Assembly: GCF_023204835.1 (NCBI RefSeq)
Contig: NZ_CP096270.1
Location: 2,170,001 to 2,234,000 of the forward strand
Source: Salinarchaeum laminariae
Lineage (GTDB): Archaea; Halobacteriota; Halobacteria; Halobacteriales; Salinarchaeaceae
Reading direction: 5' to 3'
Length of the DNA stretch: 64,000 nucleotides
Below the pieces are notes generated by a model that ran no database searches, had not been told where the DNA came from, and saw nothing but the letters and a program-made list of their open reading frames with translations. The position numbers were made by a program, and so were the translations under genes. This document shows, piece after piece, positions 1-64,000 of the stretch. Within the stretch, counting starts at the first letter, position 1, and each line of letters begins with the position of its first letter.

Positions 1-446
1 CGGCGTCCGGTCCGGGGCTGCTCGATCGTCCGCTGCGACCGCTCGACGCCAACGTCGAACTCGCCGGTGCGCTGCTCGACCTCGCGGAGGTCACGGGCGT
101 GGACCGCTACCGGAGCGTCGCTCGTGAGACCGTAGAAGCGTTTGCTGGTGCGCACGAGCGGTTCGGCCCACAGGCCGCGGCGTTCGGGACCGTTGCTGGG
201 CGGTTGCTGCGTGGGACCGTCCGCATCGACCTCTCGGCTCCCGCGGGGAGCGATCTCCACCGGGCAGCGCTTCGTCTGGCGGACCACGAGGCGATCGTCG
301 TTCCCGACATCGGCGCCGCCCCTGAGCCGATCGGGCGCGAACGGGACCTCGATTCAAATGCGGCGTACGTCGTCGCCGGCACAGAGCGATCCGAGCCAGC
401 TTTCGACCCGGAGGAGCTGAGCGAGCGGGTCGCCGAGCACCTTTGA
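1..446 (+). CDS. C-terminal end of a DUF255 (YyaL-like) thioredoxin-domain protein, partial
   Basis: The open frame enters from the left edge (reading from base 3) and stops at 444-446, giving about 147 residues. The visible part resembles the end of the DUF255/YyaL (SSP411-like) family: an alpha-helical toroid segment with PLDANVELAGALLDLAEVTG, followed by a short alpha/beta tail. The N-terminal thioredoxin-like domain lies outside the window. The in-frame GTG at 99 is inside the gene, not a start. The family is widespread but its reaction is not settled, so only the family is called. A TrmB-type regulator follows 80 bp downstream on the same strand with its own promoter. Confidence 0.7.
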   Translation, partial: ASGPGLLDRPLRPLDANVELAGALLDLAEVTGVDRYRSVARETVEAFAGAHERFGPQAAAFGTVAGRLLRGTVRIDLSAPAGSDLHRAALRLADHEAIVVPDIGAAPEPIGRERDLDSNAAYVVAGTERSEPAFDPEELSERVAEHL

Positions 447-493
447 GTCCCAGCAGATCTCCTGCGCCAGAGCTGTCGTAAACAACCAACGCA

Positions 494-503
494 GTGTTTA
501 TGG
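494..503 (+). promoter_or_regulatory. TATA-like element of the TrmB-family gene
   Basis: An AT-rich GTGTTTATGG segment sits about 28 bp before the ATG at 527, the spacing expected for a leaderless haloarchaeal transcript. It supports the 527 start over the upstream in-frame ATG at 494, which lies inside this element. Confidence 0.5.
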
Positions 504-526
504 TCCGTCGTCGCTCACCACTGCAT

Positions 527-1330
527 ATGGCGAGCCTCAGGGATCTCGGCCTCTCCGAGTACGAAGCTCGGGCCTACCGTGCCCTCCTCAACACGGGTCC
601 CGCAACTGCCAAGGAGTTGTCACGGGCCAGTGACGTTCCGATGGGCCGGATCTACGACGTGTTGAACAGTCTCGAACAGTACAATCTCGTTCGCAGCCAG
701 ACGGCGAGTCGACCGAAGAAATACGTCGCCGTCGAGCCAGCGACCGCGCTCGATCGGCTCCTCGAAGACAAGAAACGGGAGCTCGACGCCCAGGCCGAGC
801 AGTACGAGGAGATCGTCGACGATCTCTCCGCGGAGCTCGACGCCGCCGAGCCCGTCGAGGAGCAGTTCTGGACGGCTGCCGTCGGTGCCGAGAACGCGAT
901 CGATCTCCTCATGGAGCGGTTCGCCGCTGCGGACGATCGCATCGTCGTCGTCGCATCCGACCGATCGCCGCTGTTCGACGTCTCGGAGCTCGGAGTCCTC
1001 GCCGTGGACGAGTTCGAGTCGGCGCTGGACCGTGGCGTCGACGTCGACGTCCTGCTCACGCCCGGACTCGTCGACTCACTCCCCGAAACCGTCGGCGAGC
1101 GTCACCGCCGGACGCTCTCGGAGCATCCCAACTACGAGGTCAGAACGACGGAGGACATCGTTGGAACGTTCAATCTCATCGACGCGGTCGAGGTCACGAT
1201 CCACGTCACCCATCCGCTGGAACCCGACGAACCGTTCGGCGTCATCGACCTCAAGGATCCCGAGTTCGCGGCGGACGTCCAGGAGCTGTACGCCCCGCGC
1301 TGGGAGTCGGCCACGCCACTGTCACTCTGA
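527..1330 (+). CDS. trmB: TrmB-family winged-helix transcriptional regulator
   Basis: The product has 267 residues. It opens with a TrmB-type winged helix (residues 1-75; LGLSEYEARAYRALL, then ASDVPMGRIYDVLNSLEQY as recognition helix and wing). An acidic coiled linker (about 85-120) follows, then a C-terminal alpha/beta domain (about 120-260) that in this family senses a small molecule, often a sugar. The start was moved to 527 because an in-frame ATG there begins the conserved MASLRDLGL and lies 28 bp after a TATA-like element. Family knowledge points to control of carbohydrate or central metabolism, but the window does not show its targets. A thioredoxin gene converges from the other strand. 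Confidence 0.85.
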   Translation: MASLRDLGLSEYEARAYRALLNTGPATAKELSRASDVPMGRIYDVLNSLEQYNLVRSQTASRPKKYVAVEPATALDRLLEDKKRELDAQAEQYEEIVDDLSAELDAAEPVEEQFWTAAVGAENAIDLLMERFAAADDRIVVVASDRSPLFDVSELGVLAVDEFESALDRGVDVDVLLTPGLVDSLPETVGERHRRTLSEHPNYEVRTTEDIVGTFNLIDAVEVTIHVTHPLEPDEPFGVIDLKDPEFAADVQELYAPRWESATPLSL

Positions 1331-1433
1331 ACTCATCGCTTCGTCGACGATGGATCTTTCTTCGACGATCGATCACCGTCGCACAATCTTCTCGCTATGG
1401 CACAGGTAGCGGTCCAGCAACAACGATACGCCG

Positions 1434-1440
1434 AAAAAAA
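1434..1440 (-). terminator. Oligo-T terminator of thioredoxin gene
   Basis: Seven A on the plus strand (seven T in the minus-strand transcript) begin 4 nt after the thioredoxin stop codon. Oligo-U tracts right after the stop are the usual archaeal intrinsic terminator. Confidence 0.5.
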
Positions 1441-1444
1441 GCGA

Positions 1445-1714
1445 TTACGCGCCGGCCTGCTCGAGCGCGTCCTCGAGATCATCCCGCTGGGTGACCCCGA
1501 CGAACCGCTCCACGACACCCTCGTCGTTCTCGACGATCAGGGTGGGCAGCGAGCGCACCTGATACTCGTTGGCGATCTCCTGTTCCTCGTCGACGTTGAC
1601 CTTCTCGACGGCGAAGCGATCTCCCCACTCCTCGGAAAGCTCCTCGAGGATCGGATCCTGCGTCTTACACGGCCCGCACCAGTCCGCGTAGAAGTCTTTC
1701 AGCGTGACGCTCAT
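1445..1714 (-). CDS. trxA: Thioredoxin
   Basis: An 89-residue single-domain thioredoxin. The active site is FYADWCGPCK near residue 10, with the canonical CGPC pair. The cis-proline segment SLPTL lies near residue 55 and the fold ends in an acidic helix. It reduces protein disulfides in the cytoplasm. The start at 1714 (MSVTLKDFYADW) was chosen over the in-frame ATG at 1759. It gives the normal N-terminal strand, and a T-rich TATA-like stretch lies about 30 bp upstream near 1742-1750. The protein is slightly shorter than the usual 105-110 residues because the first alpha/beta unit is missing, which is common in archaeal thioredoxins. Confidence 0.88.
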   Translation of the reverse strand: MSVTLKDFYADWCGPCKTQDPILEELSEEWGDRFAVEKVNVDEEQEIANEYQVRSLPTLIVENDEGVVERFVGVTQRDDLEDALEQAGA

Positions 1715-1759
1715 GATACGCAGATTCGTTTCGCCCCAGGTCGCAAAAGGGTTTCCCAC

Positions 1760-2052
1760 TCGGCAGTGCGAGTGGGTTCGCCGTAACGACGACGTATACT
1801 TTCAGTACGGTTTGCGTACCCGCCGGAGTGCCGTATTGGCGGCGGCGGTGCCCGTCCGTTATCCGTCCGCCGTCCGTCTATTTCGCGGTCTCGTCTCCTA
1901 CTGTTCCGGCTCGGTAGAACCGGCTTTCTTCGAACTGTGGGATTGCAGAGTGCGATCTACTGTGGATAAGCGGTCTTGGCCTAGCGGAGATGGGTGTGAA
2001 TGAGTGAAAGAAAGGGTGTCAGAAAGAGAGTGTTTGTACTGAAACCGCACTC
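1760..2052. other. Intergenic stretch without a recognised gene
   Basis: About 290 bp between the thioredoxin promoter and the end of the helicase gene. The right end (about 1998-2045) is purine-rich on the plus strand, i.e. pyrimidine-rich in the helicase transcript, and may act as its terminator. A small TACT-TTC-AGTA inverted repeat lies at 1797-1807. No tRNA or convincing small gene was seen. Confidence 0.5.
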
Positions 2053-4893
2053 TTAGTCCCAGAACGACTTGGTCCGGGCGTACTGCCGTTCCTCTTCCAG
2101 AATATCCCGATAAAAGTCGGCCTCGTCCTCCCGGTGTCTGTTGATGATCCGGGCTGCGGTATCGGGGCCGACGCCACGGGCTGCCATCGCAATCACGGCG
2201 ACTTTTCCGTGGTGTTGTACGAGACTCGCCGAGCGGTAGGCTCGCTCGGTTCGTTTCTCCTGCTCGTCGTCTTTCTCGTCGGTCCGAATCGCAGCGACGG
2301 CGTCGTCTGCCCACGGGTGGAGCGCGGCGATCATCGTCGACTCGCAGTGGGGGCAGTAGGGCTCTTCACGGACTCGCTTCACCGGCTTCACGCGATCGTA
2401 GTCCTGGCAGTGGACGCAGAACAGCCGAACGTCGTCGCCGTAAATTCGGTCTTTGACCTGCTCGACGACGCCGGCGTCGGCGTTCTCGGGAACGAGCAGT
2501 TCCATGTTGGAGCTTCGCCCGGCGGTGCCGATCGGCGTCCGACCACCGACAAGCTCTGTCTCGATCTCGCCTGCCTGAATCGATCGCACTATGTCCGCCG
2601 CAGCCGCCACGTCGAGGTCCTCGTGGAACACCTCTCGCTTGGCCTCGTCGTAGGCTGGAGTGTCGGCGAGGTACTGGCGCAGTCGACTCGCTGGCGGGCT
2701 CGAATCGCCCTGCCAGGGTTTGATCGCGCCGAAATGCTCCGCGACCTGCGAGAGCCGAAACGCCAGTGCTTCCGATCGGTCCAGCGATAGTTCGAGCAGC
2801 GGTTCGACGTGGTCGGGATCGGTCTCTTCGAGCACGGCGATCACGTCTCGTCCATCGACGACGCCGGGGACCTCGAGATCGATGCGGTAGGGGTCGACGT
2901 CGAGTCCGACGGACGAGCCGGTCCGTTGGCCCAGTAGCGCCGACAACATACGCCCGAGCGTCTCGTTGGCGTCGTGGCCGAACGAGGCGTTGAGAACGAT
3001 CTTGCCTCCTTCTCGCTCGAGGAGGATCCGGCGGTCCGACGGGAGCGGCGCCTCGCCAGCGTGGCGCTCGATGGGGTCGAGCGTCCGCTTGACGTGATCG
3101 GCCTCGATCGGATAGCGACTCGCAAGGTCCCGAGCGACCGCTGCGCGATCGGCACCGCGCTCGAACTGCTGACCTGCGACCCCGCGAAGTTCGCCGACCT
3201 CTTCGGCGACCGGTCGCGGGACGGGGATCTCCTCGCCGATCCAGGAGGGAATTTCGCCGGAGGGGTCTTCGACCGGCGAGACCGTCAGCGAGCCATCGTC
3301 GTCGTCCACGTTCGTCACGCGCCACATCTGACCGCCCTGGATGAAGGCGGCGCCGGGCTCGGCGAACGTCGCGACGAACCGCTCGTCGAGAGTCCCGATC
3401 TGGGAGCCGGAGGCGACGTCCTCGACGGCGTAGGTTTCCTCGTCCGGGATCATCGAGAGATTCTCGTAGACGTACCGCCAGGTCCCCGAGGACTCGATGC
3501 GATCGGCGTCTTCGTCGAGGTATACGATACGGTTTTTCGAGAGCTCGCGGACGACGTGCTTGAACGTCTCCTGCTCCAGGTCCCGGAAGGGGTACGCTCC
3601 GGTGACGATCTCGAACGCTCGGCGGGCGTGGATCCCACCCTGTCCCTCGACGATCCCGCCGATCTGGTTCGCGACCACGTCGAGGCTCCCATCGTGGATC
3701 GGCGCCGGCTCGACCTCTCCGTCGAGTGATCGGCGCGCGATCGCCATCGCCTCGAAGGCGTCGTCCGACCGCGTCGCGACGACCGTTCCCGCCGACACCT
3801 GATCGCTCCTGTGACCGGCCCGTCCGACGCGCTGGAGCAGCCGCGTCACCTGTCGCGGGCTCTGGTACTGGACGACGTGATCGACGTGGCCGACGTCGAT
3901 TCCCAGCTCCATCGAGGAGGTGCAGAGGAGTCCGTCGAGTTGCCCGGATTTGAACGAATCCTCGATCTCGATCCGGGCCTCCTTGGCGAGCGAGCCGTGG
4001 TGGACGCCGACGTCGACTGCGTCGTCGTCGCTGGCGAGCTGCGTGAACCGCGAGCCCATCGCCTCCGCCGTCTGTCTGGTGTTCACGAAGATCAGCGTGG
4101 ACTCGTTGGCCGCGACGACGTCCCGAATTGCGCGGACGTGGCTCGCGAACTCCTCCTCGATCATCAGCTCGCTCGCGAGATCCTCGTCCGCCGGCGTGAC
4201 CGCTGGCACCTGGACGTCGAGGGACAACCGGCTGCCAACGTCGACTTCGCGGACCGCACAGCCGCGGCCACCACTGAGGAACGCGCCGACCGTCTCGGGA
4301 TCGCCGACCGTCGCGGAGAGGCCAACGCGTTGGAACGGTCCGGACAGCGCGCGCAGTCGTTCGAGTGCAACTGCGAGCTGTGCTCCGCGCTTTGACGCCG
4401 CGAGCTCGTGGATCTCGTCGATCACGACGTGCTCGACGTCCGACAGTGCCCTCCGGAGCTTCTTCCCGGTGAACATCGCCTGGAGGGTTTCCGGCGTCGT
4501 CACGAGCACGTCCGGCGGATCGTCGGCCTGTTTGCTTCGCTGGTAATCCGTGGTGTCGCCGTGGCGAACGTCGATGTCGAGATCGAGCTCCTCCCCCCAC
4601 CAGTCCAGCCGGTCGCGCATATCGCGATTGAGTGCGCGCAGCGGCGTGACGTAGAGCGCCGAGATGCCGAACCTGTGCTCGGCCTCGGCGACTGCGTCGA
4701 ACACCGGGAGCATCGCCGTCTCGGTCTTGCCGGTCCCGGTCGGTGCGACGACGAGCGTGTGGCGACCGTCCGCGATCGGTGGGATCGCGAGGCGCTGTGG
4801 CTCGGTGGGAGTGGAGAAGCCGCGCTCGGAGAGCGCAGTGCGGACTGCTGGCCCAAGATGCGAGAAGGCGTCCGCTCCCGACTCCCGACTCAT
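2053..4893 (-). CDS. lhr: Lhr-like superfamily 2 ATP-dependent helicase with C-terminal zinc motif
   Basis: A 946-residue SF2 helicase. Visible motifs are Walker A APTGTGKTE (residues 50-58), the DEIH box VIDEIHELAAS (about 157), SAT in VGLSATVGD, and motif VI QRVGRAGH near residue 360. After the two RecA domains comes a winged-helix and Lhr core region, then CVHC and CPHC pairs (about residues 840-865) that look like a zinc ribbon. Lhr-type enzymes translocate 3' to 5' on single-stranded DNA and unwind RNA:DNA hybrids, with proposed repair roles. A TATA-like GCTTAACGG on the minus strand lies at about 4917-4925, fitting the start at 4893. The gene seems monocistronic. Confidence 0.85.
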   Translation of the reverse strand: MSRESGADAFSHLGPAVRTALSERGFSTPTEPQRLAIPPIADGRHTLVVAPTGTGKTETAMLPVFDAVAEAEHRFGISALYVTPLRALNRDMRDRLDWWGEELDLDIDVRHGDTTDYQRSKQADDPPDVLVTTPETLQAMFTGKKLRRALSDVEHVVIDEIHELAASKRGAQLAVALERLRALSGPFQRVGLSATVGDPETVGAFLSGGRGCAVREVDVGSRLSLDVQVPAVTPADEDLASELMIEEEFASHVRAIRDVVAANESTLIFVNTRQTAEAMGSRFTQLASDDDAVDVGVHHGSLAKEARIEIEDSFKSGQLDGLLCTSSMELGIDVGHVDHVVQYQSPRQVTRLLQRVGRAGHRSDQVSAGTVVATRSDDAFEAMAIARRSLDGEVEPAPIHDGSLDVVANQIGGIVEGQGGIHARRAFEIVTGAYPFRDLEQETFKHVVRELSKNRIVYLDEDADRIESSGTWRYVYENLSMIPDEETYAVEDVASGSQIGTLDERFVATFAEPGAAFIQGGQMWRVTNVDDDDGSLTVSPVEDPSGEIPSWIGEEIPVPRPVAEEVGELRGVAGQQFERGADRAAVARDLASRYPIEADHVKRTLDPIERHAGEAPLPSDRRILLEREGGKIVLNASFGHDANETLGRMLSALLGQRTGSSVGLDVDPYRIDLEVPGVVDGRDVIAVLEETDPDHVEPLLELSLDRSEALAFRLSQVAEHFGAIKPWQGDSSPPASRLRQYLADTPAYDEAKREVFHEDLDVAAAADIVRSIQAGEIETELVGGRTPIGTAGRSSNMELLVPENADAGVVEQVKDRIYGDDVRLFCVHCQDYDRVKPVKRVREEPYCPHCESTMIAALHPWADDAVAAIRTDEKDDEQEKRTERAYRSASLVQHHGKVAVIAMAARGVGPDTAARIINRHREDEADFYRDILEEERQYARTKSFWD

Positions 4894-5009
4894 CGGCAGG
4901 CCTAGTGGTGCAGAGCCGTTAAGCGCAGTGGTCGGACGCGAAGCGTGTGAGGGGGCATCTCCCGTAGATCGTCGTTTTCCCTCGTTCTCCCTCGATCTGT
5001 CCTCACTCC

Positions 5010-5186
5010 CTACTCTCTACTCACTACACCGAGCTGCCGGGTGCTGCCAGCGTATTCGCGCGCCACGGAGATGTTCCGTAGCGTGATCGAACAGTTCTCG
5101 CACTCGCCGCGTGCGTCCGATCTTGCACCGCAACTTGGACATTCGAAAGTCGAGTCCGTCGGCTCGTATGGGTCGATTCCGTGCAT
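5010..5186 (-). CDS. Small rubrerythrin-like zinc-ribbon protein
   Basis: A 58-residue protein with two Cys-x2-Cys pairs (CPSCG and CENC) inside the pattern DPYEPTDSTFECPSCG and an ending ITLRNISVAREY. This matches the haloarchaeal small rubrerythrin-like zinc-finger family, which has a conserved DPY.PTDS start and RNI.V.RE end. The frame is open further upstream, but codon use there is poor and AT-rich, so the ATG at 5186 is taken. It has the zinc-binding fold only; no metal-redox site is visible. Its role is unknown. It lies just beyond an AT-rich patch. Confidence 0.6.
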   Translation of the reverse strand: MHGIDPYEPTDSTFECPSCGARSDARGECENCSITLRNISVAREYAGSTRQLGVVSRE

Positions 5187-5236
5187 GGACGTGTGGAAAC
5201 AGTGAACACGCATAAGAAATTCCCTAATACTGCATC

Positions 5237-5560
5237 TTATTCCTCTAATCGGCCTATATATTGGGCGAATGTGTTTGAAACGGATTGCAAGTGCCCGTAC
5301 TGGCGATATGCATACTCTGTGGGCACTCGTCCACTGTTCAGAGACTCGCAATCATTGCACACGCCGTATATCCAAATTTTGGTGTGGTTGATGGTCGCTT
5401 GGATGGTTCCACCATTTGAAATTGAAGAATCTGCCGCAAGAAGGGCATATATGTGGCTGTCTGCCATATGGGTCTTTGTCGACGGTGTCCCGTCGACTCT
5501 GAACTGGGCAGTCCAAGTAACCAGCGCGATACGCCTCCTGCCTCGGGTCGGGATTTCGTG
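5237..5560 (-). pseudogene. Degenerate zinc-ribbon gene in an AT-rich patch
   Basis: On the minus strand one frame reads a zinc-ribbon-like stretch (PHICPSCGRFFNFKWWNH, about 5380-5440) and then stops near 5352. The adjacent frame continues with IYGVCNDCESLNSG and ends at 5237. Joining the two frames would give a CxxC...CxxC ribbon, so a frameshift is likely. No good ATG precedes the first half. Base composition drops to roughly half G+C here while neighbours exceed 60 percent, suggesting foreign origin and decay. The exact limits are uncertain and the ribbon itself could be a chance reading. Confidence 0.3.
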
Positions 5561-5626
5561 GCTGGGGTCCCGACCCCGTGCTTCTGTCGGTCCAATCTAC
5601 GGCGCCGAGCACCCGGAGCTGTTCGC

Positions 5627-6373
5627 TCAAACCGTCCGGTAGTCTCCGAGCCGCGTGCCGTCGAGCAAGAACGCGTCCCCACTGCCGAGGCCCTCGGGTA
5701 GAAACGGGGCGAGAAACTCCTGCCCCTCGACGTTGACCCAAGTTCCACCGGCGAGCTCGTTGAACGCCGGCAGTACGACGAGCTCCGGTGCTGCCCAATC
5801 GAGATCGGGATCGCGTTCCGCGAAGGGTGCTCGGGCCATCGGTCCGCGAAGCCAGATCCGTTCGACCCTGCTCCCGCCGACCTCGTCTTCGAGACGGACC
5901 TGGGGATGCTCGTGGCCGACGCAGACGACGTCGGCAGCGACGACCGCCCGCGACGGCCAGGTATGCCCGTGCGCGAAGCCGAATTCCCCGAGCCGCACGC
6001 CGGTTCCGTCGGTCACTTCGACGCGTGGCACCCACTCCTCGATCGCCCCGTCGTGGTTGCCCTTTACCAGCGTGATCGGGAGCTCCGGCAGCGCCGCGAC
6101 GAGCGATTCGATCTCGTCGCGCTCGCGACCGCCCGGATCGCCGATCGAGTGCATGAGGTCGCCGAGGATAACGAGTCGGTCCGGCGCCGTCCGTTCGACG
6201 AGATCGACGAGTCGCTCGCGTCGCTGCTCGGCGCGGGATTCGACCTCGATGCCACGTTCGATGGCGAGTGCCACTTCGATGCCGGCGTGGTAGTCCGCGA
6301 TAACGAGCGCTCGATCGGTGCCGATCTGCGCAGTCGCGGCGGGCGCGCCGGCAACCGGTTCGAGCGTCGCCAT
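5627..6373 (-). CDS. Calcineurin-like metallophosphoesterase, RPA operon
   Basis: A 248-residue phosphoesterase with the full metal-ligand set: D-x-H in IADYHAGIE (about 25), GD in VILGDLMHS (about 70), GNHD in LVKGNHDGA (about 105), HGHTWP (about 140) and GHEHP (about 160). The ATG (6373-6371) overlaps the TGA of the upstream gene by one base, indicating translational coupling. In other haloarchaea a phosphoesterase of this type is co-transcribed with RPA and its associated protein. A nuclease or phosphatase role in DNA repair is therefore plausible, but the substrate is not known from sequence. Confidence 0.85.
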   Translation of the reverse strand: MATLEPVAGAPAATAQIGTDRALVIADYHAGIEVALAIERGIEVESRAEQRRERLVDLVERTAPDRLVILGDLMHSIGDPGGRERDEIESLVAALPELPITLVKGNHDGAIEEWVPRVEVTDGTGVRLGEFGFAHGHTWPSRAVVAADVVCVGHEHPQVRLEDEVGGSRVERIWLRGPMARAPFAERDPDLDWAAPELVVLPAFNELAGGTWVNVEGQEFLAPFLPEGLGSGDAFLLDGTRLGDYRTV

Positions 6374-8019
6374 CAGATCGGCTTGAGCGTCCCCTCGCTG
6401 GGTTCGTAACACTGCCCGCTCATCAGCAGGTCGTCGATCGCGTCGTCGATCGCCTCGGCGTCGGCACCGGTCTCTCCTGCGACGGCGTCGATCAGGGCCT
6501 CCCGATCTGCCCCGTCGCCGTCGTCCAGCGCGTCCATCTCCTCGACGAGGGCTGCTTCGAGATCGACGTCCCCCTCGGCATCGTCGTCGGATGCATCGGT
6601 GGATTCGGTCTCCTCGGTAGCGCTCTCGTCGTCGGTTTCGGCTTCGTCAACGGTGTCGGCTTCGTCGGTGTCGTCTGCTCCGTCGTCGGTGGCCCCCGTT
6701 TCGGCCTCGGCGTCCGACCCTTCCTCTGCATCGGTCTCGATGTCGGCCTCGCCCGCCGGCTCGACCTCGGTACCGCTCTGGAACTCGACGCCGTGCTCGG
6801 CTTCGATCTGCTCGCGCTCCTCCTCGTCGAACTCGTAGATCTCGTCGTTTCCGGCCTGCTCTGCGTCGGCGGTCTCCGCCGCCGTTTCACTGGTCTCGGG
6901 ATCGGCATCGGCCGTCGCGTCGTCACCGTCGTCGTCCGAATCGGCAGGTCTTGGATCATCCGGAGCGTCGGCTGGCTCCTCGGTCTCGGCGGCGGTATCC
7001 TCGACGGCGGCCTCGTCGGTCTCTGCCTCGGCGCCTCCAGTTTCCTCGGATACTTTCCCATCCTCCGAGTCTGCTGCGCCGGTCGATTCGGGTTCGGTAT
7101 CGGGATCGGAAACCGAATTTCCGGTGGGATCAGACTCGGAATCGGGTGTCGTCGATTCGGCGTCGGCGGATTCCTCCGCCGAGTCAGCAGCGTCGGATTC
7201 GGACGCTCCCGGGGCCGCATCGTCTACGTCGCCGAGTAGCGCATCGACGTCGACGTTGTCGGCTGCACGCGTCGCCGCGAGGCGTTCCTCGCCGAGCAGT
7301 GCGGCGAGATCGCTCGCGGTCACGGTACCCTCGCCACCGGCTGGTTCGTGATCCATGGACTCCACTTCCGAGCGCTCGCCGGCGACGACTTCGAGCGCCT
7401 GTACGGCGAGGTCGCGGAGCGCGCCGAGGTAGTCGGCGGTGGTGTCGTAGTGGTCGATGGCGCGCGCGACTCCTTCGGCCAGACTCGGATCGACACCGTC
7501 GCGCAGCAAGGCTGCTCGGAGCGATTCGCCCCGCTCGTCCTTCGACAGGGCGCTCGCCGCAGTCTGGATTCGAGCGAGCGTGTGCTCGGCCGTCGTCGTC
7601 ACCCAGCGATCGCGCGTCTCGGCGTCGACTTCCGTGACGCTCTCTGGGCGAACGGATGTAAGTACGCGATCGGAGCCCTCCGGCGAGAAGGTGTTGGCCT
7701 TCCCCGTAACCGCGACGAACGCCGGCGCTTCGAGGGACTGCAGCGCGGCGAGTTCGTCGGGCTGGTACTGGCCGGCATAGACGACGAACGCACCGGTGGG
7801 GTCGGCGATCCGCGCGCGAACGGTGTCGTCGTTCACTTGCTCGACAGCGGTGAGCACGCCGACAACGAACAGGCGGTTGATCCGCGTTCCACTCGGCGTG
7901 ACGACGTAGTTTGGGGCGCGCTCTTCGTCGCTTTCGGCGTACTCGAGCGTGGCGTCGTCGTACTCCGCAGCGAAGAGTCGGTGGGCGACCTCGCGGCGGC
8001 CCGGTCCGGCGCTGCTCAT
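6373..8019 (-). CDS. rpap: RPA-associated protein (COG3390 type)
   Basis: A 548-residue protein with three parts. Residues 1-210 form an OB-fold-containing domain (AHRLFAAEYDDATL, NRLFVVGVLTAVEQV, DPTGAFVVYAGQY). Residues about 230-480 are an extremely acidic Asp/Glu/Ser/Thr-rich linker. The C-terminal 60 residues end in DDLLMSGQCYEPSEGTLKPI, which resembles the winged helix closing archaeal MCM-like proteins. Its ATG (8019-8017) overlaps the RPA stop (TGA 8018-8016), and its own stop overlaps the phosphoesterase start, so the three are co-translated. Family knowledge: these proteins bind their cognate RPA specifically. The linker length looks longer than needed for folding and is probably disordered. 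Confidence 0.85.
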   Translation of the reverse strand: MSSAGPGRREVAHRLFAAEYDDATLEYAESDEERAPNYVVTPSGTRINRLFVVGVLTAVEQVNDDTVRARIADPTGAFVVYAGQYQPDELAALQSLEAPAFVAVTGKANTFSPEGSDRVLTSVRPESVTEVDAETRDRWVTTTAEHTLARIQTAASALSKDERGESLRAALLRDGVDPSLAEGVARAIDHYDTTADYLGALRDLAVQALEVVAGERSEVESMDHEPAGGEGTVTASDLAALLGEERLAATRAADNVDVDALLGDVDDAAPGASESDAADSAEESADAESTTPDSESDPTGNSVSDPDTEPESTGAADSEDGKVSEETGGAEAETDEAAVEDTAAETEEPADAPDDPRPADSDDDGDDATADADPETSETAAETADAEQAGNDEIYEFDEEEREQIEAEHGVEFQSGTEVEPAGEADIETDAEEGSDAEAETGATDDGADDTDEADTVDEAETDDESATEETESTDASDDDAEGDVDLEAALVEEMDALDDGDGADREALIDAVAGETGADAEAIDDAIDDLLMSGQCYEPSEGTLKPI

Positions 8020-9293
8020 TGGCCCACCTCCGCGAGGAGATCGGCAGCGCGACTCGCTGGCTCGTCGTCGGATTCTTCGAACTCGGAGGCGTCGAGCGTC
8101 GCGCCGTAGTCGTCGACGGACAGGTGCCCGCGCACTCTGTACTCCCTGCCGACGATCTCTTGGGCGATCTGCTCGCCGACGACGGTCTGGTCCATCGCGT
8201 CGCGAGCGGCTTCTCTCGCCTTCTCGAGTCCGCCGCCGTAGATCTCCTCGGTCCTGTCGGGCCCGAGGACGATAGTCACGGTGTCGGTGCCGTCGTCGAG
8301 AATTGCACGCACGCGCAGATCGTCCTCGCCCTCGACCTCCCCGTGGGAGCGACACTGGCCGTTCTGAATGACGCGGCCACACTCGGGACAGCGTTCGATG
8401 AGGCCGGAGCCGTCGCGGACGTCGACGACGTTCCCCACGACTTCGACGTCGTAGATGCCACCGGTCGCGACTGCTTCGCGGATCGAGCGGCGAGTGACTT
8501 CCTCGCCGACCTCGATCTCGCGGTCCACGGTCTCGACGGTCGCCCGCTCCGAGAGGCTGACCTCGGGAACGCCGCGGAACTCACGGACGTGGACGTTCTC
8601 GGCGCGGATCGCAGCACCCGCCTCCAGTTCGTCGCGGTTGCCCCAGTCGGTGAAGGGTAGCCGTCCGGACTCGTCGCCGAAGACGCCGGATTTGATCGTC
8701 GTCTCGCCGTCGCGGCCGTCGATTGTTCTGGTCTCGACTTCCTCGACCAGCACCTCGACGGTCCGCCCGGCGTCGCCGACCTGAAGATCCGTCAGCGAGC
8801 GCTCCGGCCCGATTTCGTAGGGGACCTCGAGCGCCTCTTCCTCGAACGTGACCGTCGTCGAGGAGCCGAGATTCACCTGCGCGTTGCCGCGGAACTCGCG
8901 AATGCCGGCGTTGCCGACGGTGATCGTGTCACCGGCTTCGAGGCCGAAATCCTCCCAGGCGGTGTACTCGATGATCCCCGAATCGTCGGCGAGGTCACCC
9001 TCCCGGATGACCTGGTCCTCGCCGTCGATCGAGATCTCTCGCGTCCCGACGGTGAGCACCCGAGCGGTGAGATTGACGCTCCCCGTCTCGGTGTCGATCT
9101 CCGCGATCGAGTCGACGGATGGCGTGGAGCTTCCGCCCCCTCCGCCACCTCCACCGTACTTCCGGCGGAGGCTCTCTTTGGCCTCGTCGACCGGGACGCT
9201 ATATTCGACCAGATTCTCCAGGTCCGCTTTGACCTCCTCTTTGTCAACACCGAGGTCGGAGGCGAGATCCTCGGCGTGATCGTCGAGCGACAT
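8016..9293 (-). CDS. rpa: Replication protein A, single-stranded DNA-binding (RPA1/RPA3-like)
   Basis: A 425-residue single-stranded DNA-binding protein. Residues 1-46 are an acidic helical module, followed by eight glycines (47-54). OB folds follow at about 60-155 and 165-255. A third at about 265-390 carries a zinc finger with Cys302, Cys305, Cys314 and His317 (CPECGRVIQNGQCRSH). It coats ssDNA during replication and repair. The start at 9293 gives the normal SLDDHAEDLASDLGV beginning; the upstream frame has poor composition. It heads the rpa-rpap-phosphoesterase operon through a 3-base overlap with the next gene. Operon content resembles the one containing RPA1 in Haloferax, but assigning RPA1 rather than RPA3 needs an alignment. 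Confidence 0.88.
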   Translation of the reverse strand: MSLDDHAEDLASDLGVDKEEVKADLENLVEYSVPVDEAKESLRRKYGGGGGGGGSSTPSVDSIAEIDTETGSVNLTARVLTVGTREISIDGEDQVIREGDLADDSGIIEYTAWEDFGLEAGDTITVGNAGIREFRGNAQVNLGSSTTVTFEEEALEVPYEIGPERSLTDLQVGDAGRTVEVLVEEVETRTIDGRDGETTIKSGVFGDESGRLPFTDWGNRDELEAGAAIRAENVHVREFRGVPEVSLSERATVETVDREIEVGEEVTRRSIREAVATGGIYDVEVVGNVVDVRDGSGLIERCPECGRVIQNGQCRSHGEVEGEDDLRVRAILDDGTDTVTIVLGPDRTEEIYGGGLEKAREAARDAMDQTVVGEQIAQEIVGREYRVRGHLSVDDYGATLDASEFEESDDEPASRAADLLAEVGQ

Positions 9294-9398
9294 GGTCGCG
9301 CTTCGGTGGGGGTGTGCAAAAAGGTGTCTTACCGCCGGGTGGATCTCCGTGACCGTCCGCCGAGGTGGTTTCTTGTGACTCTGGCTCTCACTGTGGGT

Positions 9399-10232
9399 AT
9401 GCACCACGTCGAAGCCGCCGGTGCCGAGATCCCCGCACTCGGTCTCGGGACCTGGCAGAACACTGGCTCTTCCTGTGCCGAGACTGTCGAGACCGCGCTC
9501 GACCTGGGCTATCGTCACGTCGACACCGCCCAGATGTACGGGAACGAGGCACAGGTCGGCGAGGGGATCGCGAGATCGAGCGTCGATCGCGAGGACGTCT
9601 TCCTGACGACGAAGCTCGATCGCGGGAACCTTCGCGCTGGGGACGCCCGCGCGTCGTTCGAGCGGAGCCTCGAGAAACTCGACACCGACTACGTTGATCT
9701 GCTTCTCATCCACTGGCCCCATCCCCGCGTGTCCTTCGAGGAGACGCTCGGCGTGATGGACGAGTTCCACGACGAGGGCACAGTCCGACACCTCGGTGTG
9801 AGCAACTTCACTCGGTCACAGCTTCAAGATGCGATGGAAATCGCAGATGCTCCGATCGTCACCGATCAGGTCCTCTACAACCCCTACAAGGATCAGTCGG
9901 ATCTCCTCGCGTTCTGCCAGCGGGAGGGCGTCGCGCTGACTGCCTACAGCCCGCTCGGTCGCGGCGAGGCGATCACTGACGAAACGCTCGCCGAGATTGG
10001 CGAAAAGTACGACAAGTCCGCCGCCCAGGTTGCGCTCCGGTGGGCCGTCCAGCAGGAACAGGTCGTCGCGATCCCGAAGGCCACCAGCAGGGGGCACCTC
10101 GAGGCCAATCTCGCCGTCTTCGAGTTCGAGCTGACCGATGCGGAGATGGATCGGATCGCGGGGCTCCGTGGCGGTATCAGGCGTCGGCTCTGGAATCGTC
10201 TGCCAGGGATGATGCGGAAACTACCGGTCTGA
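9399..10232 (+). CDS. Aldo-keto reductase
   Basis: A 277-residue (beta/alpha)8 NADPH-dependent oxidoreductase. The catalytic tetrad is visible: Asp and Tyr in YRHVDTAQMYGNE (about 40-50), Lys in FLTTKLDR (about 70) and His in LLLIHWPHP (about 103). The phosphate-binding end reads AIPKATSRGHLEANL (about 230), as expected for NADPH preference. The start at 9399 (MHHVEAAG) was chosen because the family begins just before the PALGLGTW strand; the longer frame runs back over the RPA promoter. Substrate cannot be told from sequence; 2,5-diketogluconate-reductase-like enzymes are the nearest group. It appears monocistronic and unrelated to the leucine genes downstream. Confidence 0.88.
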   Translation: MHHVEAAGAEIPALGLGTWQNTGSSCAETVETALDLGYRHVDTAQMYGNEAQVGEGIARSSVDREDVFLTTKLDRGNLRAGDARASFERSLEKLDTDYVDLLLIHWPHPRVSFEETLGVMDEFHDEGTVRHLGVSNFTRSQLQDAMEIADAPIVTDQVLYNPYKDQSDLLAFCQREGVALTAYSPLGRGEAITDETLAEIGEKYDKSAAQVALRWAVQQEQVVAIPKATSRGHLEANLAVFEFELTDAEMDRIAGLRGGIRRRLWNRLPGMMRKLPV

Positions 10233-10308
10233 CCGCGACCGTCGACAGGCCAAGCTTCGGGTTGCTGGCGACGGACCGTGTTCGGGCCGTCAGCGAGGGC
10301 CGTTTCAC

Positions 10309-10449
10309 CGCAAAATTCGTACGAACGACCACTCGGGATCCCGCCACTCGCAAAAATTGCACGAACGACGGCCCGACTCCCCGTCCTCGAATACGATTTC
10401 ACGGAACCACAGGGACAGACTTATGTAGGCAGATTCGTTCTGTAACGAA
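10309..10449 (+). promoter_or_regulatory. Three-site operator array in the leuA promoter
   Basis: A 21-base element at 10309-10329 (CGCAAAATTCGTACGAACG...) recurs at 10349-10369 with 18 of 21 bases identical, start-to-start spacing 40 bp. A third site, TTCGTT-CTGT-AACGAA, is a perfect 6+6 inverted repeat at 10434-10449. Centres fall near 10320, 10360 and 10441. The last lies between the TATA-like box and the ATG, where a bound protein would block transcription. The regulator is not identifiable here; an Lrp/AsnC or TrmB-like dimer would fit the symmetry. Confidence 0.5.
10420..10427 (+). promoter_or_regulatory. TATA-like element of leuA
   Basis: CTTATGTA centred about 30 bp before the ATG at 10454 predicts a leaderless transcript starting at that codon. 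It is a main reason to take 10454 as the true translation start of leuA despite the frameshift. Confidence 0.45.
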
Positions 10450-10453
10450 CACA

Positions 10454-11678
10454 ATGTCGCATTCCGACGACTCGTCTGGCACCAGCCAGGCGGATCGAGT
10501 TCTTCCAGGGCACACTGGATTCAACTGACGAGATCGAGACGGCACGTGTTTTCGACACGACGCTCAGAGACGGGGAACAGTCGCCTCGCACGTCCTTCTC
10601 ATACGAGGACAAGCGCGAGATAGCGGCGATCCTCGACGAGATGGGCACCCACGTCATCGAGGCGGGGTTCCCGGTGAACTCAGACGCTGAGTTCGAGGCA
10701 GTCAGAGATATCGCGAAGAGCACCAGCAACGACGTCTGTGGGCTCGCTCGCGTGGTCGATAAGGACATCGAGGCGGCACTGGACACCGGTGCGGAGATGG
10801 TCCACGTGTTCGTCTCGACCAGCGACGTCCAGATCGAGGACTCCATGCACGCGACGCGGGAGGAGGTCCGTCAGAACGCCGTCGACGCGGTGGAGCAGGT
10901 CACCGACGCGGGCGCGACCTGCATGTTCTCGCCGATGGACGCCACGCGGACCGACGAGACGTTCCTGCTCGACGTGATCGAGGCAGTCACAGAGGCCGGT
11001 ACCGACTGGATCAACATTCCCGACACCTGTGGGGTCGCCGCGCCGCGGCGGTTCTACGACCTGATCGACACGGTCACCGACCACACCGACGCGCGGATCG
11101 ACGTCCACACCCACGACGACTTCGGGATGGCCACGGCCAACGCCATCTCCGGAATCGAGGCCGGTGCCGATCAGGCGCAGGTCTCGGTCAACTCCATCGG
11201 CGAGCGTGCCGGTAACGCCGCCTACGAGGAGTACGTGATGTCCCTGGAGTCGCTGTTCCAGGTCGACACCGGGATCGACACGACCCGGATCACGGAGCTC
11301 TCTCGGATCGTCGAGGAGAAGTCAGACATGCCGGTCCCGGCGAACAAGCCGGTCGTCGGCGCGAACGCGTTCTCCCACGAGAGCGGCATCCACGCCGCCG
11401 GCGTGATCGAGAACTCCGACACGTTCGAGCCCGGCGTCATGACGCCCGAGATGGTCGGGGCACAGCGCGAACTGGTGCTGGGCAAGCACACCGGGACCCA
11501 CTCCGTCCGGGAGCGCCTGGATGGCGCGGGCTTTGCCCCCTCCGAGGAGGAGGTCCGGGCGGTCACCCGGCGGGTCAAGGATTACGGCGCCGAGGGCGAT
11601 CGAGTCACCGAGGCGGAGCTGGAGCGCTTCGCTCGCGAGGTCGGCGTCTCCCTCGAGGAAGAGGAGGTCCGGGCGTAG
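10454..11678 (+). CDS. leuA: 2-isopropylmalate synthase (or citramalate synthase), apparent N-terminal frameshift
   Basis: The enzyme condenses a 2-oxo acid with acetyl-CoA in the first step towards leucine. The DRE-TIM barrel motifs are present: FDTTLRDGEQSP, VIEAGFP, HTHDDFGMATANAI (metal-binding His pair) and NSIGERAGNAA, then HESGIHAAGV. The catalytic domain is open from about 10446 to 11678, but that frame has no ATG, GTG or TTG before 10641. Starting at 10641 would delete the catalytic DTTLRDGEQ segment. The ATG at 10454 follows a good promoter but runs in another frame, ending at 10528. Deleting one base near 10488-10493 joins both into about 409 residues. Either the base is an assembly error or the gene is damaged. 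The LeuA allosteric C-terminal domain is absent. CimA activity cannot be excluded. Confidence 0.8.
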
Positions 11679-11711
11679 GTGATTCCCATGTCCCGGACCG
11701 CTCACCACAGT

Positions 11712-11759
11712 TCCAGTAGCGTGCAGCGATCGTCGAGCAGCGACGTGACCGCTACTGGA
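11712..11759 (+). terminator. Inverted repeat after leuA
   Basis: A perfect 10+10 inverted repeat, TCCAGTAGCG (11712-11721) and CGCTACTGGA (11750-11759), with a 28-base loop lies 33 bp after the leuA stop. No oligo-T follows, so it may be an RNA-processing or stability element or a protein site rather than a terminator. Its position separates leuA from the leader/ilvB unit. Confidence 0.35.
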
Positions 11760-11815
11760 TCGTCCGCTCGGGGCTCGGTCTCGCGGCGAGCAGCCGCCGC
11801 GGGCGCTCCGAAAGG

Positions 11816-11826
11816 AACAAATACCC
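11816..11826 (+). promoter_or_regulatory. TATA-like element of the ilv leader transcript
   Basis: GAACAAATACC, preceded by a purine-rich BRE-like CGAAAG, lies with its centre about 30 bp before the ATG at 11851. It predicts an internal promoter between leuA and ilvB with a transcript starting at or next to that ATG. The box is weak (no TTTA core), so it needs transcription-start mapping. Confidence 0.4.
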
Positions 11827-11850
11827 CGAGATCACATCCAACTGCACGAC

Positions 11851-11928
11851 ATGACCCGACGCGCTCGCTCCCGGTCCGCAACCCCGGAGAGCAGCGACGT
11901 CGTCGCGATTATTGTAGGGGCTCCCTAG
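11851..11928 (+). CDS. Putative ilv leader peptide (25 aa)
   Basis: A 25-codon frame with ATG at 11851 and TAG at 11926-11928. Its second half reads DVVAIIVGAP: five branched-chain codons (GTC GTC, ATT ATT, GTA) among six. These are the products of the pathway encoded directly downstream by ilvB and ilvN. ATT and GTA are unusual codons in this GC-rich genome. The Val codon GTA and the next two codons overlap the 5' arm of a hairpin whose loop and 3' arm contain the stop codon. A TATA-like element 30 bp upstream predicts leaderless translation. The design matches amino-acid-sensing leader peptides of bacteria; its action in an archaeon is inference. Confidence 0.5.
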   Translation: MTRRARSRSATPESSDVVAIIVGAP

Positions 11929-11933
11929 CCCCT
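11916..11933 (+). promoter_or_regulatory. Attenuator-like hairpin at the end of the ilv leader peptide
   Basis: AGGGGCT (11916-11922) pairs perfectly with AGCCCCT (11927-11933) across a 4-base CCCT loop. The TAG stop of the leader peptide is at the loop/3' arm junction, so a ribosome finishing the peptide would melt the hairpin, while one stalled at the upstream Val/Ile codons would leave it free. A pyrimidine tract (about 11940-11955, CCCTTTCCTT) follows rather than a clean oligo-T. A second short palindrome, GCGAC-GTC-GTCGC, lies at 11894-11906. Confidence 0.45.
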
Positions 11934-12010
11934 GATACCACCCTTTCCTTCGTCTGTCGTCCAGTTTCCGACCAGCAGCGTCGTTCATCCATGAGCCCAC
12001 ACGCACGTCC

Positions 12011-12118
12011 ATGCCACACCCGACCACGTCGTCCGTATCGCCCGCCGACCACAGCGAGAGCGTCCCGCCCGCCCGCGCAACCATCCGTTATCACGACTCC
12101 GACCACACCGGGAGGTGA
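12011..12118 (+). CDS. Possible 35-aa uORF before ilvB
   Basis: ATG at 12011, stop TGA at 12116-12118, 35 codons with strong G/C third positions (about 29 of 34) and an acidic, Ser/Thr-rich product (start MPHPTTSSVSPADH). Its stop lies within the GGAGGTGA that should serve as ribosome-binding site for ilvB 7 bp later, so termination and ilvB initiation could be coupled. An alternative frame (11991-12128) overlaps the ilvB ATG but has poorer codon use. The region is markedly C-rich and G-poor, so an untranslated function is also possible. Confidence 0.25.
   Translation: MPHPTTSSVSPADHSESVPPARATIRYHDSDHTGR
12110..12118 (+). promoter_or_regulatory. Strong Shine-Dalgarno of ilvB
   Basis: GGGAGGTGA lies 7 bp before the ilvB ATG (12125). 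A good ribosome-binding site means ilvB is translated from a leadered message, in contrast to the many leaderless genes here, and fits a start inside a longer transcript that includes the leader region. Confidence 0.6.
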
Positions 12119-12124
12119 GTATCG

Positions 12125-14011
12125 ATGAGCGACCACGAACGGGACGAGGCGGACGCCACTAACGGCGAGCCCGTCCCCGACGGTGGTGAAACGGCAGCCG
12201 GCCAGGCCGGTGCGACCGCGCCCGGCTCCGCCGCAGAACGCGGCGCTGGTGACGAGGGATCCGATCCCGGCGTGGACGAACCGCCGACCGACGAATCCGA
12301 CCAGCGAGCAGCCGAGCGACCGGTCGGCACCGGTGCGCAGTCGGTCGTCCGCGCGCTCGAGAACGCGGACATCGAGTATCTCTTCGGCGTGCAGGGCGGG
12401 GCGATCATGCCCGTTTACGACGCCCTCTACGACTCCGAGCAGCTCACCCACGTCACGATGGCCCACGAGCAGGGCGCGTCCCACGCTGCGGACGCATTCG
12501 GCATCGTCTCGGGCGATCCAGGCGTCTGTCTGGCGACCTCCGGGCCCGGTGCGACGAACCTCGTGACGGGGATCGCCGACGCCGACATGGACTCGGACCC
12601 GATGATCGCCCTGACCGGCCAGGTCTCGACGGAGATGGTCGGCAACGACGCGTTCCAGGAGACCGACACGACGGGCGTCACCGATCCGATCACGAAGCAC
12701 AACAGCTTCGCAACCGATCCGGACACCGTCGGCGACGACGTCGGCGAGGCGCTCGCACTCGCAGACTCCGGTCGTCCCGGGCCGACGCTGGTCGACCTGC
12801 CGAAGGACGTCACGAACGGCGAGACCGACCGCGAACCCGGCGCGCCGCAGATGCCCGAGACCTACACGGTCCAGAAGTCCGCGGATCGGACGAACGTCGT
12901 CTCTGCTGCGCGTGCGATCGAGGAAGCAGATCAGCCTGCGATCCTCGCGGGCGGTGGGATTATCAAGGGCGACGCGAGTCAGGAGCTCTACGAGTTCGCG
13001 ACAGAGTACGAGCTCCCGGTCGTCACGACGATGCCTGCGCTGGGCGCCTTCCCCGAGGACCACGAACTCTCGATGTCGATGGCGGGCATGCACGGCACCG
13101 GCTTTGCCAACATGGCGATCACCCACACCGATCTGCTCATCGGCATCGGGACACGGTTCGACGACCGCCTGACTGGCGGCATCGAGACCTTCGCGCCCGA
13201 CGCGGAGGTCGTCCACGTCGACATCGACCCAGCCGAGATCTCCAAGAATATCCACGCGGACTACCCACTGATCGGCGACGCGGGAACGGTGATCGAGCAG
13301 CTCCACGACCAGATCGACCGCGCGCCGGACGCCGACGAGTGGCGCGACCAGTGCGTCGAGTGGAAGGAGGAGTACCCGATGGACTACCCGGTCCCGGAGG
13401 ATCGCCCGCTGCAGCCGGAGTTCGTCGTCGAGGCCCTCGACGAGGCGACCGGCGACGACGCGATCGTCACGACGGGCGTCGGGCAACACCAGATGTGGGC
13501 CTGCCAGTACTGGGAGTTCACCGAGCCCCGGACCTGGGTCTCCAGTCACGGACTGGGAACCATGGGCTACGGCATGCCAGCGGCGGTCGGCGCCCGACTG
13601 GCGGCCGACGACGATCAGGACGTCGTCTGTTTCGAGGGCGACGGCTCCTTCCTGATGACGTTACAGGAGCTCTCCGTCGCCGTCCGCGAGGAGCTGGACG
13701 TCACCGTCGCCGTGCTCAACAACGAGTACGTCGGCATGGTTCGCCAGTGGCAGGACGCCTTCTTCGAGGGCCGCCACGCGGCCTCGGAGTACGGCTGGTG
13801 TCCCGAGTTCGACAAGCTGGCGGAGGCATTCGGCGCCCGCGGCTGGGCGGTCGACGACTACGACGAAGTCGCCGACGCCGTCGAGGAAGCGGTCGACTAC
13901 GACGGTCCGAGCGTGATCGACTTCCGAATCGACCCACAGGCGAACGTCTACCCGATGGTCCCCAGCGGTGGCGACAACGGGAAGTTCGCGCTGTCGGAGG
14001 GGCAACTCTGA
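12125..14011 (+). CDS. ilvB: Acetolactate synthase, large (catalytic) subunit
   Basis: A 628-residue thiamine-diphosphate enzyme making acetolactate or acetohydroxybutyrate, the first common step to valine, leucine and isoleucine. Residues 1-75 are an acidic, low-complexity extension that looks disordered. Then come the Pyr domain with FGVQGGAIMPVYD and the catalytic Glu in AHEQGASHAADAFG (about residue 115), the FAD-type middle domain, and the PP domain with GDGSFLMTLQEL plus NNEYVGMVRQWQ (about 500-540) for Mg-ThDP. The core length fits the family. ilvN follows after 12 bp. Expression is probably set by the leader region upstream. Confidence 0.93.
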   Translation: MSDHERDEADATNGEPVPDGGETAAGQAGATAPGSAAERGAGDEGSDPGVDEPPTDESDQRAAERPVGTGAQSVVRALENADIEYLFGVQGGAIMPVYDALYDSEQLTHVTMAHEQGASHAADAFGIVSGDPGVCLATSGPGATNLVTGIADADMDSDPMIALTGQVSTEMVGNDAFQETDTTGVTDPITKHNSFATDPDTVGDDVGEALALADSGRPGPTLVDLPKDVTNGETDREPGAPQMPETYTVQKSADRTNVVSAARAIEEADQPAILAGGGIIKGDASQELYEFATEYELPVVTTMPALGAFPEDHELSMSMAGMHGTGFANMAITHTDLLIGIGTRFDDRLTGGIETFAPDAEVVHVDIDPAEISKNIHADYPLIGDAGTVIEQLHDQIDRAPDADEWRDQCVEWKEEYPMDYPVPEDRPLQPEFVVEALDEATGDDAIVTTGVGQHQMWACQYWEFTEPRTWVSSHGLGTMGYGMPAAVGARLAADDDQDVVCFEGDGSFLMTLQELSVAVREELDVTVAVLNNEYVGMVRQWQDAFFEGRHAASEYGWCPEFDKLAEAFGARGWAVDDYDEVADAVEEAVDYDGPSVIDFRIDPQANVYPMVPSGGDNGKFALSEGQL

Positions 14012-14023
14012 GGTGATCCAACG

Positions 14024-14683
14024 ATGAGCAACGACACATCCACGACGCCGGACGATTCGAAAGCCCTCGACGGACCACTCCCCGAGGAGCGCCCCGAGCC
14101 ACAGGGCAAGCGCAACGCCCAGGGAATCCGCATCGACCCCGAGGCAGAGGCCGAGCTCGATCCCGAGCGCGTCACCCTCTCCGCGCTGGTGCTTCACGAG
14201 CCCGGCGTTCTGGCGCAGGTCTCCTCGCTGTTCAGCCGGCGACAGTTCAACATCGAGAGCCTGACCGTCGGCCTGACGGAGAACCCCGACCGTGCGCGAA
14301 TCACACTGGTCATCGAGGAAACCCGCCCGGGGGTCGAGCAGGCGAAGAAACAGCTCGCAAAACTGGTCCCCGTCGCAGCGGTCCGCGAGCTCGAACGGGA
14401 CGCGACGCTCCGCGAACTCGCACTCATCAAGGTGAGCAGCGAGCATCCCGACAAGGTGCAGGCGCTGGCCGAGATGTACGGCGGCCAGGCCGTCGACGCG
14501 GGCGCGGAGACCATCACTGTCGAGATTACCGGCCAGCGACCCCAGATCGAGAACGCCGTCGAAGCGTTCGAGCGCTTTGGCGTTCGCGAGATCACTCGGA
14601 CCGGGACGGCAGCGCTGGCACGCGGAGCCACCGAAACGGCCGAGTCTGGCCACCCGCCGAACGCGCCGATGAACGACGACTGA
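14024..14683 (+). CDS. ilvN: Acetolactate synthase, small regulatory subunit
   Basis: A 219-residue regulatory subunit. After a roughly 48-residue acidic extension, an ACT domain begins at VTLSALVLHEPGVLAQVSSL (about 50) and continues with NIESLTVGLTE. The second half, with ELALIKVSSEHPDKVQALAEM, is the conserved C-terminal ALS domain. It binds valine and stimulates the large subunit, giving feedback inhibition. A GAGGTGA ribosome-binding site lies before the ATG. The extension before the ACT domain is longer than in most bacterial IlvN/IlvH proteins and resembles haloarchaeal acidic tails. Confidence 0.92.
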   Translation: MSNDTSTTPDDSKALDGPLPEERPEPQGKRNAQGIRIDPEAEAELDPERVTLSALVLHEPGVLAQVSSLFSRRQFNIESLTVGLTENPDRARITLVIEETRPGVEQAKKQLAKLVPVAAVRELERDATLRELALIKVSSEHPDKVQALAEMYGGQAVDAGAETITVEITGQRPQIENAVEAFERFGVREITRTGTAALARGATETAESGHPPNAPMNDD

Positions 14684-14736
14684 TAGCTTAGACGACCGAT
14701 TCACCGACAACACCAAACACGATTACAGATCCCACA

Positions 14737-15780
14737 ATGGCAGACGAATTCACCACGACGGTATACTACGACGACGACGCGAACAGCGCGCACATCGACG
14801 ACGAGACAGTGGCCGTACTCGGCTTCGGGAGCCAGGGGCACGCGCACGCACTCAACCTCCACGAATCCGGCGTCGACGTGGTCGTCGGCCTTCGCGAGGA
14901 CTCCAGCTCCCGCGAGGACGCAGAGTCCGCTGGCCTCACGGTGACGACACCCGCCGAGGCAGCCGCGCAGGCCGACGTCGTCTCCGTGCTGGTCCCCGAC
15001 ACGGTCCAGCCCGACGTCTACGAGAACGCCGTGGAGCCGAACCTCGACGCTGGCGACACGCTCCAGTTCGCCCACGGGTTCAACATCCACTACAACCAGA
15101 TCGAGCCGCCGGAGGACGTCGACGTGACGATGGTCGCCCCGAAGAGTCCGGGCCACCTCGTCCGCCGGAACTACGAGCGTGACCAGGGGACGCCCGCACT
15201 GCTCGCAGTCTACCAGGACGCGACCGGCGACGCCCACGACACCGGTCTCGCGTACGCCCAGGGCATCGGCTGTGCCCGCGCGGGCGTCATCGAGACGAGC
15301 TTCCAGGAGGAGGTCGAGTCCGACCTCTTCGGCGAGCAGGCCGTCCTCTGTGGCGGCGTCACGTCACTGGTCAAGCACGGATACGAGACGCTCGTCGACA
15401 ACGGCTACTCCCCGGAGATCGCCTACTTCGAGTGTCTGAACGAGCTGAAGCTCATCGTCGATCTGATGTACGAAGGTGGCCACGCGGAGATGTGGAACTC
15501 CGTCTCCGACACCGCCGAGTACGGCGGTCTCGTCCGCGGCGACGAGATCGTCGACGACCACGTCCGCGAGAACATGGAGGAGACGCTCGAGGCCGTCCAG
15601 GACGGCACGTTCGCCCGCGAGTGGATCGCGGAGAACCAGGCCGGCCGCCCGAGCTACACGCAGCTGCGCGACGCCGAGATGAACCACGACATCGAAGACG
15701 TCGGCGAGCGCCTCCGAGCCCTGTTCGCCTGGGCCGACGAGAACGACCAGGCAGCTGCAGAGGCGCCCGCGGACGACTAG
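14737..15780 (+). CDS. ilvC: Ketol-acid reductoisomerase (class I)
   Basis: A 347-residue NADPH-dependent enzyme converting acetolactate to dihydroxyisovalerate with two Mg ions. The Rossmann domain carries [17 protein letters not shown] (about 30-46). AHGFNIHY and [12 protein letters not shown] complete the cofactor domain. The C-terminal knotted domain contains [21 protein letters not shown], with the Mg-binding Asp and Glu, and later [19 protein letters not shown]. Its length is class I size. It sits 53 bp after ilvN in the same transcription unit. Confidence 0.93.
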
Positions 15781-15819
15781 AGTTCCGAGCCCACAGATTT
15801 CAAACACCGAACAAGACCG

Positions 15820-16143
15820 ATGACACCCGACACACCGACCGACCACGGCGCAGACGACGCGGACAGCACAGGCCGTCCCACGATGGGCGGCATCGATCAT
15901 ACCCACCCCGACCGGAACACGACCTTCGGTTCCATCTTCGGCCGCGGACCGAGCGTCGCTGCCGACGGTGGCGAGCCGACCCCCGCGTCCGAGGACGCAG
16001 CGGACGAGATGCCGATGGCGGACGTCGACCACGAGGCACCCAGCGACACCGGCGCGAATGCGACGTTCGAGCGGGGCGCAGAGCACGGCGACGCCGAAGG
16101 GAGGGAATCGACCGACGTAGCTGAGGAAGTCACGGATGAGTGA
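15820..16143 (+). CDS. Small acidic protein of the ilv-leu operon, unknown function
   Basis: A 107-residue, strongly acidic protein with no recognised domain. The middle contains [17 protein letters not shown], and NATFERG recurs near the end, so xNxTF is a repeated feature; the rest is Asp/Glu/Ala/Thr-rich and probably unfolded. Its stop overlaps the leuC start by 8 bp (ATG at 16136), and it lies 39 bp after ilvC, so it is translated within the operon. A role as partner of KARI or of the LeuCD isomerase is possible but speculative. Confidence 0.65.
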
Positions 16144-17557
16144 GGGCACCCTCTACGACAAGGTCTGGGACCAGCACAAAGTTACCACGCTGCCGAACGG
16201 CCAGGACCAGCTATTCGTCGGGCTCCACCTCATCCACGAGGTCACGAGCCCGCAGGCCTTCGGCATGCTCCAGGAGCGTGGCCTCGAGGTTGCGCGGCCG
16301 GACCTGACTCACGCGACGGTCGACCACATCGTCCCGACGGCCGACCAGTCTCGGCCCTACGAGGAGGACGCAGCCGAGCGCATGATGGCCGAGCTCGAGG
16401 AGAACGTTCGCGACGCCGGTATCGAGTTTTCCGACCCGACGTCCGGCAATCAGGGGATCGTTCACGTCATCGGCCCGGAGCAGGGAATCACCCAGCCCGG
16501 CAAGACGATCGTCTGTGGCGACTCGCACACCTCCACCCACGGGGCGTTCGGTGCGCTCGCCTTCGGTATCGGAACCTCCCAGATCCGAGACGTGCTCGCG
16601 ACCCAGACCATCGCGATGGAGAAACAGAAGGTCCGCCGGATCGAGATCACGGGCGAACTCGAGGAGGGCGTCGAAGCCAAGGACATCATCCTCGAGATCA
16701 TCCGTCGGCTCGGTACCGAGGGCGGCGTCGGCTACGTCTACGAGTACGCCGGCGAGACGATCGAGAACCTCGGCATGGAAGGTCGGATGTCGATCTGCAA
16801 CATGTCGATCGAGGGTGGCGCTCGCGCAGGCTACGTGCAGCCAGACGAGACCACTTACGAGTGGATGCAGGAGACGGACTACTTTCAGGACCATTCCGAG
16901 GAGTTCGACCAGCTGAAGCCCTACTGGGAGTCGATCCGATCCGAGGCGGACGCCGAGTACGACGACGTCGTCGAGATCGACGCCGGCGAACTGGACCCCG
17001 TCGTCACCTGGGGCACCACGCCCGGGCAGGGCATCGGCATCGACGACCCGATCCCTGCACCAGAAGACCTGCCCGAGGCCAAACAGGACACGGCCCGACG
17101 CGCCCAGAAACACATGCGCGTCGAGCCCGGCGAGACGATGAACGGCTACGACGTCGACGTCGCCTTCCTCGGTTCCTGTACGAACGCTCGCCTGCCCGAC
17201 CTGCGCCGTGCGGCACGGATCGTGAAGGGTCGCCAGGTCGCCGACGACGTTCGCGCGTTCGTCGTCCCCGGCAGCCAGCGCGTGCAGGAGGCTGCCAGAC
17301 AGGAAGGGCTCAAGGACGTCTTCGAGGAAGCCGGCTTCGAGTGGCGGAACGCGGGCTGTTCGATGTGTCTCGGGATGAACGAGGACCAGCTCGAGGGCGA
17401 CGAGGCCTGCGCCTCTTCCTCGAACCGGAACTTCGTCGGCCGACAGGGCTCCAAGGACGGTCGAACCGTTCTGATGAACCCCCGAATGGTCGCCGCGGCG
17501 GCGATCAACGGCGAAGTCTCTGACGTGCGAGAAATGAACGAGGTGAGCCTCGCATGA
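16136..17557 (+). CDS. leuC: 3-isopropylmalate dehydratase, large subunit
   Basis: A 473-residue aconitase-superfamily subunit that isomerises 2- to 3-isopropylmalate. The three 4Fe-4S ligands are visible: Cys in [17 protein letters not shown] (about 345) and the pair in [14 protein letters not shown] (about 405). The substrate loop [22 protein letters not shown] lies near residue 125. It partners LeuD, whose ATG overlaps the leuC stop in an ATGA junction, consistent with equal synthesis of the two subunits. The length is normal. Confidence 0.94.
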
Positions 17558-18183
17558 GCTCCGAGGATTCCAGCGGCGACGCGACGGAGGACATTCCCGC
17601 CGTCGAGTACGTCTCCGGCTCCGGCGTCCCGATCCGCGGGAACGACATCGACACCGACCAGATCATTCCGGCGCGGTTCATGAAGGTCGTCACCTTCGAT
17701 GGACTCGGACAGTTCTCCTTCTTCGACCTGCGCTTCGATGACGACGACGAGCCCAAGGAGCATCCGATGAACGAGGAGCGGTTCCAGGACGCCTCGGTCA
17801 TGGTCGTCAACGACAACTTCGGCTGTGGCTCCTCTCGCGAGCACGCCCCGCAGGCGCTCATGCGATGGGGCATCGACGCGTTCGTCGGCGAAGGGTTCGC
17901 GGAGATCTTCGCGGGCAACTGTCTCGCGCTGGGCATGCCCACGGTCACCGCCGATCACGAGTCGATCAACGACCTGCAGCAGTGGGTCGAGGACAACCCC
18001 GACGGCGACATCGACGTCGACGTCGCCGCAGAGACCGTGACCTACGGGGGCAACGAGATTAGCGTCAGCGTCGACCGCGCGCAGCGGGAGGCGCTCGTCG
18101 AGGGCAACTGGGACACCACGGCGCTGATGAAGGCCAACGAACAGTCAATCCAGGCGACGGCCGACTCGCTGCCCTACCTGTAA
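17554..18183 (+). CDS. leuD: 3-isopropylmalate dehydratase, small subunit
   Basis: A 209-residue swivel-domain partner of LeuC. Motifs include [16 protein letters not shown] (about 30-45) and [15 protein letters not shown] (about 90-105), which bind substrate and close the active site. A 25-residue acidic N-terminal extension precedes the fold. ATGA overlap with leuC. It ends the uninterrupted part of the leucine operon; a protease gene lies between it and leuB. Confidence 0.93.
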
Positions 18184-18404
18184 GATCACGCCGCGCCTCT
18201 TCTGATCCGTTCCGAACGCACGTCGCACTCGTTCTCGAACATCGTTCGTCGATTCCGATCCCATAGTCCAGACTCTCCCTCTCTTCTCCCTTTCCACACA
18301 CACTCCCCCAATCTCCAGTTCCGCTGCCGTCGCCGATGGCGTACGTAACTGGCACTGATGTGGGAGGAGTCGGGCATGGAATGCTGACCAACCCGTCGAT
18401 GGAC

Positions 18405-18410
18405 GTAAAC
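18405..18410 (+). promoter_or_regulatory. TATA-like element of the protease gene
   Basis: GTAAAC within GGACGTAAACCC lies about 29 bp before the ATG at 18437, consistent with an independent leaderless transcript for this gene inside the leucine cluster. Confidence 0.35.
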
Positions 18411-18436
18411 CCGGTAACCAGTGATTACGCCCAGAA

Positions 18437-19330
18437 ATGGGGTCCTACCGGCGCCGGCGGATCCTCGCGGTCGCGGTAGTCGTGTCGATACTGGCCGTTT
18501 CAGTGCTCGGCGCCAGCACCTTGGATATCGATAGCACTGGCCCATTCGATGCCGGTGCTGGCATGGAGGGATCTGGAGCGGCAGCAAGCGCGGCAGACGC
18601 CCCAGCGACGCTCGGACCGCCGGACTGGCCCGACGAGCCACTCTCGCCCGAGACCGTTCCCGGTCGTCACGACGTGCCGAACACGACGCAGTATCCCTAC
18701 GCTACCATCGGAACGGTCCGGAGCGCGACCGGCGTGCTCGTCTCCGAGTACCACGTCCTCACTGCTGCCCACGTCGTTACGAATCAGCAGGGCGAGCCAT
18801 ACGATCCCGACACGATGACGTTCACGCCTGGCTTCCGTGACGCACCGGGTGAGCCGGCGGTCGCACCCTTCGGTCGCGCGAACGTCACAGAGATTCACGT
18901 CCACCCTGAGTGGAATGGCGACCCGCCAGTAGACGACCTCGCGCTGCTCGTCCTGGATCGGCCAGTCGGGACGGACGCCGGCACGATGGCGATTCCCGAT
19001 TCGGCACTCGGAGACGTCCACACCCGGTCGCTCTTCCAGGCCGGCTACGTCCATAACGTGACGGGATGGCGCCAGATCGGATCGAATCCTGCGCCCCAGC
19101 CCTCGGCGATCGGCACGGACGACGGCTACCACTACTACTGTGGCCCGCTTTCCAACGGCGACAGCGGCTCCCCGATCTGGACCGAGATCGACGGTCGAGC
19201 GACGCTCCTCAGCATCAACTCTGCCTTCGACAGCTCGGAAGACTGCTCGAACGCTGCCGTGGGCGTGCGGCTGAACGAACAGCGGCTCGATCGAATTCGT
19301 GCGTGGATGAACCAGGACGAGACCGACTGA
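18437..19330 (+). CDS. Secreted trypsin-like serine protease (S1/V8-like)
   Basis: A 297-residue exported protease. Residues 1-27 form a signal with four arginines before a hydrophobic stretch (RRRRILAVAVVVSILAV), compatible with Tat or Sec export. The catalytic triad is recognisable: His in VLTAAHVV (about 115), Asp in PVDDLALLVLD (about 160) and Ser in SNGDSGSPIW (about 240). A likely disulfide links cysteines near the active serine (YYCGPLSNGDSG) and EDCSN. The gene has its own TATA-like box and separates leuD from leuB, an odd position for a degradative enzyme. Peptide supply of amino acids would be one rationale; chance insertion is equally possible. Confidence 0.85.
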   Translation: MGSYRRRRILAVAVVVSILAVSVLGASTLDIDSTGPFDAGAGMEGSGAAASAADAPATLGPPDWPDEPLSPETVPGRHDVPNTTQYPYATIGTVRSATGVLVSEYHVLTAAHVVTNQQGEPYDPDTMTFTPGFRDAPGEPAVAPFGRANVTEIHVHPEWNGDPPVDDLALLVLDRPVGTDAGTMAIPDSALGDVHTRSLFQAGYVHNVTGWRQIGSNPAPQPSAIGTDDGYHYYCGPLSNGDSGSPIWTEIDGRATLLSINSAFDSSEDCSNAAVGVRLNEQRLDRIRAWMNQDETD

Positions 19331-19425
19331 TCGCGCGGCACATCGATCACGACGCCGGCGCGGGAGATCGCCGACGCTCGCTCTGAACCGAACCACTTTC
19401 CCCCTCGCTTTCCCTCCAGATAGCC

Positions 19426-20406
19426 ATGACTCACGAGATCGCCGTGATCCCCGGCGACGGTATCGGGCAGGAGGTCACGCCCGCCGCCGTCGAGGTGCTG
19501 GACGCGCTGCAGGTCGACTTCGAGTTCGTCGAGGGCGAGGCGGGCGACGCCGTCGCCGAGCGAACTGGAGAGGCTCTCCCCGAGGAGACGCGAGCCCTCG
19601 CTGCCGACGCCGACGCGACGTTGTTCGGCGCGGCGGGCGAGACGGCAGCGGACGTCATTCTCCCGCTCCGTTCGATCGTCGGATCATTCGCGAACGTGCG
19701 CCCCGCCCGGTCTTACCCCGGTCTCGACGCGATCCAGCCCGAGACGGACATCGTCTTCATCCGCGAGAATACGGAGGGGGTCTACACCGGCATCGAGAGC
19801 GAGATTACCGACGGCGTTCGGACGCTGACCCGAGTCGTCACGGAGGAGGCCTCCCGCGACATCGCGGAGTTCGGATTCGAGTACGCCCGAAAGAACGACT
19901 TCGACGACGTGACGATCGCCCACAAGGCCAACGTGATGCGACAGACTGACGGCCTCTTCCTCGACGTCGCAGAGGAGGTCGGCGATTCGTTCGGGATGGA
20001 GTACGACACCGCACTCATGGACGCGCTCGCGATGCATCTCGTCCAGCGCCCCGAGGAGTACGGCGTCGTTATCTGTCCGAACCTCGCTGGCGACATGCTT
20101 TCGGACCTCTCCGCCGGGATCGTCGGTGGTCTCGGTCTCCTGCCCTCCGCCAACGTCGGCGAGGCAAACGCGCTGTTCGAGCCGGTCCACGGCTCCGCAC
20201 CGGACATCGCGGGCCAGGGAATCGCGAACCCCGCGGCGATGATTCTCTCCGCCGCAATGTTGCTCGACCACCTCGAGTACGGCGAGGAAGCAGATCGCCT
20301 GCGGACTGCGGTCGAAGACGTGCTCGCCGAGGGGCCGCGGACGCCGGATCTCGGCGGTGACGCTGGCACGGAGGACGTGACGACTGCCGTAATCGACCGG
20401 CTCTAA
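19426..20406 (+). CDS. leuB: 3-isopropylmalate dehydrogenase
   Basis: A 326-residue NAD-dependent oxidative decarboxylase acting third in leucine synthesis. Key segments are [17 protein letters not shown] (residues 9-25), the substrate loop [15 protein letters not shown] (about 107-121), the catalytic Lys in [13 protein letters not shown], Mg-binding Asp in [17 protein letters not shown], and [20 protein letters not shown] near the cofactor site. It is shorter than bacterial LeuB (about 360), typical of archaeal versions. It is separated from leuD by the protease gene. A related isocitrate dehydrogenase lies at 58.6 kb. Confidence 0.93.
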
Positions 20407-20448
20407 GAGATCGGAGCAGTCGGACGTCCGGAGCACTCGGTGGTCTCG

Positions 20449-20460
20449 AAAAAAAAAAAA
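20449..20460 (-). terminator. Long oligo-T terminator of the aldolase gene
   Basis: Twelve consecutive A on the plus strand, read as T12 in the minus-strand transcript, lie about 70 bp beyond the aldolase stop at 20533. It is the longest homopolymer in the window and a strong archaeal termination signal; it also guards against convergent transcription from leuB. Confidence 0.6.
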
Positions 20461-20532
20461 TCGACGACCAGCGGAATGTTTTGCTGGCCCGCTCGGTTCC
20501 CAGTTTCGCCGTTTCGATGAGCGAACGTCCGC

Positions 20533-21348
20533 TCAGTCGTCGCCCGACGCAGCTACCGGACGGAGCGACTCGGCAGCGACCTCGGCCGGCGCGTCCTCGT
20601 AGACGACCTGCTCCAGTGCGTCGAGCATCCGCTCGGGGCGCTCTCGCTGCCAGACGTTCCGGCCAACCGCGAGCCCAGCGACGCCGGCGTCGATGGCACC
20701 CTCGACCGTCTCCAGGAACCCGACGTCGTCGGTCTTCGAACCACCGCTCATCAGCACGTTCGCGTCAGCTGCAGCGTCGACGGCGTGACCGAGCGCGTCC
20801 GCGCTGCCGGGGTACTTGACCTTGGTAAAGTCAGCACCGAGTTCGAGACCGATCCGGGCCGCGTACGCCACGGTCTCGGGGGTACGCGTCCGCTTGATGG
20901 GCTGCCCACGCGCGTACGACCAGAGGGCGACGGGAAGATCGTGCTCGCGAGCAGCCTCCTGTACGGCTGAGAACTCTTCGACCATCTCGCACTCCCGGTT
21001 GCTCCCGGGATAGACGGTGTAGCCGATCGCTGCAGCGCCGATATCGGCCGCGTAGTCGACCGAGCAAGTCTGTGGCGAGTACGGCTCGCCGCTCCAGAGG
21101 TTGCTGGTGCCGTTGCATTTCAACAGGACGTCGACCTCCGGGTACGAGGGCAGATACGTCTCCGCGAGCCCTTTCTGTACCGCGAGACAGCCAACCGCGT
21201 CGTGGGTGGCGAGGTCGAAGATCTGTTCTGGGTCGAGGCGCTCGGGGACCTCCGTGAACCCTTCGGGCCCGTGCTCGAGCCCGTGGTCGTGCGCGAGGAC
21301 GATCGTCCGGCCGTCGCGGGTGAGCTGGGATGCCGTTCCGGGGCGCAT
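20533..21348 (-). CDS. Class I fructose-bisphosphate aldolase / DhnA-type aldolase
   Basis: A 271-residue DeoC/FbaB-family TIM barrel. The N-terminal LAHDHGLEHGPEGF carries the substrate Asp-His pair. The catalytic Tyr is in LWSYARGQPIKR (about 145), the Schiff-base Lys in ADFTKVKYPG (about 178), and the phosphate-binding loops are LMSGGSKTDD and GLAVGRNVWQR. The family includes archaeal fructose-1,6-bisphosphate aldolases and the ADH-synthase-like enzymes for aromatic precursors; sequence alone does not decide, but the length and motifs favour sugar-phosphate aldolase. A TATA-like CATTTAACG (minus strand, about 21374-21382) gives a leaderless start at 21348. Confidence 0.82.
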   Translation of the reverse strand: MRPGTASQLTRDGRTIVLAHDHGLEHGPEGFTEVPERLDPEQIFDLATHDAVGCLAVQKGLAETYLPSYPEVDVLLKCNGTSNLWSGEPYSPQTCSVDYAADIGAAAIGYTVYPGSNRECEMVEEFSAVQEAAREHDLPVALWSYARGQPIKRTRTPETVAYAARIGLELGADFTKVKYPGSADALGHAVDAAADANVLMSGGSKTDDVGFLETVEGAIDAGVAGLAVGRNVWQRERPERMLDALEQVVYEDAPAEVAAESLRPVAASGDD

Positions 21349-21393
21349 GTGTATATCGATACAACTCTATTCGTTAAATGGGTTGTGTATCAG

Positions 21394-21403
21394 ATTTCGA
21401 AAT
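21394..21403 (-). promoter_or_regulatory. Palindrome upstream of the aldolase promoter
   Basis: ATTTCGAAAT is a perfect 10-bp palindrome about 12-20 bp upstream of the aldolase TATA-like element, in the place of an activator or repressor site. A smaller TATCGATA palindrome lies between TATA and ATG (around 21354-21361). The regulator is unknown; a TrmB or GlpR-like protein is a guess based on the gene's metabolic role. Confidence 0.3.
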
Positions 21404-21621
21404 TGAGTAGTACGATTGGTGAGCTGGTTCGTTGCTGCCGTCGCTCGACTGTACACTGGCAAACGACTGGGTCGGGCGATGATGGTTTGTATGGCGGATA
21501 TAGCGGACCTGAGGAACGAGAAATGGCGTCTTTCGGCGCGTCCGACGTTGACTGCACTCTGGATCGGCCAGAGCGACAGGAGGTGTTCGCAGGTCCTGGT
21601 GGGGACGGCTTGCGCTGACGG
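21404..21621. other. Intergenic stretch without a recognised gene
   Basis: About 215 bp between the aldolase promoter and the DUF5799 stop codon. No conserved small frame, tRNA or clear hairpin was seen. Confidence 0.4.
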
Positions 21622-22182
21622 TTACTCGTCGCTCGCGTCGTCGGAATCGCCGGCAGTGTCGGTCGCCGCAGAATCGACCTGATCGCCGACGGTCTCGCCG
21701 CGCTCGGCATCGCCGACAGACGCTGCAACCTCGCAGGCCTGCTCCCACTTCCCTTGCTGCTCGAGATGCTCCTGGAACTGCGCTGCGTACTCGTCGGCGA
21801 GAGCAGCAGCCGCTTCCGCTCGGTGTTCGCCATCGTCGCCGTCGCCCATGCCGAGGGACGATTTGATCGACCCGAACAGACCGCTCCCGCCGCGCGAGGA
21901 GTCGTCGTCCGCCCCGGCGCTCCCGCCGCCGGAGCCCGGTGCTCCGCCCATGCCCATCCCATCTCGCATCTGATCGATCGCGGGGAGGACCTGAGCGATC
22001 TTCTCGGTGTCGGCGACGACTCGTGCTCGCTCTGGCGATTCCGGCTCCTCGATGTCGAACTCGACGGCAGTCATGATCGTCCCCCACTCCTGACTGGAGA
22101 ACTCCGAGGCAGCGACGCGCTGGGTGAACTCCCGATCGACCGCCATGCGATCTCCGACGAACTGGTCAGTCCACGCACTCAT
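21622..22182 (-). CDS. DUF5799-type haloarchaeal protein
   Basis: A 186-residue protein matching what I recall of the haloarchaeal DUF5799 family: start WTDQFVGDRMAVDREFTQRV, then FSSQEWGTIMTAVEFDIE and a pair of alpha-helical segments. The middle (about 75-110) is Gly/Asp-rich and the last 30 residues are acidic tail. It has no signal peptide or membrane segment, so it is probably cytoplasmic. Function is unknown. It lies 26 bp upstream of a histidine kinase gene on the same strand, so the two may be co-transcribed with DUF5799 downstream of or separate from the kinase promoter. Confidence 0.72.
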   Translation of the reverse strand: MSAWTDQFVGDRMAVDREFTQRVAASEFSSQEWGTIMTAVEFDIEEPESPERARVVADTEKIAQVLPAIDQMRDGMGMGGAPGSGGGSAGADDDSSRGGSGLFGSIKSSLGMGDGDDGEHRAEAAAALADEYAAQFQEHLEQQGKWEQACEVAASVGDAERGETVGDQVDSAATDTAGDSDDASDE

Positions 22183-22208
22183 ACACGAAACTGGGGCTGG
22201 CAGTCGTT

Positions 22209-24026
22209 TCAGCGTTGCGCACCGGCCTCCGCCGATTCGCCGACGCCTGCTGCGTGGCCGATCGGCGGCGCACCGGTGATCTCGAACCGTGCGCCGCCGT
22301 TTGCCGCATCGGTCGCACGCACGGACCAGCCGTGGGCTTCGGCGATGCCCTGCACGATCGAGAGGCCAAGCCCGGTGCCGTTACTCGAGGAGGAGTGTCC
22401 GGGCTCGAAAATCTCCTCGTGACGGTCCGCAGGAATCCCGACCCCATCGTCTTCGACGAAGAATCCCCAGTCGTCAGGTTCGGGGACCTGGTCGTCGTCT
22501 GCCGGTTTAATCGGCTCGACCGTCACGGTGAGGTGGTTCGCTGCAAGGTCGGCAGTGGTATTCTCAGCGCTGCCCGCCCCGGCACTCTGCCCTGGCTGTG
22601 ACCCAGGAGTCTTCGAACCGTGCTCGATGGAATTTCGAAAGAGATTCTCGAGGAGTCGCTGGAGGCGGTTCGCGTCCGCACCGATCGTCACGTCGGTATC
22701 ACACCGGAGCGTCGCGTCGCGCGTGTCGACCTGCTCCCAGGCGGTGGTCGTCACCTCCTGTAGCGACACCGGTTCCCGGTCCTCGATGCGCGAACCCTCT
22801 CGTGCGAGAGTCAACACGTCCTCGATGATCGTATTCATGCGCTCTAGGGACTCTTCGATCGCCTCGAAATGCTCGTCCTCGCCCGTCTCTCGAGCCATCG
22901 GAAGATAGCCTTCGGCCACGCTCAGTGGGTTCCGGAGATCGTGCGAGACCACGCTAGCGAATCGCTCGAGCTGCTCGTTCTGGTGTTCGAGCTCCTGGCG
23001 GCTCTGTTCTCGATCGGTGACGTCGTGGAAGACGAGTACCCGTCCGTGCGTCGTGCCGCGGCGGTCCTGGATCGGCGTCACGCGGATTTCGTAGATACGG
23101 ATGGTGTCGCCGACGGGTAGCCTGACGATCCGTTTCGTCTGGATTGCGTCCCTGACGAGGTCGACGACCTCGTCGTTGTCGAACGCGACGCCGAAATCGG
23201 TCCCGATCAGTCCGCCCTCCGGATTCCCCAAAAGGCTGCTTCCAGCGTCGTTTAAATCCGTAATCCTGTCCTGATCGTCGAGGACGATCACCGGATCCGG
23301 CAGTGTATCGACGACCTGATCGCGCGCGATCGGTGCGAGATCGATCAGGCGGTTCCGCGTGATTGCCCATGCCACCGCGACGCCGGTGATCGCGAACGCG
23401 ATCGGTGTGAGGTCCGTTGGCGTCATGCTGGCGAGCCAGAGAATTTGGGCGGTGAATGGAGCGGTGACGCCCAGTAGAATCAACCCCGCCTGGCGACGGT
23501 ATATGGCTCTGGTGTTGACGGTTTGCTGGATGAGGAGTCCGATCCCGATCAGAAGCAGCCCGAACGAGTAGATCGTATGCCCCACGAACGCTGGGCCCAT
23601 CTGGCCAGCGAAATCGCTGGATTCTGCCGCTGATTCCCACATGAGATCGTGCCACGGGTTCGTCGCAGACACTGTTACGACCAGCACTGGCTCGACGGCC
23701 AGGAGGGCGATCGTCCGGCGTGTCAGGAGGTGGCTCCGGCCGGTGAACTCGAGGACGAGCGTCAGAAAGCCTGTGACGCAGGCAGCGACTCCGAGATACG
23801 TCGTCGTCTGCGTGGCCCACAGGATCGCGCGATTCGTGAAGAGGATCTGCAGGCCGTGTGAGACGTTCCACACCGCGACGCCCACCAGTAGCACTGCAAG
23901 AGAGGTGGCTCCCGCGGTCTGCCGGCGCTGCCACGCGTATCGGGCGATCACTGTGGTGGCTGCGCCGATGGCGAGGATACTGGCGGCGAAGACGATCTCG
24001 ATCGCCGAGACGTGTTCCAGCACCAC
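22209..24026 (-). CDS. Membrane histidine kinase with 7TM sensor, PAS, HisKA and HATPase domains
   Basis: A 605-residue sensor kinase. Residues 8-225 hold about seven membrane helices of the 7TM histidine-kinase sensor type. A PAS domain follows (235-340; DPVIVLDDQDRITDLNDAG). The dimerisation/phospho-acceptor motif is FASVVSHDLRNPLSV with His362. The ATPase domain has the N box LLENLFRNSIEHG, G1 VEDDGVGIP and G2 GTGLGLSIVQG, interrupted by a Ser/Gly/Thr-rich insert. No response regulator is adjacent, so its partner is elsewhere. It closely resembles the 594-residue kinase at 50.9-52.7 kb, suggesting a duplicated family. It precedes the DUF5799 gene. Confidence 0.9.
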   Translation of the reverse strand: MVLEHVSAIEIVFAASILAIGAATTVIARYAWQRRQTAGATSLAVLLVGVAVWNVSHGLQILFTNRAILWATQTTTYLGVAACVTGFLTLVLEFTGRSHLLTRRTIALLAVEPVLVVTVSATNPWHDLMWESAAESSDFAGQMGPAFVGHTIYSFGLLLIGIGLLIQQTVNTRAIYRRQAGLILLGVTAPFTAQILWLASMTPTDLTPIAFAITGVAVAWAITRNRLIDLAPIARDQVVDTLPDPVIVLDDQDRITDLNDAGSSLLGNPEGGLIGTDFGVAFDNDEVVDLVRDAIQTKRIVRLPVGDTIRIYEIRVTPIQDRRGTTHGRVLVFHDVTDREQSRQELEHQNEQLERFASVVSHDLRNPLSVAEGYLPMARETGEDEHFEAIEESLERMNTIIEDVLTLAREGSRIEDREPVSLQEVTTTAWEQVDTRDATLRCDTDVTIGADANRLQRLLENLFRNSIEHGSKTPGSQPGQSAGAGSAENTTADLAANHLTVTVEPIKPADDDQVPEPDDWGFFVEDDGVGIPADRHEEIFEPGHSSSSNGTGLGLSIVQGIAEAHGWSVRATDAANGGARFEITGAPPIGHAAGVGESAEAGAQR

Positions 24027-24150
24027 TGTGTTCTATGCACGTTCTCGCGCCTACCCTAAATGATCACTGGCAGTCCTATCGAGTTGGACTGTCGGAGAGT
24101 ACTGACTGCAAAACGCCGTGACAGCGGGTCGATGAATCCCGATCGGCTGT

Positions 24151-24531
24151 TTACAGGTCGACGTCGGCGTAGAGCGAGGACTTCAGCGCGTCGTGTACTT
24201 TGCAGAGTTCGTTCGCTCGCTCGACGATCGCGTCGGCAGTGTCGGCGTCGAGGTCGGCGTCCGTGTCGACGTCGAACGTGATTCCGTCGAGTTTGTCGTC
24301 GTCGTTGAGCTCGCCAGTGACGTCAATCGATACTTCACCGAGCTCACCGGCATCGCGCTGTTCGGCGGCGACGCGCAGCGCAGGCACGTAGCAGGACGCG
24401 TAATCGGCGATGAGAACTTCGAGTGTGTCCGGCGCGGATTCCCCGGTCGCGTCGATCGTGAGTTCGAAGTCGCGGATATGGTTCTCGGAGCTGAACCCCT
24501 CGGTGGAGACGGTCTGGGCGGTTTTTACCAT
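24151..24531 (-). CDS. osmC: OsmC/Ohr-family protein
   Basis: A 126-residue OsmC-fold protein. The two conserved cysteines are in LIADYASCYVPALRVAA (about 48) and ANELCKVHDALK (about 110), the positions used for thiol-dependent peroxide reduction in the family. The N-terminal strand region reads VSTEGFSSENHIRDFELTID. It probably reduces organic hydroperoxides in the cytoplasm, though several archaeal OsmC proteins have other thiol roles. It stands alone between a kinase and the S10-like gene. Confidence 0.82.
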   Translation of the reverse strand: MVKTAQTVSTEGFSSENHIRDFELTIDATGESAPDTLEVLIADYASCYVPALRVAAEQRDAGELGEVSIDVTGELNDDDKLDGITFDVDTDADLDADTADAIVERANELCKVHDALKSSLYADVDL

Positions 24532-24671
24532 TGCAGTAGATCAGTTAGGCCGGCTGGACCGTAAGTGTGGGCGATTCCGGAAACTCCGAGTGGCACTGTG
24601 AATCGACTGTGCACCGATCGTCGAGACAGGGAAGTCGAGAGACTGCGAACCAGGAAGACCGGCCGGGCGGA

Positions 24672-24983
24672 CTACTGAATCGAGCGGACGTCGGCCTCGA
24701 CGTGGATCTGATCGGGGAACTCCCGGGTCGCGATTGCGCTCGCGAGTTCGTCGTGGCCAACGATCTCGACGGTGCGGGTGTACACCGTGTACGACCACGA
24801 CTCGAACTGATCGCCTCGCTCGAGTGAACCAAAGAGTGGCACCGAGAGATCTTCCGGTGGCGGGGTGTGTGGTCCCTTGAACTCCGCCCCCTTGCGTTCG
24901 ACGGTATCCTTGATGTCCGCGACGACGGACTCCAGTGCCCGTCGATCGCCGCTCTCGAGTTCCAATGTCGTCACGAACGTCAT
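24672..24983 (-). CDS. uS10/mL48-type ribosomal-protein-like protein
   Basis: A 103-residue protein with the S10 fold pattern: TFVTTLELESGDRRALESVV, helix DIKDTVERKGAEFKGPHTP, and VYTRTVEIVGHDELASAI. Haloarchaea carry such a second S10-like protein in addition to the true uS10 next to EF-1 alpha. The start at 24983 gives the conserved first strand; the longer frame is not coding-like. Whether it joins the ribosome or binds RNA otherwise is not known. It is divergent from the membrane protein gene at 25176. Confidence 0.75.
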   Translation of the reverse strand: MTFVTTLELESGDRRALESVVADIKDTVERKGAEFKGPHTPPPEDLSVPLFGSLERGDQFESWSYTVYTRTVEIVGHDELASAIATREFPDQIHVEADVRSIQ

Positions 24984-25175
24984 CTGTACACCGATCAGCC
25001 ACTCGGCAGTAAAAACGCTGCTACTCGAGATGGGTAGCTCGTCGGTGCGACCAGACGCGTTTCGAATCGCTGCCGACACGTATCGCATCTCCGCAGCTCC
25101 GACTCTCGCCGTTCGTTCAGTCGGTCGGTTCCGCCGCCGACACCGACTTGTGAGCACGCCACGTACTGATCCCGC

Positions 25176-26159
25176 ATGGGGACGCTCTCGACGCGCTCGC
25201 TCGAGCGCCAGCTGCTCGCGCTCGATGCCGACGGGTTCGTCGAGTTCGTTGCGGCGCTCTGGCGGGAATCAGGTTGGACGGTCGATCGAAGTGGCCACGT
25301 CCTCGAGCTCTCCCGACAGGGTGGGTCCAGGCGGCTACTCGTTTTGCCTCCTCGGCGGATCGCACCGAGTCTGCGACGGGCACCGTCGACGACCGTACCG
25401 ATCGACGTGGTCGTCGCTCCCTACACCGTCGCTGGCGACTCGGAGCTTCCACGGGGGACGCCAGAGGCGGAGATCGTCGACCCCGCCGGGATTCGGGACC
25501 GACTCTTCTACGCGCTGGACGACCAGACGCGCGAACGGCTGCTCGCGTCGCAGCCGGGGATTCGACTGGACGACGCCACCGACGGGCCGCTCGGCTGCCG
25601 TCCGTTCCCGCCGCTCAGGGCATCACGGATACGGGGAGCGGCGGCTGCGAGCGCAGGAGTGGCACTGGTCCTGGCAGGCGTCCTGCTGTTCGTCGTCGCG
25701 ACCGGAATCCCATTCGGTGGGTCGTCCTCTTCCGGCATGGTCGACGCGACCGAACCGTCCAGTGCGGGCAGTTACACGACAGCGAGCGCGCCGATCTACC
25801 AGTCTGAGCCGAACTGCGAGCGCGGCCCTGGTGAGGTGGTACAGCTATCGATCGACGTCGTTCGCGGATCGAGTCTCACCCGCGGGCTCGTCGTAATGGG
25901 CCGATTCTGGGACCCACGCCAGATCGTGAGCTCACCGCGGGGCGTCTGGTTCCAGCGCATGCAGAGCAACGATCGGCTTCCCTTCTACGACGCCAGGACC
26001 GTCGCACTCGACGAACCGGTGGTCGACGGTGGTTCGGCCGTCGTGACTGCGACGGCGACCGACGATGGGACCGACTACCGGTACCGGTTCGAACTCAGTC
26101 GGTACTCGACCAGTTCCGAGGAGAGTTGCTGGGTGATCGATCGGTTCGCACCGCTGTAG
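25176..26159 (+). CDS. Membrane-anchored protein with nuclease-like N-terminal domain
   Basis: A 327-residue protein of unknown function. Residues 1-110 resemble a restriction-endonuclease-like (Mrr/RecB) fold: LDADGFVEFVAALWRESGWT, then VLELSRQGGSRRLLVLPP and PIDVVVAPYTVAG. The usual acidic and Lys catalytic residues are not clear. One membrane helix lies at about 152-175 (GAAAASAGVALVLAGVLLF). The last 145 residues, with two Cys, would lie outside the cell as a beta-rich domain. A nuclease-like module on the inner face joined to an outside domain is unusual. The ATG is taken as the start; the promoter is divergent to the S10-like gene. Confidence 0.6.
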   Translation: MGTLSTRSLERQLLALDADGFVEFVAALWRESGWTVDRSGHVLELSRQGGSRRLLVLPPRRIAPSLRRAPSTTVPIDVVVAPYTVAGDSELPRGTPEAEIVDPAGIRDRLFYALDDQTRERLLASQPGIRLDDATDGPLGCRPFPPLRASRIRGAAAASAGVALVLAGVLLFVVATGIPFGGSSSSGMVDATEPSSAGSYTTASAPIYQSEPNCERGPGEVVQLSIDVVRGSSLTRGLVVMGRFWDPRQIVSSPRGVWFQRMQSNDRLPFYDARTVALDEPVVDGGSAVVTATATDDGTDYRYRFELSRYSTSSEESCWVIDRFAPL

Positions 26160-26236
26160 CGTCGACGTGAACGGCACGTACGAACGCGGAATCTTGGCGA
26201 AAGCGATAACCCCGGGGGGTGTCAACTCCCGGGAAG

Positions 26237-27472
26237 ATGCTAGAGGGAGTCTCGGTCGCGCTCGGCGTCACCGGTAGCATCGCAGCAGTGCGAACCGTCG
26301 AACTCGCACACGAGCTGCGTCGGCGCGGTGCCGAGGTTCGTGCGGTGTGTACAGACGCCGCATCCGGAATCGTCCACCCGAACGCGCTGGAGTACGCGAC
26401 GGGTCGACCGCCGGTCACCGAACTGACTGGCGCCGTCGAGCACGTCGAACTCTGCGGACGCGATGGCTGGGCCGACGTCCTGTTGATCGCACCGGCTACG
26501 GCCAACACGATCGGGAAGATGGCCGCGACGATCGACGACTCGACCGTGACGACCTGTGCGACGACCGCGATCGGCGCTGACGTGCCGGTCGTCGTCGCAC
26601 CGGCCATGCACGAGCCGATGTACGACCATCCCGGCGTTCCGCAGGCGATCGGAACGCTCGAATCCTGGGGCGTCGAGTTCGTCGATCCTCGAATGGAGGA
26701 GGGGAAAGCGAAGATCGCTACCGACGACGCGATCGCGCTGGCGACCGCTCGCGCCGCACACACCGCGGCCGGCGCCGCCGATCTCGCTGGCGAGTCGGTC
26801 GTCGTTACTGCAGGGGCGACTGCCGAGACGATCGATCCCGTCCGGGTGCTCACGAACCGTTCCTCCGGTAAGATGGGTCGGGCTGTCGCTCGGTCCTGCT
26901 ACGTTCGCGGTGCCGACGTCACTGTCATCCACGGTCCGGTCGGCCCGCGACCGTTCTCGGCGTCGGGTGCCGACCCCAAAGCGGACGATCCCGGCGTGCC
27001 CTACGCAGATCTGGTCGAGGTCGAGGACTCTGGAGCCATGCTCGAGGCACTGCAGGACGCGATCGTAGACGCCGACGCACTCGTCGCTGCAGCGGCGGTC
27101 GGTGATTACACGACGCCGGACCACGCCGACAAGCTTCGATCGGGCGAGTCCCGTTCGCTCGATCTCGAACCGACCCCGAAGCTCATCGACGGTGCCCGGG
27201 AAGCCCGGTCGGACCTCCCGATCGTCGGCTTCAAGACCGAGACGAGCGGGAACGACGACGCGATGGTCGCGGCAGCGCGTGCGATCATGGAACGGGCCGA
27301 TCTCGACCTCGTCGTCGCCAACGACGCGAGCGTGATGGGTTCCGATTCGACGCGCGCGCTGTTCGTCGACTCCGCCGAAGACGAGACCGGCTCGCCGGTC
27401 GAAAGCGCATCGGGCTCGAAGGCGGCGATCGGCGAGATGGTTTCCGATTGGGTCGTCGGGCTCGTCGCGTAG
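26237..27472 (+). CDS. coaBC: Bifunctional phosphopantothenoylcysteine decarboxylase / phosphopantothenate-cysteine ligase
   Basis: A 411-residue coenzyme A biosynthesis enzyme. Residues 1-180 are the FMN-dependent CoaC half (GVTGSIAAVRTVELAHEL; catalytic His in VEHVELC; PAMHEPMYDHP). Residues 185-411 are the CoaB ligase half (TAGATAETIDPVRVLTNRSSGKMG, AAVGDYT, and the Lys in KLRSGE). It joins cysteine to 4'-phosphopantothenate and decarboxylates the product. The start at 26237 follows a weak TATA-like GATAAC by 29 bp; the in-frame GTG at 26219 is too near it. The gene ends before a T6 terminator at 27529. Confidence 0.92.
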   Translation: MLEGVSVALGVTGSIAAVRTVELAHELRRRGAEVRAVCTDAASGIVHPNALEYATGRPPVTELTGAVEHVELCGRDGWADVLLIAPATANTIGKMAATIDDSTVTTCATTAIGADVPVVVAPAMHEPMYDHPGVPQAIGTLESWGVEFVDPRMEEGKAKIATDDAIALATARAAHTAAGAADLAGESVVVTAGATAETIDPVRVLTNRSSGKMGRAVARSCYVRGADVTVIHGPVGPRPFSASGADPKADDPGVPYADLVEVEDSGAMLEALQDAIVDADALVAAAAVGDYTTPDHADKLRSGESRSLDLEPTPKLIDGAREARSDLPIVGFKTETSGNDDAMVAAARAIMERADLDLVVANDASVMGSDSTRALFVDSAEDETGSPVESASGSKAAIGEMVSDWVVGLVA

Positions 27473-27528
27473 GGCGATCCGGAGTGCAGGTCGCGTCGAT
27501 CCGTTGATCCCGATCGGTTTATGAGGCG

Positions 27529-27534
27529 TTTTTT
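27529..27534 (+). terminator. Oligo-T terminator of coaBC
   Basis: T6 (GCGTTTTTTGAA) about 57 bp after the coaBC stop and before the antiporter operon. Confidence 0.4.
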
Positions 27535-27672
27535 GAAGCGAGCGTCGAGCCGGACGGTATCTTGGTGGATGCTCATCGAGTTGGCGCCGTCCGAATCCGG
27601 CGACGGGCGTGGGAGAACGAAACCGTTTTCGGCGGATCACATGAAGGGCGAGCAACGGAGGGCTCCCAGAGG

Positions 27673-28938
27673 ATGCGCCAGAACGCAGGCGACGACGATC
27701 GGGGGAACGCGCCAGCAGCGGGTCGGTCCGTGCTGGTCCCGGTTGGGCCGTCGTCGACGCTCCGGGAGACGATCGAGTACGTCGTCGATTCCGCACTCGA
27801 CAGCCACGAGACCGGGACCGCCGATGCACCCACGGATGGTGCTTCGGAGGATCGATCGGCCGACGCGTCCGGTGCGCCAGACGGCCGGTCGGAAGCGGTC
27901 TCTGCTGGATCGGACGAGGCCGATGGGACGGCCGATGTCGACTCTGCTCACCACGATAGCCGTCCAGTCGTTCACTTCGTCTACGTTCACGCGCCCGACG
28001 AGTTCGATCCCGCCGACGAGACGCCCGAACTCGACGACGCCGAGGAGCTCCTCGATCGCGTCAGGGTCTGGGCCGAGGAGGACGCGGGCGGCGAGGATCG
28101 GATCGAGATCCGAACCGACACCGTCGGCAAGGATCAGTATCTGTTCAGCCCCGCCGACGTCGCGGCCACGCTCATCGACGCCGCACGTGCGAGAGGCGCT
28201 GGACGAATCGTTCTCGATCCCGAGTACGATCCGGGCATCGGAGCGCCGCTGTTGCGCCCACTCGCTTACGAACTGTCCAGGGACGCCACGCTGTCCATCG
28301 AGGAGGCACCGGTCCAGCAACGGGTCCGCCGTGCGCCCCTCGTCGGACGATCGAGTGCCCGCCGGATCGGGGCACTCACGGGCCTGTCCTTCCTGTTCTA
28401 TCAGGTGTTGGCAGGAGCCGTGTCACCGTTCGATCTGGTGACCGGCTCGATTACGGCGATCGTCGTCGCGGGAACGCTGTCGCGAATCTCGCTCAGCCGG
28501 GATCCGACGCCGACGCAGACGCCGATGCGGCTGGTTCGGTTCCTCGTCTACGTTCCGTATCTCCTCTGGGAGATCGTGGTCGCCAATCTGGTCGTCGCCG
28601 CGGTCATCCTTGACCCGCGCAAGGAGATCGACCCGACGATGGTCAGGATCGAGCCGGCGGTATACGGTGCGCTGCCGATCACCTCTCTCGCGAACTCGAT
28701 CACGCTCACGCCCGGGACGCTGACGGTACGCGTACAGGGCCGGGAGCTACTGATCCACACGTTGTTGCCGTCCGCTCGCGAGGACCTCTTCGACGGATCG
28801 CTGGAGCGGGGCGTCCGGTTCGTGTTCTACGGCCGTCGAGCGATGCGGATCGACAGCCTCAGCGACCGTGACGTCGCCGAGATCGTGCCAAGTCAGGGCA
28901 ACGACGCCAGTGGCTCAAATGGAGGTGACGGCTCGTGA
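27673..28938 (+). CDS. mrpE: MrpE-like antiporter subunit fused to a UspA-like domain
   Basis: A 421-residue two-part protein. Residues about 15-230 resemble a universal-stress-protein domain (RSVLVPVGPSSTLRETIEYV ... ARGAGRIVLDPEY), interrupted by a Ser/Asp-rich insert (about 45-100). Residues 255-400 form MrpE with two membrane helices (LSFLFYQVLAGAVSPFDLV; LVYVPYLLWEIVVANLVVAA) and the conserved SLANSITLTPGTLTV. It is the first gene of the antiporter operon and overlaps mrpF. The ATG at 27673 begins a normal acidic terminus; an earlier ATG at 27562 is possible. The USP-like part could sense nucleotides and regulate transport, which is inference. Confidence 0.85.
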   Translation: MRQNAGDDDRGNAPAAGRSVLVPVGPSSTLRETIEYVVDSALDSHETGTADAPTDGASEDRSADASGAPDGRSEAVSAGSDEADGTADVDSAHHDSRPVVHFVYVHAPDEFDPADETPELDDAEELLDRVRVWAEEDAGGEDRIEIRTDTVGKDQYLFSPADVAATLIDAARARGAGRIVLDPEYDPGIGAPLLRPLAYELSRDATLSIEEAPVQQRVRRAPLVGRSSARRIGALTGLSFLFYQVLAGAVSPFDLVTGSITAIVVAGTLSRISLSRDPTPTQTPMRLVRFLVYVPYLLWEIVVANLVVAAVILDPRKEIDPTMVRIEPAVYGALPITSLANSITLTPGTLTVRVQGRELLIHTLLPSAREDLFDGSLERGVRFVFYGRRAMRIDSLSDRDVAEIVPSQGNDASGSNGGDGS

Positions 28939-29243
28939 GTTTGCCGCTGTTGCTCGGCGGCGATCTCGACGCGTTCGTCGCGGACGCCTTTCTCGTCGGG
29001 GCTGCGCTGTTCGTCGTCCTCGCGATCGCACTGCTCTACCGCGTCGTGAAGGGTCCGACGATGCAGGATCGGGTGCTCGCGGTGAACGTCCTCGGGACGA
29101 ACACGGTGGTCGTCCTCGCACTCCTCTCCGTCGGTCTGGGAGAGGAGTCGCTCCTCGACGTCGCACTGATCTACGCGCTGTTGAACTTCCTGATGGCCGT
29201 TGCCATCTCGAAGTTCACCGTCGATCGCGGAGGTGTGATCTAA
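28935..29243 (+). CDS. mrpF: Mrp antiporter subunit F
   Basis: A 102-residue protein with three membrane helices. The conserved LYRVVKGPTMQDRVLAVNVLGTN (about 35-57) is the MrpF/MnhF signature, followed by LLDVALIYALLNFLMAVAISKF. GTG start overlaps the mrpE stop by 4 bp. It is part of the multi-subunit Na+/H+ (or K+/H+) antiporter of the plasma membrane. Confidence 0.92.
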   Translation: MSLPLLLGGDLDAFVADAFLVGAALFVVLAIALLYRVVKGPTMQDRVLAVNVLGTNTVVVLALLSVGLGEESLLDVALIYALLNFLMAVAISKFTVDRGGVI

Positions 29244-29629
29244 TGAACGAGTTCCGGGCCATCGCCATCGTCGCGTGCGTGCTCATCGGGCTGTTCTTCA
29301 CGCTCGTATCGACGGTCGGGGTCCTCCGTCTCCCCGACATTTACACGCGAGCGCACACCGCCTCACAGGCGGACACGCTCGGGGCAGGATTCGCTCTCGC
29401 CGGCGTCGCTCTGGCGATCGGTACCGACGCGACCGCAGTCAAGGCCGTCCTCCTGCTGTTTTTCATGTTCGTCACGAACCCGACGGCAGCCCACGCGATC
29501 GCCCGCGCGGCACACGAAGACGGTATCGTGCCCTGGGCTACCGAGGACGGTGCTGAGGGCGCCCACTCCGGCGCGGGTGCTGAAGACTCCGGGACCGTTC
29601 CGGCCGACAGCGGAGGTGACGTCCAGTGA
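29243..29629 (+). CDS. mrpG: Mrp antiporter subunit G
   Basis: A 128-residue subunit with about three membrane helices and the family motifs STVGVLRLPDIYTRAHTASQADT and LLLFFMFVTNPTAAHAIARAA. The last 40 residues are a soluble, Gly/Glu-rich tail. The ATG overlaps the mrpF stop by one base (TAATG), and its stop overlaps the next GTG start. Confidence 0.92.
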   Translation: MNEFRAIAIVACVLIGLFFTLVSTVGVLRLPDIYTRAHTASQADTLGAGFALAGVALAIGTDATAVKAVLLLFFMFVTNPTAAHAIARAAHEDGIVPWATEDGAEGAHSGAGAEDSGTVPADSGGDVQ

Positions 29630-30174
29630 GTCCCGGCGCGATCGAACTCGTGCTCTTCGCGTTCGTCCTGCTGACAGCGCTCGCGACCGCAGCGTTTCGG
29701 GACGTGCTCGCGGCGATCATCGTCTTCGCTGCCTACAGCCTCGGGATGGCGATCTACTACGCCGTGTTGCTCGCGCCAGACGTCGCAATGACCGAGGCCG
29801 CTATCGGCGCCGGCGTCACGACGCTCCTGCTGCTCCTGACGATCGCCAAGACGGTTCGACCAGGTCGAGACGAGATCTTCGAATCGATCCACTGGTCGGG
29901 GCTGCTCGTCGTCGGTGCGTTCACCACCGTGATTCTGGTCACCGTCACCAGCTTCCCCGAAATCGGTGCGTCGGACGCCCCGATCGTCTCGAATCCGGAG
30001 GTCTCCCAGTACTACATCGAGGAGGCCTACCACGACACGGGCGTCGAGAACGCCGTCACTGCGGTGCTCGCTGGCTACCGCGGGTTCGACACGTTCGGCG
30101 AGGCAGTCGTGGTGTTCGCCGCCGGCGTGGCGACGATGGTCGTCCTGCACACGGAGGTGTTTACTCGTGACTGA
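29626..30174 (+). CDS. DUF4040-type (MrpA C-terminal / MbhD-like) antiporter subunit
   Basis: A 182-residue membrane protein. Helices at about 5-80 include AAFRDVLAAIIVFAAYSLGMA and LAPDVAMTEAAIGAGVTTLLLL, the signature of the DUF4040 region that in bacterial Mrp forms the C-terminal part of MrpA. A further helix (about 95-115) and an amphipathic tail follow. Here it is a separate gene, as in archaeal membrane-bound hydrogenases. GTG start at 29626 overlaps mrpG by 4 bp. No full-length MrpA is present in the operon. Confidence 0.85.
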   Translation: MSPGAIELVLFAFVLLTALATAAFRDVLAAIIVFAAYSLGMAIYYAVLLAPDVAMTEAAIGAGVTTLLLLLTIAKTVRPGRDEIFESIHWSGLLVVGAFTTVILVTVTSFPEIGASDAPIVSNPEVSQYYIEEAYHDTGVENAVTAVLAGYRGFDTFGEAVVVFAAGVATMVVLHTEVFTRD

Positions 30175-30796
30175 GGATCCCACCGAGGGGACGGAGGCGA
30201 ACGGTGAGACCTCGTCGAGGGAGGCGAACGATGAGCCATCGTCGACGGACTCACAGCTACCGACGGAGACGGACGCGATGGGGCCGGGCGGAACGTACGT
30301 CGAGAGCCAGGTCATCATGACCACGGTCCGCGTGGTCGCTCCGTTTACGTTCACCTACGGCCTGTTCCTGACCTTCCACGGCGGCGGATCGCCTGGCGGC
30401 GGGTTCCAGGGCGGTGCCGTCGTCGGCACGACGATCCTGATGATCGCGTTCGCGTTCGGGATCGAGCCCACGCGGGACTGGCTGTCCAATCGAACGGTGG
30501 TCGGGCTCGCCAGCGGCGGGGTGCTCGCGTTCGCGCTGATCGGCCTCCTGCCGCTGCTCGTCGGCGGTCGATTCCTCGAACACGCCGTTTACAGCGACGA
30601 GTTCGGCCTCTACCACGGGAAGAAGTACGCGCTCGAAGGGGTCGAGATCGTCGGCATCGCCCCGATCGTCTCGGCGATCGTGATCGGCCTCTTCTTCACG
30701 ATCGCCGCGGGGTTCGTCGGCCAGGGCGCCGCCTGGCAGAGCTCCGGGCCGGGATCGTATCCCGAGCACGACCTCGATGGAGGTGACGAAGAATGA
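30167..30796 (+). CDS. mrpB: Mrp antiporter subunit B
   Basis: A 209-residue subunit. After an acidic 45-residue N-terminus comes the MnhB domain: VRVVAPFTFTYGLFLTFHGG, the loop GGGSPGGGFQGGAVVGTTIL, and about four membrane helices. GTG start at 30167 overlaps the upstream gene by 8 bp. It is part of the ion-translocating complex. Confidence 0.9.
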   Translation: MTEDPTEGTEANGETSSREANDEPSSTDSQLPTETDAMGPGGTYVESQVIMTTVRVVAPFTFTYGLFLTFHGGGSPGGGFQGGAVVGTTILMIAFAFGIEPTRDWLSNRTVVGLASGGVLAFALIGLLPLLVGGRFLEHAVYSDEFGLYHGKKYALEGVEIVGIAPIVSAIVIGLFFTIAAGFVGQGAAWQSSGPGSYPEHDLDGGDEE

Positions 30797-31167
30797 CGCC
30801 GCTCGTCGACGTGTTGACCAGCCGGTACGCGTACGTCCTGTTCGCACTGTTGCTGGGCATCGGCCTCTACATGATCGTCTCCAGCCAGAATCTCGTCAAG
30901 AAAGTGATCGGGCTCAACCTCTTCCAGACCGCACTCTTCCTCTTTTTCATCGCCAGTGCGTATCTCGCTGGCGGACAGGCGCCGATCGTTCACCACGGCG
31001 GGAAGGAAGCGACGTACGTCAGCCCGCTTCCCCAGGTGATCGTGCTCACTGCCATCGTCGTCGGGATCGCCGTGACCGCCGTCGCGCTCGCGCTGCTGGT
31101 CCGGATCTACGCAGAGTACGGCACGCTCGAAGAGGACGTCCTCCGGGAGGTGCGTTCGGATGACTGA
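30793..31167 (+). CDS. mrpC: Mrp antiporter subunit C (NuoK-like)
   Basis: A 124-residue subunit with three membrane helices. Motifs are GIGLYMIVSSQNLVKKVIGLNL (about 22-43) and PLPQVIVLTAIVVGIAVTAVALAL (about 78-102), characteristic of MrpC/NuoK with the helix carrying a conserved Glu or Lys pair. ATG overlaps mrpB by 4 bp; its stop overlaps the next gene by 8 bp. Confidence 0.92.
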   Translation: MTPLVDVLTSRYAYVLFALLLGIGLYMIVSSQNLVKKVIGLNLFQTALFLFFIASAYLAGGQAPIVHHGGKEATYVSPLPQVIVLTAIVVGIAVTAVALALLVRIYAEYGTLEEDVLREVRSDD

Positions 31168-32797
31168 TCCGACGGTCGCACCGGTCCTGTTGATCGCGCT
31201 CCCGATCGTCGCCGCAGCAGTGGTGCTGCTCGCTGGACTGCGGTGGCCGCGCTCGGGCTGGCCGATCTCGCTCGTCGCATTGGTGCTCGAAGGCGGGCTG
31301 GCCGCGTGGCTCGCGAGTGCCGTCTTTGGCGATTCGGGGCGACTCGTTCACGAACTCGGTGCGTACGGGCGTCCGGGCGAAAACGAGTTTGCGGTCGGCA
31401 TCGAACTCGTCGCCGACGCACTATCGGCGACGATGGTGGGCCTCATAGCTCTCATCGCCCTATCGGTACTCGCGGTGACCCGGCGTGCTGGTCCGCGTGG
31501 CGTGCCATTCTACGCCGCCTATCTCATGCTGATCGGCGGACTCATGGGTGTCTCGCTGACAGGTGACGTGTTCAATCTCTTCGTGTTCCTCGAGATCACT
31601 GGGATCGCGACGTACACGCTCGTCGCGTCGAACAGGAGTGCTCCTGCCGCCGTGGCCGCGCTCAAGTACCTGATCGTCGGGACGACCGGCGCCTCCCTTT
31701 ACCTCCTCGGCGTCGGCTACCTCCTGATGGCCACCGGCACGCTCAACATGGCCGACCTCGCCGCGACGCTCGCGGGCGAGCCCTCCTTCGTCGACGGGCC
31801 AATGTACACCGATCCGCTGGTGCTCGCGAGCTTCGCGTTCATCGCCACGGGGCTGTTCGTGAAGGCGGCGATCTTCCCGCTGCACACCTGGCAGCCCGGC
31901 GCCTACGACGAAGCGCCCGACGGCGTCACCGTGGCGATCTCCGCGCTCGTCTCCACGATCGGCGCGTACGCGTTCCTCCGCATCTCGCTGTCCGTATTTA
32001 CGCCGGCGTTCTTCGAGGCGACGCCGATCGTCGCGACCGTGATCGTGACGGTAGCGTCGGTGAGCGTCGTCGCAGGCAGCGCTCTCGCCGTGATGCAGTC
32101 GCGGATCAAACGAACGTTCGCCTACTCCTCCGTGTCGCAGTTCGGCCTCGTCGTCCTCGCGACCGGGATCGCCGTGCATCCCGATGCCGGTGCAAGCGCC
32201 GCCGAGGCCGCGCTGATCGGCGCGGTGATCCACCTCGTCGGCCACGCGGTCGTCAAGGGCGGCCTGTTCACCGCCGCGATGGGACTTGCCCTCGATTCGG
32301 ACGCCCGAACGATCGACGACCTCGCCGGTCTCGGTCGCCAGTCGCCCGTCCTCTCCGCGGCGATGGCGCTGCTGGGGCTGACGCTCGTCGGTGTCCCGCC
32401 GGCGGTCGGCTTTCTCGGCAAGTGGTACATCGTCATCGGTGCAATGAACGCTGACCTCTGGCCCGTCGCGGTCGTCATCCTGCTCTCTACCGTGCTCACA
32501 CTCGCCTACGTCGCTCGACTGTTCGAACAGCTGTACTTCACGCCCGCACCGAGCGGTGACGAAGCCGGGGCCGAAGCGCCAGCGGATACCTCGGACGATC
32601 ACGCGATGGCTGCCGACGGTGGAAACTCGGCCGACGACGGGACCGAGGAGCATCTGTCTGACCCGACACCTGGCGCACCCTTCGGCGTGGTCGCAGTCGC
32701 CGTGGGGGCAGCAATCCTGGCGATCCTACTCGGCTTCGCCGGCGCCGAGTTTGCGGACGCCCTCGAGCCATTCGTAACGGAGGTGCTCGGCCAGTGA
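31160..32797 (+). CDS. mrpD: Mrp antiporter subunit D, first proton-channel copy
   Basis: A 545-residue NuoL/M/N-superfamily subunit with about 14 membrane helices. The conserved Glu/Lys channel residues lie in VFLEITGIATYTLVA (about 145) and AALKYLIVGTTGASLYLLG (about 170). LFVKAAIFPLHTWQPGAYDEAP (about 235-256) is the discontinuous helix of the channel. A soluble acidic loop (about 455-500) precedes the last helix. It is the first of three such subunits in a row, each about 550-620 residues. Confidence 0.92.
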   Translation: MTDPTVAPVLLIALPIVAAAVVLLAGLRWPRSGWPISLVALVLEGGLAAWLASAVFGDSGRLVHELGAYGRPGENEFAVGIELVADALSATMVGLIALIALSVLAVTRRAGPRGVPFYAAYLMLIGGLMGVSLTGDVFNLFVFLEITGIATYTLVASNRSAPAAVAALKYLIVGTTGASLYLLGVGYLLMATGTLNMADLAATLAGEPSFVDGPMYTDPLVLASFAFIATGLFVKAAIFPLHTWQPGAYDEAPDGVTVAISALVSTIGAYAFLRISLSVFTPAFFEATPIVATVIVTVASVSVVAGSALAVMQSRIKRTFAYSSVSQFGLVVLATGIAVHPDAGASAAEAALIGAVIHLVGHAVVKGGLFTAAMGLALDSDARTIDDLAGLGRQSPVLSAAMALLGLTLVGVPPAVGFLGKWYIVIGAMNADLWPVAVVILLSTVLTLAYVARLFEQLYFTPAPSGDEAGAEAPADTSDDHAMAADGGNSADDGTEEHLSDPTPGAPFGVVAVAVGAAILAILLGFAGAEFADALEPFVTEVLGQ

Positions 32798-34653
32798 GTA
32801 CCGTCGAGTCACTCCGGCCGCTGCTCGCCGTCGCGATTTCGACGGTCGCGATCCCGCTGATCGTGGCCAGTTACCGGCGACCGAACGTCCGGGACTCGAT
32901 CTCGGTGCTCACCGCGCTCGGGAAGTTCGCGATCGTCGCGAGCATGCTCCCGGCGGTGCTCAACGGTGACGAGTTTCGGTGGTCGCTTGGAACCTACGCG
33001 CCCGGCGTCGAGTTCGCACTCCGTGCGGATCCGCTGGGAATGCTGTTCGCACTCCTCTCGAGTCTGCTCTGGGTGTTCACGGCTTTCTACGCCATCGGCT
33101 ACATGCGCGGGCTGGACGAGCACTCCCAGACGCGGTTTTTCGCTGCGTTCGCGGGAAGCCTCGCCGCGGCCGTCGGGATCGCGTTCGCGGAGAACCTCCT
33201 GACGATCTTCGTCTTCTACGAACTGCTCTCCGTCGCGACCTACCCGCTGGTCGCCCACGACGAGACCGACGAGGCGCGGGCGGCCGGCCGAAAGTACCTC
33301 CTCTACACGTTCTTCGGCGGCGGCGTGCTCGTGCTCGGTGGGACCGCGCTCGTCTACGTGCTCGCCGGCACCACGACGTTCGGTGCGACGGCGCAGGGGC
33401 TCTCGACGGCCGATCCCACGCTCGCGAAGGCGGCGTTCGCGATGCTCGCCGCAGGGTTCGGCATCAAGGCTGGGTTGATGCCCGCTCACTCCTGGCTCCC
33501 CGACGCGATGGTCGCGCCGACGCCGGTGTCGGGACTGCTGCACGCTGTGGCGGTCGTCAAAGCCGGGGCGTTCGGGGTCGCCCGCGTGATACTGGACGTC
33601 TATGGTCCCGACGTGGTTTCTGATCTGGGGGTGGGACTACCGCTCGCAGCGGTGGCCGCGTTCACCCTGCTCGCAGCGAGCGTGATCGCCCTCCGACAGG
33701 ACCACCTGAAGCGGAGACTGGCGTACTCGACGATCAGCCAGCTCTCCTACATCGTGCTCGGACTCTCGTTGCTGGGGCCGACCGCGATCACGGGCGGGCT
33801 GCTCCACATCCCCGCACACGCGTTCATGAAGCTGACCCTGTTCTTCTGTGCAGGGATCATCCACGTCGAGACGCACACCGACTATATCCCCGAGATGGAT
33901 GGCATCGGTAAACGGATGCCACTGACGATGACGGCCTTCTCGATCGCCGCGGCCGGTATGGCAGGGATTCCGCTCGTCGCTGGCTTCGTCAGCAAGTGGT
34001 TCCTCCTGGTCGGCGCGGTGCAGGTCAACGAGGCGATCTTCGCGGTCGCGCTGCTCGTCTCCGGCGTCCTGAACATCGCCTACTTCTGGCCGATCGTCTA
34101 CGGAGCCTTCTTCGAGTCGCCCGACGGTGCCGACGAGAAACCCCTCATCAGCGGGCCGCTCGGTGGCCGCGAAGGCCCCCGAAACATACAGCTTCTCAAG
34201 CCTGCCGGCTCGCACGGCTCTCACGGTGAAAGCTCCGGAATGGGCGGCGCACTCGCTGGCTCCTCCGACGGACGCGACGATCCGGCGCCGCTGGAAGACG
34301 GCGAGTACGCAGTTGACCGACATCCGAGCGATCACGCCGGCGACTCCGCTACCGAAAACGACCCGGCAGTTGCCGCCGAATCCGACGACTCGGTCGACGT
34401 CGGCGACGATTCAGCCGGCCACGATGAGGAGACAATCGCCGATGACCACGACGACCACGCTGACCACGCCCACCACGGCGGCCCCGGCCCCGATGGCTGG
34501 GAGCGCCGCCGCTGGACCGGGGAGGAGAGCACCTGGCTGATGCTCGGGCCGATCCTCGCGGTGGCAACTGGCGCCCTCGTCCTGGGTATCGTCCCGTACG
34601 AGGCCCAGTTCCTGGAGCTCGTCGAGGTCATCGTCGAGGGGGTGAGCGCCTGA
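32794..34653 (+). CDS. Proton-channel antiporter subunit, second copy, with His/Asp-rich loop
   Basis: A 619-residue NuoL/M/N-type subunit with about 14 helices. Channel motifs: VFYELLSVATYPLVAHDET (about 145) and AGFGIKAGLMPAHSWLPDAMVAPTP (about 222-246, the broken helix). Residues about 445-580 form a soluble insert between the last helices, very rich in Asp, Ser and His, including DDHDDHADHAHHGG, a likely metal-binding stretch. GTG start overlaps the first copy by 4 bp. It is longer than a normal MrpD because of this insert. Confidence 0.88.
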   Translation: MSTVESLRPLLAVAISTVAIPLIVASYRRPNVRDSISVLTALGKFAIVASMLPAVLNGDEFRWSLGTYAPGVEFALRADPLGMLFALLSSLLWVFTAFYAIGYMRGLDEHSQTRFFAAFAGSLAAAVGIAFAENLLTIFVFYELLSVATYPLVAHDETDEARAAGRKYLLYTFFGGGVLVLGGTALVYVLAGTTTFGATAQGLSTADPTLAKAAFAMLAAGFGIKAGLMPAHSWLPDAMVAPTPVSGLLHAVAVVKAGAFGVARVILDVYGPDVVSDLGVGLPLAAVAAFTLLAASVIALRQDHLKRRLAYSTISQLSYIVLGLSLLGPTAITGGLLHIPAHAFMKLTLFFCAGIIHVETHTDYIPEMDGIGKRMPLTMTAFSIAAAGMAGIPLVAGFVSKWFLLVGAVQVNEAIFAVALLVSGVLNIAYFWPIVYGAFFESPDGADEKPLISGPLGGREGPRNIQLLKPAGSHGSHGESSGMGGALAGSSDGRDDPAPLEDGEYAVDRHPSDHAGDSATENDPAVAAESDDSVDVGDDSAGHDEETIADDHDDHADHAHHGGPGPDGWERRRWTGEESTWLMLGPILAVATGALVLGIVPYEAQFLELVEVIVEGVSA

Positions 34654-36431
34654 TGGTGCTCGAAAGCATCCATCCCGCAGCGCTCGTGCTGGTGGCCGCG
34701 CTGTTGGCCTGGAAGCTGCCGCGGACGGTCGGGCATGCCCTGGGGATCGCGGCGACGCTCAGCGCGGCTGCGATCGCGTGGTTCGCGCCGACGGGGACTC
34801 ATTACTCCGTCCAGCTGTTCGGTACCTTCGACGCGGTGCTGTTCAACGTCGACCAGTTCTCGTCGCTGATGGGGCTGATCTTCGGTTTCATCGGTGCGGT
34901 GGCAGTGTTGTACTCATGGGCCAGCGGCGCGGACCGCGTACAGACGGCCTTCGCCCTCTCCTACGTCGGGACAAGCCTCGGTGCCGTGTTCGCCGGCGAC
35001 TGGTTGACCTTGATCTTCTTCTGGGAGCTGATGGCCGTCACGTCGACGTTGCTCGTGTGGCACTACGGCGGCGCTGCGGTCCGGGCAGGGTTCCGCTACG
35101 CGCTGCTCCATGGCATCGGCGGCAGCCTGCTGCTCGGTGCGATCGTCTGGCACTACGCCGAAGTTGGGAGCCTGCTGTTCTCGGCGAGCACCGGGATGGA
35201 AGGCACCGTCGCGCAGGTGTTGGCGGCCGTCGGCATCGGCGTCAACGTTGGATTCGTCGGGCTCCACGCGTGGCTGCCGGACACGTACCCGCGACCGCAC
35301 GTCGCAGCGAGCGTCTTCCTTTGCGTGTTCACGACGAAGACCGGCGTCTACGGCATGTACCGGGCGTTCCCGGACGGTCACCTCTGGATCGCGTACATGG
35401 GCGGCGCGATGGCGGTCTTCGGCGCGTTCGCCGCACTGCTCCAGTCGGACATGCGCCGGCTCCTCTCCTACCACATTCAGTCACAGGTGGGATACATGAT
35501 CGCCGGCGTCGGGATCGGCTCGACGCTCGCCGTCGCCGGCGCCTTCGGGCACGTGTTCAATCACATTCTCTACAAGAGCCTGCTGTTCATGGCCGTCGGC
35601 GTCGTGATCTACCGGACCGGCGAGGAGTCGCTGGACGAGATCGGTGGGCTCGGTCGCAAGATGCCGCTAACGGCGATCACGTTCACTGTTGCAGCGCTCT
35701 CGATCGCTGGGTTCCCCGGGTTCAACGGGTTCGTCTCCAAGGGGATGGTGCTCGCGGAGGCCCATCACTACGCGAAGTACGAAGCGCTCTGGTACCTGCT
35801 GCTCATCGGCGGGGTCGGGACCTTCCTCTCCTTCATCAAACTCGGCTACTTTGCGTTCGTCGAGGGGAGCTACGAGGGCGAGATTCGCGACGCGAACCTC
35901 GGTCAGAGCGTCGGGATGATCGCCGTAGCATCGCTGTGCGTGCTGCTGGGAATCTACCCCGCTGCACTCTACGAACTCCTTCCCGGCGGTCACATCCTCA
36001 GCTGGCAGACCTTCGAGGCCAGCCACTACGCCTTCGAGGTGTTCACTACTAGCCACATTCTGGAGGGACTCGCCCTCGCGGCGGCCGGCCTCGTCGGGTT
36101 CGCGATCCTTCGTGCGCCGCTTCACCGCATCGGCTCCGTCCCAGACGTCGACGCTCTCTACAATCGCGTCGGCTTCTACGGCACACGCTGGCTCGTGATT
36201 GCCATCACTGAACTCTACGCACTGGTCGATCGCGGCGCCGTGGTCCTGGCGGACACCTCGATGGCCGTCGCTCGGGATCCCGAGGGGTACGTGCGACGCG
36301 TCCCCGGGAGCGAAGGCGTGCTCGGCGAGCCTGGCGAGCGCTATCGACCTCTCCGCTCGGGGATCGGCCGCAGCATCCTGCTGGTCGTACTCGTCGTGAC
36401 GGTCGTGCTCGTGGCCGTTCTGAGTGGCTGA
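34653..36431 (+). CDS. Proton-channel antiporter subunit, third copy
   Basis: A 592-residue NuoL/M/N-type subunit. Motifs: LIFFWELMAVTSTLLVWHYGG (about 125) with the channel Glu, and VGLHAWLPDTYPRPHVAASVFL (about 204-225). The C-terminal 90 residues carry a further amphipathic stretch and last helix, reminiscent of the NuoL/MrpA end. It may supply the role of the missing MrpA N-terminal half. TGATG junction with the previous gene. It closes the nine-gene operon. Confidence 0.88.
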   Translation: MVLESIHPAALVLVAALLAWKLPRTVGHALGIAATLSAAAIAWFAPTGTHYSVQLFGTFDAVLFNVDQFSSLMGLIFGFIGAVAVLYSWASGADRVQTAFALSYVGTSLGAVFAGDWLTLIFFWELMAVTSTLLVWHYGGAAVRAGFRYALLHGIGGSLLLGAIVWHYAEVGSLLFSASTGMEGTVAQVLAAVGIGVNVGFVGLHAWLPDTYPRPHVAASVFLCVFTTKTGVYGMYRAFPDGHLWIAYMGGAMAVFGAFAALLQSDMRRLLSYHIQSQVGYMIAGVGIGSTLAVAGAFGHVFNHILYKSLLFMAVGVVIYRTGEESLDEIGGLGRKMPLTAITFTVAALSIAGFPGFNGFVSKGMVLAEAHHYAKYEALWYLLLIGGVGTFLSFIKLGYFAFVEGSYEGEIRDANLGQSVGMIAVASLCVLLGIYPAALYELLPGGHILSWQTFEASHYAFEVFTTSHILEGLALAAAGLVGFAILRAPLHRIGSVPDVDALYNRVGFYGTRWLVIAITELYALVDRGAVVLADTSMAVARDPEGYVRRVPGSEGVLGEPGERYRPLRSGIGRSILLVVLVVTVVLVAVLSG

Positions 36432-36619
36432 GGAGCTATCGTCGTGGTCTGATCGCGTTCGGTCGGACGATTTCGCGGACGGATTGTATGCTGGCCGAAC
36501 GAGCCACCAGTCTGAACGTCAGCAGAGAGGAGGACGCTCGGGTTCCTGTGAGTGGGGATTCAGACTGCGAGTCGCACCGGGATGGTAAGACATTACAGTC
36601 CGATCGAGCAATACATCAC

Positions 36620-37753
36620 ATGGCCGATTCCGACGTCGCGCGCGGACTGGAGGGAATCACCGTCGCCGAGACGCGCTTGAGCTACATCGACGGCGAGGAG
36701 GGCCAGCTCGTCATCGGTGGCTTCCCGCTCGCGGAGCTGGCGGGCAACGCGACGTACGAGGAGACCGTCTTCTTGCTGTTCGAGGATCGACTGCCCGACG
36801 CGGACGAACTCGAAGCGTTTCGATCGGATCTCGCCGGCCGCAGGGAGATCGGCGAGGAGGTTCGGGCGGTCCTCCGGCAGGCTGCCGAGGAGGAGAAGCC
36901 GGCGATGGACGCGCTGCGTATGGGCGCCGCGGCCGCAAATCTCGGCACCGGCGAGGAAGATCCCGAGACTGACGCGCGCCGCGTGATCGCGGTGTTCCCG
37001 ACGATCGTCGCGACCTACTGGCGGTACCGGCAGGGCGAGGAGCCCGTCGAGCCGCGTGAAGATCTTCGGCACGCCGCGAACTACCTCTGGATGCTCAACG
37101 GGGAGGAGCCCGCTGAGGCCGAGGCCCGCGGCGTCGAAACGTACCTGAACACGGTCGTCGATCACGGCCTCAACGCGTCGACGTTCTCGGCGCGCGTCGT
37201 CGTCTCGACGGAGTCCGACGTCGTCTCCGCGGCGACGGCTGCGGTTGGCACGCTCAAGGGACCACTGCACGGTGGCGCACCGGGGCCGGTGCTGCAGGAC
37301 CTCCAGGCAGTGTACGAGTCCGGCGATCCGGAGGGGTACGTTCAGGAGAAGCTCGACGCCGGCGAGCGGATCATGGGCTTTGGGCACCGCGTCTATCGGG
37401 TCCGGGATCCTCGTGCCGCCGTGCTCTCGGAGGCGGCCGAGCAGTTCTACAGCGACGGCGGCGACGCGGAGTTTTTCGAGGCAGCGGAGCGGTACGAGGA
37501 GGTCGCCGTGGAGGCTCTCGAAGAGCACAAGCCCGACCGCCGACTGGAGACCAACGTCGAGTTCTACACCGCTGCGTTGCTCCACGGCGTCGGTATCCCC
37601 CGCGAGCTGTTCACGGCCACGTTCGGCATCTCCCGTTCCGGCGGCTGGATGGCGCACTCGCTCGAGCAGCTCGAGGATAACCGACTGATTCGACCGACCT
37701 CGAACTACGTCGGCGAGCGGGATCGGAGCTGGACGCCCGTCGCGCAGCGGTAA
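36620..37753 (+). CDS. gltA: Citrate synthase
   Basis: A 377-residue type II-like citrate synthase condensing oxaloacetate with acetyl-CoA. The two catalytic His are visible, His217 in LKGPLHGGAPG and His256 in MGFGHRVYRVRDPR. The position of the catalytic Asp in most enzymes (NVDFY) is NVEFY here, with Glu314. The C-terminal GISRSGGWMAHSLEQLEDNRL is normal. The start at 36620 (MADSDVARGLEGI) follows an AT-rich TATA-like GACATTACAG by about 30 bp; the longer frame from 36488 is unlikely. Methylcitrate synthase is the main alternative, but the length and sequence favour the Krebs-cycle enzyme. Confidence 0.9.
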   Translation: MADSDVARGLEGITVAETRLSYIDGEEGQLVIGGFPLAELAGNATYEETVFLLFEDRLPDADELEAFRSDLAGRREIGEEVRAVLRQAAEEEKPAMDALRMGAAAANLGTGEEDPETDARRVIAVFPTIVATYWRYRQGEEPVEPREDLRHAANYLWMLNGEEPAEAEARGVETYLNTVVDHGLNASTFSARVVVSTESDVVSAATAAVGTLKGPLHGGAPGPVLQDLQAVYESGDPEGYVQEKLDAGERIMGFGHRVYRVRDPRAAVLSEAAEQFYSDGGDAEFFEAAERYEEVAVEALEEHKPDRRLETNVEFYTAALLHGVGIPRELFTATFGISRSGGWMAHSLEQLEDNRLIRPTSNYVGERDRSWTPVAQR

Positions 37754-37812
37754 GGACTCCACATTCCCGACCCTCTGGATCGCTTCGTTTCTCGGTCGCT
37801 ACGTCACCACGA

Positions 37813-38769
37813 TTACTCACCGCCGAGCGTCTCACGGATCTCGCGGGTCGTTTCCTCGACGTATGTAGCGAGCCCTCGCGCCCGCCGTGCCACCGACTCG
37901 GGGGCGTCACGGTCGCCGCGTTGCAGGTGTAGCGCGCGGAGGTAGGACACGCAGTTGACCACGCTGAGACGTCGAAGCGTCTCCTCGAGATCTTGTGGGA
38001 GCGGTCGAACGGCCGCGTATCCATCGAGAAAGGCCCTCCTGCCCTCGGGGTCTTGCACGGCGTCGGGTGGACCGAACATCGGGCCGATCGACCGTAGTAA
38101 ATCGAAGGCTGGCGGCCCCACGAGCGCGTGCTCGAAGTCGATGACGCGAGCGACCCGGGCAGGATCGGTAGATCGGTCGATCCCGGCGTGTTCGGGAAGT
38201 AGGTTGCCGTGGAGAAGCGTCGGGGATCCCAGATCGTTGAACGCGTGGGGGAACGATTCCACGAGGTCGAGTACCTCCGTAGCGACGTCGCCGTACCCTC
38301 GAGGTTCGAGAAACTGGCGTCGATCCTCCAGAACCACACGGAGCGTTTCGCTCCAGTGAGCGTCTGCGTCGAGTGCTAGGTGCGTGCCGTCGGTCGTGAG
38401 GTGTCCTGGCGCGTCGAACCGTTCGCTCGCCGATTCGTGGAGTCGAGCCAGGCTGGTCCCCATCGCACGACACCGTGCTTCGTCGACGGTCGGATCCTTC
38501 GGGAGATCGGTGCACCAGCCTGCGACGAAGTAGTCCCGTCCGACTGCCAGAATCGGTGGCACTGGAACGGTCGTCGCTTCGTCGACGAACTGGAGGATAC
38601 GCCCTTCGAGTTCGGGGTCACCGAGAGGATGCTGTGCAACCTTACATATGGCGCGCTGCCCGTCGTACGTCACCTCGCAGACCTCGTGTGGGCGCGCGTC
38701 GTGCAGCGGCTGGTGAACCGCCGTCTCTACAGAGTGCGATGCGAGCGCGTCCTGAACTGATCGTGTCAT
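37813..38769 (-). CDS. Phosphotransferase-family protein with altered catalytic motif
   Basis: A 318-residue protein of the aminoglycoside/choline phosphotransferase fold. The ATP lobe includes VCEVTYDGQRAICKVA (Lys43) and an EGRILQFVDE helix. The catalytic loop HGDLxxxN reads LLHGNLLPEHAGI (His187, Asn189), and the following DFD/DFE is VIDFEHALVGPP (Asp211). The general-base Asp is thus Asn, so kinase activity is doubtful unless Glu195 or another residue substitutes. The start at 38769 agrees with the conserved beginning; the divergent DUF2103 gene starts 160 bp away. Substrate unknown. Confidence 0.75.
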   Translation of the reverse strand: MTRSVQDALASHSVETAVHQPLHDARPHEVCEVTYDGQRAICKVAQHPLGDPELEGRILQFVDEATTVPVPPILAVGRDYFVAGWCTDLPKDPTVDEARCRAMGTSLARLHESASERFDAPGHLTTDGTHLALDADAHWSETLRVVLEDRRQFLEPRGYGDVATEVLDLVESFPHAFNDLGSPTLLHGNLLPEHAGIDRSTDPARVARVIDFEHALVGPPAFDLLRSIGPMFGPPDAVQDPEGRRAFLDGYAAVRPLPQDLEETLRRLSVVNCVSYLRALHLQRGDRDAPESVARRARGLATYVEETTREIRETLGGE

Positions 38770-38929
38770 GGCTGTGCCGCGTTCGTGCGGCCGTCGGCCG
38801 TAGCGCTGCCGCTCCGGCCAGTGGTGAAGATGACTGAATCGAATGAGCCAGTTCACTTCGGCTTTTCGCACCCTCGTCGTCCGGCGGGGATCCGCGCTGC
38901 TTTTTCCCGCCGGTGACCAAATACGGTCG

Positions 38930-39646
38930 ATGGACTGCCGGCGATGTGCGGAACCACTCGATAGACCGGGCGACTACTGCCTGGTCTGTAACTCCGCCAA
39001 CGCCGACGCAGTGGTGATCGACGCCGATCGCGAACGGGCCGAACTGACGATGCTCGACGAGGACGAGACCGTCGGGACGAGTGTCGTCCGGACCACCGAA
39101 GAGGACGGCGAGAACGCGATCAAAGAGCTGCGCAACTACGCCGGTCGGATCGCCGACGAGATTCACCGCAAACGACCGGAAACGGTCTACGCCGCTGGCG
39201 AACGAGACGTCCTCTGGGAGATTCAGGGCGAGAGCCAGTACGAGCTCCTCCGGGTCACTGGCGAGGATCCGGTTGCAACTGCGATCGAACGCCGCGGCGA
39301 ACGATCACTCGACGTGGTCGACGTCGCACCCGTGGAGAAGATCGGCGGCTCCCACTCGACGTTGATCGGCGGCCGCGAAGGGATGCGCGCGATTCGAACT
39401 GTCGCCGGGCATCCACACGTAAAGAAGGTGATCCCCGGCCCGATCAACGCTGGCGGGAAAGGGTCTCAGTCCGGGCTCCGCGCGAAAGCCACTCGCGCGG
39501 ATGCGGGCGGGAACGTGCGCATGCTGTTGCGCGATGGCTCCTCTGTCCAGGAGAATCGCGTCGTCACCACTGCCAGGGAGGCCGACGGCGGGGAGCTGAT
39601 CCGGGAGGACATCAATGCCGCCCTCGAGGAGGCCGACCTCCGGTGA
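38930..39646 (+). CDS. DUF2103-type zinc-ribbon protein
   Basis: A 238-residue protein. It starts with a zinc ribbon (MDCRRCAEPLDRPGDYCLVC, cysteines 3, 6, 17, 20), followed by an alpha/beta domain and then the DUF2103 core HSTLIGGREGMRAIRTVAGHPHVKKVIPG (about 145-175) and GPINAGGKGSQSGLRAKATR, rich in basic residues in contrast to the acidic average, suggesting nucleic-acid binding. The ATG at 38930 matches the ribbon start; a T-rich CTTTTTCCC about 30 bp upstream may be its TATA box. Function is unknown. Confidence 0.78.
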   Translation: MDCRRCAEPLDRPGDYCLVCNSANADAVVIDADRERAELTMLDEDETVGTSVVRTTEEDGENAIKELRNYAGRIADEIHRKRPETVYAAGERDVLWEIQGESQYELLRVTGEDPVATAIERRGERSLDVVDVAPVEKIGGSHSTLIGGREGMRAIRTVAGHPHVKKVIPGPINAGGKGSQSGLRAKATRADAGGNVRMLLRDGSSVQENRVVTTAREADGGELIREDINAALEEADLR

Positions 39647-39742
39647 CCAGCCAGCAACTGCCAATGACGAACTCCAAAGCGGCAGTGATGGACTCGAAAC
39701 CGTGGTACATCGCCTCGACCGCTCCATCCCGGGTTCGCAGCC

Positions 39743-39748
39743 TTTATC
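39743..39748 (+). promoter_or_regulatory. TATA element of the eL43 operon
   Basis: CCTTTATCAG lies about 30 bp before the eL43 ATG (39776), a typical strong haloarchaeal promoter for a leaderless transcript. Confidence 0.55.
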
Positions 39749-39775
39749 AGCGCGCCACGGATATGACCTTTCACT

Positions 39776-40072
39776 ATGGCCAGCAATTCGAGTCGGACCG
39801 GTAGCGCCGGCCGATTCGGCGCACGCTACGGGCGCGTCGCTCGCAAGCGAGTCGCCGAGATCGAAGCTGACACGCGCGCAGATCACGAGTGCCCCGACTG
39901 TGGCGAAGAGCGCGTCGTCCGGACCGACACCGGAATCTGGGAGTGCGAGTCGTGCAACCACACCTTCACCGGCGGTGCGTACCGACCCCAGACTCCCGCA
40001 GGGGAGACGGTCCGACGGTCCATCCGCGCCGCTCTCGCCGAGGACGAGGACGAAGACACCGCCGACGCATGA
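39776..40072 (+). CDS. rpl37ae: Large-subunit ribosomal protein eL43 (L37Ae)
   Basis: A 98-residue ribosomal protein with the zinc ribbon [22 protein letters not shown] (four Cys, about 39-60) and the following [20 protein letters not shown]. The basic N-terminus [21 protein letters not shown] binds 23S rRNA. The acidic C-terminal tail is a halophilic feature. Its stop overlaps the rpoP start (ATGA), opening a cluster for translation and transcription proteins. Confidence 0.96.
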
Positions 40073-40206
40073 GCGCCTACAAGTGCTCCCGGTGCAAGCG
40101 TGACGTCTCCCTCGACGAGTACGGCGGCGTTCGGTGTCCATACTGTGGCCACCGCGTCCTGCTGAAGGAGCGCGGCGCCGACGTCAAGGAGATCAGCGTC
40201 GAGTAA
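40069..40206 (+). CDS. rpoP: DNA-directed RNA polymerase subunit P (Rpo12)
   Basis: A 45-residue zinc protein, CxxC pairs [10 protein letters not shown] and [15 protein letters not shown], equivalent to eukaryotic RPB12. It helps hold Rpo3 and Rpo11 near the assembly platform of RNA polymerase. ATGA overlap with eL43; Pcc1 follows after 4 bp. Confidence 0.96.
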
Positions 40207-40210
40207 CGCC

Positions 40211-40456
40211 GTGGCGATCGAAGCCACGCTCAAGTTTTCCTACGCGGATTCTGACCTCGCCGACACTGTCGAGCGTGCCGTACGTCTCGACGCCGGCGAC
40301 ATCGACGGTGATCGCTCAAAGGCCAGCGTTCGCCGCAGAGGTGAGACAGTCATCGTGGATATCGATGCCACAGATCCCACGGCGCTCCGCGCGGCCAAAC
40401 GAACCTGGTGTACGCTGATCGGTGCGGCAGAGGAGACGGCGATCGCGGCCCGCTGA
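40211..40456 (+). CDS. pcc1: KEOPS complex subunit Pcc1
   Basis: An 81-residue Pcc1/CTAG-fold protein ([22 protein letters not shown] ... [19 protein letters not shown]). It is the dimerisation subunit of KEOPS, which makes the t6A modification of tRNA together with Kae1. GTG start at 40211. The gene order rpoP-pcc1-prefoldin beta is common in Archaea and supports the call. Confidence 0.9.
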
Positions 40457-40574
40457 TTCGGTCGACAATTCGCCGTGTCCCTTTGCAGTCTCCGATTCTC
40501 TCGGCGACCACGTTCGTCATCCGCTCGGTCCCGAATGCACTCCCTTTTTCAGTACAGGGGCCGACCTGAGATGT

Positions 40575-40970
40575 ATGCAGGGTAGTCTGCCGCCGGAAGC
40601 ACAAGAGAAGGTCGAGGAACTGCAGGATCTCCAGGAGACCGCACAGGAGGTCGCCGTTCAGAAGAACGAGGCAGAGACCTCGCTCACCGAGTCTCAGTCC
40701 GCCCTCGAAGAGCTCGAGGACGTCGATAAGGACACCGTCATGTACCGAGAGGTCGGCGAGCTCCTCCTCGAGACGGACTACGACACGGCGAAGTCCGAGC
40801 TCGAAGAGAAGGTCGACAGTCTCGAGATCCGTACCGAGACGCTCCAGAAGCAGGAAGAGCGCGTCCAGGAGCAGTTCGAGGAGCTTCAGGAGGAGCTACA
40901 GGAGATGCTCCAGGGCGGCGGTGGCCCGATGGGCGGTATGGGCGGCGGTCCGGGCGCTGGCGGCGACTAA
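40575..40970 (+). CDS. pfdB: Prefoldin subunit beta
   Basis: A 131-residue coiled-coil chaperone subunit. Helix 1 ([20 protein letters not shown]) and helix 2 ([21 protein letters not shown]) flank a beta hairpin around [20 protein letters not shown]. The C-terminal tail is Gly/Met-rich ([11 protein letters not shown]), similar to other haloarchaeal versions and reminiscent of chaperonin tails. It assembles as alpha2-beta4 and delivers unfolded protein to the thermosome. The start at 40575 is the second of two close ATGs (40571 and 40575 in different frames). A T-rich CCCTTTTTCAG about 30 bp upstream may be its own promoter. Confidence 0.93.
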
Positions 40971-40972
40971 CG

Positions 40973-41245
40973 ATGACAGCTTCGGACGCCGCGGACGGCG
41001 AATCGGACGAAATCTCCGACGACGAGGTCGTCCAGACGGCGGCCGAGGCAGCCGAGCAGGTCGTCTTTTCGCGGTTCGACCGTAGCGAAGTGAGTGACGT
41101 CGACATCGCCGTGAGTTTCGAGGACGGCGTACTCGAGATCGACGTTTACGTCGAGGCGGACGGCGACGCGGATCCCGAGCAGGTCGCCGACGATGCGGCA
41201 CTCGCAGCACAGGGCGCGGTCGACGATCTCTTCGACGAGCCCTGA
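40973..41245 (+). CDS. DUF3194-type protein
   Basis: A 90-residue acidic protein, helix DEVVQTAAEAAEQVVFSRF then strands VSDVDIAVSFEDGVLEIDVYVEA and helix PEQVADDAALAAQGAVDDLF. It matches the small archaeal DUF3194 family, which is found next to prefoldin beta and Pcc1. It starts 2 bp after pfdB, so co-translation is likely. Function is unknown; the conserved neighbourhood suggests translation or protein folding. Confidence 0.82.
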   Translation: MTASDAADGESDEISDDEVVQTAAEAAEQVVFSRFDRSEVSDVDIAVSFEDGVLEIDVYVEADGDADPEQVADDAALAAQGAVDDLFDEP

Positions 41246-41433
41246 GTTCCGTCGGCTACCGATTCCTTCGGGACATTTCTGGAGATAGCGATTCGCTCCA
41301 GAACGGTTGCTTTTCGTCGCCAGTCCTGGCTCACTGTAGCAATCTCCAGCCCGATGGAACTGACCGACGCTCTAGGGAGATCTACGGGTTCCTCCAATCG
41401 GAGGGAGTATTTCACGCCCCAACAGTCTCGGAG

Positions 41434-41982
41434 CTATTCGCAGAGTTCGACGAAGTTCTCGAACAGGGCTTCGCCCTCTTCGGTGTGGGCGACTTCTGGA
41501 TGCCACTGGACGCCGTAGAGGTCGCGGTCGGGATTACTCATCGATTCGACGTCACAGACGTCGCTCTGTCCCGTCAGCGTAAAGCCGTCTGGTAGGACTT
41601 TCACTTCGTCGGCGTGGCTCGCCCAGACTCGCGTTTCGGGGTACAGCGAGCCGGTGAGAGGATCGTCTTCTTCGAGGAGGTCGACCGTTACGTCTGCGTA
41701 CCCACCGTAGTCACCGCCACCGATCTCGCCACCGAGTTCGAGAGCCATCGCCTGCATTCCCAGACAGATGCCGAGCACCGGAACGTCCAGTTCGAGGTAC
41801 TCGCCACACAGTCCGCGATCGTCCATGTCCGGACCGCCCGAGAGCACGAGGCCGTCGGCGTCGATCTGTTCTGGTGGCGTGTCGTTGTCGATGATCTCAC
41901 AGTCGATGCCGAGATCCCGCAGTGCGCGCTGCTCGAGATGGGTGAACTGCCCGTGGTTGTCGACCACGTCGATCCGCGTCAT
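41434..41982 (-). CDS. guaAa: GMP synthase subunit A (glutamine amidotransferase)
   Basis: A 182-residue class I glutamine amidotransferase that supplies ammonia to the separate ATP-pyrophosphatase subunit of GMP synthase. The nucleophile is Cys in VLGICLGMQAMA (about 75); His and Glu are in VQWHPEVAHTEEGE (about 163). The stand-alone amidotransferase is the archaeal arrangement. Start MTRIDVVDNHGQFTHLEQ at 41982. A divergent histidine kinase starts 139 bp away. Confidence 0.93.
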   Translation of the reverse strand: MTRIDVVDNHGQFTHLEQRALRDLGIDCEIIDNDTPPEQIDADGLVLSGGPDMDDRGLCGEYLELDVPVLGICLGMQAMALELGGEIGGGDYGGYADVTVDLLEEDDPLTGSLYPETRVWASHADEVKVLPDGFTLTGQSDVCDVESMSNPDRDLYGVQWHPEVAHTEEGEALFENFVELCE

Positions 41983-42120
41983 TGGAGTCCGATAGACGGA
42001 CGGGGAAGAAAAGGGGCCCGATCGGTGGGGCCTGCTGTGTAGCAGATAGACGGCCAGGTTCCGGCGAGTCCAGCCGCAAGTGGCCATAGCCCATTTGGGG
42101 CGACGCTCCCTGAACGATCT

Positions 42121-43152
42121 ATGCGCGTTTCGTTTCAACGAGTAGCTGTCTGTAGCGTCGTCAGCGTCACTGGCTTCGCTATCCTCGTGCCCAACCTCCT
42201 CCGGCTCCTCTCCTTCGACGAGCCGCCGCTGGGGTTCGGACTCGCGGGGCTGGGAACGGTTCTGGCCCTCGTCCTCGTCGGTGCGGGCGTCTACCTCTAC
42301 ACGACTGACGTGTCGACGCCCCACGCTGCACGCGTTGCGGGCTGGAACGTGCTCGGCGTCGTCGTACTCGGCGCAGTGCTCTACCTCTCCTCGCTCTATC
42401 GTAACATCTCAGCACCGTCCTTTCTGATCGCGAACGTACTCGCCGTCAGCGCGTTCGCCCACGTTCTCATCGGAATGAACGACGTCCGACGTATCCGGGC
42501 GGAAGCCCTCGCCAGCGAGCGCGAGAAACTCGCCGTATCGAACAGGCTCGTCCGACACAACCTCCGGCACGAGGCACAGCTGTTGCACGGCGTCTCGGCC
42601 CAGCTCGAGGATCGCGACGACGTGGACCTGGTCGCGAGCTCAGTTTCAGAGATCGCGGCGGGTCTCGGGGAGATGCACGACGCAGTGCAGGCGATCCAGC
42701 GCCTCGTCGAGGGCGATCCCGAGTTGGAACGCCGGCCAGTATCGTCGATCGTCGACGGAGCCATGGCAGAGGTGAGGGAGCGATATCCGGATGCGTCCGT
42801 CGAGGTGAACGTCGGCGATCATCGGGTGCTCGCCGGGCCGGAGCTCGACGGTGCCATCGCGGGGCTCATCGAGAACGCGATCGAGTATGGTGGCGACGGC
42901 GAGCCAATCCAGATCGTCGCCGAGCGAGCCGGCGGTCGGATCGAACTCGCCGTCGTCGATGACGGGCCGGGGATCCCCGAGGACGAACGACGCGTCGTCC
43001 TGGGCGAAACCAAGATGGACCAGCTCGAACACGGGAGCGGGATGGGCCTGTGGCTGGCCCGCTGGACGATCGGCTACTACGGCGGCGAGTTCGATCTCGA
43101 ACGTTCCGAGAGTGGTGGGACGCGCGCCATCGCCCGACTCGAGGCCGCCTGA
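42121..43152 (+). CDS. Membrane histidine kinase, short sensor
   Basis: A 343-residue kinase. Four membrane helices occupy residues 8-118. The phospho-acceptor helix reads SNRLVRHNLRHEAQLLHG (about 140-157), the RHNLRHE form frequent in haloarchaeal kinases. The ATPase has N box GLIENAIEYGGDG, G1 VVDDGPGIPEDE and G2 GSGMGLWLARW. There is no PAS domain between sensor and kinase core. No response regulator is adjacent. The signal is unknown. Confidence 0.85.
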   Translation: MRVSFQRVAVCSVVSVTGFAILVPNLLRLLSFDEPPLGFGLAGLGTVLALVLVGAGVYLYTTDVSTPHAARVAGWNVLGVVVLGAVLYLSSLYRNISAPSFLIANVLAVSAFAHVLIGMNDVRRIRAEALASEREKLAVSNRLVRHNLRHEAQLLHGVSAQLEDRDDVDLVASSVSEIAAGLGEMHDAVQAIQRLVEGDPELERRPVSSIVDGAMAEVRERYPDASVEVNVGDHRVLAGPELDGAIAGLIENAIEYGGDGEPIQIVAERAGGRIELAVVDDGPGIPEDERRVVLGETKMDQLEHGSGMGLWLARWTIGYYGGEFDLERSESGGTRAIARLEAA

Positions 43153-43190
43153 GGGGAACGTCTAACACCCGGGCGCTCGTTAAGCCTGGC

Positions 43191-43340
43191 ATGGAGTACT
43201 CCGCCTCAGACGTTCGCGACCGTCTCGATCACCCGGCGTTCGCAACGATTGCTGGAACGGCCGCCGGCTACGCCCTCCTCTTGCTCGTGATCTTTGGCGT
43301 GCTGTTCGTGGTGCCGTGGCTGGTTCTCTCGATGTTCTGA
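43191..43340 (+). CDS. Small single-span membrane protein
   Basis: A 49-residue protein, soluble start MEYSASDVRDRLDHPAFATI and one long hydrophobic helix GYALLLLVIFGVLFVVPWLVL (about 27-47). It begins 38 bp after the histidine kinase gene on the same strand and may be co-expressed. Similar tiny membrane proteins are common in haloarchaea; function unknown. Confidence 0.6.
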   Translation: MEYSASDVRDRLDHPAFATIAGTAAGYALLLLVIFGVLFVVPWLVLSMF

Positions 43341-43408
43341 GGAGGTGAATTGTCGTCGGTAGGAATCCGTCGTGGTGTCGTAGCCGAAACGAAGCCGATC
43401 CGAGTCGA

Positions 43409-44626
43409 TCAGGCGAACGTCTTCGAGACGCCGTCGTCTTCGGACTCGTTGGCCTTGACCTTCGACCACGCGTTGCGGAAGTCGGCTTCGCGGACCTCGG
43501 TTCTGTCGTCGCGAATTGCGAACATTCCTGCCTCCGTGCAGACGGCTTTGATGTCGGCACCCGAGGCCTCGTCGGCCATCGCGGCGAGCTGCTCGAACTC
43601 GACGTCGTCGGCGACGTTCATGTCGCGGGTGTGGATCTCGAAGATCTTCGTCCGACCCTCCTCGTTGGGCTTGGGCACTTCGATGAGTCGATCGAAGCGG
43701 CCAGGTCGGAGGATCGCTCGATCGAGCATGTCGAAGCGGTTCGTCGCTGCGATGATGCGGATCTCGCCGCGGTCTTCGAACCCGTCCATCTCGGAGAGGA
43801 GCTGCATCATCGTCCGCTGGACCTCGGCGTCCCCGGAGGTCTTGGAGTCGGTCCGCTTGGCGGCGATGGCGTCGATCTCGTCGATGAAGATGACGGCGGG
43901 CTCGTGATCGCGTGCGACCTGGAACAGGTCGCGGACGAGCTTCGCGCCTTCCCCGATAAACTTGTGGACGAGCTCGGAGCCGGCCATTTTGATGAACGTC
44001 GCGTCGGTCTCCTCCGCGACGGCTTTCGCGAGCATCGTCTTTCCCGTACCTGGCGGGCCGTGGAGCAGGACGCCACTCGGCGGCTCGATGCCAACGGTTT
44101 CGAAGTCTTGGGGCTTGATGAGCGGCATCTCAACCGTTTCGCGGACCTCGAGAAGCTGCTCTTCGAGCCCGCCGATCTCGCCGTAGGTGACGCCGGGGGA
44201 CTCCTCGACCTGCATGACGCGTGCGCGGACGTCCGTTTCGTCTTCGAGCGCCTTGACGATCGAACGGGAGTTGTTCAGGGCGACGCGGCTGTCGGGATCG
44301 AGGCGGTTCCGGAGCTCGTCGGTGACCTCCGTTAGCATCTCCTGATTGTTGCCGTGCTGTTTGACGATGACGCCCTCGTCTGTTACCTCTTGGACTGTGG
44401 CGACGAACAGCGGCGACTGCTTGAGCTTCTTGTTCTCGTGGGTCAGCCGCTCGAGCTTCTGCTGGTACTTGTTGTTCTCGGCGTTCGCGTCGAGGAGCTT
44501 GTCCCGCATCTCCTCGTTCTGTGATTCGAGGACCTCCAGGCGTTCTTGCAGCGCCTCTATCTTGTCTGACAAGGAGGCCTCCTGCTCGTCGTAGGGGAAC
44601 TCGACCTCCTCCGCGGTGTCGCTCAT
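43409..44626 (-). CDS. pan: Proteasome-activating nucleotidase (PAN)
   Basis: A 405-residue AAA+ ATPase that unfolds substrates for the 20S proteasome. An N-terminal coiled coil (about 18-75, [22 protein letters not shown]) leads to an OB fold (about 78-135). The AAA module has Walker A GPPGTGKT, Walker [11 protein letters not shown] and the arginine-finger segment [16 protein letters not shown]. The last residues are SKTFA; the HbYX proteasome-docking end (hydrophobic-Tyr-any) is represented only as Thr-Phe-Ala. The start at 44626 lies 25-31 bp from a TATA-like TCTTATG on the minus strand (44651-44657), so the upstream in-frame ATGs are unlikely. Confidence 0.93.
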
Positions 44627-44770
44627 TGATGGCGGAATAGGCGGTTGGTTCATAAGAGACTTCGGGTGACGACAGTACGTGGCGGGTCCCAATCGAGGGA
44701 GCACACACCGGATATATCCTGCGACCCTGTTGCCGCTTGATTCATGATAGTAATAAATTCAAAGAGGAAA

Positions 44771-44780
44771 TATTATTAGT
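44771..44780 (+). promoter_or_regulatory. TATA element of the small HTH gene
   Basis: TATTATTAGT about 28-34 bp before the ATG at 44805, inside an AT-rich block (44741-44780) with a loose TAATAAAT / ATATTATTA inverted repeat that could be an autoregulatory operator. Confidence 0.45.
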
Positions 44781-44804
44781 CGGTATCCAGTAGCTGCGTG
44801 CACG

Positions 44805-45077
44805 ATGAGTGCATCCGAGTCCGCGCTGGCCGACACAGAGGGGTCGACGGCGTCCTGGGACGACGTCCGCGATCTACCACCGAGCGCCAAGCTCGTCGCG
44901 AAAGTGCTCGAGTACAACGACACGCTGACGCAGAGTCAACTCGCCGACGAGACGCTGCTTCCGCCCCGAACCGTCCGCTACGCGCTTAACCGACTCGAGG
45001 AGGAAGGCGCAGTCGACTCTCGATTCTCCTTCTCGGACGCGCGCAAGCGCCTCTACACGCTCTCGATCGAAGAGTAA
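44805..45077 (+). CDS. Small winged-helix (MarR-like) transcriptional regulator
   Basis: A 90-residue DNA-binding protein. A 20-residue acidic start is followed by DLPPSAKLVAKVLEYND, helix-turn-helix TQSQLADETLLPPRTVRYALNRLEEEGAV and the wing DSRFSFSDARKRLYTL. Such one-domain regulators are conserved in haloarchaea. It is divergent from PAN; whether it controls PAN is not shown. Confidence 0.8.
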   Translation: MSASESALADTEGSTASWDDVRDLPPSAKLVAKVLEYNDTLTQSQLADETLLPPRTVRYALNRLEEEGAVDSRFSFSDARKRLYTLSIEE

Positions 45078-45198
45078 CGCCACCCCAGAACTCCGGTTGT
45101 TCTGCCGCCACATCACCATTTCAGACGTCTGCCGAATTTCCTTTCTCCGCAGCTATCGGTCCACTTGACGGCCCAACCAACGACCCGCGGTCGACGCG

Positions 45199-45906
45199 TT
45201 AGGAATCGCCGCGATCCGCTGGCTGGCGACCGACCCCCGGCTCCGTTACCGGTCCACTGACCACGCGTTCCAAGACTGCTCCCTCTGCTTTTCGGAGGTG
45301 CTCGCCGGCGGTACTCGCTGCACAGCCAGTCTCTGCTGCTACGTCCTCGAGACTCGCCTGTCGTGGTTCGTCGTAGTAGCCGACGTCGAGTGCTGCCTGG
45401 ACGATCTCCCGTTGTCGATCGGTGAGAGCGCCAGCGGCCCGGAACGATCGCTCCCCGTACGGCCGTATCTGCAAGATGTCGGGATCGATCGCGTCTGGAA
45501 TCGCTTCGACTGTGGCCGATAGCGCTTCGGCGGGGCCGACGAGCGACGCGACGAGCGTGCCGTCCATGCGGTACTCCAGTGGGGGAACGAGGAGGACGCC
45601 CGGGCGGTCGATCGCGTCTGCCAGTCCCCGATCCAGGCCGTCGATATCGGCGTGAACGTACAGGTAGAACCCATCTCCCTCGGCGTCGGTGACGGAGTGG
45701 GTCGCGTCGGGGACCCGTTCTTCGAGGGCGTCCAAGTAGGGCTCCCGCGGTCCCTCGACGTAGAACAGCAACGTCATGCCGTCGTCCGGTCGACCCTCCC
45801 AGTGAAGCTGCCAGTACGCGCCGTAGCCGCCGTGGTCCATCGCGAACTGGTGCATCGGATGGCGTTCGTCGGTCGGCATCGTAACCGCGAGCCGTATCGA
45901 TCGCAT
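45199..45906 (-). CDS. HTH_10 (bacterio-opsin activator-type) regulator
   Basis: A 235-residue regulator. The N-terminal 160 residues form an alpha/beta sensor-like region (AVTMPTDERHPMHQFAMDHGG, TLLFYVEGPREPYLDALEE). The C-terminal HTH_10 domain reads LTDRQREIVQAALDVGYYDEPRQASLEDVAAETGCAAST (split here by position, about 168-206), then EHLRKAEGAVLERVV. The start at 45906 lies 29 bp from the TATA-like ACTTAAATTA. A GCCTCT-CTAT-AGAGGC palindrome abuts that box and also faces the divergent nuoCD gene, suggesting autoregulation or control of nuoCD. Confidence 0.85.
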   Translation of the reverse strand: MRSIRLAVTMPTDERHPMHQFAMDHGGYGAYWQLHWEGRPDDGMTLLFYVEGPREPYLDALEERVPDATHSVTDAEGDGFYLYVHADIDGLDRGLADAIDRPGVLLVPPLEYRMDGTLVASLVGPAEALSATVEAIPDAIDPDILQIRPYGERSFRAAGALTDRQREIVQAALDVGYYDEPRQASLEDVAAETGCAASTAGEHLRKAEGAVLERVVSGPVTEPGVGRQPADRGDS

Positions 45907-45930
45907 CGGTCGGAGGCTGTTGCCGATCGG

Positions 45931-45956
45931 ACTTAAATTAGCCTCTCTATAGAGGC
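45931..45956 (-). promoter_or_regulatory. TATA box and palindromic operator of the HTH_10 gene
   Basis: ACTTAAATTA (45931-45940) is the TATA element for the minus-strand gene. Immediately upstream is a perfect 6+6 inverted repeat, GCCTCT (45941-45946) CTAT AGAGGC (45951-45956), covering the expected BRE. On the other side the nuoCD GTG is only 37 bp away, so the same site lies in its promoter. Confidence 0.5.
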
Positions 45957-45992
45957 AGCAGGTCCAGTCCACTCTGGTCCAAACGCCCACGC

Positions 45993-47765
45993 GTGCACGA
46001 AGAACGCGACCAGCGGCGTCTGGGGGATTCGGAGTCGACGGACGGGACGGTATCACTGCAGAAACACTCTGCGGGTGAACCGCAATCTGAACCTCAAACT
46101 GAAGCTGAATCTGTAGCTGACGACGCAGTTGGAGATTTGCCGTCGGTCGTCCCGGCTTCGATCGCCGACTGTGTGTTGGACACCGATTCACACCAGAACG
46201 CGCCAGCGATCGTAATACGGCCCGACGAGGTGCAACGGGTACTCTCGACGCTCAAGCGTGACGCTGGGTACGACCACTGTGCCTGCGTCACCGCTCAGGA
46301 GTACGCCGACCGTTTCGAGACGATCTATCACCTGCGAACCTACGCAGATCCCACGGACGAGCTGAGCGTCGTCGTGCCGACAACGCAGACGGATCCGACG
46401 AGTGAGAGCGCCTCGCCAGTCTACGACACCGCGCGCTGGCACGAGCGGGAGGCCTACGATCTCCTGGGCGTCGAGTTCGACGATCATCCGAATCTCGAAC
46501 GGCTCCTCCTTCCGGAGACCTGGCAGGGCCACCCGCTCCGCGAGAACTACGATCAGGACCGGCAACAGATCGTGACGCTCCGCGAGCACGCGAATCCCCT
46601 CGCCGAGGACCATCGCCGGAGCAACCCTGCGGGAGACTCCGACACGATGTTTCTCAACATCGGTCCGCATCACCCGGCGACGCACGGCGTGCTCCACCTC
46701 GAAGTCGTCCTCGACGGCGAGCAGGTGCTCGACGTCGAGCCCGACATCGGCTACATCCACCGCTGTGAGGAGCAGATGTGCCAACAGGGGACCTACAGAC
46801 ACCAGATCATGCCATACCCCGATCGCTGGGACTGGTCGGGTGCCGGCCTCTGCAACGAGTGGGCCTACGCCAGAACGGCCGAGGATCTCGCAGACATCGA
46901 CGTACCGGAGTACGCCCAGGTGATTCGCACGATGTCCGCCGAGCTCTCACGAATGCTCGGCCACCTGCTGGCGGCAGGGACGTACGCCCTCGACATCGTC
47001 GGGGACTTCACCGCGATGTTCATGTGGTCGATTCGGGAGCGCGAGCGGGTGCAGGACGTCCTCGAGGAGCTGACCGGTCAGCGCCTGATGTTCAACTACT
47101 TCCGGCTCGGCGGGGTCGCCTGGGACCTGCCGTCACCCCGAGAGGATTTCTTCGAGCTGGTCCGTGACGTGATGGACGGTATCCCGAAAGCCATCGAGGA
47201 GTACCACGCGCTGTTGACCAACAACGAGGTGATGCAGCTCCGGACGATCGATACCGGCGTCCTCGACCCAGACGTCGCAAAATCCTATGGGTGTACTGGC
47301 CCGGTTGCTCGCGGTTCGGGCATCGACTACGACCTCCGCCGGGACGACCCCTACGGGTACTACGATCATCTCGACTGGGACGTCGTCACGGAAGACGGCG
47401 GTGACAACTTTGCACGGGTGCTCGTCCGTCTCCGCGAACTCGAACAATCCGCAAAAATCGTCGAGCAGTGCGTCGATCTACTCGAGGAGTGGCCAGACGA
47501 CGAGCGCGTAGTTCAAACGAACGTCCCACGGACGATCAAACCCGAGCGCGACGCGGAGATATACCGCGCCGTCGAGAGCGCGAAGGGTGAGCTCGGGATC
47601 TACGTTCGATCCGACGGTACCGACACGCCGGCCCGCTTCAAGATCCGCGGCCCGTCGTTTTCGAACCTCCAGGCGCTCCCGGAGATGGCCGAGGGCGGCT
47701 ACCTCGCGGACCTCGTTGCGACGCTCGGAAGTCTCGATCCGATCATGGGCGACGTCGATCGGTGA
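45993..47765 (+). CDS. nuoCD: Stand-alone NuoCD-like (respiratory complex I 30 kDa + 49 kDa fusion) protein
   Basis: A 590-residue fusion. A 55-residue low-complexity start (QSEPQTEAESVADDAV) leads to the NuoC part (about 60-190; TARWHEREAYDLLGVEFDDHPNLERLLL is its signature, cited by ends). The NuoD part (about 200-590) has LNIGPHHPATHGVLHLE, EQMCQQGTYRHQIMPY and DIVGDFTAMFMWSIRERE. These subunits form the quinone site of complex I. No other nuo gene is adjacent, so this is probably an additional copy beside a complete operon elsewhere. GTG start at 45993; the true start may be later, since the first residues are not conserved. It is divergent from the HTH_10 regulator. Confidence 0.85.
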   Translation: MHEERDQRRLGDSESTDGTVSLQKHSAGEPQSEPQTEAESVADDAVGDLPSVVPASIADCVLDTDSHQNAPAIVIRPDEVQRVLSTLKRDAGYDHCACVTAQEYADRFETIYHLRTYADPTDELSVVVPTTQTDPTSESASPVYDTARWHEREAYDLLGVEFDDHPNLERLLLPETWQGHPLRENYDQDRQQIVTLREHANPLAEDHRRSNPAGDSDTMFLNIGPHHPATHGVLHLEVVLDGEQVLDVEPDIGYIHRCEEQMCQQGTYRHQIMPYPDRWDWSGAGLCNEWAYARTAEDLADIDVPEYAQVIRTMSAELSRMLGHLLAAGTYALDIVGDFTAMFMWSIRERERVQDVLEELTGQRLMFNYFRLGGVAWDLPSPREDFFELVRDVMDGIPKAIEEYHALLTNNEVMQLRTIDTGVLDPDVAKSYGCTGPVARGSGIDYDLRRDDPYGYYDHLDWDVVTEDGGDNFARVLVRLRELEQSAKIVEQCVDLLEEWPDDERVVQTNVPRTIKPERDAEIYRAVESAKGELGIYVRSDGTDTPARFKIRGPSFSNLQALPEMAEGGYLADLVATLGSLDPIMGDVDR

Positions 47766-47852
47766 GGGCCTGCACAGACCGAACCCACCGCCGAGGTCGT
47801 CGGTCGCGCTGCTCCTCAGCCTCAAGTACGATCCCGCGGCGACCTTCTCGCG

Positions 47853-49094
47853 ATGGGTCTGCCCGGTGTGACGCCAGTCGTCGATCTCCAGCTAACCTGT
47901 TTCCTGCTCGCTGCGATTTCTGCCGGCACGGCGCTGGGCACGGCCACCGGGCTCGTTCCGGGCCTCCACGCAAACAACGTCGCGCTCGTGCTCGCGAGCG
48001 TCGCGGCAGGGCTGCCCGGACCACCGCTTGCGATCGCCGCGGCAATGCTCGCTGCCGGCGTCGCGCACACGTTTCTCAACGCCATCCCGGCGCTGGCGAT
48101 CGGCGTCCCCGACGCTGAGATGGCAGTCTCGGCACTCCCTGGCCACCGGCTCGTCCGGAACGGCCGTGGTCGCGAGGCGATACGACTCTCCGTGCTCGGG
48201 AGCGCCCTGGCGGTCGTCGTTGCCGTCCCGTTGGCGATCCCGATCACCGGACTCATGCTTCGCGGCTACCCGCTGATCGTCGCGAATCTCAGAGTGATTC
48301 TTGCGGTCGTGGTCGTCGGAATGCTCGCGATGGAACACACGCGGCGCTCCCGCGCCGCTGGCGCGCTCACGTTCTTCGGCGCGGCTGCGTTGGGTTGGGG
48401 ATTTCTCGACGCCGACCCTGCGGCGCCACTCGCCGCAGGTGGCGTGCTCGCACCGCTGTTCGCGGGACTGTTCGGTGCGCCAATTCTGCTGGAGGCGATG
48501 CGGGGCGGCGGGGTGCCACCGCAGGGAGACGCCGCGATCTGCACGCGACCGAGTGCGGTCGGTGCGACGGCTCTCGCCGGAACGATTGCCGGCGCGGTCG
48601 TCGGCTACCTGCCCGGGATCTCTGCCGCGATCGCTGCGGTGGCTGTGCTGGTCGCGATGCCCGGCGATATCTCCGACCGTGGCTACCTGATCGCGACGAG
48701 TGGCGTCGATACGGCCAATTCGATTTTCGCACTGTTCGCGCTCTGGGCCATCGGCAGCCCCAGGACTGGCGTGCTCGTCGGAGTGGATCGGCTCGGCGCA
48801 CCGCTCAACATACCCATACTGATCGCCAGCGTGTTGCTGGCCGGCGGACTCTCCGCAGCGGTCACGCTTACCGTCGGCGATCGGTATCTTTCGGTCGTCG
48901 GCAGCATCGATCACCGGATCGTCGCTGGCGCCGTCCTGGCGCTGCTCGTCGGGATTTCCTTCCTCTTTGCCGGCGCGCTGGGCATCGGACTGTTCGTCGC
49001 CGCCACGTGTGTCGGGATGATCCCCGTCCGTTTCGGTGCCTTTCGCGTTCACTGCATGGGGGTCCTGATCGGGCCGATGCTGCTCGCAACGTGA
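47853..49094 (+). CDS. TctA-like (COG1784) membrane permease
   Basis: A 413-residue membrane protein with about ten helices. It starts LLAAISAGTALGTATGLVPGLHANNVALVLAS, with the glycine-rich G.xPGlh.N motif of the tripartite tricarboxylate transporter permease family; a second copy reads AGAVVGYLPGISAAIAAV (about 248-265), showing the internal duplication. No substrate-binding or small TctB subunit is near, as usual in the archaeal branch. A solute is not predicted. It begins 88 bp after nuoCD. Confidence 0.82.
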   Translation: MGLPGVTPVVDLQLTCFLLAAISAGTALGTATGLVPGLHANNVALVLASVAAGLPGPPLAIAAAMLAAGVAHTFLNAIPALAIGVPDAEMAVSALPGHRLVRNGRGREAIRLSVLGSALAVVVAVPLAIPITGLMLRGYPLIVANLRVILAVVVVGMLAMEHTRRSRAAGALTFFGAAALGWGFLDADPAAPLAAGGVLAPLFAGLFGAPILLEAMRGGGVPPQGDAAICTRPSAVGATALAGTIAGAVVGYLPGISAAIAAVAVLVAMPGDISDRGYLIATSGVDTANSIFALFALWAIGSPRTGVLVGVDRLGAPLNIPILIASVLLAGGLSAAVTLTVGDRYLSVVGSIDHRIVAGAVLALLVGISFLFAGALGIGLFVAATCVGMIPVRFGAFRVHCMGVLIGPMLLAT

Positions 49095-49189
49095 ATCCAC
49101 AGTCCCTGTGTGAATAGATGACAGTACTCGCCATCCCGCCTGCGGGCGGAAAGACAACCCTTAACCCCAGGGCTGTGGAATCGGAATCC

Positions 49190-49369
49190 ATGAGCGAATC
49201 CCGACAGAAGCGAGCGCAGAAGTGCGTCTCGTGTGGGATCAACGTCGCTGGCACGAACGCCGCGTCCTTTGATTGCCCAGAGTGTGGCACCGGGATCCAC
49301 CGGTGCTCGAAGTGCCGTAAGCAGAGCAACCTCTACAAATGCCCGTCCTGCGGGTTCACGGGGCCATAA
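49190..49369 (+). CDS. Zinc-finger micro-protein, HVO_2753 type
   Basis: A 59-residue protein with four CxxC-like units: [29 protein letters not shown] and CPSCGFTGP (cited in parts). It matches the haloarchaeal zinc micro-protein known from Haloferax as HVO_2753, whose neighbour is also aEF1-beta. The start at 49190 gives [12 protein letters not shown]; the longer frame from 49118 overlaps the promoter. In Haloferax this protein has been linked to biofilm and swarming behaviour; the same role here is inference. Confidence 0.88.
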
Positions 49370-49371
49370 CG

Positions 49372-49638
49372 ATGGGGAAAGTCGCCGCGCAGATCAAGGT
49401 CATGCCCCAGAGCCCCGAGGTCGACCTCGACGACCTCGAAGAGCGACTTGCCGACGCCCTGCCCGAGGGCGCGGAGATCAACGGGTTCGGTCGCGACGAC
49501 GTCGCGTTCGGACTCGTCGCCCTGCTCCCCACCGTGATCGTTGCCGACGGCGCCGGTGGCACCGAACCCGTCGAGGAGGCCTTCGCGAGTGTCGACGACG
49601 TCGAGTCCGTCGAAGTGCAGGAAACCGGTCGACTGTAA
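49372..49638 (+). CDS. ef1b: Translation elongation factor 1-beta (nucleotide exchange factor)
   Basis: An 88-residue protein with the EF-1 beta guanine-exchange fold: [20 protein letters not shown], helix, then [21 protein letters not shown] and [16 protein letters not shown]. It recycles GDP-bound EF-1 alpha. It starts 2 bp after the zinc micro-protein, forming a conserved two-gene unit, and is followed by a T9 terminator. Confidence 0.95.
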
Positions 49639-49643
49639 TCGGC

Positions 49644-49652
49644 TTTTTTTTT
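49644..49652 (+). terminator. Oligo-T terminator after ef1b
   Basis: Nine T directly follow the ef1b stop (5 bp later), a strong archaeal termination signal. Confidence 0.65.
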
Positions 49653-49944
49653 CGCAGTGCAGTTTCGAGCGCGTTGCCGTTCGGTTTCGTAGCTGTGCGT
49701 GGTCCACCGCTCGGGGTTACCTACCCGTAATTCCCCGCTCCTGGTTCGATACCCGTGGTCCGCTGCTCGTGAAGCCCGGATCTCGCCCCTGGAGAAAGCG
49801 GCCGAACACCGCTGCTGTTTACAGCGACAGTCCTGCCGATACCAGTTATACGACACACGCAGACTGGCTGACTGACTGACGAACGCGCCAACCGATTGCA
49901 TAGCGCGCTACGCTATCCGCCAGAAACTGTCCTACCAGGCTCGG
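49653..49944. other. Intergenic stretch without a recognised gene
   Basis: About 290 bp between the ef1b terminator and the end of map. It holds a short tandem CTGACTGACTGAC (around 49868-49880) and a GGTTCGATACC string that resembles a tRNA T-loop but has no matching stems. No gene was supported. Confidence 0.4.
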
Positions 49945-50850
49945 CTACTCCGTCTGCGTCGTGACTTCACAGCCGTCCTCGGTCACGATCACGGTGTGTT
50001 CCTTCTGACTCACCATCGTTCCCTCCTCTTCTTGCAGGACCGGGTAGCCGTGGACCAGATCGTGTTGCTTCAGGCGCCGAAGGGCCATCTCCGGCCGGTT
50101 GACCGCGAGCCAGCGCGTCGCGAACGGAAGCGTCTGGAACTCTTCGGTGATCTGGGCCAGCGCCTTTCGGGCGTCCCTGTTTCGGATCGACCCCTCGTGT
50201 TCGAGCGCGAAAATCTCCTCGTGGGTACCCTCAGTCACCTTGCCGCGGCCGTCGGTCGCGAACGGTTCGATAGCGACGACGTCTCCGGCCTCGAGCGTGG
50301 CGCCCTGGGACACCTCTCGGTTGGGGATGTTCGGCGAGGCGTGTTGCTCCCAGCGGCCGAGGCCGTGCCCCGTCAGATTGACGACGGGATTGTAACCGCG
50401 ATCGTCGATGGCGGCCTCGATGGCGCCGCCAATCTCGCCCGTCTGGACGCCGGCCTCGATCTCGTCGATCGCGGCGTCGAGGGCCTCCGCACTCGCCGCG
50501 ACGAGGTCGTCCCACTCTCCAGTGAGATCGACGGTGACTGCGGAGTCGGCCAGCCACCCGTCGACGTGAACGCCGATGTCGATGTTGACGAGCTCCTCCC
50601 CGATCACTCGGTCGTCGTCGACGGTGGCGGTCGCGTGGGCCGCTTCGTGATCGATCGAGATGTTGAGCGGGAACGCGGGTTCGCCACCGAGATCGCGGAT
50701 GCGATCCTCGGCGAACTCCGCGATCTCCGTGTGCGTTGCGCCGACTTCGAGGCGTTCGACGGTCTCCGCGCGGGCCTGCGCGAGTATCTCGCCCGCCTCG
50801 CGATGTTTCTCGTACTGCTCGGCGTCGAGGTCCAGGTCGCTGTCGGCCAT
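49945..50850 (-). CDS. map: Methionine aminopeptidase (type II)
   Basis: A 301-residue metalloprotease that removes the initiator methionine. The five metal ligands are visible: Asp in VNIDIGVHVDGWLADSAVT (two Asp), His in NLTGHGLGRWE (about 163), Glu in VVAIEPFATDGRG (about 200) and Glu near the end in VSQKEHTVIVTEDG. The insert typical of archaeal/eukaryotic type II enzymes is present. Start at 50850 (MADSDLDLDAEQYEKH). It converges with ef1b. Confidence 0.94.
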   Translation of the reverse strand: MADSDLDLDAEQYEKHREAGEILAQARAETVERLEVGATHTEIAEFAEDRIRDLGGEPAFPLNISIDHEAAHATATVDDDRVIGEELVNIDIGVHVDGWLADSAVTVDLTGEWDDLVAASAEALDAAIDEIEAGVQTGEIGGAIEAAIDDRGYNPVVNLTGHGLGRWEQHASPNIPNREVSQGATLEAGDVVAIEPFATDGRGKVTEGTHEEIFALEHEGSIRNRDARKALAQITEEFQTLPFATRWLAVNRPEMALRRLKQHDLVHGYPVLQEEEGTMVSQKEHTVIVTEDGCEVTTQTE

Positions 50851-50911
50851 TGGGTCCGTTTCGACGGTAGGCTGCAAAGGCGTTGCGACTACACGGTCCC
50901 TGACCGTGTTC

Positions 50912-52696
50912 TCAGTCCTGCCCCGCGATCCGGAGCCCGTTGCATTCAATCCGGGCGCCACCCGCGTCGCTCTCGCGGAGCGTGACGCCCCAACCGTGGC
51001 CGTTGGCGATCGAGGTGACGATCGCGAGTCCGAGGCCAGTGCCGCTACCCGACGTCGAGAAGCCGGATTCGAACACCGAATCGGCGTGGAAGTCCGGGAT
51101 TCCGACCCCGTCGTCCTCCACGTAGAATCCGGAGCTATCCTCGAGCTTGCCGACGGTCACGGTGAGCCTCGGCGCCTCCGCGTCGCTCTGTGCGACCGCG
51201 GTACTCGAATCGGCTGATGGTTCCAAACCAGCACTCCAATCGTCGCTCGACGCTGTCTGTGTTCCATCTGGGTCGTCGGGCATGCCGTGTTCGACGGAGT
51301 TGCGGAACAGGTTCCCGAGCAGCTCCTGGAACCGATCGGGGTCGGCGAAACACTCGAAGTCCTCGTCGTCGGCAAACTCCAGGGACGCATCGCCTGTCGG
51401 CGACTCTTCCCACGCGGCCTCGACGATCTCACGGAAGGAGACGAGTTCGAGCTCACCGACGGTCTGTCCTTCGCGAGCGAGCGTCAACAGGTCCTCGATC
51501 AGTGTCTCCATATCGCCCATCGCGTCGATGGATCGCTCCAGTGCGGTGGGATCGTCCTCGTCTCTCGCGAGTTCGGCGAATCCCTTCGCGACGTTCAGCG
51601 GGTTTCGCAGATCGTGCGAGACGACGCTCGTGAACTGTTCGAGCTGCGCGTTCTTTCGCTGTAGCTCGGCGCGGTGCTCCTCGAGCTCCGTCACGTCCCG
51701 GAGCACGACCATCGTCCCGCGAATGCGGTCGTGCCGGTCGTGAATAGTCGTCTCGGTGAGATCGAACGTCGCTGGGCCGTCTGGCGTCGAGAGATCGACC
51801 GTTCCGCCGTCGTCGCCGAGTGCACGCCCTAACGTGGGATTGATCGAGCGGACGTGGGGCCGCGTCTCGGAACTCTCCAGACCGAGCACCGCCGCAGCCG
51901 ACTCGTTGAAGTCGACGAGTCGATCGCGTTCGTCGAGTACGAGCAGTGGATCTGCCATCCGCTGGAGGTAGAGCTCCGTCGCAATCGGTGAGACCGCGAG
52001 AAAGTCATATCGAAAGAGCGCCCATCCCACGATGATCGCCTCCAGCGCGAACGCCACGGGCGTGAGATCGAGTGCAGGATGTGGACCGAGTCCCCCGAGG
52101 AAGATACCGTACGCAACCATCGGAACGAGTGAGCCGAGCAAGATCGCGCCGGTCTGCTTCCGGTGAACGTTCCGAGTACGCAAAAACAGGTAGCCAAGCA
52201 GGCCATAGCTAAAGAGCGTCAGCCCCAGCAGGTATATCATCGAGAGAATCCCGAGCAGAGCGAAGGACGGTGACACGAGGGTCAGGGACTCGTAGGTCGT
52301 GACCTCCGTCGACATCACGAGCCCGTGCCACGGGTTGGTGAGAACGACGACCCCGTACGCGGCCGGCAGTCCCCAGATCGCGAGGTGGCTCCACCACTCG
52401 AGACTGTCCCAGTAGCCCGCGTACTCGATCACAAAGAGAACCCAGGCGACGCCGATCGCGACGCCACCGACCGTCGCGACGTGGTAAAGTGCAGTAGCGA
52501 CATCCGGACCCGGAGTAATCATCGCTGCGAACGTCGAGCCAGAGTAGAGTGCAGCGGTCCCCAGAAACAGGAGAAAACTTTTCGAGCCTGGCGTGTCCCG
52601 CCGACGCCACGCCACGACCCCCAGAACTACCGCAGCGCCGACGCCGACGACGAGTAGTCCGAGAACCGCTCCGGAGATCGGCGAAAGTGCCGTCAC
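50912..52696 (-). CDS. Membrane histidine kinase with 7TM sensor, PAS, HisKA and HATPase domains
   Basis: A 594-residue paralogue of the kinase at 22.2-24.0 kb, with the same order: seven helices (1-225; motif NPWHGLVMS shared with NPWHDLMWE in the other), PAS (about 240-340; DPLLVLDERDRLVDFNESAA), phospho-acceptor QFTSVVSHDLRNPLNVAKG, N box LLGNLFRNSVEHG, G1 VEDDGVGIP and G2 GTGLGLAIVTS. A Ser/Ala-rich insert lies in the ATPase domain. No response regulator is adjacent. The conserved N-P-W-H segment in the external loop may bind the ligand. Confidence 0.9.
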   Translation of the reverse strand: MTALSPISGAVLGLLVVGVGAAVVLGVVAWRRRDTPGSKSFLLFLGTAALYSGSTFAAMITPGPDVATALYHVATVGGVAIGVAWVLFVIEYAGYWDSLEWWSHLAIWGLPAAYGVVVLTNPWHGLVMSTEVTTYESLTLVSPSFALLGILSMIYLLGLTLFSYGLLGYLFLRTRNVHRKQTGAILLGSLVPMVAYGIFLGGLGPHPALDLTPVAFALEAIIVGWALFRYDFLAVSPIATELYLQRMADPLLVLDERDRLVDFNESAAAVLGLESSETRPHVRSINPTLGRALGDDGGTVDLSTPDGPATFDLTETTIHDRHDRIRGTMVVLRDVTELEEHRAELQRKNAQLEQFTSVVSHDLRNPLNVAKGFAELARDEDDPTALERSIDAMGDMETLIEDLLTLAREGQTVGELELVSFREIVEAAWEESPTGDASLEFADDEDFECFADPDRFQELLGNLFRNSVEHGMPDDPDGTQTASSDDWSAGLEPSADSSTAVAQSDAEAPRLTVTVGKLEDSSGFYVEDDGVGIPDFHADSVFESGFSTSGSGTGLGLAIVTSIANGHGWGVTLRESDAGGARIECNGLRIAGQD

Positions 52697-52723
52697 TATC
52701 GAAACGGTGGGGTGGTCGCCGAT

Positions 52724-52891
52724 TCAAGGTTTCGGCCGCTGATCCGACTCTACGATCCGCGATCGGTCAGAAATGCCGTCGGATTTCGTCCAGGAGCACG
52801 CTGGACAGTCGACGATTCCGTGAACGTTCAACGGGGTGCTCCCGCACCACGGGCACCGGTCGTCGACACGTCCTCGTCTGGTCAGAGCCAT
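52724..52891 (-). CDS. Small zinc-finger protein (55 aa)
   Basis: A 55-codon frame with two CPxC knuckles: DDRCPWCGSTPLNVHGIVDC begins the core and CPACSWTK closes it (cysteines 13, 16, 29, 32). ATG at 52891, TGA ending at 52724. The start lies 195 bp from the kinase start on the same strand, so it may head the kinase transcript. Spacing of the Cys pairs, the tryptophans and codon use support a real rubredoxin-like or ribbon micro-protein, a type abundant in haloarchaea. Function unknown. Confidence 0.6.
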   Translation of the reverse strand: MALTRRGRVDDRCPWCGSTPLNVHGIVDCPACSWTKSDGISDRSRIVESDQRPKP

Positions 52892-53083
52892 CGCTCCTCA
52901 GAGTGACGTACGACGATAATAACTGTCCGGTACGACGATCGACGATAGCAACTGCTGCTCCGTCGATTGTCCCGTCACGTTTCGCGACCACTACGACCGT
53001 CGAACTGCCGGAAGCGACCGTCGGTGTATCGCATTATACTGTACCATACTGTTACGTACCGATCAATAGCCAACAGCACCCCT

Positions 53084-53091
53084 ATTATAAA
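53084..53091 (+). promoter_or_regulatory. TATA element of the phosphatase-ppk1 operon
   Basis: ATTATAAA is a near-consensus box. It lies 41-48 bp before the ATG at 53132, so transcription should start around 53113 and leave a short untranslated leader of about 19 bases. Confidence 0.55.
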
Positions 53092-53131
53092 CCCTTTCAG
53101 CGGCTTCGCGGCGTCTTCTCCTACAGCGCCC

Positions 53132-53830
53132 ATGCAAGGTTCGCCACCCACGTTCGGCTCGACCGTCGATCACCTTCGTCTCGACGCCGACGACTACGAG
53201 GACTGTTACGTCGTCGGCGACGTTCACGGCTGCATCGACCGGCTCGAGGCCCTGATCGGACGCCTCGATCCCGCCCCGACGGACCTGCTCGTGTTCGTCG
53301 GCGATCTCGTCCGGAAAGGCCCAGACAGCGCAGCCGTCCTCGAGTGGGTTCGCGATCGGCCGAACGCGTACTCGGTTCTGGGCAACAACGAGGCGAAGGT
53401 CCTCGACGGCGCGACCACTCAGCCACCGATTTCGGCGTCCGACCGATCGTATCTCCGCGACCTCCCGGACGTGATTACGTTCGACGACGCGATCGTCGCT
53501 CACGGTGGGATCGATCCCCGGACTCCACTCGACGAGCAGGACGCGGGTACGCTCACGGAGATTCGCTCGGTCCCTGCAGGAGCGGGGTACGACGGCCCGT
53601 TCTGGTTCGAGCAGTACGACGGTCCGCACCGGGTCTACTTCGGACACACCGTTCTCGAAGCTCCCTACGTGACCGAGCACGCAGTCGGGCTCGATACAGG
53701 CTGCGTCTACGGCGGCCGGCTCACTGCCTATCGACACGGTGACGGCGAGGTGACGAGCGTCGACGGCCGGTTCGAGGAGTGGAACCGACCGGCCGATCAG
53801 ATCGTGTCGCCGTCAAGTGAGCACGCATGA
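53132..53830 (+). CDS. PPP-family metallophosphatase (ApaH/PrpE-like)
   Basis: A 232-residue phosphatase of the PPP/ApaH class. Metal motifs are GDVHG (29-33, VVGDVHGCIDRL) and GDLV (57-60, FVGDLVRKGPDS). The third motif, normally GNHE/GNHD, reads GNNE at 84-87, so the catalytic His is Asn86. VAHGGIDP and VYFGHTVLEAP supply the later His ligands. Its stop overlaps the ATG of ppk1 (ATGA), so the two are made together. That suggests work on polyphosphate, nucleotide polyphosphates or a phosphoprotein in the same pathway; which one is open. Confidence 0.85.
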   Translation: MQGSPPTFGSTVDHLRLDADDYEDCYVVGDVHGCIDRLEALIGRLDPAPTDLLVFVGDLVRKGPDSAAVLEWVRDRPNAYSVLGNNEAKVLDGATTQPPISASDRSYLRDLPDVITFDDAIVAHGGIDPRTPLDEQDAGTLTEIRSVPAGAGYDGPFWFEQYDGPHRVYFGHTVLEAPYVTEHAVGLDTGCVYGGRLTAYRHGDGEVTSVDGRFEEWNRPADQIVSPSSEHA

Positions 53831-56304
53831 GCGGAGAGGGGGAGCGGGACGACGCGCCTGCACGTACGCCGCCGCTGAAACGGGAGCGGCCGAAAGTCGA
53901 GCCGAGGTCCCGGACCGGTGCGGACGATGAGTCAGACGCGCCGATCGACGCCACCGACACCAAGGCGGTCCCCGGTGGCGACGAGCAGTTCGATCCCGCC
54001 GATCCACGGCTCTACTTCAACCGCGAACGGAGTGAGCTCGCCTTCCAACGTCGGGTGCTCCACGAGGCCGAAGACGAGCGCACGCCCTTGCTCGATCGGG
54101 TGAAATTCTGCTCGATTCTGACGACGAACCTCGACGAGTTCGTTATGAAACGCGTCGGCGGGCTCAAACAGCAGATCGCGGCAGACGTGACGGAGCCGAC
54201 CGCCGACGGCATGACGCCCAAAGAGCAGTGGGAGTCCGTCCTCGAGGAGAGCCACGAGCTCCTCGAACGCCAGTGGGACCTCTTCCACGGCGACCTCCGT
54301 GGACGGCTCGCCGATGAGGGCATCCACGTTCTCGATCACGGCGATCTGTCCGCCGACGAGCAGACCGATATGCGGGAGTATTTCGAAGCCTCGATCCTCC
54401 CGACGCTGACGCCGCTCACGTTCGACCCCGCTCATCCGTTCCCGTTCATCTCGAACCGGAGTCTCTCGCTCGGCGTGCTCACACGCGAGGACGAAGACGA
54501 CGAGCCGACCTTTTCCCGGGTCAAGATTCCGCGGAACCGACCGCGGTTCGTCGAACTGGCAGACGGTCGGTATCTGCCGATCGAGGAGCTGATCGTCGCG
54601 AACCTCGACCTGCTCTTCCCCGACGTCGAGATCGTCGATCACACGCTCTTTCGGGTCACCCGAAATGCCGAGGTTCGTCGGAACGAGGAGGTCGCCGAGG
54701 ACCTCATCGAGCGCATCGAGGCAGTGCTTCGCGAGCGCAGGTTCGCGACGGTCGTACGCCTCGAGATCGACGCGGACGCTCCCGAGGCGGTCCGTGAACT
54801 GCTCGTCGACCAACTCGACCTCGACGAGCGCGAGGTCGTCGACGTCGAGGGGCTTCACGACGGTCGGGATCTGATGGAGCTTGCCGATATCGATCGGCCC
54901 GATCTCTCCCGCGAGCCCTGGACGCCACAACCACATCCACGGCTCTCTGACGGTCGCCACGACGACGTCTTCGGAGCGATTCGCGACGACGACGTGCTCG
55001 TCCACCATCCATACCACTCCTTCGACGAGACCGTCCACCGATTCATCGACGAGGCCGCGAACGATCCGGACGTCCTCGCGATCAAGGCCGCGATCTACCG
55101 GACGGCCGCGGATTCGAAGATCATCGATAGCCTGATCGAGGCCGCACACAATGGGAAACAGGTCGCGGTCATGGTCGAACTGAAGGCGCGCTTCGACGAG
55201 GCTGCGAACCTCGAATGGGTCGAGACCCTCGAAGAGGAAGGCATCCACGTCGCCTACGGAACGATCGACTACAAGGCCCACACGAAGACGACGCTCGTCG
55301 TGCGTGAGGAGGACGACGGCGTCCAGCTCTACTCCCACGTCGGCACCGGGAACTACCACTCCGAGACCGCCAAGACCTACACAGACCTCGGACTGCTCAC
55401 GGCCGACGAAGATCTCGGTCAGGATCTCGTCAAGCTGTTCAACTACTTCACCGGTCATTCGTTGCCCGACGACTACCGTGAGCTACTCGTCGCTCCGGAG
55501 AACCTCCGCCATGCGGTCGCCGAGAAGGTCCGCCGTGAGGCGGAGATCGCGGCGGACGGCGGCGACGCGCGAATCGTCGCGAAGCTCAACCGCCTGGAGG
55601 ACCCAGCGCTCGTCCGCGAACTGTACCGCGCCTCCTCGGCGGGCGTCGACGTGGACCTGATCGTGCGGGACATCTGTCGACTTCGTCCCGGGATCGAGGG
55701 GCTCAGCGAGACCATCTCGGTTCGCTCGATCGTCGGCCGATTCCTCGAACACTCCCGAGTCTACTACTTCCGAAACGCCGGCGATCCGGAGTACTACGTC
55801 GGTTCCGCTGACTGGATGGTCCGAAACCTCGACAACCGCGTCGAGGCAGTGGCGCCGATCGAGGACGAAGCGCTCCGTGCGGAGCTCGACGAGATCCTCC
55901 GGATCAACCTCGCCGACAATCGACTCGCCTGGGAGCTCCAACCCGACGGCACGTACGTCCAGTGTCGCCCCGGTGATGACGCCGTCTGTGACACTCACCA
56001 GTCTCTGATGGCGCGCACCCGTGAACAGGCACGGGCCGCGGCTGCGACGCGCAACCGGCCCGATGGTGACGCCGAGCCCGAAATCCCCGATGTGCCTCCA
56101 TCGAGCAGCCCTAGCCGTGACTCGGGTCCCGAAGGGGGGTGTGGGGTGGCCGATCCGGCAGCTGCTGGCGATCGCGACGACGGTGACTCATCCGAGTTCA
56201 CTGCCGAGATGCTCTGGCAATCCTCGAGTGATCACCAGCAGGATTTCAACTCCGATGCGGAGCCCACCACTGCGGAGGGGTCCGACGGCTCCGAATCCGA
56301 TTAG
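53827..56304 (+). CDS. ppk1: Polyphosphate kinase 1
   Basis: An 825-residue PPK1 that reversibly polymerises ATP terminal phosphates. A 60-residue acidic start precedes the N domain (DPRLYFNRERSELAFQRRVLHEA, about 58-80). The head domain and two phospholipase-D-like lobes follow, with IYRTAADSKIIDSLIEAAHNGKQVAVMVELKARFDE and the phosphohistidine region YSHVGTGNYHSETAKTYTDLGLL (cited in part), then VRSIVGRFLEHSRVYYFRN. The last about 110 residues after DTHQSLMARTREQARAAA are a Ser/Asp/Gly-rich tail not needed for catalysis. Bacterial PPK1 is about 690 residues, so the extra length is terminal. ATGA overlap with the phosphatase gene. Confidence 0.93.
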   Translation: MSGEGERDDAPARTPPLKRERPKVEPRSRTGADDESDAPIDATDTKAVPGGDEQFDPADPRLYFNRERSELAFQRRVLHEAEDERTPLLDRVKFCSILTTNLDEFVMKRVGGLKQQIAADVTEPTADGMTPKEQWESVLEESHELLERQWDLFHGDLRGRLADEGIHVLDHGDLSADEQTDMREYFEASILPTLTPLTFDPAHPFPFISNRSLSLGVLTREDEDDEPTFSRVKIPRNRPRFVELADGRYLPIEELIVANLDLLFPDVEIVDHTLFRVTRNAEVRRNEEVAEDLIERIEAVLRERRFATVVRLEIDADAPEAVRELLVDQLDLDEREVVDVEGLHDGRDLMELADIDRPDLSREPWTPQPHPRLSDGRHDDVFGAIRDDDVLVHHPYHSFDETVHRFIDEAANDPDVLAIKAAIYRTAADSKIIDSLIEAAHNGKQVAVMVELKARFDEAANLEWVETLEEEGIHVAYGTIDYKAHTKTTLVVREEDDGVQLYSHVGTGNYHSETAKTYTDLGLLTADEDLGQDLVKLFNYFTGHSLPDDYRELLVAPENLRHAVAEKVRREAEIAADGGDARIVAKLNRLEDPALVRELYRASSAGVDVDLIVRDICRLRPGIEGLSETISVRSIVGRFLEHSRVYYFRNAGDPEYYVGSADWMVRNLDNRVEAVAPIEDEALRAELDEILRINLADNRLAWELQPDGTYVQCRPGDDAVCDTHQSLMARTREQARAAAATRNRPDGDAEPEIPDVPPSSSPSRDSGPEGGCGVADPAAAGDRDDGDSSEFTAEMLWQSSSDHQQDFNSDAEPTTAEGSDGSESD

Positions 56305-56362
56305 CTACGCTCGAATCGACGGTCGCAACCGTAGCGCCAGCGTGCCGCCGTCGGCGTGCCCG

Positions 56363-57235
56363 TTACCGTCGCGCACTGGCGGTCTGCATCGCCTCGCTGT
56401 CGAACGCACTGCCGAGACCGCCCTCCGCGTCGGCGACGATCACGCCGGCCGTACCCTCCGCGTGTTCGGCGAATGCGTCGATCGCACGGTCCGCTGCTGC
56501 GTCTGCCTCGAGGCCGTCTTCGATGGCCGCGACGGCGTCCTTCGCGACAGTCGTCCGGACGATGTCCTCGCCCGAGCCGGTCGCGCTCGCACCACCGGCC
56601 GCCGTCGCGAAGAAGCCAGATCCGACCTGCGGAACGTCGCCCACGCGGCCGGCGAGGGCGGCCCAGCGCCCACCAGTCGAGGTCGCTGCCGCGATCTCGT
56701 CGCCGTCGCGAGCCACCGCACCCACTGTATCGAGCGGACCTGCTGGCCCGTCTCCCCCGCCGTAGTTCGACGTTACCCAGTCGAGCTGGACTTCGGGGTG
56801 GTGCGGCGGTGCGTCGAGTTCCTCCCACCGCTCGCGCGTTCGATCGCTCCAGAGATCGACCGCGACTGGTACGTCGAATGCCTCGGCGAGATCGACCGCG
56901 TGGACGCCCGCGACCTGGACGTGTGGCGTCTCCTCCATGACGACGCGAGCAGCGGTGACGGCGTGCTCGACGCCCGGCATCGACGCGACAGAGCCGATCA
57001 AGCGATCCTCCGTCATGAGTCCAGCGTCCGTCCTGGGGACGCCGTCGGCCTGGACGCTCGCGCCGATCCCGGCGTTGAACCGCGGATCGTGCTCGAGCAC
57101 GCGGATCGCTACCTCCACGGCGTCGAGCGGATTCTGCTCGGCGACCCCTGCCGTCACGGCTTCGTCGAGGACTCGCTGGCGCTTCGCTGGCTCGTCGGGG
57201 GCGCTTCCCGCCCCGCCGTGAACGATCAGATCCAT
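56363..57235 (-). CDS. Plant-type L-asparaginase / isoaspartyl peptidase (Ntn hydrolase)
   Basis: A 290-residue N-terminal-nucleophile hydrolase precursor. It begins MDLIVHGGAGSAPDEPAK and has RFNAGIGASVQADGV (about 54-68). Autocleavage is expected before Thr in PLDTVGAVARDGDEIAAATSTGG (about 170), producing alpha and beta chains. GRVGDVPQVGSGFFA and ATGSGEDIVRT complete the active site. It hydrolyses asparagine and beta-aspartyl peptides. Start at 57235; the longer frame to 57373 lacks conservation. Confidence 0.9.
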   Translation of the reverse strand: MDLIVHGGAGSAPDEPAKRQRVLDEAVTAGVAEQNPLDAVEVAIRVLEHDPRFNAGIGASVQADGVPRTDAGLMTEDRLIGSVASMPGVEHAVTAARVVMEETPHVQVAGVHAVDLAEAFDVPVAVDLWSDRTRERWEELDAPPHHPEVQLDWVTSNYGGGDGPAGPLDTVGAVARDGDEIAAATSTGGRWAALAGRVGDVPQVGSGFFATAAGGASATGSGEDIVRTTVAKDAVAAIEDGLEADAAADRAIDAFAEHAEGTAGVIVADAEGGLGSAFDSEAMQTASARR

Positions 57236-57450
57236 CGTTGCCTCCCGTTCTGAGGCGCGTCTCCGTGCATGGGTCCATCGTCGGGTGCGATCGTGAAATA
57301 CGCCGTGGCTCGGAGCTGTGAGTGCACGGTGCTCGTGGTTGTGACTACACGGGACGTTGGATTGTGCGAGCACGATGCAGGGATGTGAGTACAGAGGCAG
57401 CCTAGCGCGTCGCGTGAGCTCTCTGTCTCGTATCGTCCGAAACTGAATGG

Positions 57451-58515
57451 CTAGAAATCCGAAAGCGTCGCCTGGTTTCGGCGCAGCGAGCGGGCCCGAT
57501 AGCCCGCACTGACCAGCTCCTGGGCGAACTCGTCGGCGAAGCCGTGCTGGGTGTAGACGGCGTCGGGATCGACTGCGTCGACGAGTGCGAGGAGCTCCTC
57601 GAAGTCACAGTGATCAGAGAGGGGGAACGTTTCGTCGTAGCCCCCGCGATAACGGAAGGAGGGACCTGCTGCCCACCCTGAGAAACCGGCAGTGAGCGCG
57701 TCCGTCCCCTCTGTGGCCTGCTGGATGCGCTGGCTGCTGGCGACGTTCGACGGCACCACCAGGGCGTCGCCCGGCTCGAGCGACTCCTCGCCGTCGGGGT
57801 CGAGCGTCTCATCGCCATCAGGATCGAGCACGTCCTCCAGTCGCTCGACGTCGAACGTAACGTCCGCGAGTCGCTCGATGGGCTCGTTGACCGCTGCGAC
57901 GTCCTCGGATATCAGACAGCGTGTCCGTGCCGAGCGCTCGACGATGTGCTGGAGCTTCTGAGCCCTGCCGAGCGCGTAGCCCACGAGAATGACCGGGCGA
58001 TGCATCGTCGCTTCGAGCCACTCGAAGATCGCTCGCTCGATCTCGTCGTGGTCGGGGAAGACGTAGCCAGGTTTGCCGTAGGTCGCTTCCATCACGAGCA
58101 CGTCGGCGTCTGGCGGTTCGAACCCATCCAGATGGCAGCGGTCCCGGGTGCAGACGTCTCCGGTGTAGCAGTAGCGCGTGTCACCGTCGTCGATCAGGAC
58201 TGCACGCGAGCCCGCGACGTGGCCAGCGGGGAGGAGCGTGACGTCCGGATGCTCGCCGACTTCGAGCTCCGTGCTTCGCCGAACACCTGCCAGTGCCCCG
58301 GTGAGTGGGGAACAGATCGTCGCTGTGGCATGGTCGGTGTTAGATCTGCTCCGCGTGTTTGGGAGGTGATCGGTGTGGGCGTGTGAACAGACGACGAGGT
58401 CGCCGTCGGGACGCTTCGCGTCGGCGACGACCGTCCCGACGCCGGTCTCGATTCGTACGCCGTCACCGAGTGTTACGGAGCCGCGCACGCTGGGAGCGTA
58501 GCACTCCGCAGGCAT
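57451..58515 (-). CDS. Metallo-beta-lactamase/beta-CASP-type RNA-processing exonuclease homologue
   Basis: A 354-residue protein of the mRNA 3'-end processing factor group (COG1236). The metal motifs are CSHAHTDHLPN (about 43-53), LLPAGHVAGSRAVL (about 95), CYTGDVCTRD (about 118) and SDHCDFEELL near the end (about 300). The beta-CASP-like part holds VILVGYALGRAQKLQHI. An acidic repeat, DPDGDETLDPDGEESLEPGD (about 230-250), is inserted before it. There is no KH domain, so it is not the large FttA/aCPSF1. It probably acts as an RNA or DNA exonuclease; ligase-associated DNA exonuclease is another possibility. Confidence 0.78.
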   Translation of the reverse strand: MPAECYAPSVRGSVTLGDGVRIETGVGTVVADAKRPDGDLVVCSHAHTDHLPNTRSRSNTDHATATICSPLTGALAGVRRSTELEVGEHPDVTLLPAGHVAGSRAVLIDDGDTRYCYTGDVCTRDRCHLDGFEPPDADVLVMEATYGKPGYVFPDHDEIERAIFEWLEATMHRPVILVGYALGRAQKLQHIVERSARTRCLISEDVAAVNEPIERLADVTFDVERLEDVLDPDGDETLDPDGEESLEPGDALVVPSNVASSQRIQQATEGTDALTAGFSGWAAGPSFRYRGGYDETFPLSDHCDFEELLALVDAVDPDAVYTQHGFADEFAQELVSAGYRARSLRRNQATLSDF

Positions 58516-58587
58516 GACGGTTCCGCCGCTGTACCCACCAATCCACTCGAGTGCGAACGGTTGACACTGGCCGCGCGAAACGGCACC

Positions 58588-58596
58588 CCTTTAGGC
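58588..58596 (+). promoter_or_regulatory. TATA-like element of icd
   Basis: CCTTTAGGC lies about 26 bp before the ATG at 58618, giving a leaderless start and excluding the in-frame codon at 58561. Confidence 0.45.
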
Positions 58597-58617
58597 GCGA
58601 ATCAAGAATCGCGCGAC

Positions 58618-59886
<1,269 letters not shown>

Positions 59887-59969
59887 GCGGCGTCGATTTC
59901 TGTCGGCGGTTTCGTTTCGCTGCCTGATCCGCGACTACTGAGTATTGCAATCGCTGACCGCAGTGTGAC

Positions 59970-60038
59970 ATGGACAACGAACGCTTGGAAGCGGACTGCT
60001 GTGCGGACTCACCAATCTACAACTGTATTCCGCAGTAG
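59970..60038 (+). CDS. Possible 22-aa Cys-rich peptide
   Basis: ATG at 59970, TAG at 60036. Four of 22 residues are Cys, with adjacent CC and a later YNC. A TATA-like GAGTATTGC lies about 28 bp upstream. So short a frame can arise by chance; it is listed because Cys is rare in halophilic proteins and the promoter spacing is right. Confidence 0.2.
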   Translation: MDNERLEADCCADSPIYNCIPQ

Positions 60039-60089
60039 TCGAGAGGGCGAGCACTGAGATCGCAGACCGAGAGCCAGCAGCTCGGGCTC

Positions 60090-60224
60090 CTACTGTATGT
60101 AGGATGGGCCCTCAGAATCGCAGTTCTCCTCGTGCTGGCTCGCGTCGTCCCGATCGTCGAAGAGTAGTCCACACTTCTCGCACTCGTACCACGTCATGTC
60201 GTCGCGCTCCGTTTGGACCACCAT
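60090..60224 (-). CDS. Small C2HC zinc-finger protein (DUF7128-like)
   Basis: A 44-residue protein: MVVQTERDDMTWYECEKCG begins it, and LFDDRDDASQHEENCD carries the third Cys and a His, giving CxxC...HxxxxC. It ends in GPSYIQ. It resembles a family of tiny haloarchaeal zinc fingers that I recall as DUF7128. ATG at 60224, stop at 60090-60092. Role unknown; DNA or RNA binding is possible. Confidence 0.72.
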   Translation of the reverse strand: MVVQTERDDMTWYECEKCGLLFDDRDDASQHEENCDSEGPSYIQ

Positions 60225-60342
60225 GCGTGACTATGACAGGTTCACGCCTATAGGCGTTTCTCCGGTCGGTGCGGGTAGTTCGGGGTCGAGTCCGCCTCGC
60301 TATCCTCTGCTGTCAGAGTAGGCCCAGCGACCAGCCCCCGTC

Positions 60343-61575
60343 TCAGATCGAGGTGTATCGGTTCCAGAAAATCTCGGTTACGCGATGTCGATCGTTGTAG
60401 GCCTCGACGCCTTCCCCCATGAGCCAGCGGAGATGGAGATCGTCGTAGAGCGTCGAGTGCGTGTAGTCGACGAACGTTGCGGGAATCACGAGCTCGCCGT
60501 CCTCGCGGACCGCGCTCGCGAGCACGGTGTAGGAGTGCTTGTGGCGCTCGTCGTAGACGCTGCCGGCCACCACCGGCGGCGACTGTTCGGTCGCTGGCAC
60601 GGAGTGGAAGGCCTCGATCGAGCGGTTGACCAGTTCGGTGCAGAAGAGACCGGTGTTCTCGCCGTTGGCCAGCGCTTCGAAATCCGTCGGCGACTCGAAG
60701 TACTGCCGTAGATTGTGCGCGCCGAGAATGACGTTGTCCTGGATCGAGCCGGCGAGATACCGTGGAATGTCGTAGGAGCTGTATTTGCGAAAACCATGTT
60801 TGAGTCCGCCGATCAGCCCACCGGCATCGGTGGGAGGCACGTCGGCGAACTCGGCGACGAACTCGGCCTCAGGGCTGTCGAAAACGGGCCCGCGGAGCGC
60901 GTCGACGGTGTACGGCCTGGCCTCGGCGGCCGCTATCCGATCGAGGAACGCATCGGTCTGCGTGAACGAGTAGGTGACGTCGCCGTTGGCCAGTGCACCC
61001 ATGTCCGCGTGGAGCTGGGCAAATGGCGCGCCGTCGAGATCGTACTCGGCGTCGATCCGCGCTGCGGCAGCGGTCGAATCCTCGATGGCGACGCCGTCGA
61101 TCCGCTCGCCGTCGTCGTAGAGCCCCGCGGAGTCTCCATCCGCGCGGACGTCGTACGCACCGAGACTCGTGACGCCGGAGCGAACCGCGAAGCGCTCGTC
61201 GGCGAGCGTGCCGAGATCCTGTTCGAGGACGTTCGTGCCCGCGACGATCCCGTAGCCGAGCACGACGTTGTGGAGCGCTTTCCAGCCGCCGAGCCCGGCG
61301 CCCGCGCCAGTTCCGTAGGCCAGCGCCTCGCGTCTGCTAAGCCGAATCTCTCCATCGTCGTCGCGTACCTCCCCACGCAGACCCTGAACTACTCCGGAGA
61401 TCGAGCCACTGTCCGCCTCTCCCACTACCCCATCCGCCTCGTTCACTACTCCATCCACATCACTCACTACTCGGTCCGCATCACCAGCCTCGGTGGCCGT
61501 AGACGGATCTGTCGACACGGCCGACTCCGTAGCATCGACGGCCGATCCAGGGCCGGTTTCGGACCGCTCTGCCAT
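60343..61575 (-). CDS. Conserved haloarchaeal protein of unknown function with Tat-like motif
   Basis: A 410-residue protein. The first 80 residues are acidic low complexity with a 7-residue repeat (VVSDVDG, VVNEADG, VVGEADS). Then LSRREALAYGTGAGAGLGG looks like a twin-arginine signal or membrane segment, although unusually far from the start; no later start codon was found. The C-terminal half contains TGLFCTELVNRSIEAFH, RHKHSYTVLASAV and FVDYTHSTLYDDLHL, a Cys-His-Asp order that would suit a transglutaminase-like or papain-like fold. This is inference from motif order only. The ATG at 61575 was preferred to 61587 because the family of acidic starts usually begins MAERS. Confidence 0.5.
   Translation of the reverse strand: MAERSETGPGSAVDATESAVSTDPSTATEAGDADRVVSDVDGVVNEADGVVGEADSGSISGVVQGLRGEVRDDDGEIRLSRREALAYGTGAGAGLGGWKALHNVVLGYGIVAGTNVLEQDLGTLADERFAVRSGVTSLGAYDVRADGDSAGLYDDGERIDGVAIEDSTAAAARIDAEYDLDGAPFAQLHADMGALANGDVTYSFTQTDAFLDRIAAAEARPYTVDALRGPVFDSPEAEFVAEFADVPPTDAGGLIGGLKHGFRKYSSYDIPRYLAGSIQDNVILGAHNLRQYFESPTDFEALANGENTGLFCTELVNRSIEAFHSVPATEQSPPVVAGSVYDERHKHSYTVLASAVREDGELVIPATFVDYTHSTLYDDLHLRWLMGEGVEAYNDRHRVTEIFWNRYTSI
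61402..61485 (-). repeat. 21-bp imperfect tandem repeat inside the coding region
   Basis: Three 21-bp units at 61423-61443, 61444-61464 and 61465-61485 (each beginning CACTAC on the plus strand) plus a partial unit from 61402. They encode the 7-residue repeat in the N-terminal linker of the unknown Tat-motif protein. The length, a multiple of three, keeps the frame, so copy number can change without breaking the gene. Confidence 0.65.
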
Positions 61576-61623
61576 GGTGGCATACACCGGGCGCTACCCC
61601 TAATCGCTTGCGTTCGAGGGGTA

Positions 61624-62166
61624 TCAGGGGGTCTCGTCCGGTCGCTTCTCGGAGAGAACCGTGCGCTCGAACGAGCAGACGAGTACTTCGCCGTCGTCAG
61701 TGGTCTCTCGTCCGCCGGTGGTGTCACTGTCGTCGATGGCCTCTCGATCGTCTGCCTCGTGGCCTTCCCCGGGGTCGACGACGAACGCCTCCACCTGCAT
61801 GGTGACCACCCCGCGCTCGCCGTCGCTCGTCTCTCGGCGGTCCGTTACCGTCGACTGCGCGCGAAGCGTATCGCCGTGATATACTGGTGCGGGATGTTCG
61901 ACGTCGTCGTAGCCAAGGTTCGCGACGATCGTGCCGTCTGTGGTCTCCGGGATCGATATCCCGACGGCGAGGGACAGAGTGTAGAGCCCGTTGACGATGC
62001 GCTGGCCGAACTGCGTCTCCTCGGCGAACGCGGCGTCGAGGTGGAGGGGCTGCTGGTTCATCGTGAGATCGCAAAACTGCTGGTTGTCCGATTCGCTGAT
62101 CGTCCGGCGTTTGTCGTGACGGATCGTCTCGCCGACCGCGAACTCCTCGTAGTACCGACCGGGCAT
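61624..62166 (-). CDS. MaoC-family hotdog dehydratase/hydratase
   Basis: A 180-residue hotdog enzyme. RYYEEFAVGETIRHDKRRTISESDNQQFCDLT begins it (cited in part), with the catalytic Asp/His pair around DLTMNQQPLHLDAAFA (about 33-48) and FGQRIVNGLYTLSLAVGI. YHGDTLRAQSTV is the later strand. A Asp/Glu/Thr-rich insert (about 133-160) precedes the last strand. It may hydrate mesaconyl-CoA or another enoyl-CoA. The neighbours, a CitE-type lyase and glutamate dehydrogenase, suit the methylaspartate cycle, but known mesaconyl-CoA hydratases are longer, so the substrate is uncertain. Confidence 0.78.
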   Translation of the reverse strand: MPGRYYEEFAVGETIRHDKRRTISESDNQQFCDLTMNQQPLHLDAAFAEETQFGQRIVNGLYTLSLAVGISIPETTDGTIVANLGYDDVEHPAPVYHGDTLRAQSTVTDRRETSDGERGVVTMQVEAFVVDPGEGHEADDREAIDDSDTTGGRETTDDGEVLVCSFERTVLSEKRPDETP

Positions 62167-62378
62167 GCATTGGGCGACGGACGGGCGGGAGAAATCGGTT
62201 GTGGTGGATCAGCTGTCGTCTCCCGCGCGACCGACTTTTTGATGACGGTAGACCAGTGCCTCCTGATGCGTGGCTCTGGTTCCCTCCCACCTGATACGCC
62301 GCCCAGTTCGCTCTCGACCACCGATTCCACGGTTCCGGGAGCACGAGGGCCAAGGACCTGCGGGCCATAGCACTCTGT

Positions 62379-62717
62379 ATGTCCACTGAATCGAAACCCC
62401 GCCGCGTCACTGTACCGGAGCTTCGGGAGCTCGTCGAAGCAGAGCCGCTCGTCCTGGCCGAGTTCTACACCCGAAGCTGTCCGGCCTGCGACGCCCAGGA
62501 GCCGATCCTCGGCGGCGTCGCTCGCGAACTCGATGGGGTCGTCGCGATGGTCGATCCGGGCGAGGATCTCTCCGCGCTCGAGACGTTCGGCATCCGAAGC
62601 ACGCCCGGGTTCGTCAGGTTCGAGGAGGGAGCGCAAGCGGGAACGCTCGCGGACGGCGTCGTGGCGGCGGATCGACTGCTCGCGTTCGCACGCGGTGACG
62701 CCGCCGACGCTGCGTAA
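62379..62717 (+). CDS. Thioredoxin-like protein with CPAC active site
   Basis: A 112-residue thioredoxin fold: VLAEFYTRSCPACDAQEPILG with the redox pair Cys-Pro-Ala-Cys (about 34-37), GVVAMVDPGEDLSALETFGI, and cis-Pro in STPGFVRFEEG. It differs from the CGPC thioredoxin at 1.4 kb, so it probably has a different partner or redox potential. It lies 88 bp upstream of the CitE-like lyase on the same strand. Confidence 0.82.
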   Translation: MSTESKPRRVTVPELRELVEAEPLVLAEFYTRSCPACDAQEPILGGVARELDGVVAMVDPGEDLSALETFGIRSTPGFVRFEEGAQAGTLADGVVAADRLLAFARGDAADAA

Positions 62718-62805
62718 CTCCAGTGGAACCGCGGACGACTCGGGTGGGGCGCCCCAACCAACGGCCGGGCGTGGACTTACGGTCGTGCCGTTCGAGAGAC
62801 CGACC

Positions 62806-63768
62806 ATGGCTCGTCGTAGCGTTCTGTTCACTCCAGGGGATCGCAGAGCGATGCTCGAAGGTGCGCCGGATACCGGCGCAGACGTCATCGTCTTCGACCT
62901 CGAGGACGGCGTCGCGCCCGATCAGAAAGCCAGCGCTCGTGCAACCGTTCGCTCGGTGCTCGCGGACGATTCGTTCGATCCCGATGCGGAGTGTCTCGTT
63001 CGCGTCAATCCGATCGGCGGCGGTTCTGTGACTGCCTCCCGGGAGGGGGATGAGGCGGAGGAGGCGAAGGTGGAGACCGAAAAGGGGCGGGAGATGGTGG
63101 CGAAGCGGGAGTGTGCGTACGTCGCGGACGTTCGTGCGCTGGCGCCGGTGAGCGACGCGGTCGACGGTGTCGTCCTGCCGAAGGTTCGATCCGGTTCGGA
63201 CGTCAGGCGAATCGGTGGCGAACTCCGGTCCCACGGGCTTCCACGAACCGTGTTTGCGCTCGTCGAGACTGCCGCGGGAATCCAGCAAGCTCCCGCGATC
63301 GCCGAGGCTGGCGCGACCGACGCGCTCGTGATCGGCACGGAGGATCTCGCGGCTGACGTCGGCTCCTCGCCTGCAGACGATCGACGGGAGAGCTCCTACG
63401 CACGCCAGCGCGTGGTTACCGCGGCAGCGGCAGCCGGCGTGGACGCGATCGATACGCTCTGGACGTCGTTCGAGGACGAGGACGGTCTCAAATCGGACGC
63501 GACCGATGCCGTCGCGCTCGGGTTCGATGGAAAACTCGCGATCCATCCCGCGCAGGTCCCGATTCTCAACGAGGCGTTCACGCCGAGTGCCGAACAGCGC
63601 GACTGGGCGGGCCGCGTGCTCGCCGCTCGCGAGGAGGCAGATGGTCAGGGTGCGTTCGCCGTCGACGGTGAGATGATCGACGCACCGCTGATCGCGAGGG
63701 CAGAACGGATCGTCGACCGGGCACGAGCAGCCGGGCTATCGGTCTCGATTTCCACCGACGCGGAATAA
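62806..63768 (+). CDS. HpcH/CitE-family CoA lyase (malyl-CoA / methylmalyl-CoA lyase-like) with polypurine insert
   Basis: A 320-residue TIM-barrel lyase. It starts [19 protein letters not shown], with Asp/Glu in [15 protein letters not shown]. Arg is in [11 protein letters not shown], the metal Glu in [15 protein letters not shown] and Asp in [11 protein letters not shown]; the end carries [17 protein letters not shown]. Residues about 73-103 form a charged Glu/Lys/Arg insert not expected in the family; the barrel resumes at [16 protein letters not shown]. The gene likely cleaves beta-methylmalyl-CoA or malyl-CoA. The start at 62806 agrees with the conserved first strand. Confidence 0.85.
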
Positions 63769-63842
63769 TATTCCTAATACAATTTTAGGCGATAATTGTC
63801 CAGTATATTGGGGTCTGACGGCTTCTTTTCCGAACATTCGCT
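63769..63842. promoter_or_regulatory. AT-rich intergenic region: terminator of the lyase gene
   Basis: Base composition falls sharply (TAATATTCCTAATACAATTT and on). Short T tracts (ATTTTAGG and CTTCTTTTCC) after the lyase stop could terminate transcription. Confidence 0.35.
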
Positions 63843-63852
63843 ACATATGGTT
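63843..63852 (+). promoter_or_regulatory. TATA-like element of the glutamate dehydrogenase gene
   Basis: ACATATGGTT lies about 42 bp before the ATG at 63890, predicting a start near 63870 and a short leader. A second candidate, CTTATGAG (63860-63867), is 25-30 bp from the same ATG. Confidence 0.35.
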
Positions 63853-63889
63853 CGTCACGCTTATGAGTGAAACCCGAGACCCTCCACGT

Positions 63890-64000
63890 ATGTCGAACGA
63901 GGTCAATCCGTTCGAAAGCCTCCAAGAACAGATCGACGACGCGGCTGTCCATCTCGACGTCGAGGATGGACTCGTCGAACGGCTGAAAAATCCAGAGCGA
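63890..64000 (+). CDS. gdhA: Glutamate dehydrogenase, N-terminal part, cut by the window end
   Basis: The first 37 residues are visible ([20 protein letters not shown], then [12 protein letters not shown]), the typical start of haloarchaeal Glu/Leu/Phe/Val dehydrogenases. The enzyme interconverts glutamate and 2-oxoglutarate. An in-frame ATG at 63863 would add nine residues but lies inside one of the TATA candidates. The catalytic domain is outside the window. It follows the CitE-like gene on the same strand after 121 bp. Confidence 0.8.

Follow-up and report, generated by a model that had tools for sequence, protein, structure and literature searches.

Comparative sequence analysis of a candidate amino-acid-sensing leader peptide upstream of ilvB in haloarchaea

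In the archaeon Salinarchaeum laminariae, ilvB is preceded by a short open frame that ends in isoleucine and valine codons next to a hairpin. The question raised by this locus is whether the frame is a leader peptide, through which the supply of valine and isoleucine controls the expression of ilvB. In bacteria such arrangements are well known, the leader-peptide attenuators of E. coli ilvGMEDA and ilvBN being examples. The haloarchaeal locus resembles the bacterial ilv attenuators in having a short frame just upstream of ilvB, Ile/Val codons near the end of that frame, an adjoining hairpin, and the cognate biosynthetic genes downstream. A leader-peptide attenuator has also been described for Corynebacterium ilvBNC (PMC10272879, PMC11857589). 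For archaea, a paper from 2021 stated that no transcription attenuation was known (PMC8448881), and a search of open-licence papers, mainly of their titles and abstracts, found no description of an archaeal leader-peptide attenuator, although a report outside that set is possible. Our answer, to which we would give a probability of roughly 0.75, is that the ilvB leader is an amino-acid-sensing leader peptide of haloarchaea, acting in an attenuation-like manner by the steps proposed below.

The features are collected in Table 1. The original prediction described a frame of 25 codons that carries Val/Ile codons towards its end, and a hairpin that covers the stop codon; all of these are present in the window (that is, the whole stretch of 64,000 nucleotides that was analysed). 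It had also called ATT and GTA rare, which is borne out: in the genes of the window's ilv operon, ATT makes up 7.8% of the Ile codons and GTA 1.4% of the Val codons. The name ilvB is one that we take from the operon context and from what is known of the family. The hairpin is as it had been described, with a 7-bp perfect core and the stop in the loop and 3' arm: the full stem has 8 bp, one of them a G-U pair, and the stop TAG (11926-11928) spans the loop and the 3' arm. The calculated stability is -13.2 kcal/mol (z -2.6), and none of 200 shuffled sequences was as good. A search of Rfam gave no match in the window at the gathering cut-offs, and only chance-level hits at 10000-12300. An Rfam-type motif named leuA-Halobacteria was set aside, there being no Rfam match and no paper found under that name. 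ARAGORN also called a tRNA-Ala (ggc) within ilvB (13555-13652, + strand), which is probably a false positive.

Table 1. Features of the ilvB leader region in the S. laminariae window, and the related element at valS in the same genome.
Feature	Position	Strand	Basis
Promoter element resembling BRE/TATA, some 30 bp upstream of the leader ATG	11810..11824	+	A/T and BRE peaks; promoter match
Leader peptide frame (uORF), 25 codons + TAG, MTRRARSRSATPESSDVVAIIVGAP	11851..11928	+	Predicted leaderless or near-leaderless start
Control codons ATT ATT GTA (Ile-Ile-Val)	11908..11916	+	Codon conservation
Hairpin across the stop codon	11915..11934 (5' arm 11915-11922, loop 11923-11926, 3' arm 11927-11934)	+	Folding and conservation
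G-poor tract that runs into a pyrimidine stretch (CCCTTTCCTTC); may serve in pausing/termination or protein binding	11934..11951	+	Base composition
Shine-Dalgarno GGAGGTGA of ilvB	12111..12118	+	Read from the sequence; present in 61/127 loci, hence not a conserved part
ilvB, acetolactate synthase large subunit, 628 aa, presumed regulated gene	12125..14011	+	Orthologues throughout the order
ilvN and ilvC, next genes in the ilvB operon	14024..15780 (open frames 14024-14683, 14737-15780)	+	Names from operon context and sequence
valS (valine-tRNA synthetase) leader element, MQFGCAVPAVVVGAF	Own genome C1:2702947-2702965 (L316/L354)		Frame end, GTA and hairpin

The upstream regions of 157 ilvB loci were compared, 138 from the Halobacteriales and 19 from families elsewhere in the phylum (families labelled f1-f17; seven loci come from named haloarchaeal records). 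The leader element was defined as a short frame with a branched-chain codon followed by GTA, GGG and a further G, having its stop 3-8 codons from the GTA and CCCC 5-9 nt after the GGGG. It is found in 127 of the 138 Halobacteriales loci, in 13 families, and in none of the 19 loci from phylum families outside the order; these counts are not of independent loci, which are related by descent and in some cases nearly identical. The 11 Halobacteriales loci without the element comprise two from reduced genomes (f2), four from deep-branching families (f10, f11), two from genus g29, and three second ilvB copies, each in a genome whose other copy has the element. In this comparative check across haloarchaea, which the original prediction had itself named as one that could refute it, the leader frame, its branched-chain codons and the hairpin all prove to be conserved across the order.

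The TATA-like element that had been noted 30 bp upstream of the frame is indeed there (acaaata, at about 11817-11823). Among 122 loci, the A/T fraction reaches a peak of 0.87-0.98 at positions -32 to -29 relative to the leader ATG, and the BRE appears as AA at -37/-36. When promoters were matched by a leave-one-out model that was blind to the frame, 118 of 119 loci had a first ATG that shares its reading frame with GTA, with p = 4e-55 on the assumption that the loci are independent, which they are not. Given this fixed spacing between promoter and ATG and the in-frame first ATG, the transcript is predicted to begin at the leader ATG itself or no more than a few bases away. No second TATA box was seen between the hairpin and ilvB, because this stretch is T-poor. 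Comparison of the loci confirms that the combination of frame, codon and hairpin is far above chance, since the frame end, the codon and the hairpin recur in 127 Halobacteriales loci and the first ATG is almost invariably in frame.

The most constrained part of the frame is its end. The Val codon is GTA in all 127 ilvB leaders, as against 0.9% of the Val codons in 28 ilvB coding sequences. The codon before it encodes Ile in 123 leaders (ATT in 91, ATC in 32), Val in three and Leu in one, and ATT thereby makes up 72% of the pre-GTA codons, compared with 8% of Ile codons. For the body of the peptide, the ratio of non-synonymous to synonymous changes in 39 related pairs is 0.67, which is weak coding constraint; strong constraint was sought in these pairs and not found, and codon-position bias was not significant. 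A drifting body with a fixed end fits a leader peptide in which strong selection bears on the control codons alone, and which would be translated; the weak constraint on the body fits a leader, yet does not itself prove translation.

The GGGG/CCCC core of the hairpin is present in 127 of 127 loci, with arms 5-9 nt apart, stems of 5-11 bp and a median stability of -12.4 kcal/mol. The base pair that the core encloses occurs more frequently than in permuted data, with p = 0.0003, a value that is inflated by relatedness. In nearly all of the 127 loci the GTA codon is where the hairpin begins, and the stop falls within it; in five the stop lies beyond the 3' arm and the hairpin is still kept, the sister loci L116 and L117 differing by TAG and TCG there. 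The hairpin therefore appears to be placed so that the position of the ribosome would decide whether it forms, and the geometry suggests that a stalled ribosome would occlude it. In 50 of the 127 loci the arms extend to an inverted repeat, GTAGGGG..CCCCTAC, as might be expected if a transcription factor bound a palindromic operator in the DNA downstream of the promoter. We regard this explanation as extremely improbable: the variable spacing between the arms, from 5 to 9 nt, argues against an operator, most loci have lost the outer TAC and keep GTA despite the loss of this hairpin partner, the stop codon lies almost always between the arms, and the reading frame ties the element to the ATG.

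The S. laminariae genome has a twin of the element upstream of valS. The pattern GTAGGGG-N3-10-CCCC has 12 matches there, which taken alone is about chance level; only two of the 12, at ilvB and at valS, come at the close of a short ATG frame whose stop is no more than four codons away, and it is only when combined with such a frame end that the pattern is specific. Leaders with GTA and the GGGG/CCCC element precede valS at loci L303-L316 and L381-L409. GTA is found in 26 of 26 distinct valS leaders, and the codon preceding it is Phe in 15, Val in seven, Arg in four, and never Ile. Between ilvB and valS the flanking codons thus follow the amino acid of the downstream gene, which is expected of a codon sensor and not of a fixed nucleic-acid motif. 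One second ilvB copy (L166) has an Ile-rich leader in which GGGG..CCCC is kept, the frame end is SIIAIIAIIGVS, and ATT replaces GTA. It is worth adding that valS of other families (L291-L301) has a different, very short frame (MSVASSVVRR, MRVVAVVRE) with GTA GTA CGT.

The conserved end could also be read as peptide. A nascent-peptide sensor like TnaC would have the end I-V-G-A/V arrest the ribosome at the stop on free valine or isoleucine, and the haloarchaeal leaders share with TnaC-type control their conserved C-terminal residues (Gly, then Ala or Val) and a stop codon at the regulatory site, here within the hairpin. We nevertheless consider such a sensor highly improbable. GTA is never swapped for a synonym, a fixity that a sensor at the level of the peptide does not need; ilvB and valS leaders do not have the same residue in front of Val; some frames extend 2-4 codons further; and Gly-Ala is also encoded by the GGGGC arm. 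Unlike TnaC, the haloarchaeal leaders have a synonymously invariant GTA and a valS version with Val only, which points to codon decoding and not to recognition of the peptide.

Leaders are found at further genes. Of 30 pheS loci, 20 have a Phe-rich frame (..PGFGFFFAA) ahead of the gene. The motif ..WRWR marks the leaders of the second trpS, which is of the bacterial type (L262 and L264-L268, with WQWRW in L267). No such leader was found at hisG, ileS or the main trpS, which served as negative controls. The control codons match the downstream gene: Ile and Val for ilvB, Val for valS, Phe for pheS and Trp for the second trpS. In E. coli, the pheST attenuator (PheM) places an aminoacyl-tRNA synthetase gene after a leader rich in the cognate amino acid. 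The haloarchaeal pheS, valS and second trpS are likewise preceded by cognate-amino-acid leaders, but unlike in pheST the peptides and the downstream RNA look unrelated in sequence. In Haloferax volcanii, uORFs of 15-31 aa have been listed in long 5'-UTRs, including those before pheS and tryptophan-tRNA ligase (PMC4983044, Table 2); that list, which covers 5'-UTRs of 150-250 nt, proposes no amino-acid-sensing role and does not include ilvB. We also note that the pheS leaders at L233-L260 end in ..GFGFFFAA and are followed by a conserved RNA (GGTGGACTC .. GAAACCG).

These other leaders bear on the suggestion that ilvB and valS form a valine regulon under an RNA-binding protein that recognises the GGGG..CCCC hairpin, the short frame being incidental. 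Arms that are near-invariant and common to two valine genes, with a conserved pyrimidine tract downstream, are what such a site might look like, but the Phe and Trp leaders exist in the same organisms without the GGGG/CCCC hairpin. An incidental frame also fits poorly with the first ATG being in frame in all but one of the matched loci, with a pre-GTA codon that is branched-chain in 127 of 127 ilvB leaders and often not in valS, and with the second ilvB copy that has kept the hairpin and has ATT for GTA. We take a protein-binding site of this kind to be highly improbable, and retain the codon-sensing leader peptide.

The RNA beyond the hairpin is also distinctive. Nucleotides 5-20 after the CCCC contain 3.5% G, compared with 22.7% further down, and U has a peak at a median of 30 nt (IQR 29-32) after GTA; the G-poor tract is present in valS leaders as well. 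C dominates the pyrimidine tract, and T runs beyond the hairpin usually reach a maximum length of 2. We agree with the original prediction that no clean oligo-U follows the hairpin, an oligo-U terminator being not clearly present. In the comparison of leaders one conserved hairpin was found, and within that comparison no U-run terminator after it and no antiterminator was identified. The earlier proposal that FttA (aCPSF1) terminates transcription on the C-rich RNA finds no support, as FttA is reported to prefer U-rich RNA, with U at -23 and U-rich sequence at -30 to -36 of the RNA end (PMC11616081), though past the hairpin there is indeed a short pyrimidine tract that includes a U peak.

The mechanism that we propose starts from the parts that the comparison of loci shows: the short frame with its Ile-Val(GTA) codons, the hairpin and the tract after it, the spacing of the promoter, and the valS element. 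From these we infer that the ribosome stalls, that its stalling acts on the hairpin, in which direction ilvB is controlled, and that the output is termination of transcription. Transcription would begin at the leader ATG or only a few bases from it, and a ribosome close behind the RNA polymerase would read the leader. Under a shortage of charged tRNA-Ile or tRNA-Val, the ribosome would stall at ATY-GTA; with GTA in its A site, it would cover the GGGG arm and block the hairpin, and it would remain beside the RNA polymerase, which would run on into ilvB, so that ilvB is on. When both amino acids are plentiful, the ribosome would reach the stop in the hairpin and depart, and the hairpin would form. 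With the ribosome gone, the G-poor pyrimidine tract and a long untranslated C/A-rich leader would be exposed, and this would lower the expression of ilvB, most likely by premature termination. A review suggests that, on Spt4/5, aCPSF1/FttA and coupling to the ribosome may be mutually exclusive (PMC8116511), and this would suit the stalled-ribosome reading.

The two halves of the original claim, a leader peptide reading the supply of valine and isoleucine to control ilvB, have fared differently. Comparison strongly supports the Val/Ile sensor, through its conservation across the order and the contrast with valS; for the output step on ilvB, which we propose, no antiterminator or classical terminator was found. 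The same sensor could have another output, in which the ribosome alters the translation of ilvB (access to the start, or reinitiation) or the stability of the mRNA, and not transcription. The ilvB of the window has a strong Shine-Dalgarno sequence about 190 nt downstream, which together with the lack of a clear terminator would suit this alternative. We think it possible but rather unlikely: a Shine-Dalgarno sequence is present in only 61 of the 127 loci (which rules out its sequestration as a general output), the distance from leader to ilvB varies widely, and no conserved element is more than about 35 nt away from the control codon.

With transcription as the preferred output, the ilvB leader appears to work like a leader-peptide attenuator, although, of the features that define one, alternative structures were not found and termination is the presumed step. 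It differs from the bacterial ilv attenuators in several respects. Its start would be leaderless or nearly so and set by a TATA promoter; its control codons number only 1-3, among them a rare GTA that never varies, and its stop lies inside the hairpin; and it has no recognised antiterminator or U-run terminator. Nor has any relationship in sequence been noticed between the two.

The gene just upstream of ilvB is leuA (start at about 10450-10640), and in most of the loci examined (L031-L037, L410-L439) it has no usable in-frame start codon. An ATG after a TATA box opens a short overlapping frame (..RVLPGH..). In the 24 loci where the script caught this overlapping frame, the putative shift point is a conserved GTT CTT, and CTT is a rare Leu codon. 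A +1 shift at GTT CTT would yield LeuA, and a leucine-controlled frameshift is therefore possible. Slippage has been raised for leuA2 of H. volcanii by Pfeiffer and Dyall-Smith (PMC8305020); in the present loci the arrangement is seen across families.

It is fairly probable, in our view, that haloarchaea have a general ribosome-based form of leader-peptide sensing, directed at Ile and Val for ilvB, at Val for valS, at Phe for pheS and at Trp for the second trpS, and joined by leuA through a +1 frameshift at a rare Leu codon. The invariant GTA makes the question of which tRNA signals starvation directly testable by means of synonymous mutants. If it is true, such general leader-peptide sensing would be the first attenuation-type control in Archaea, and one that is built on leaderless translation.
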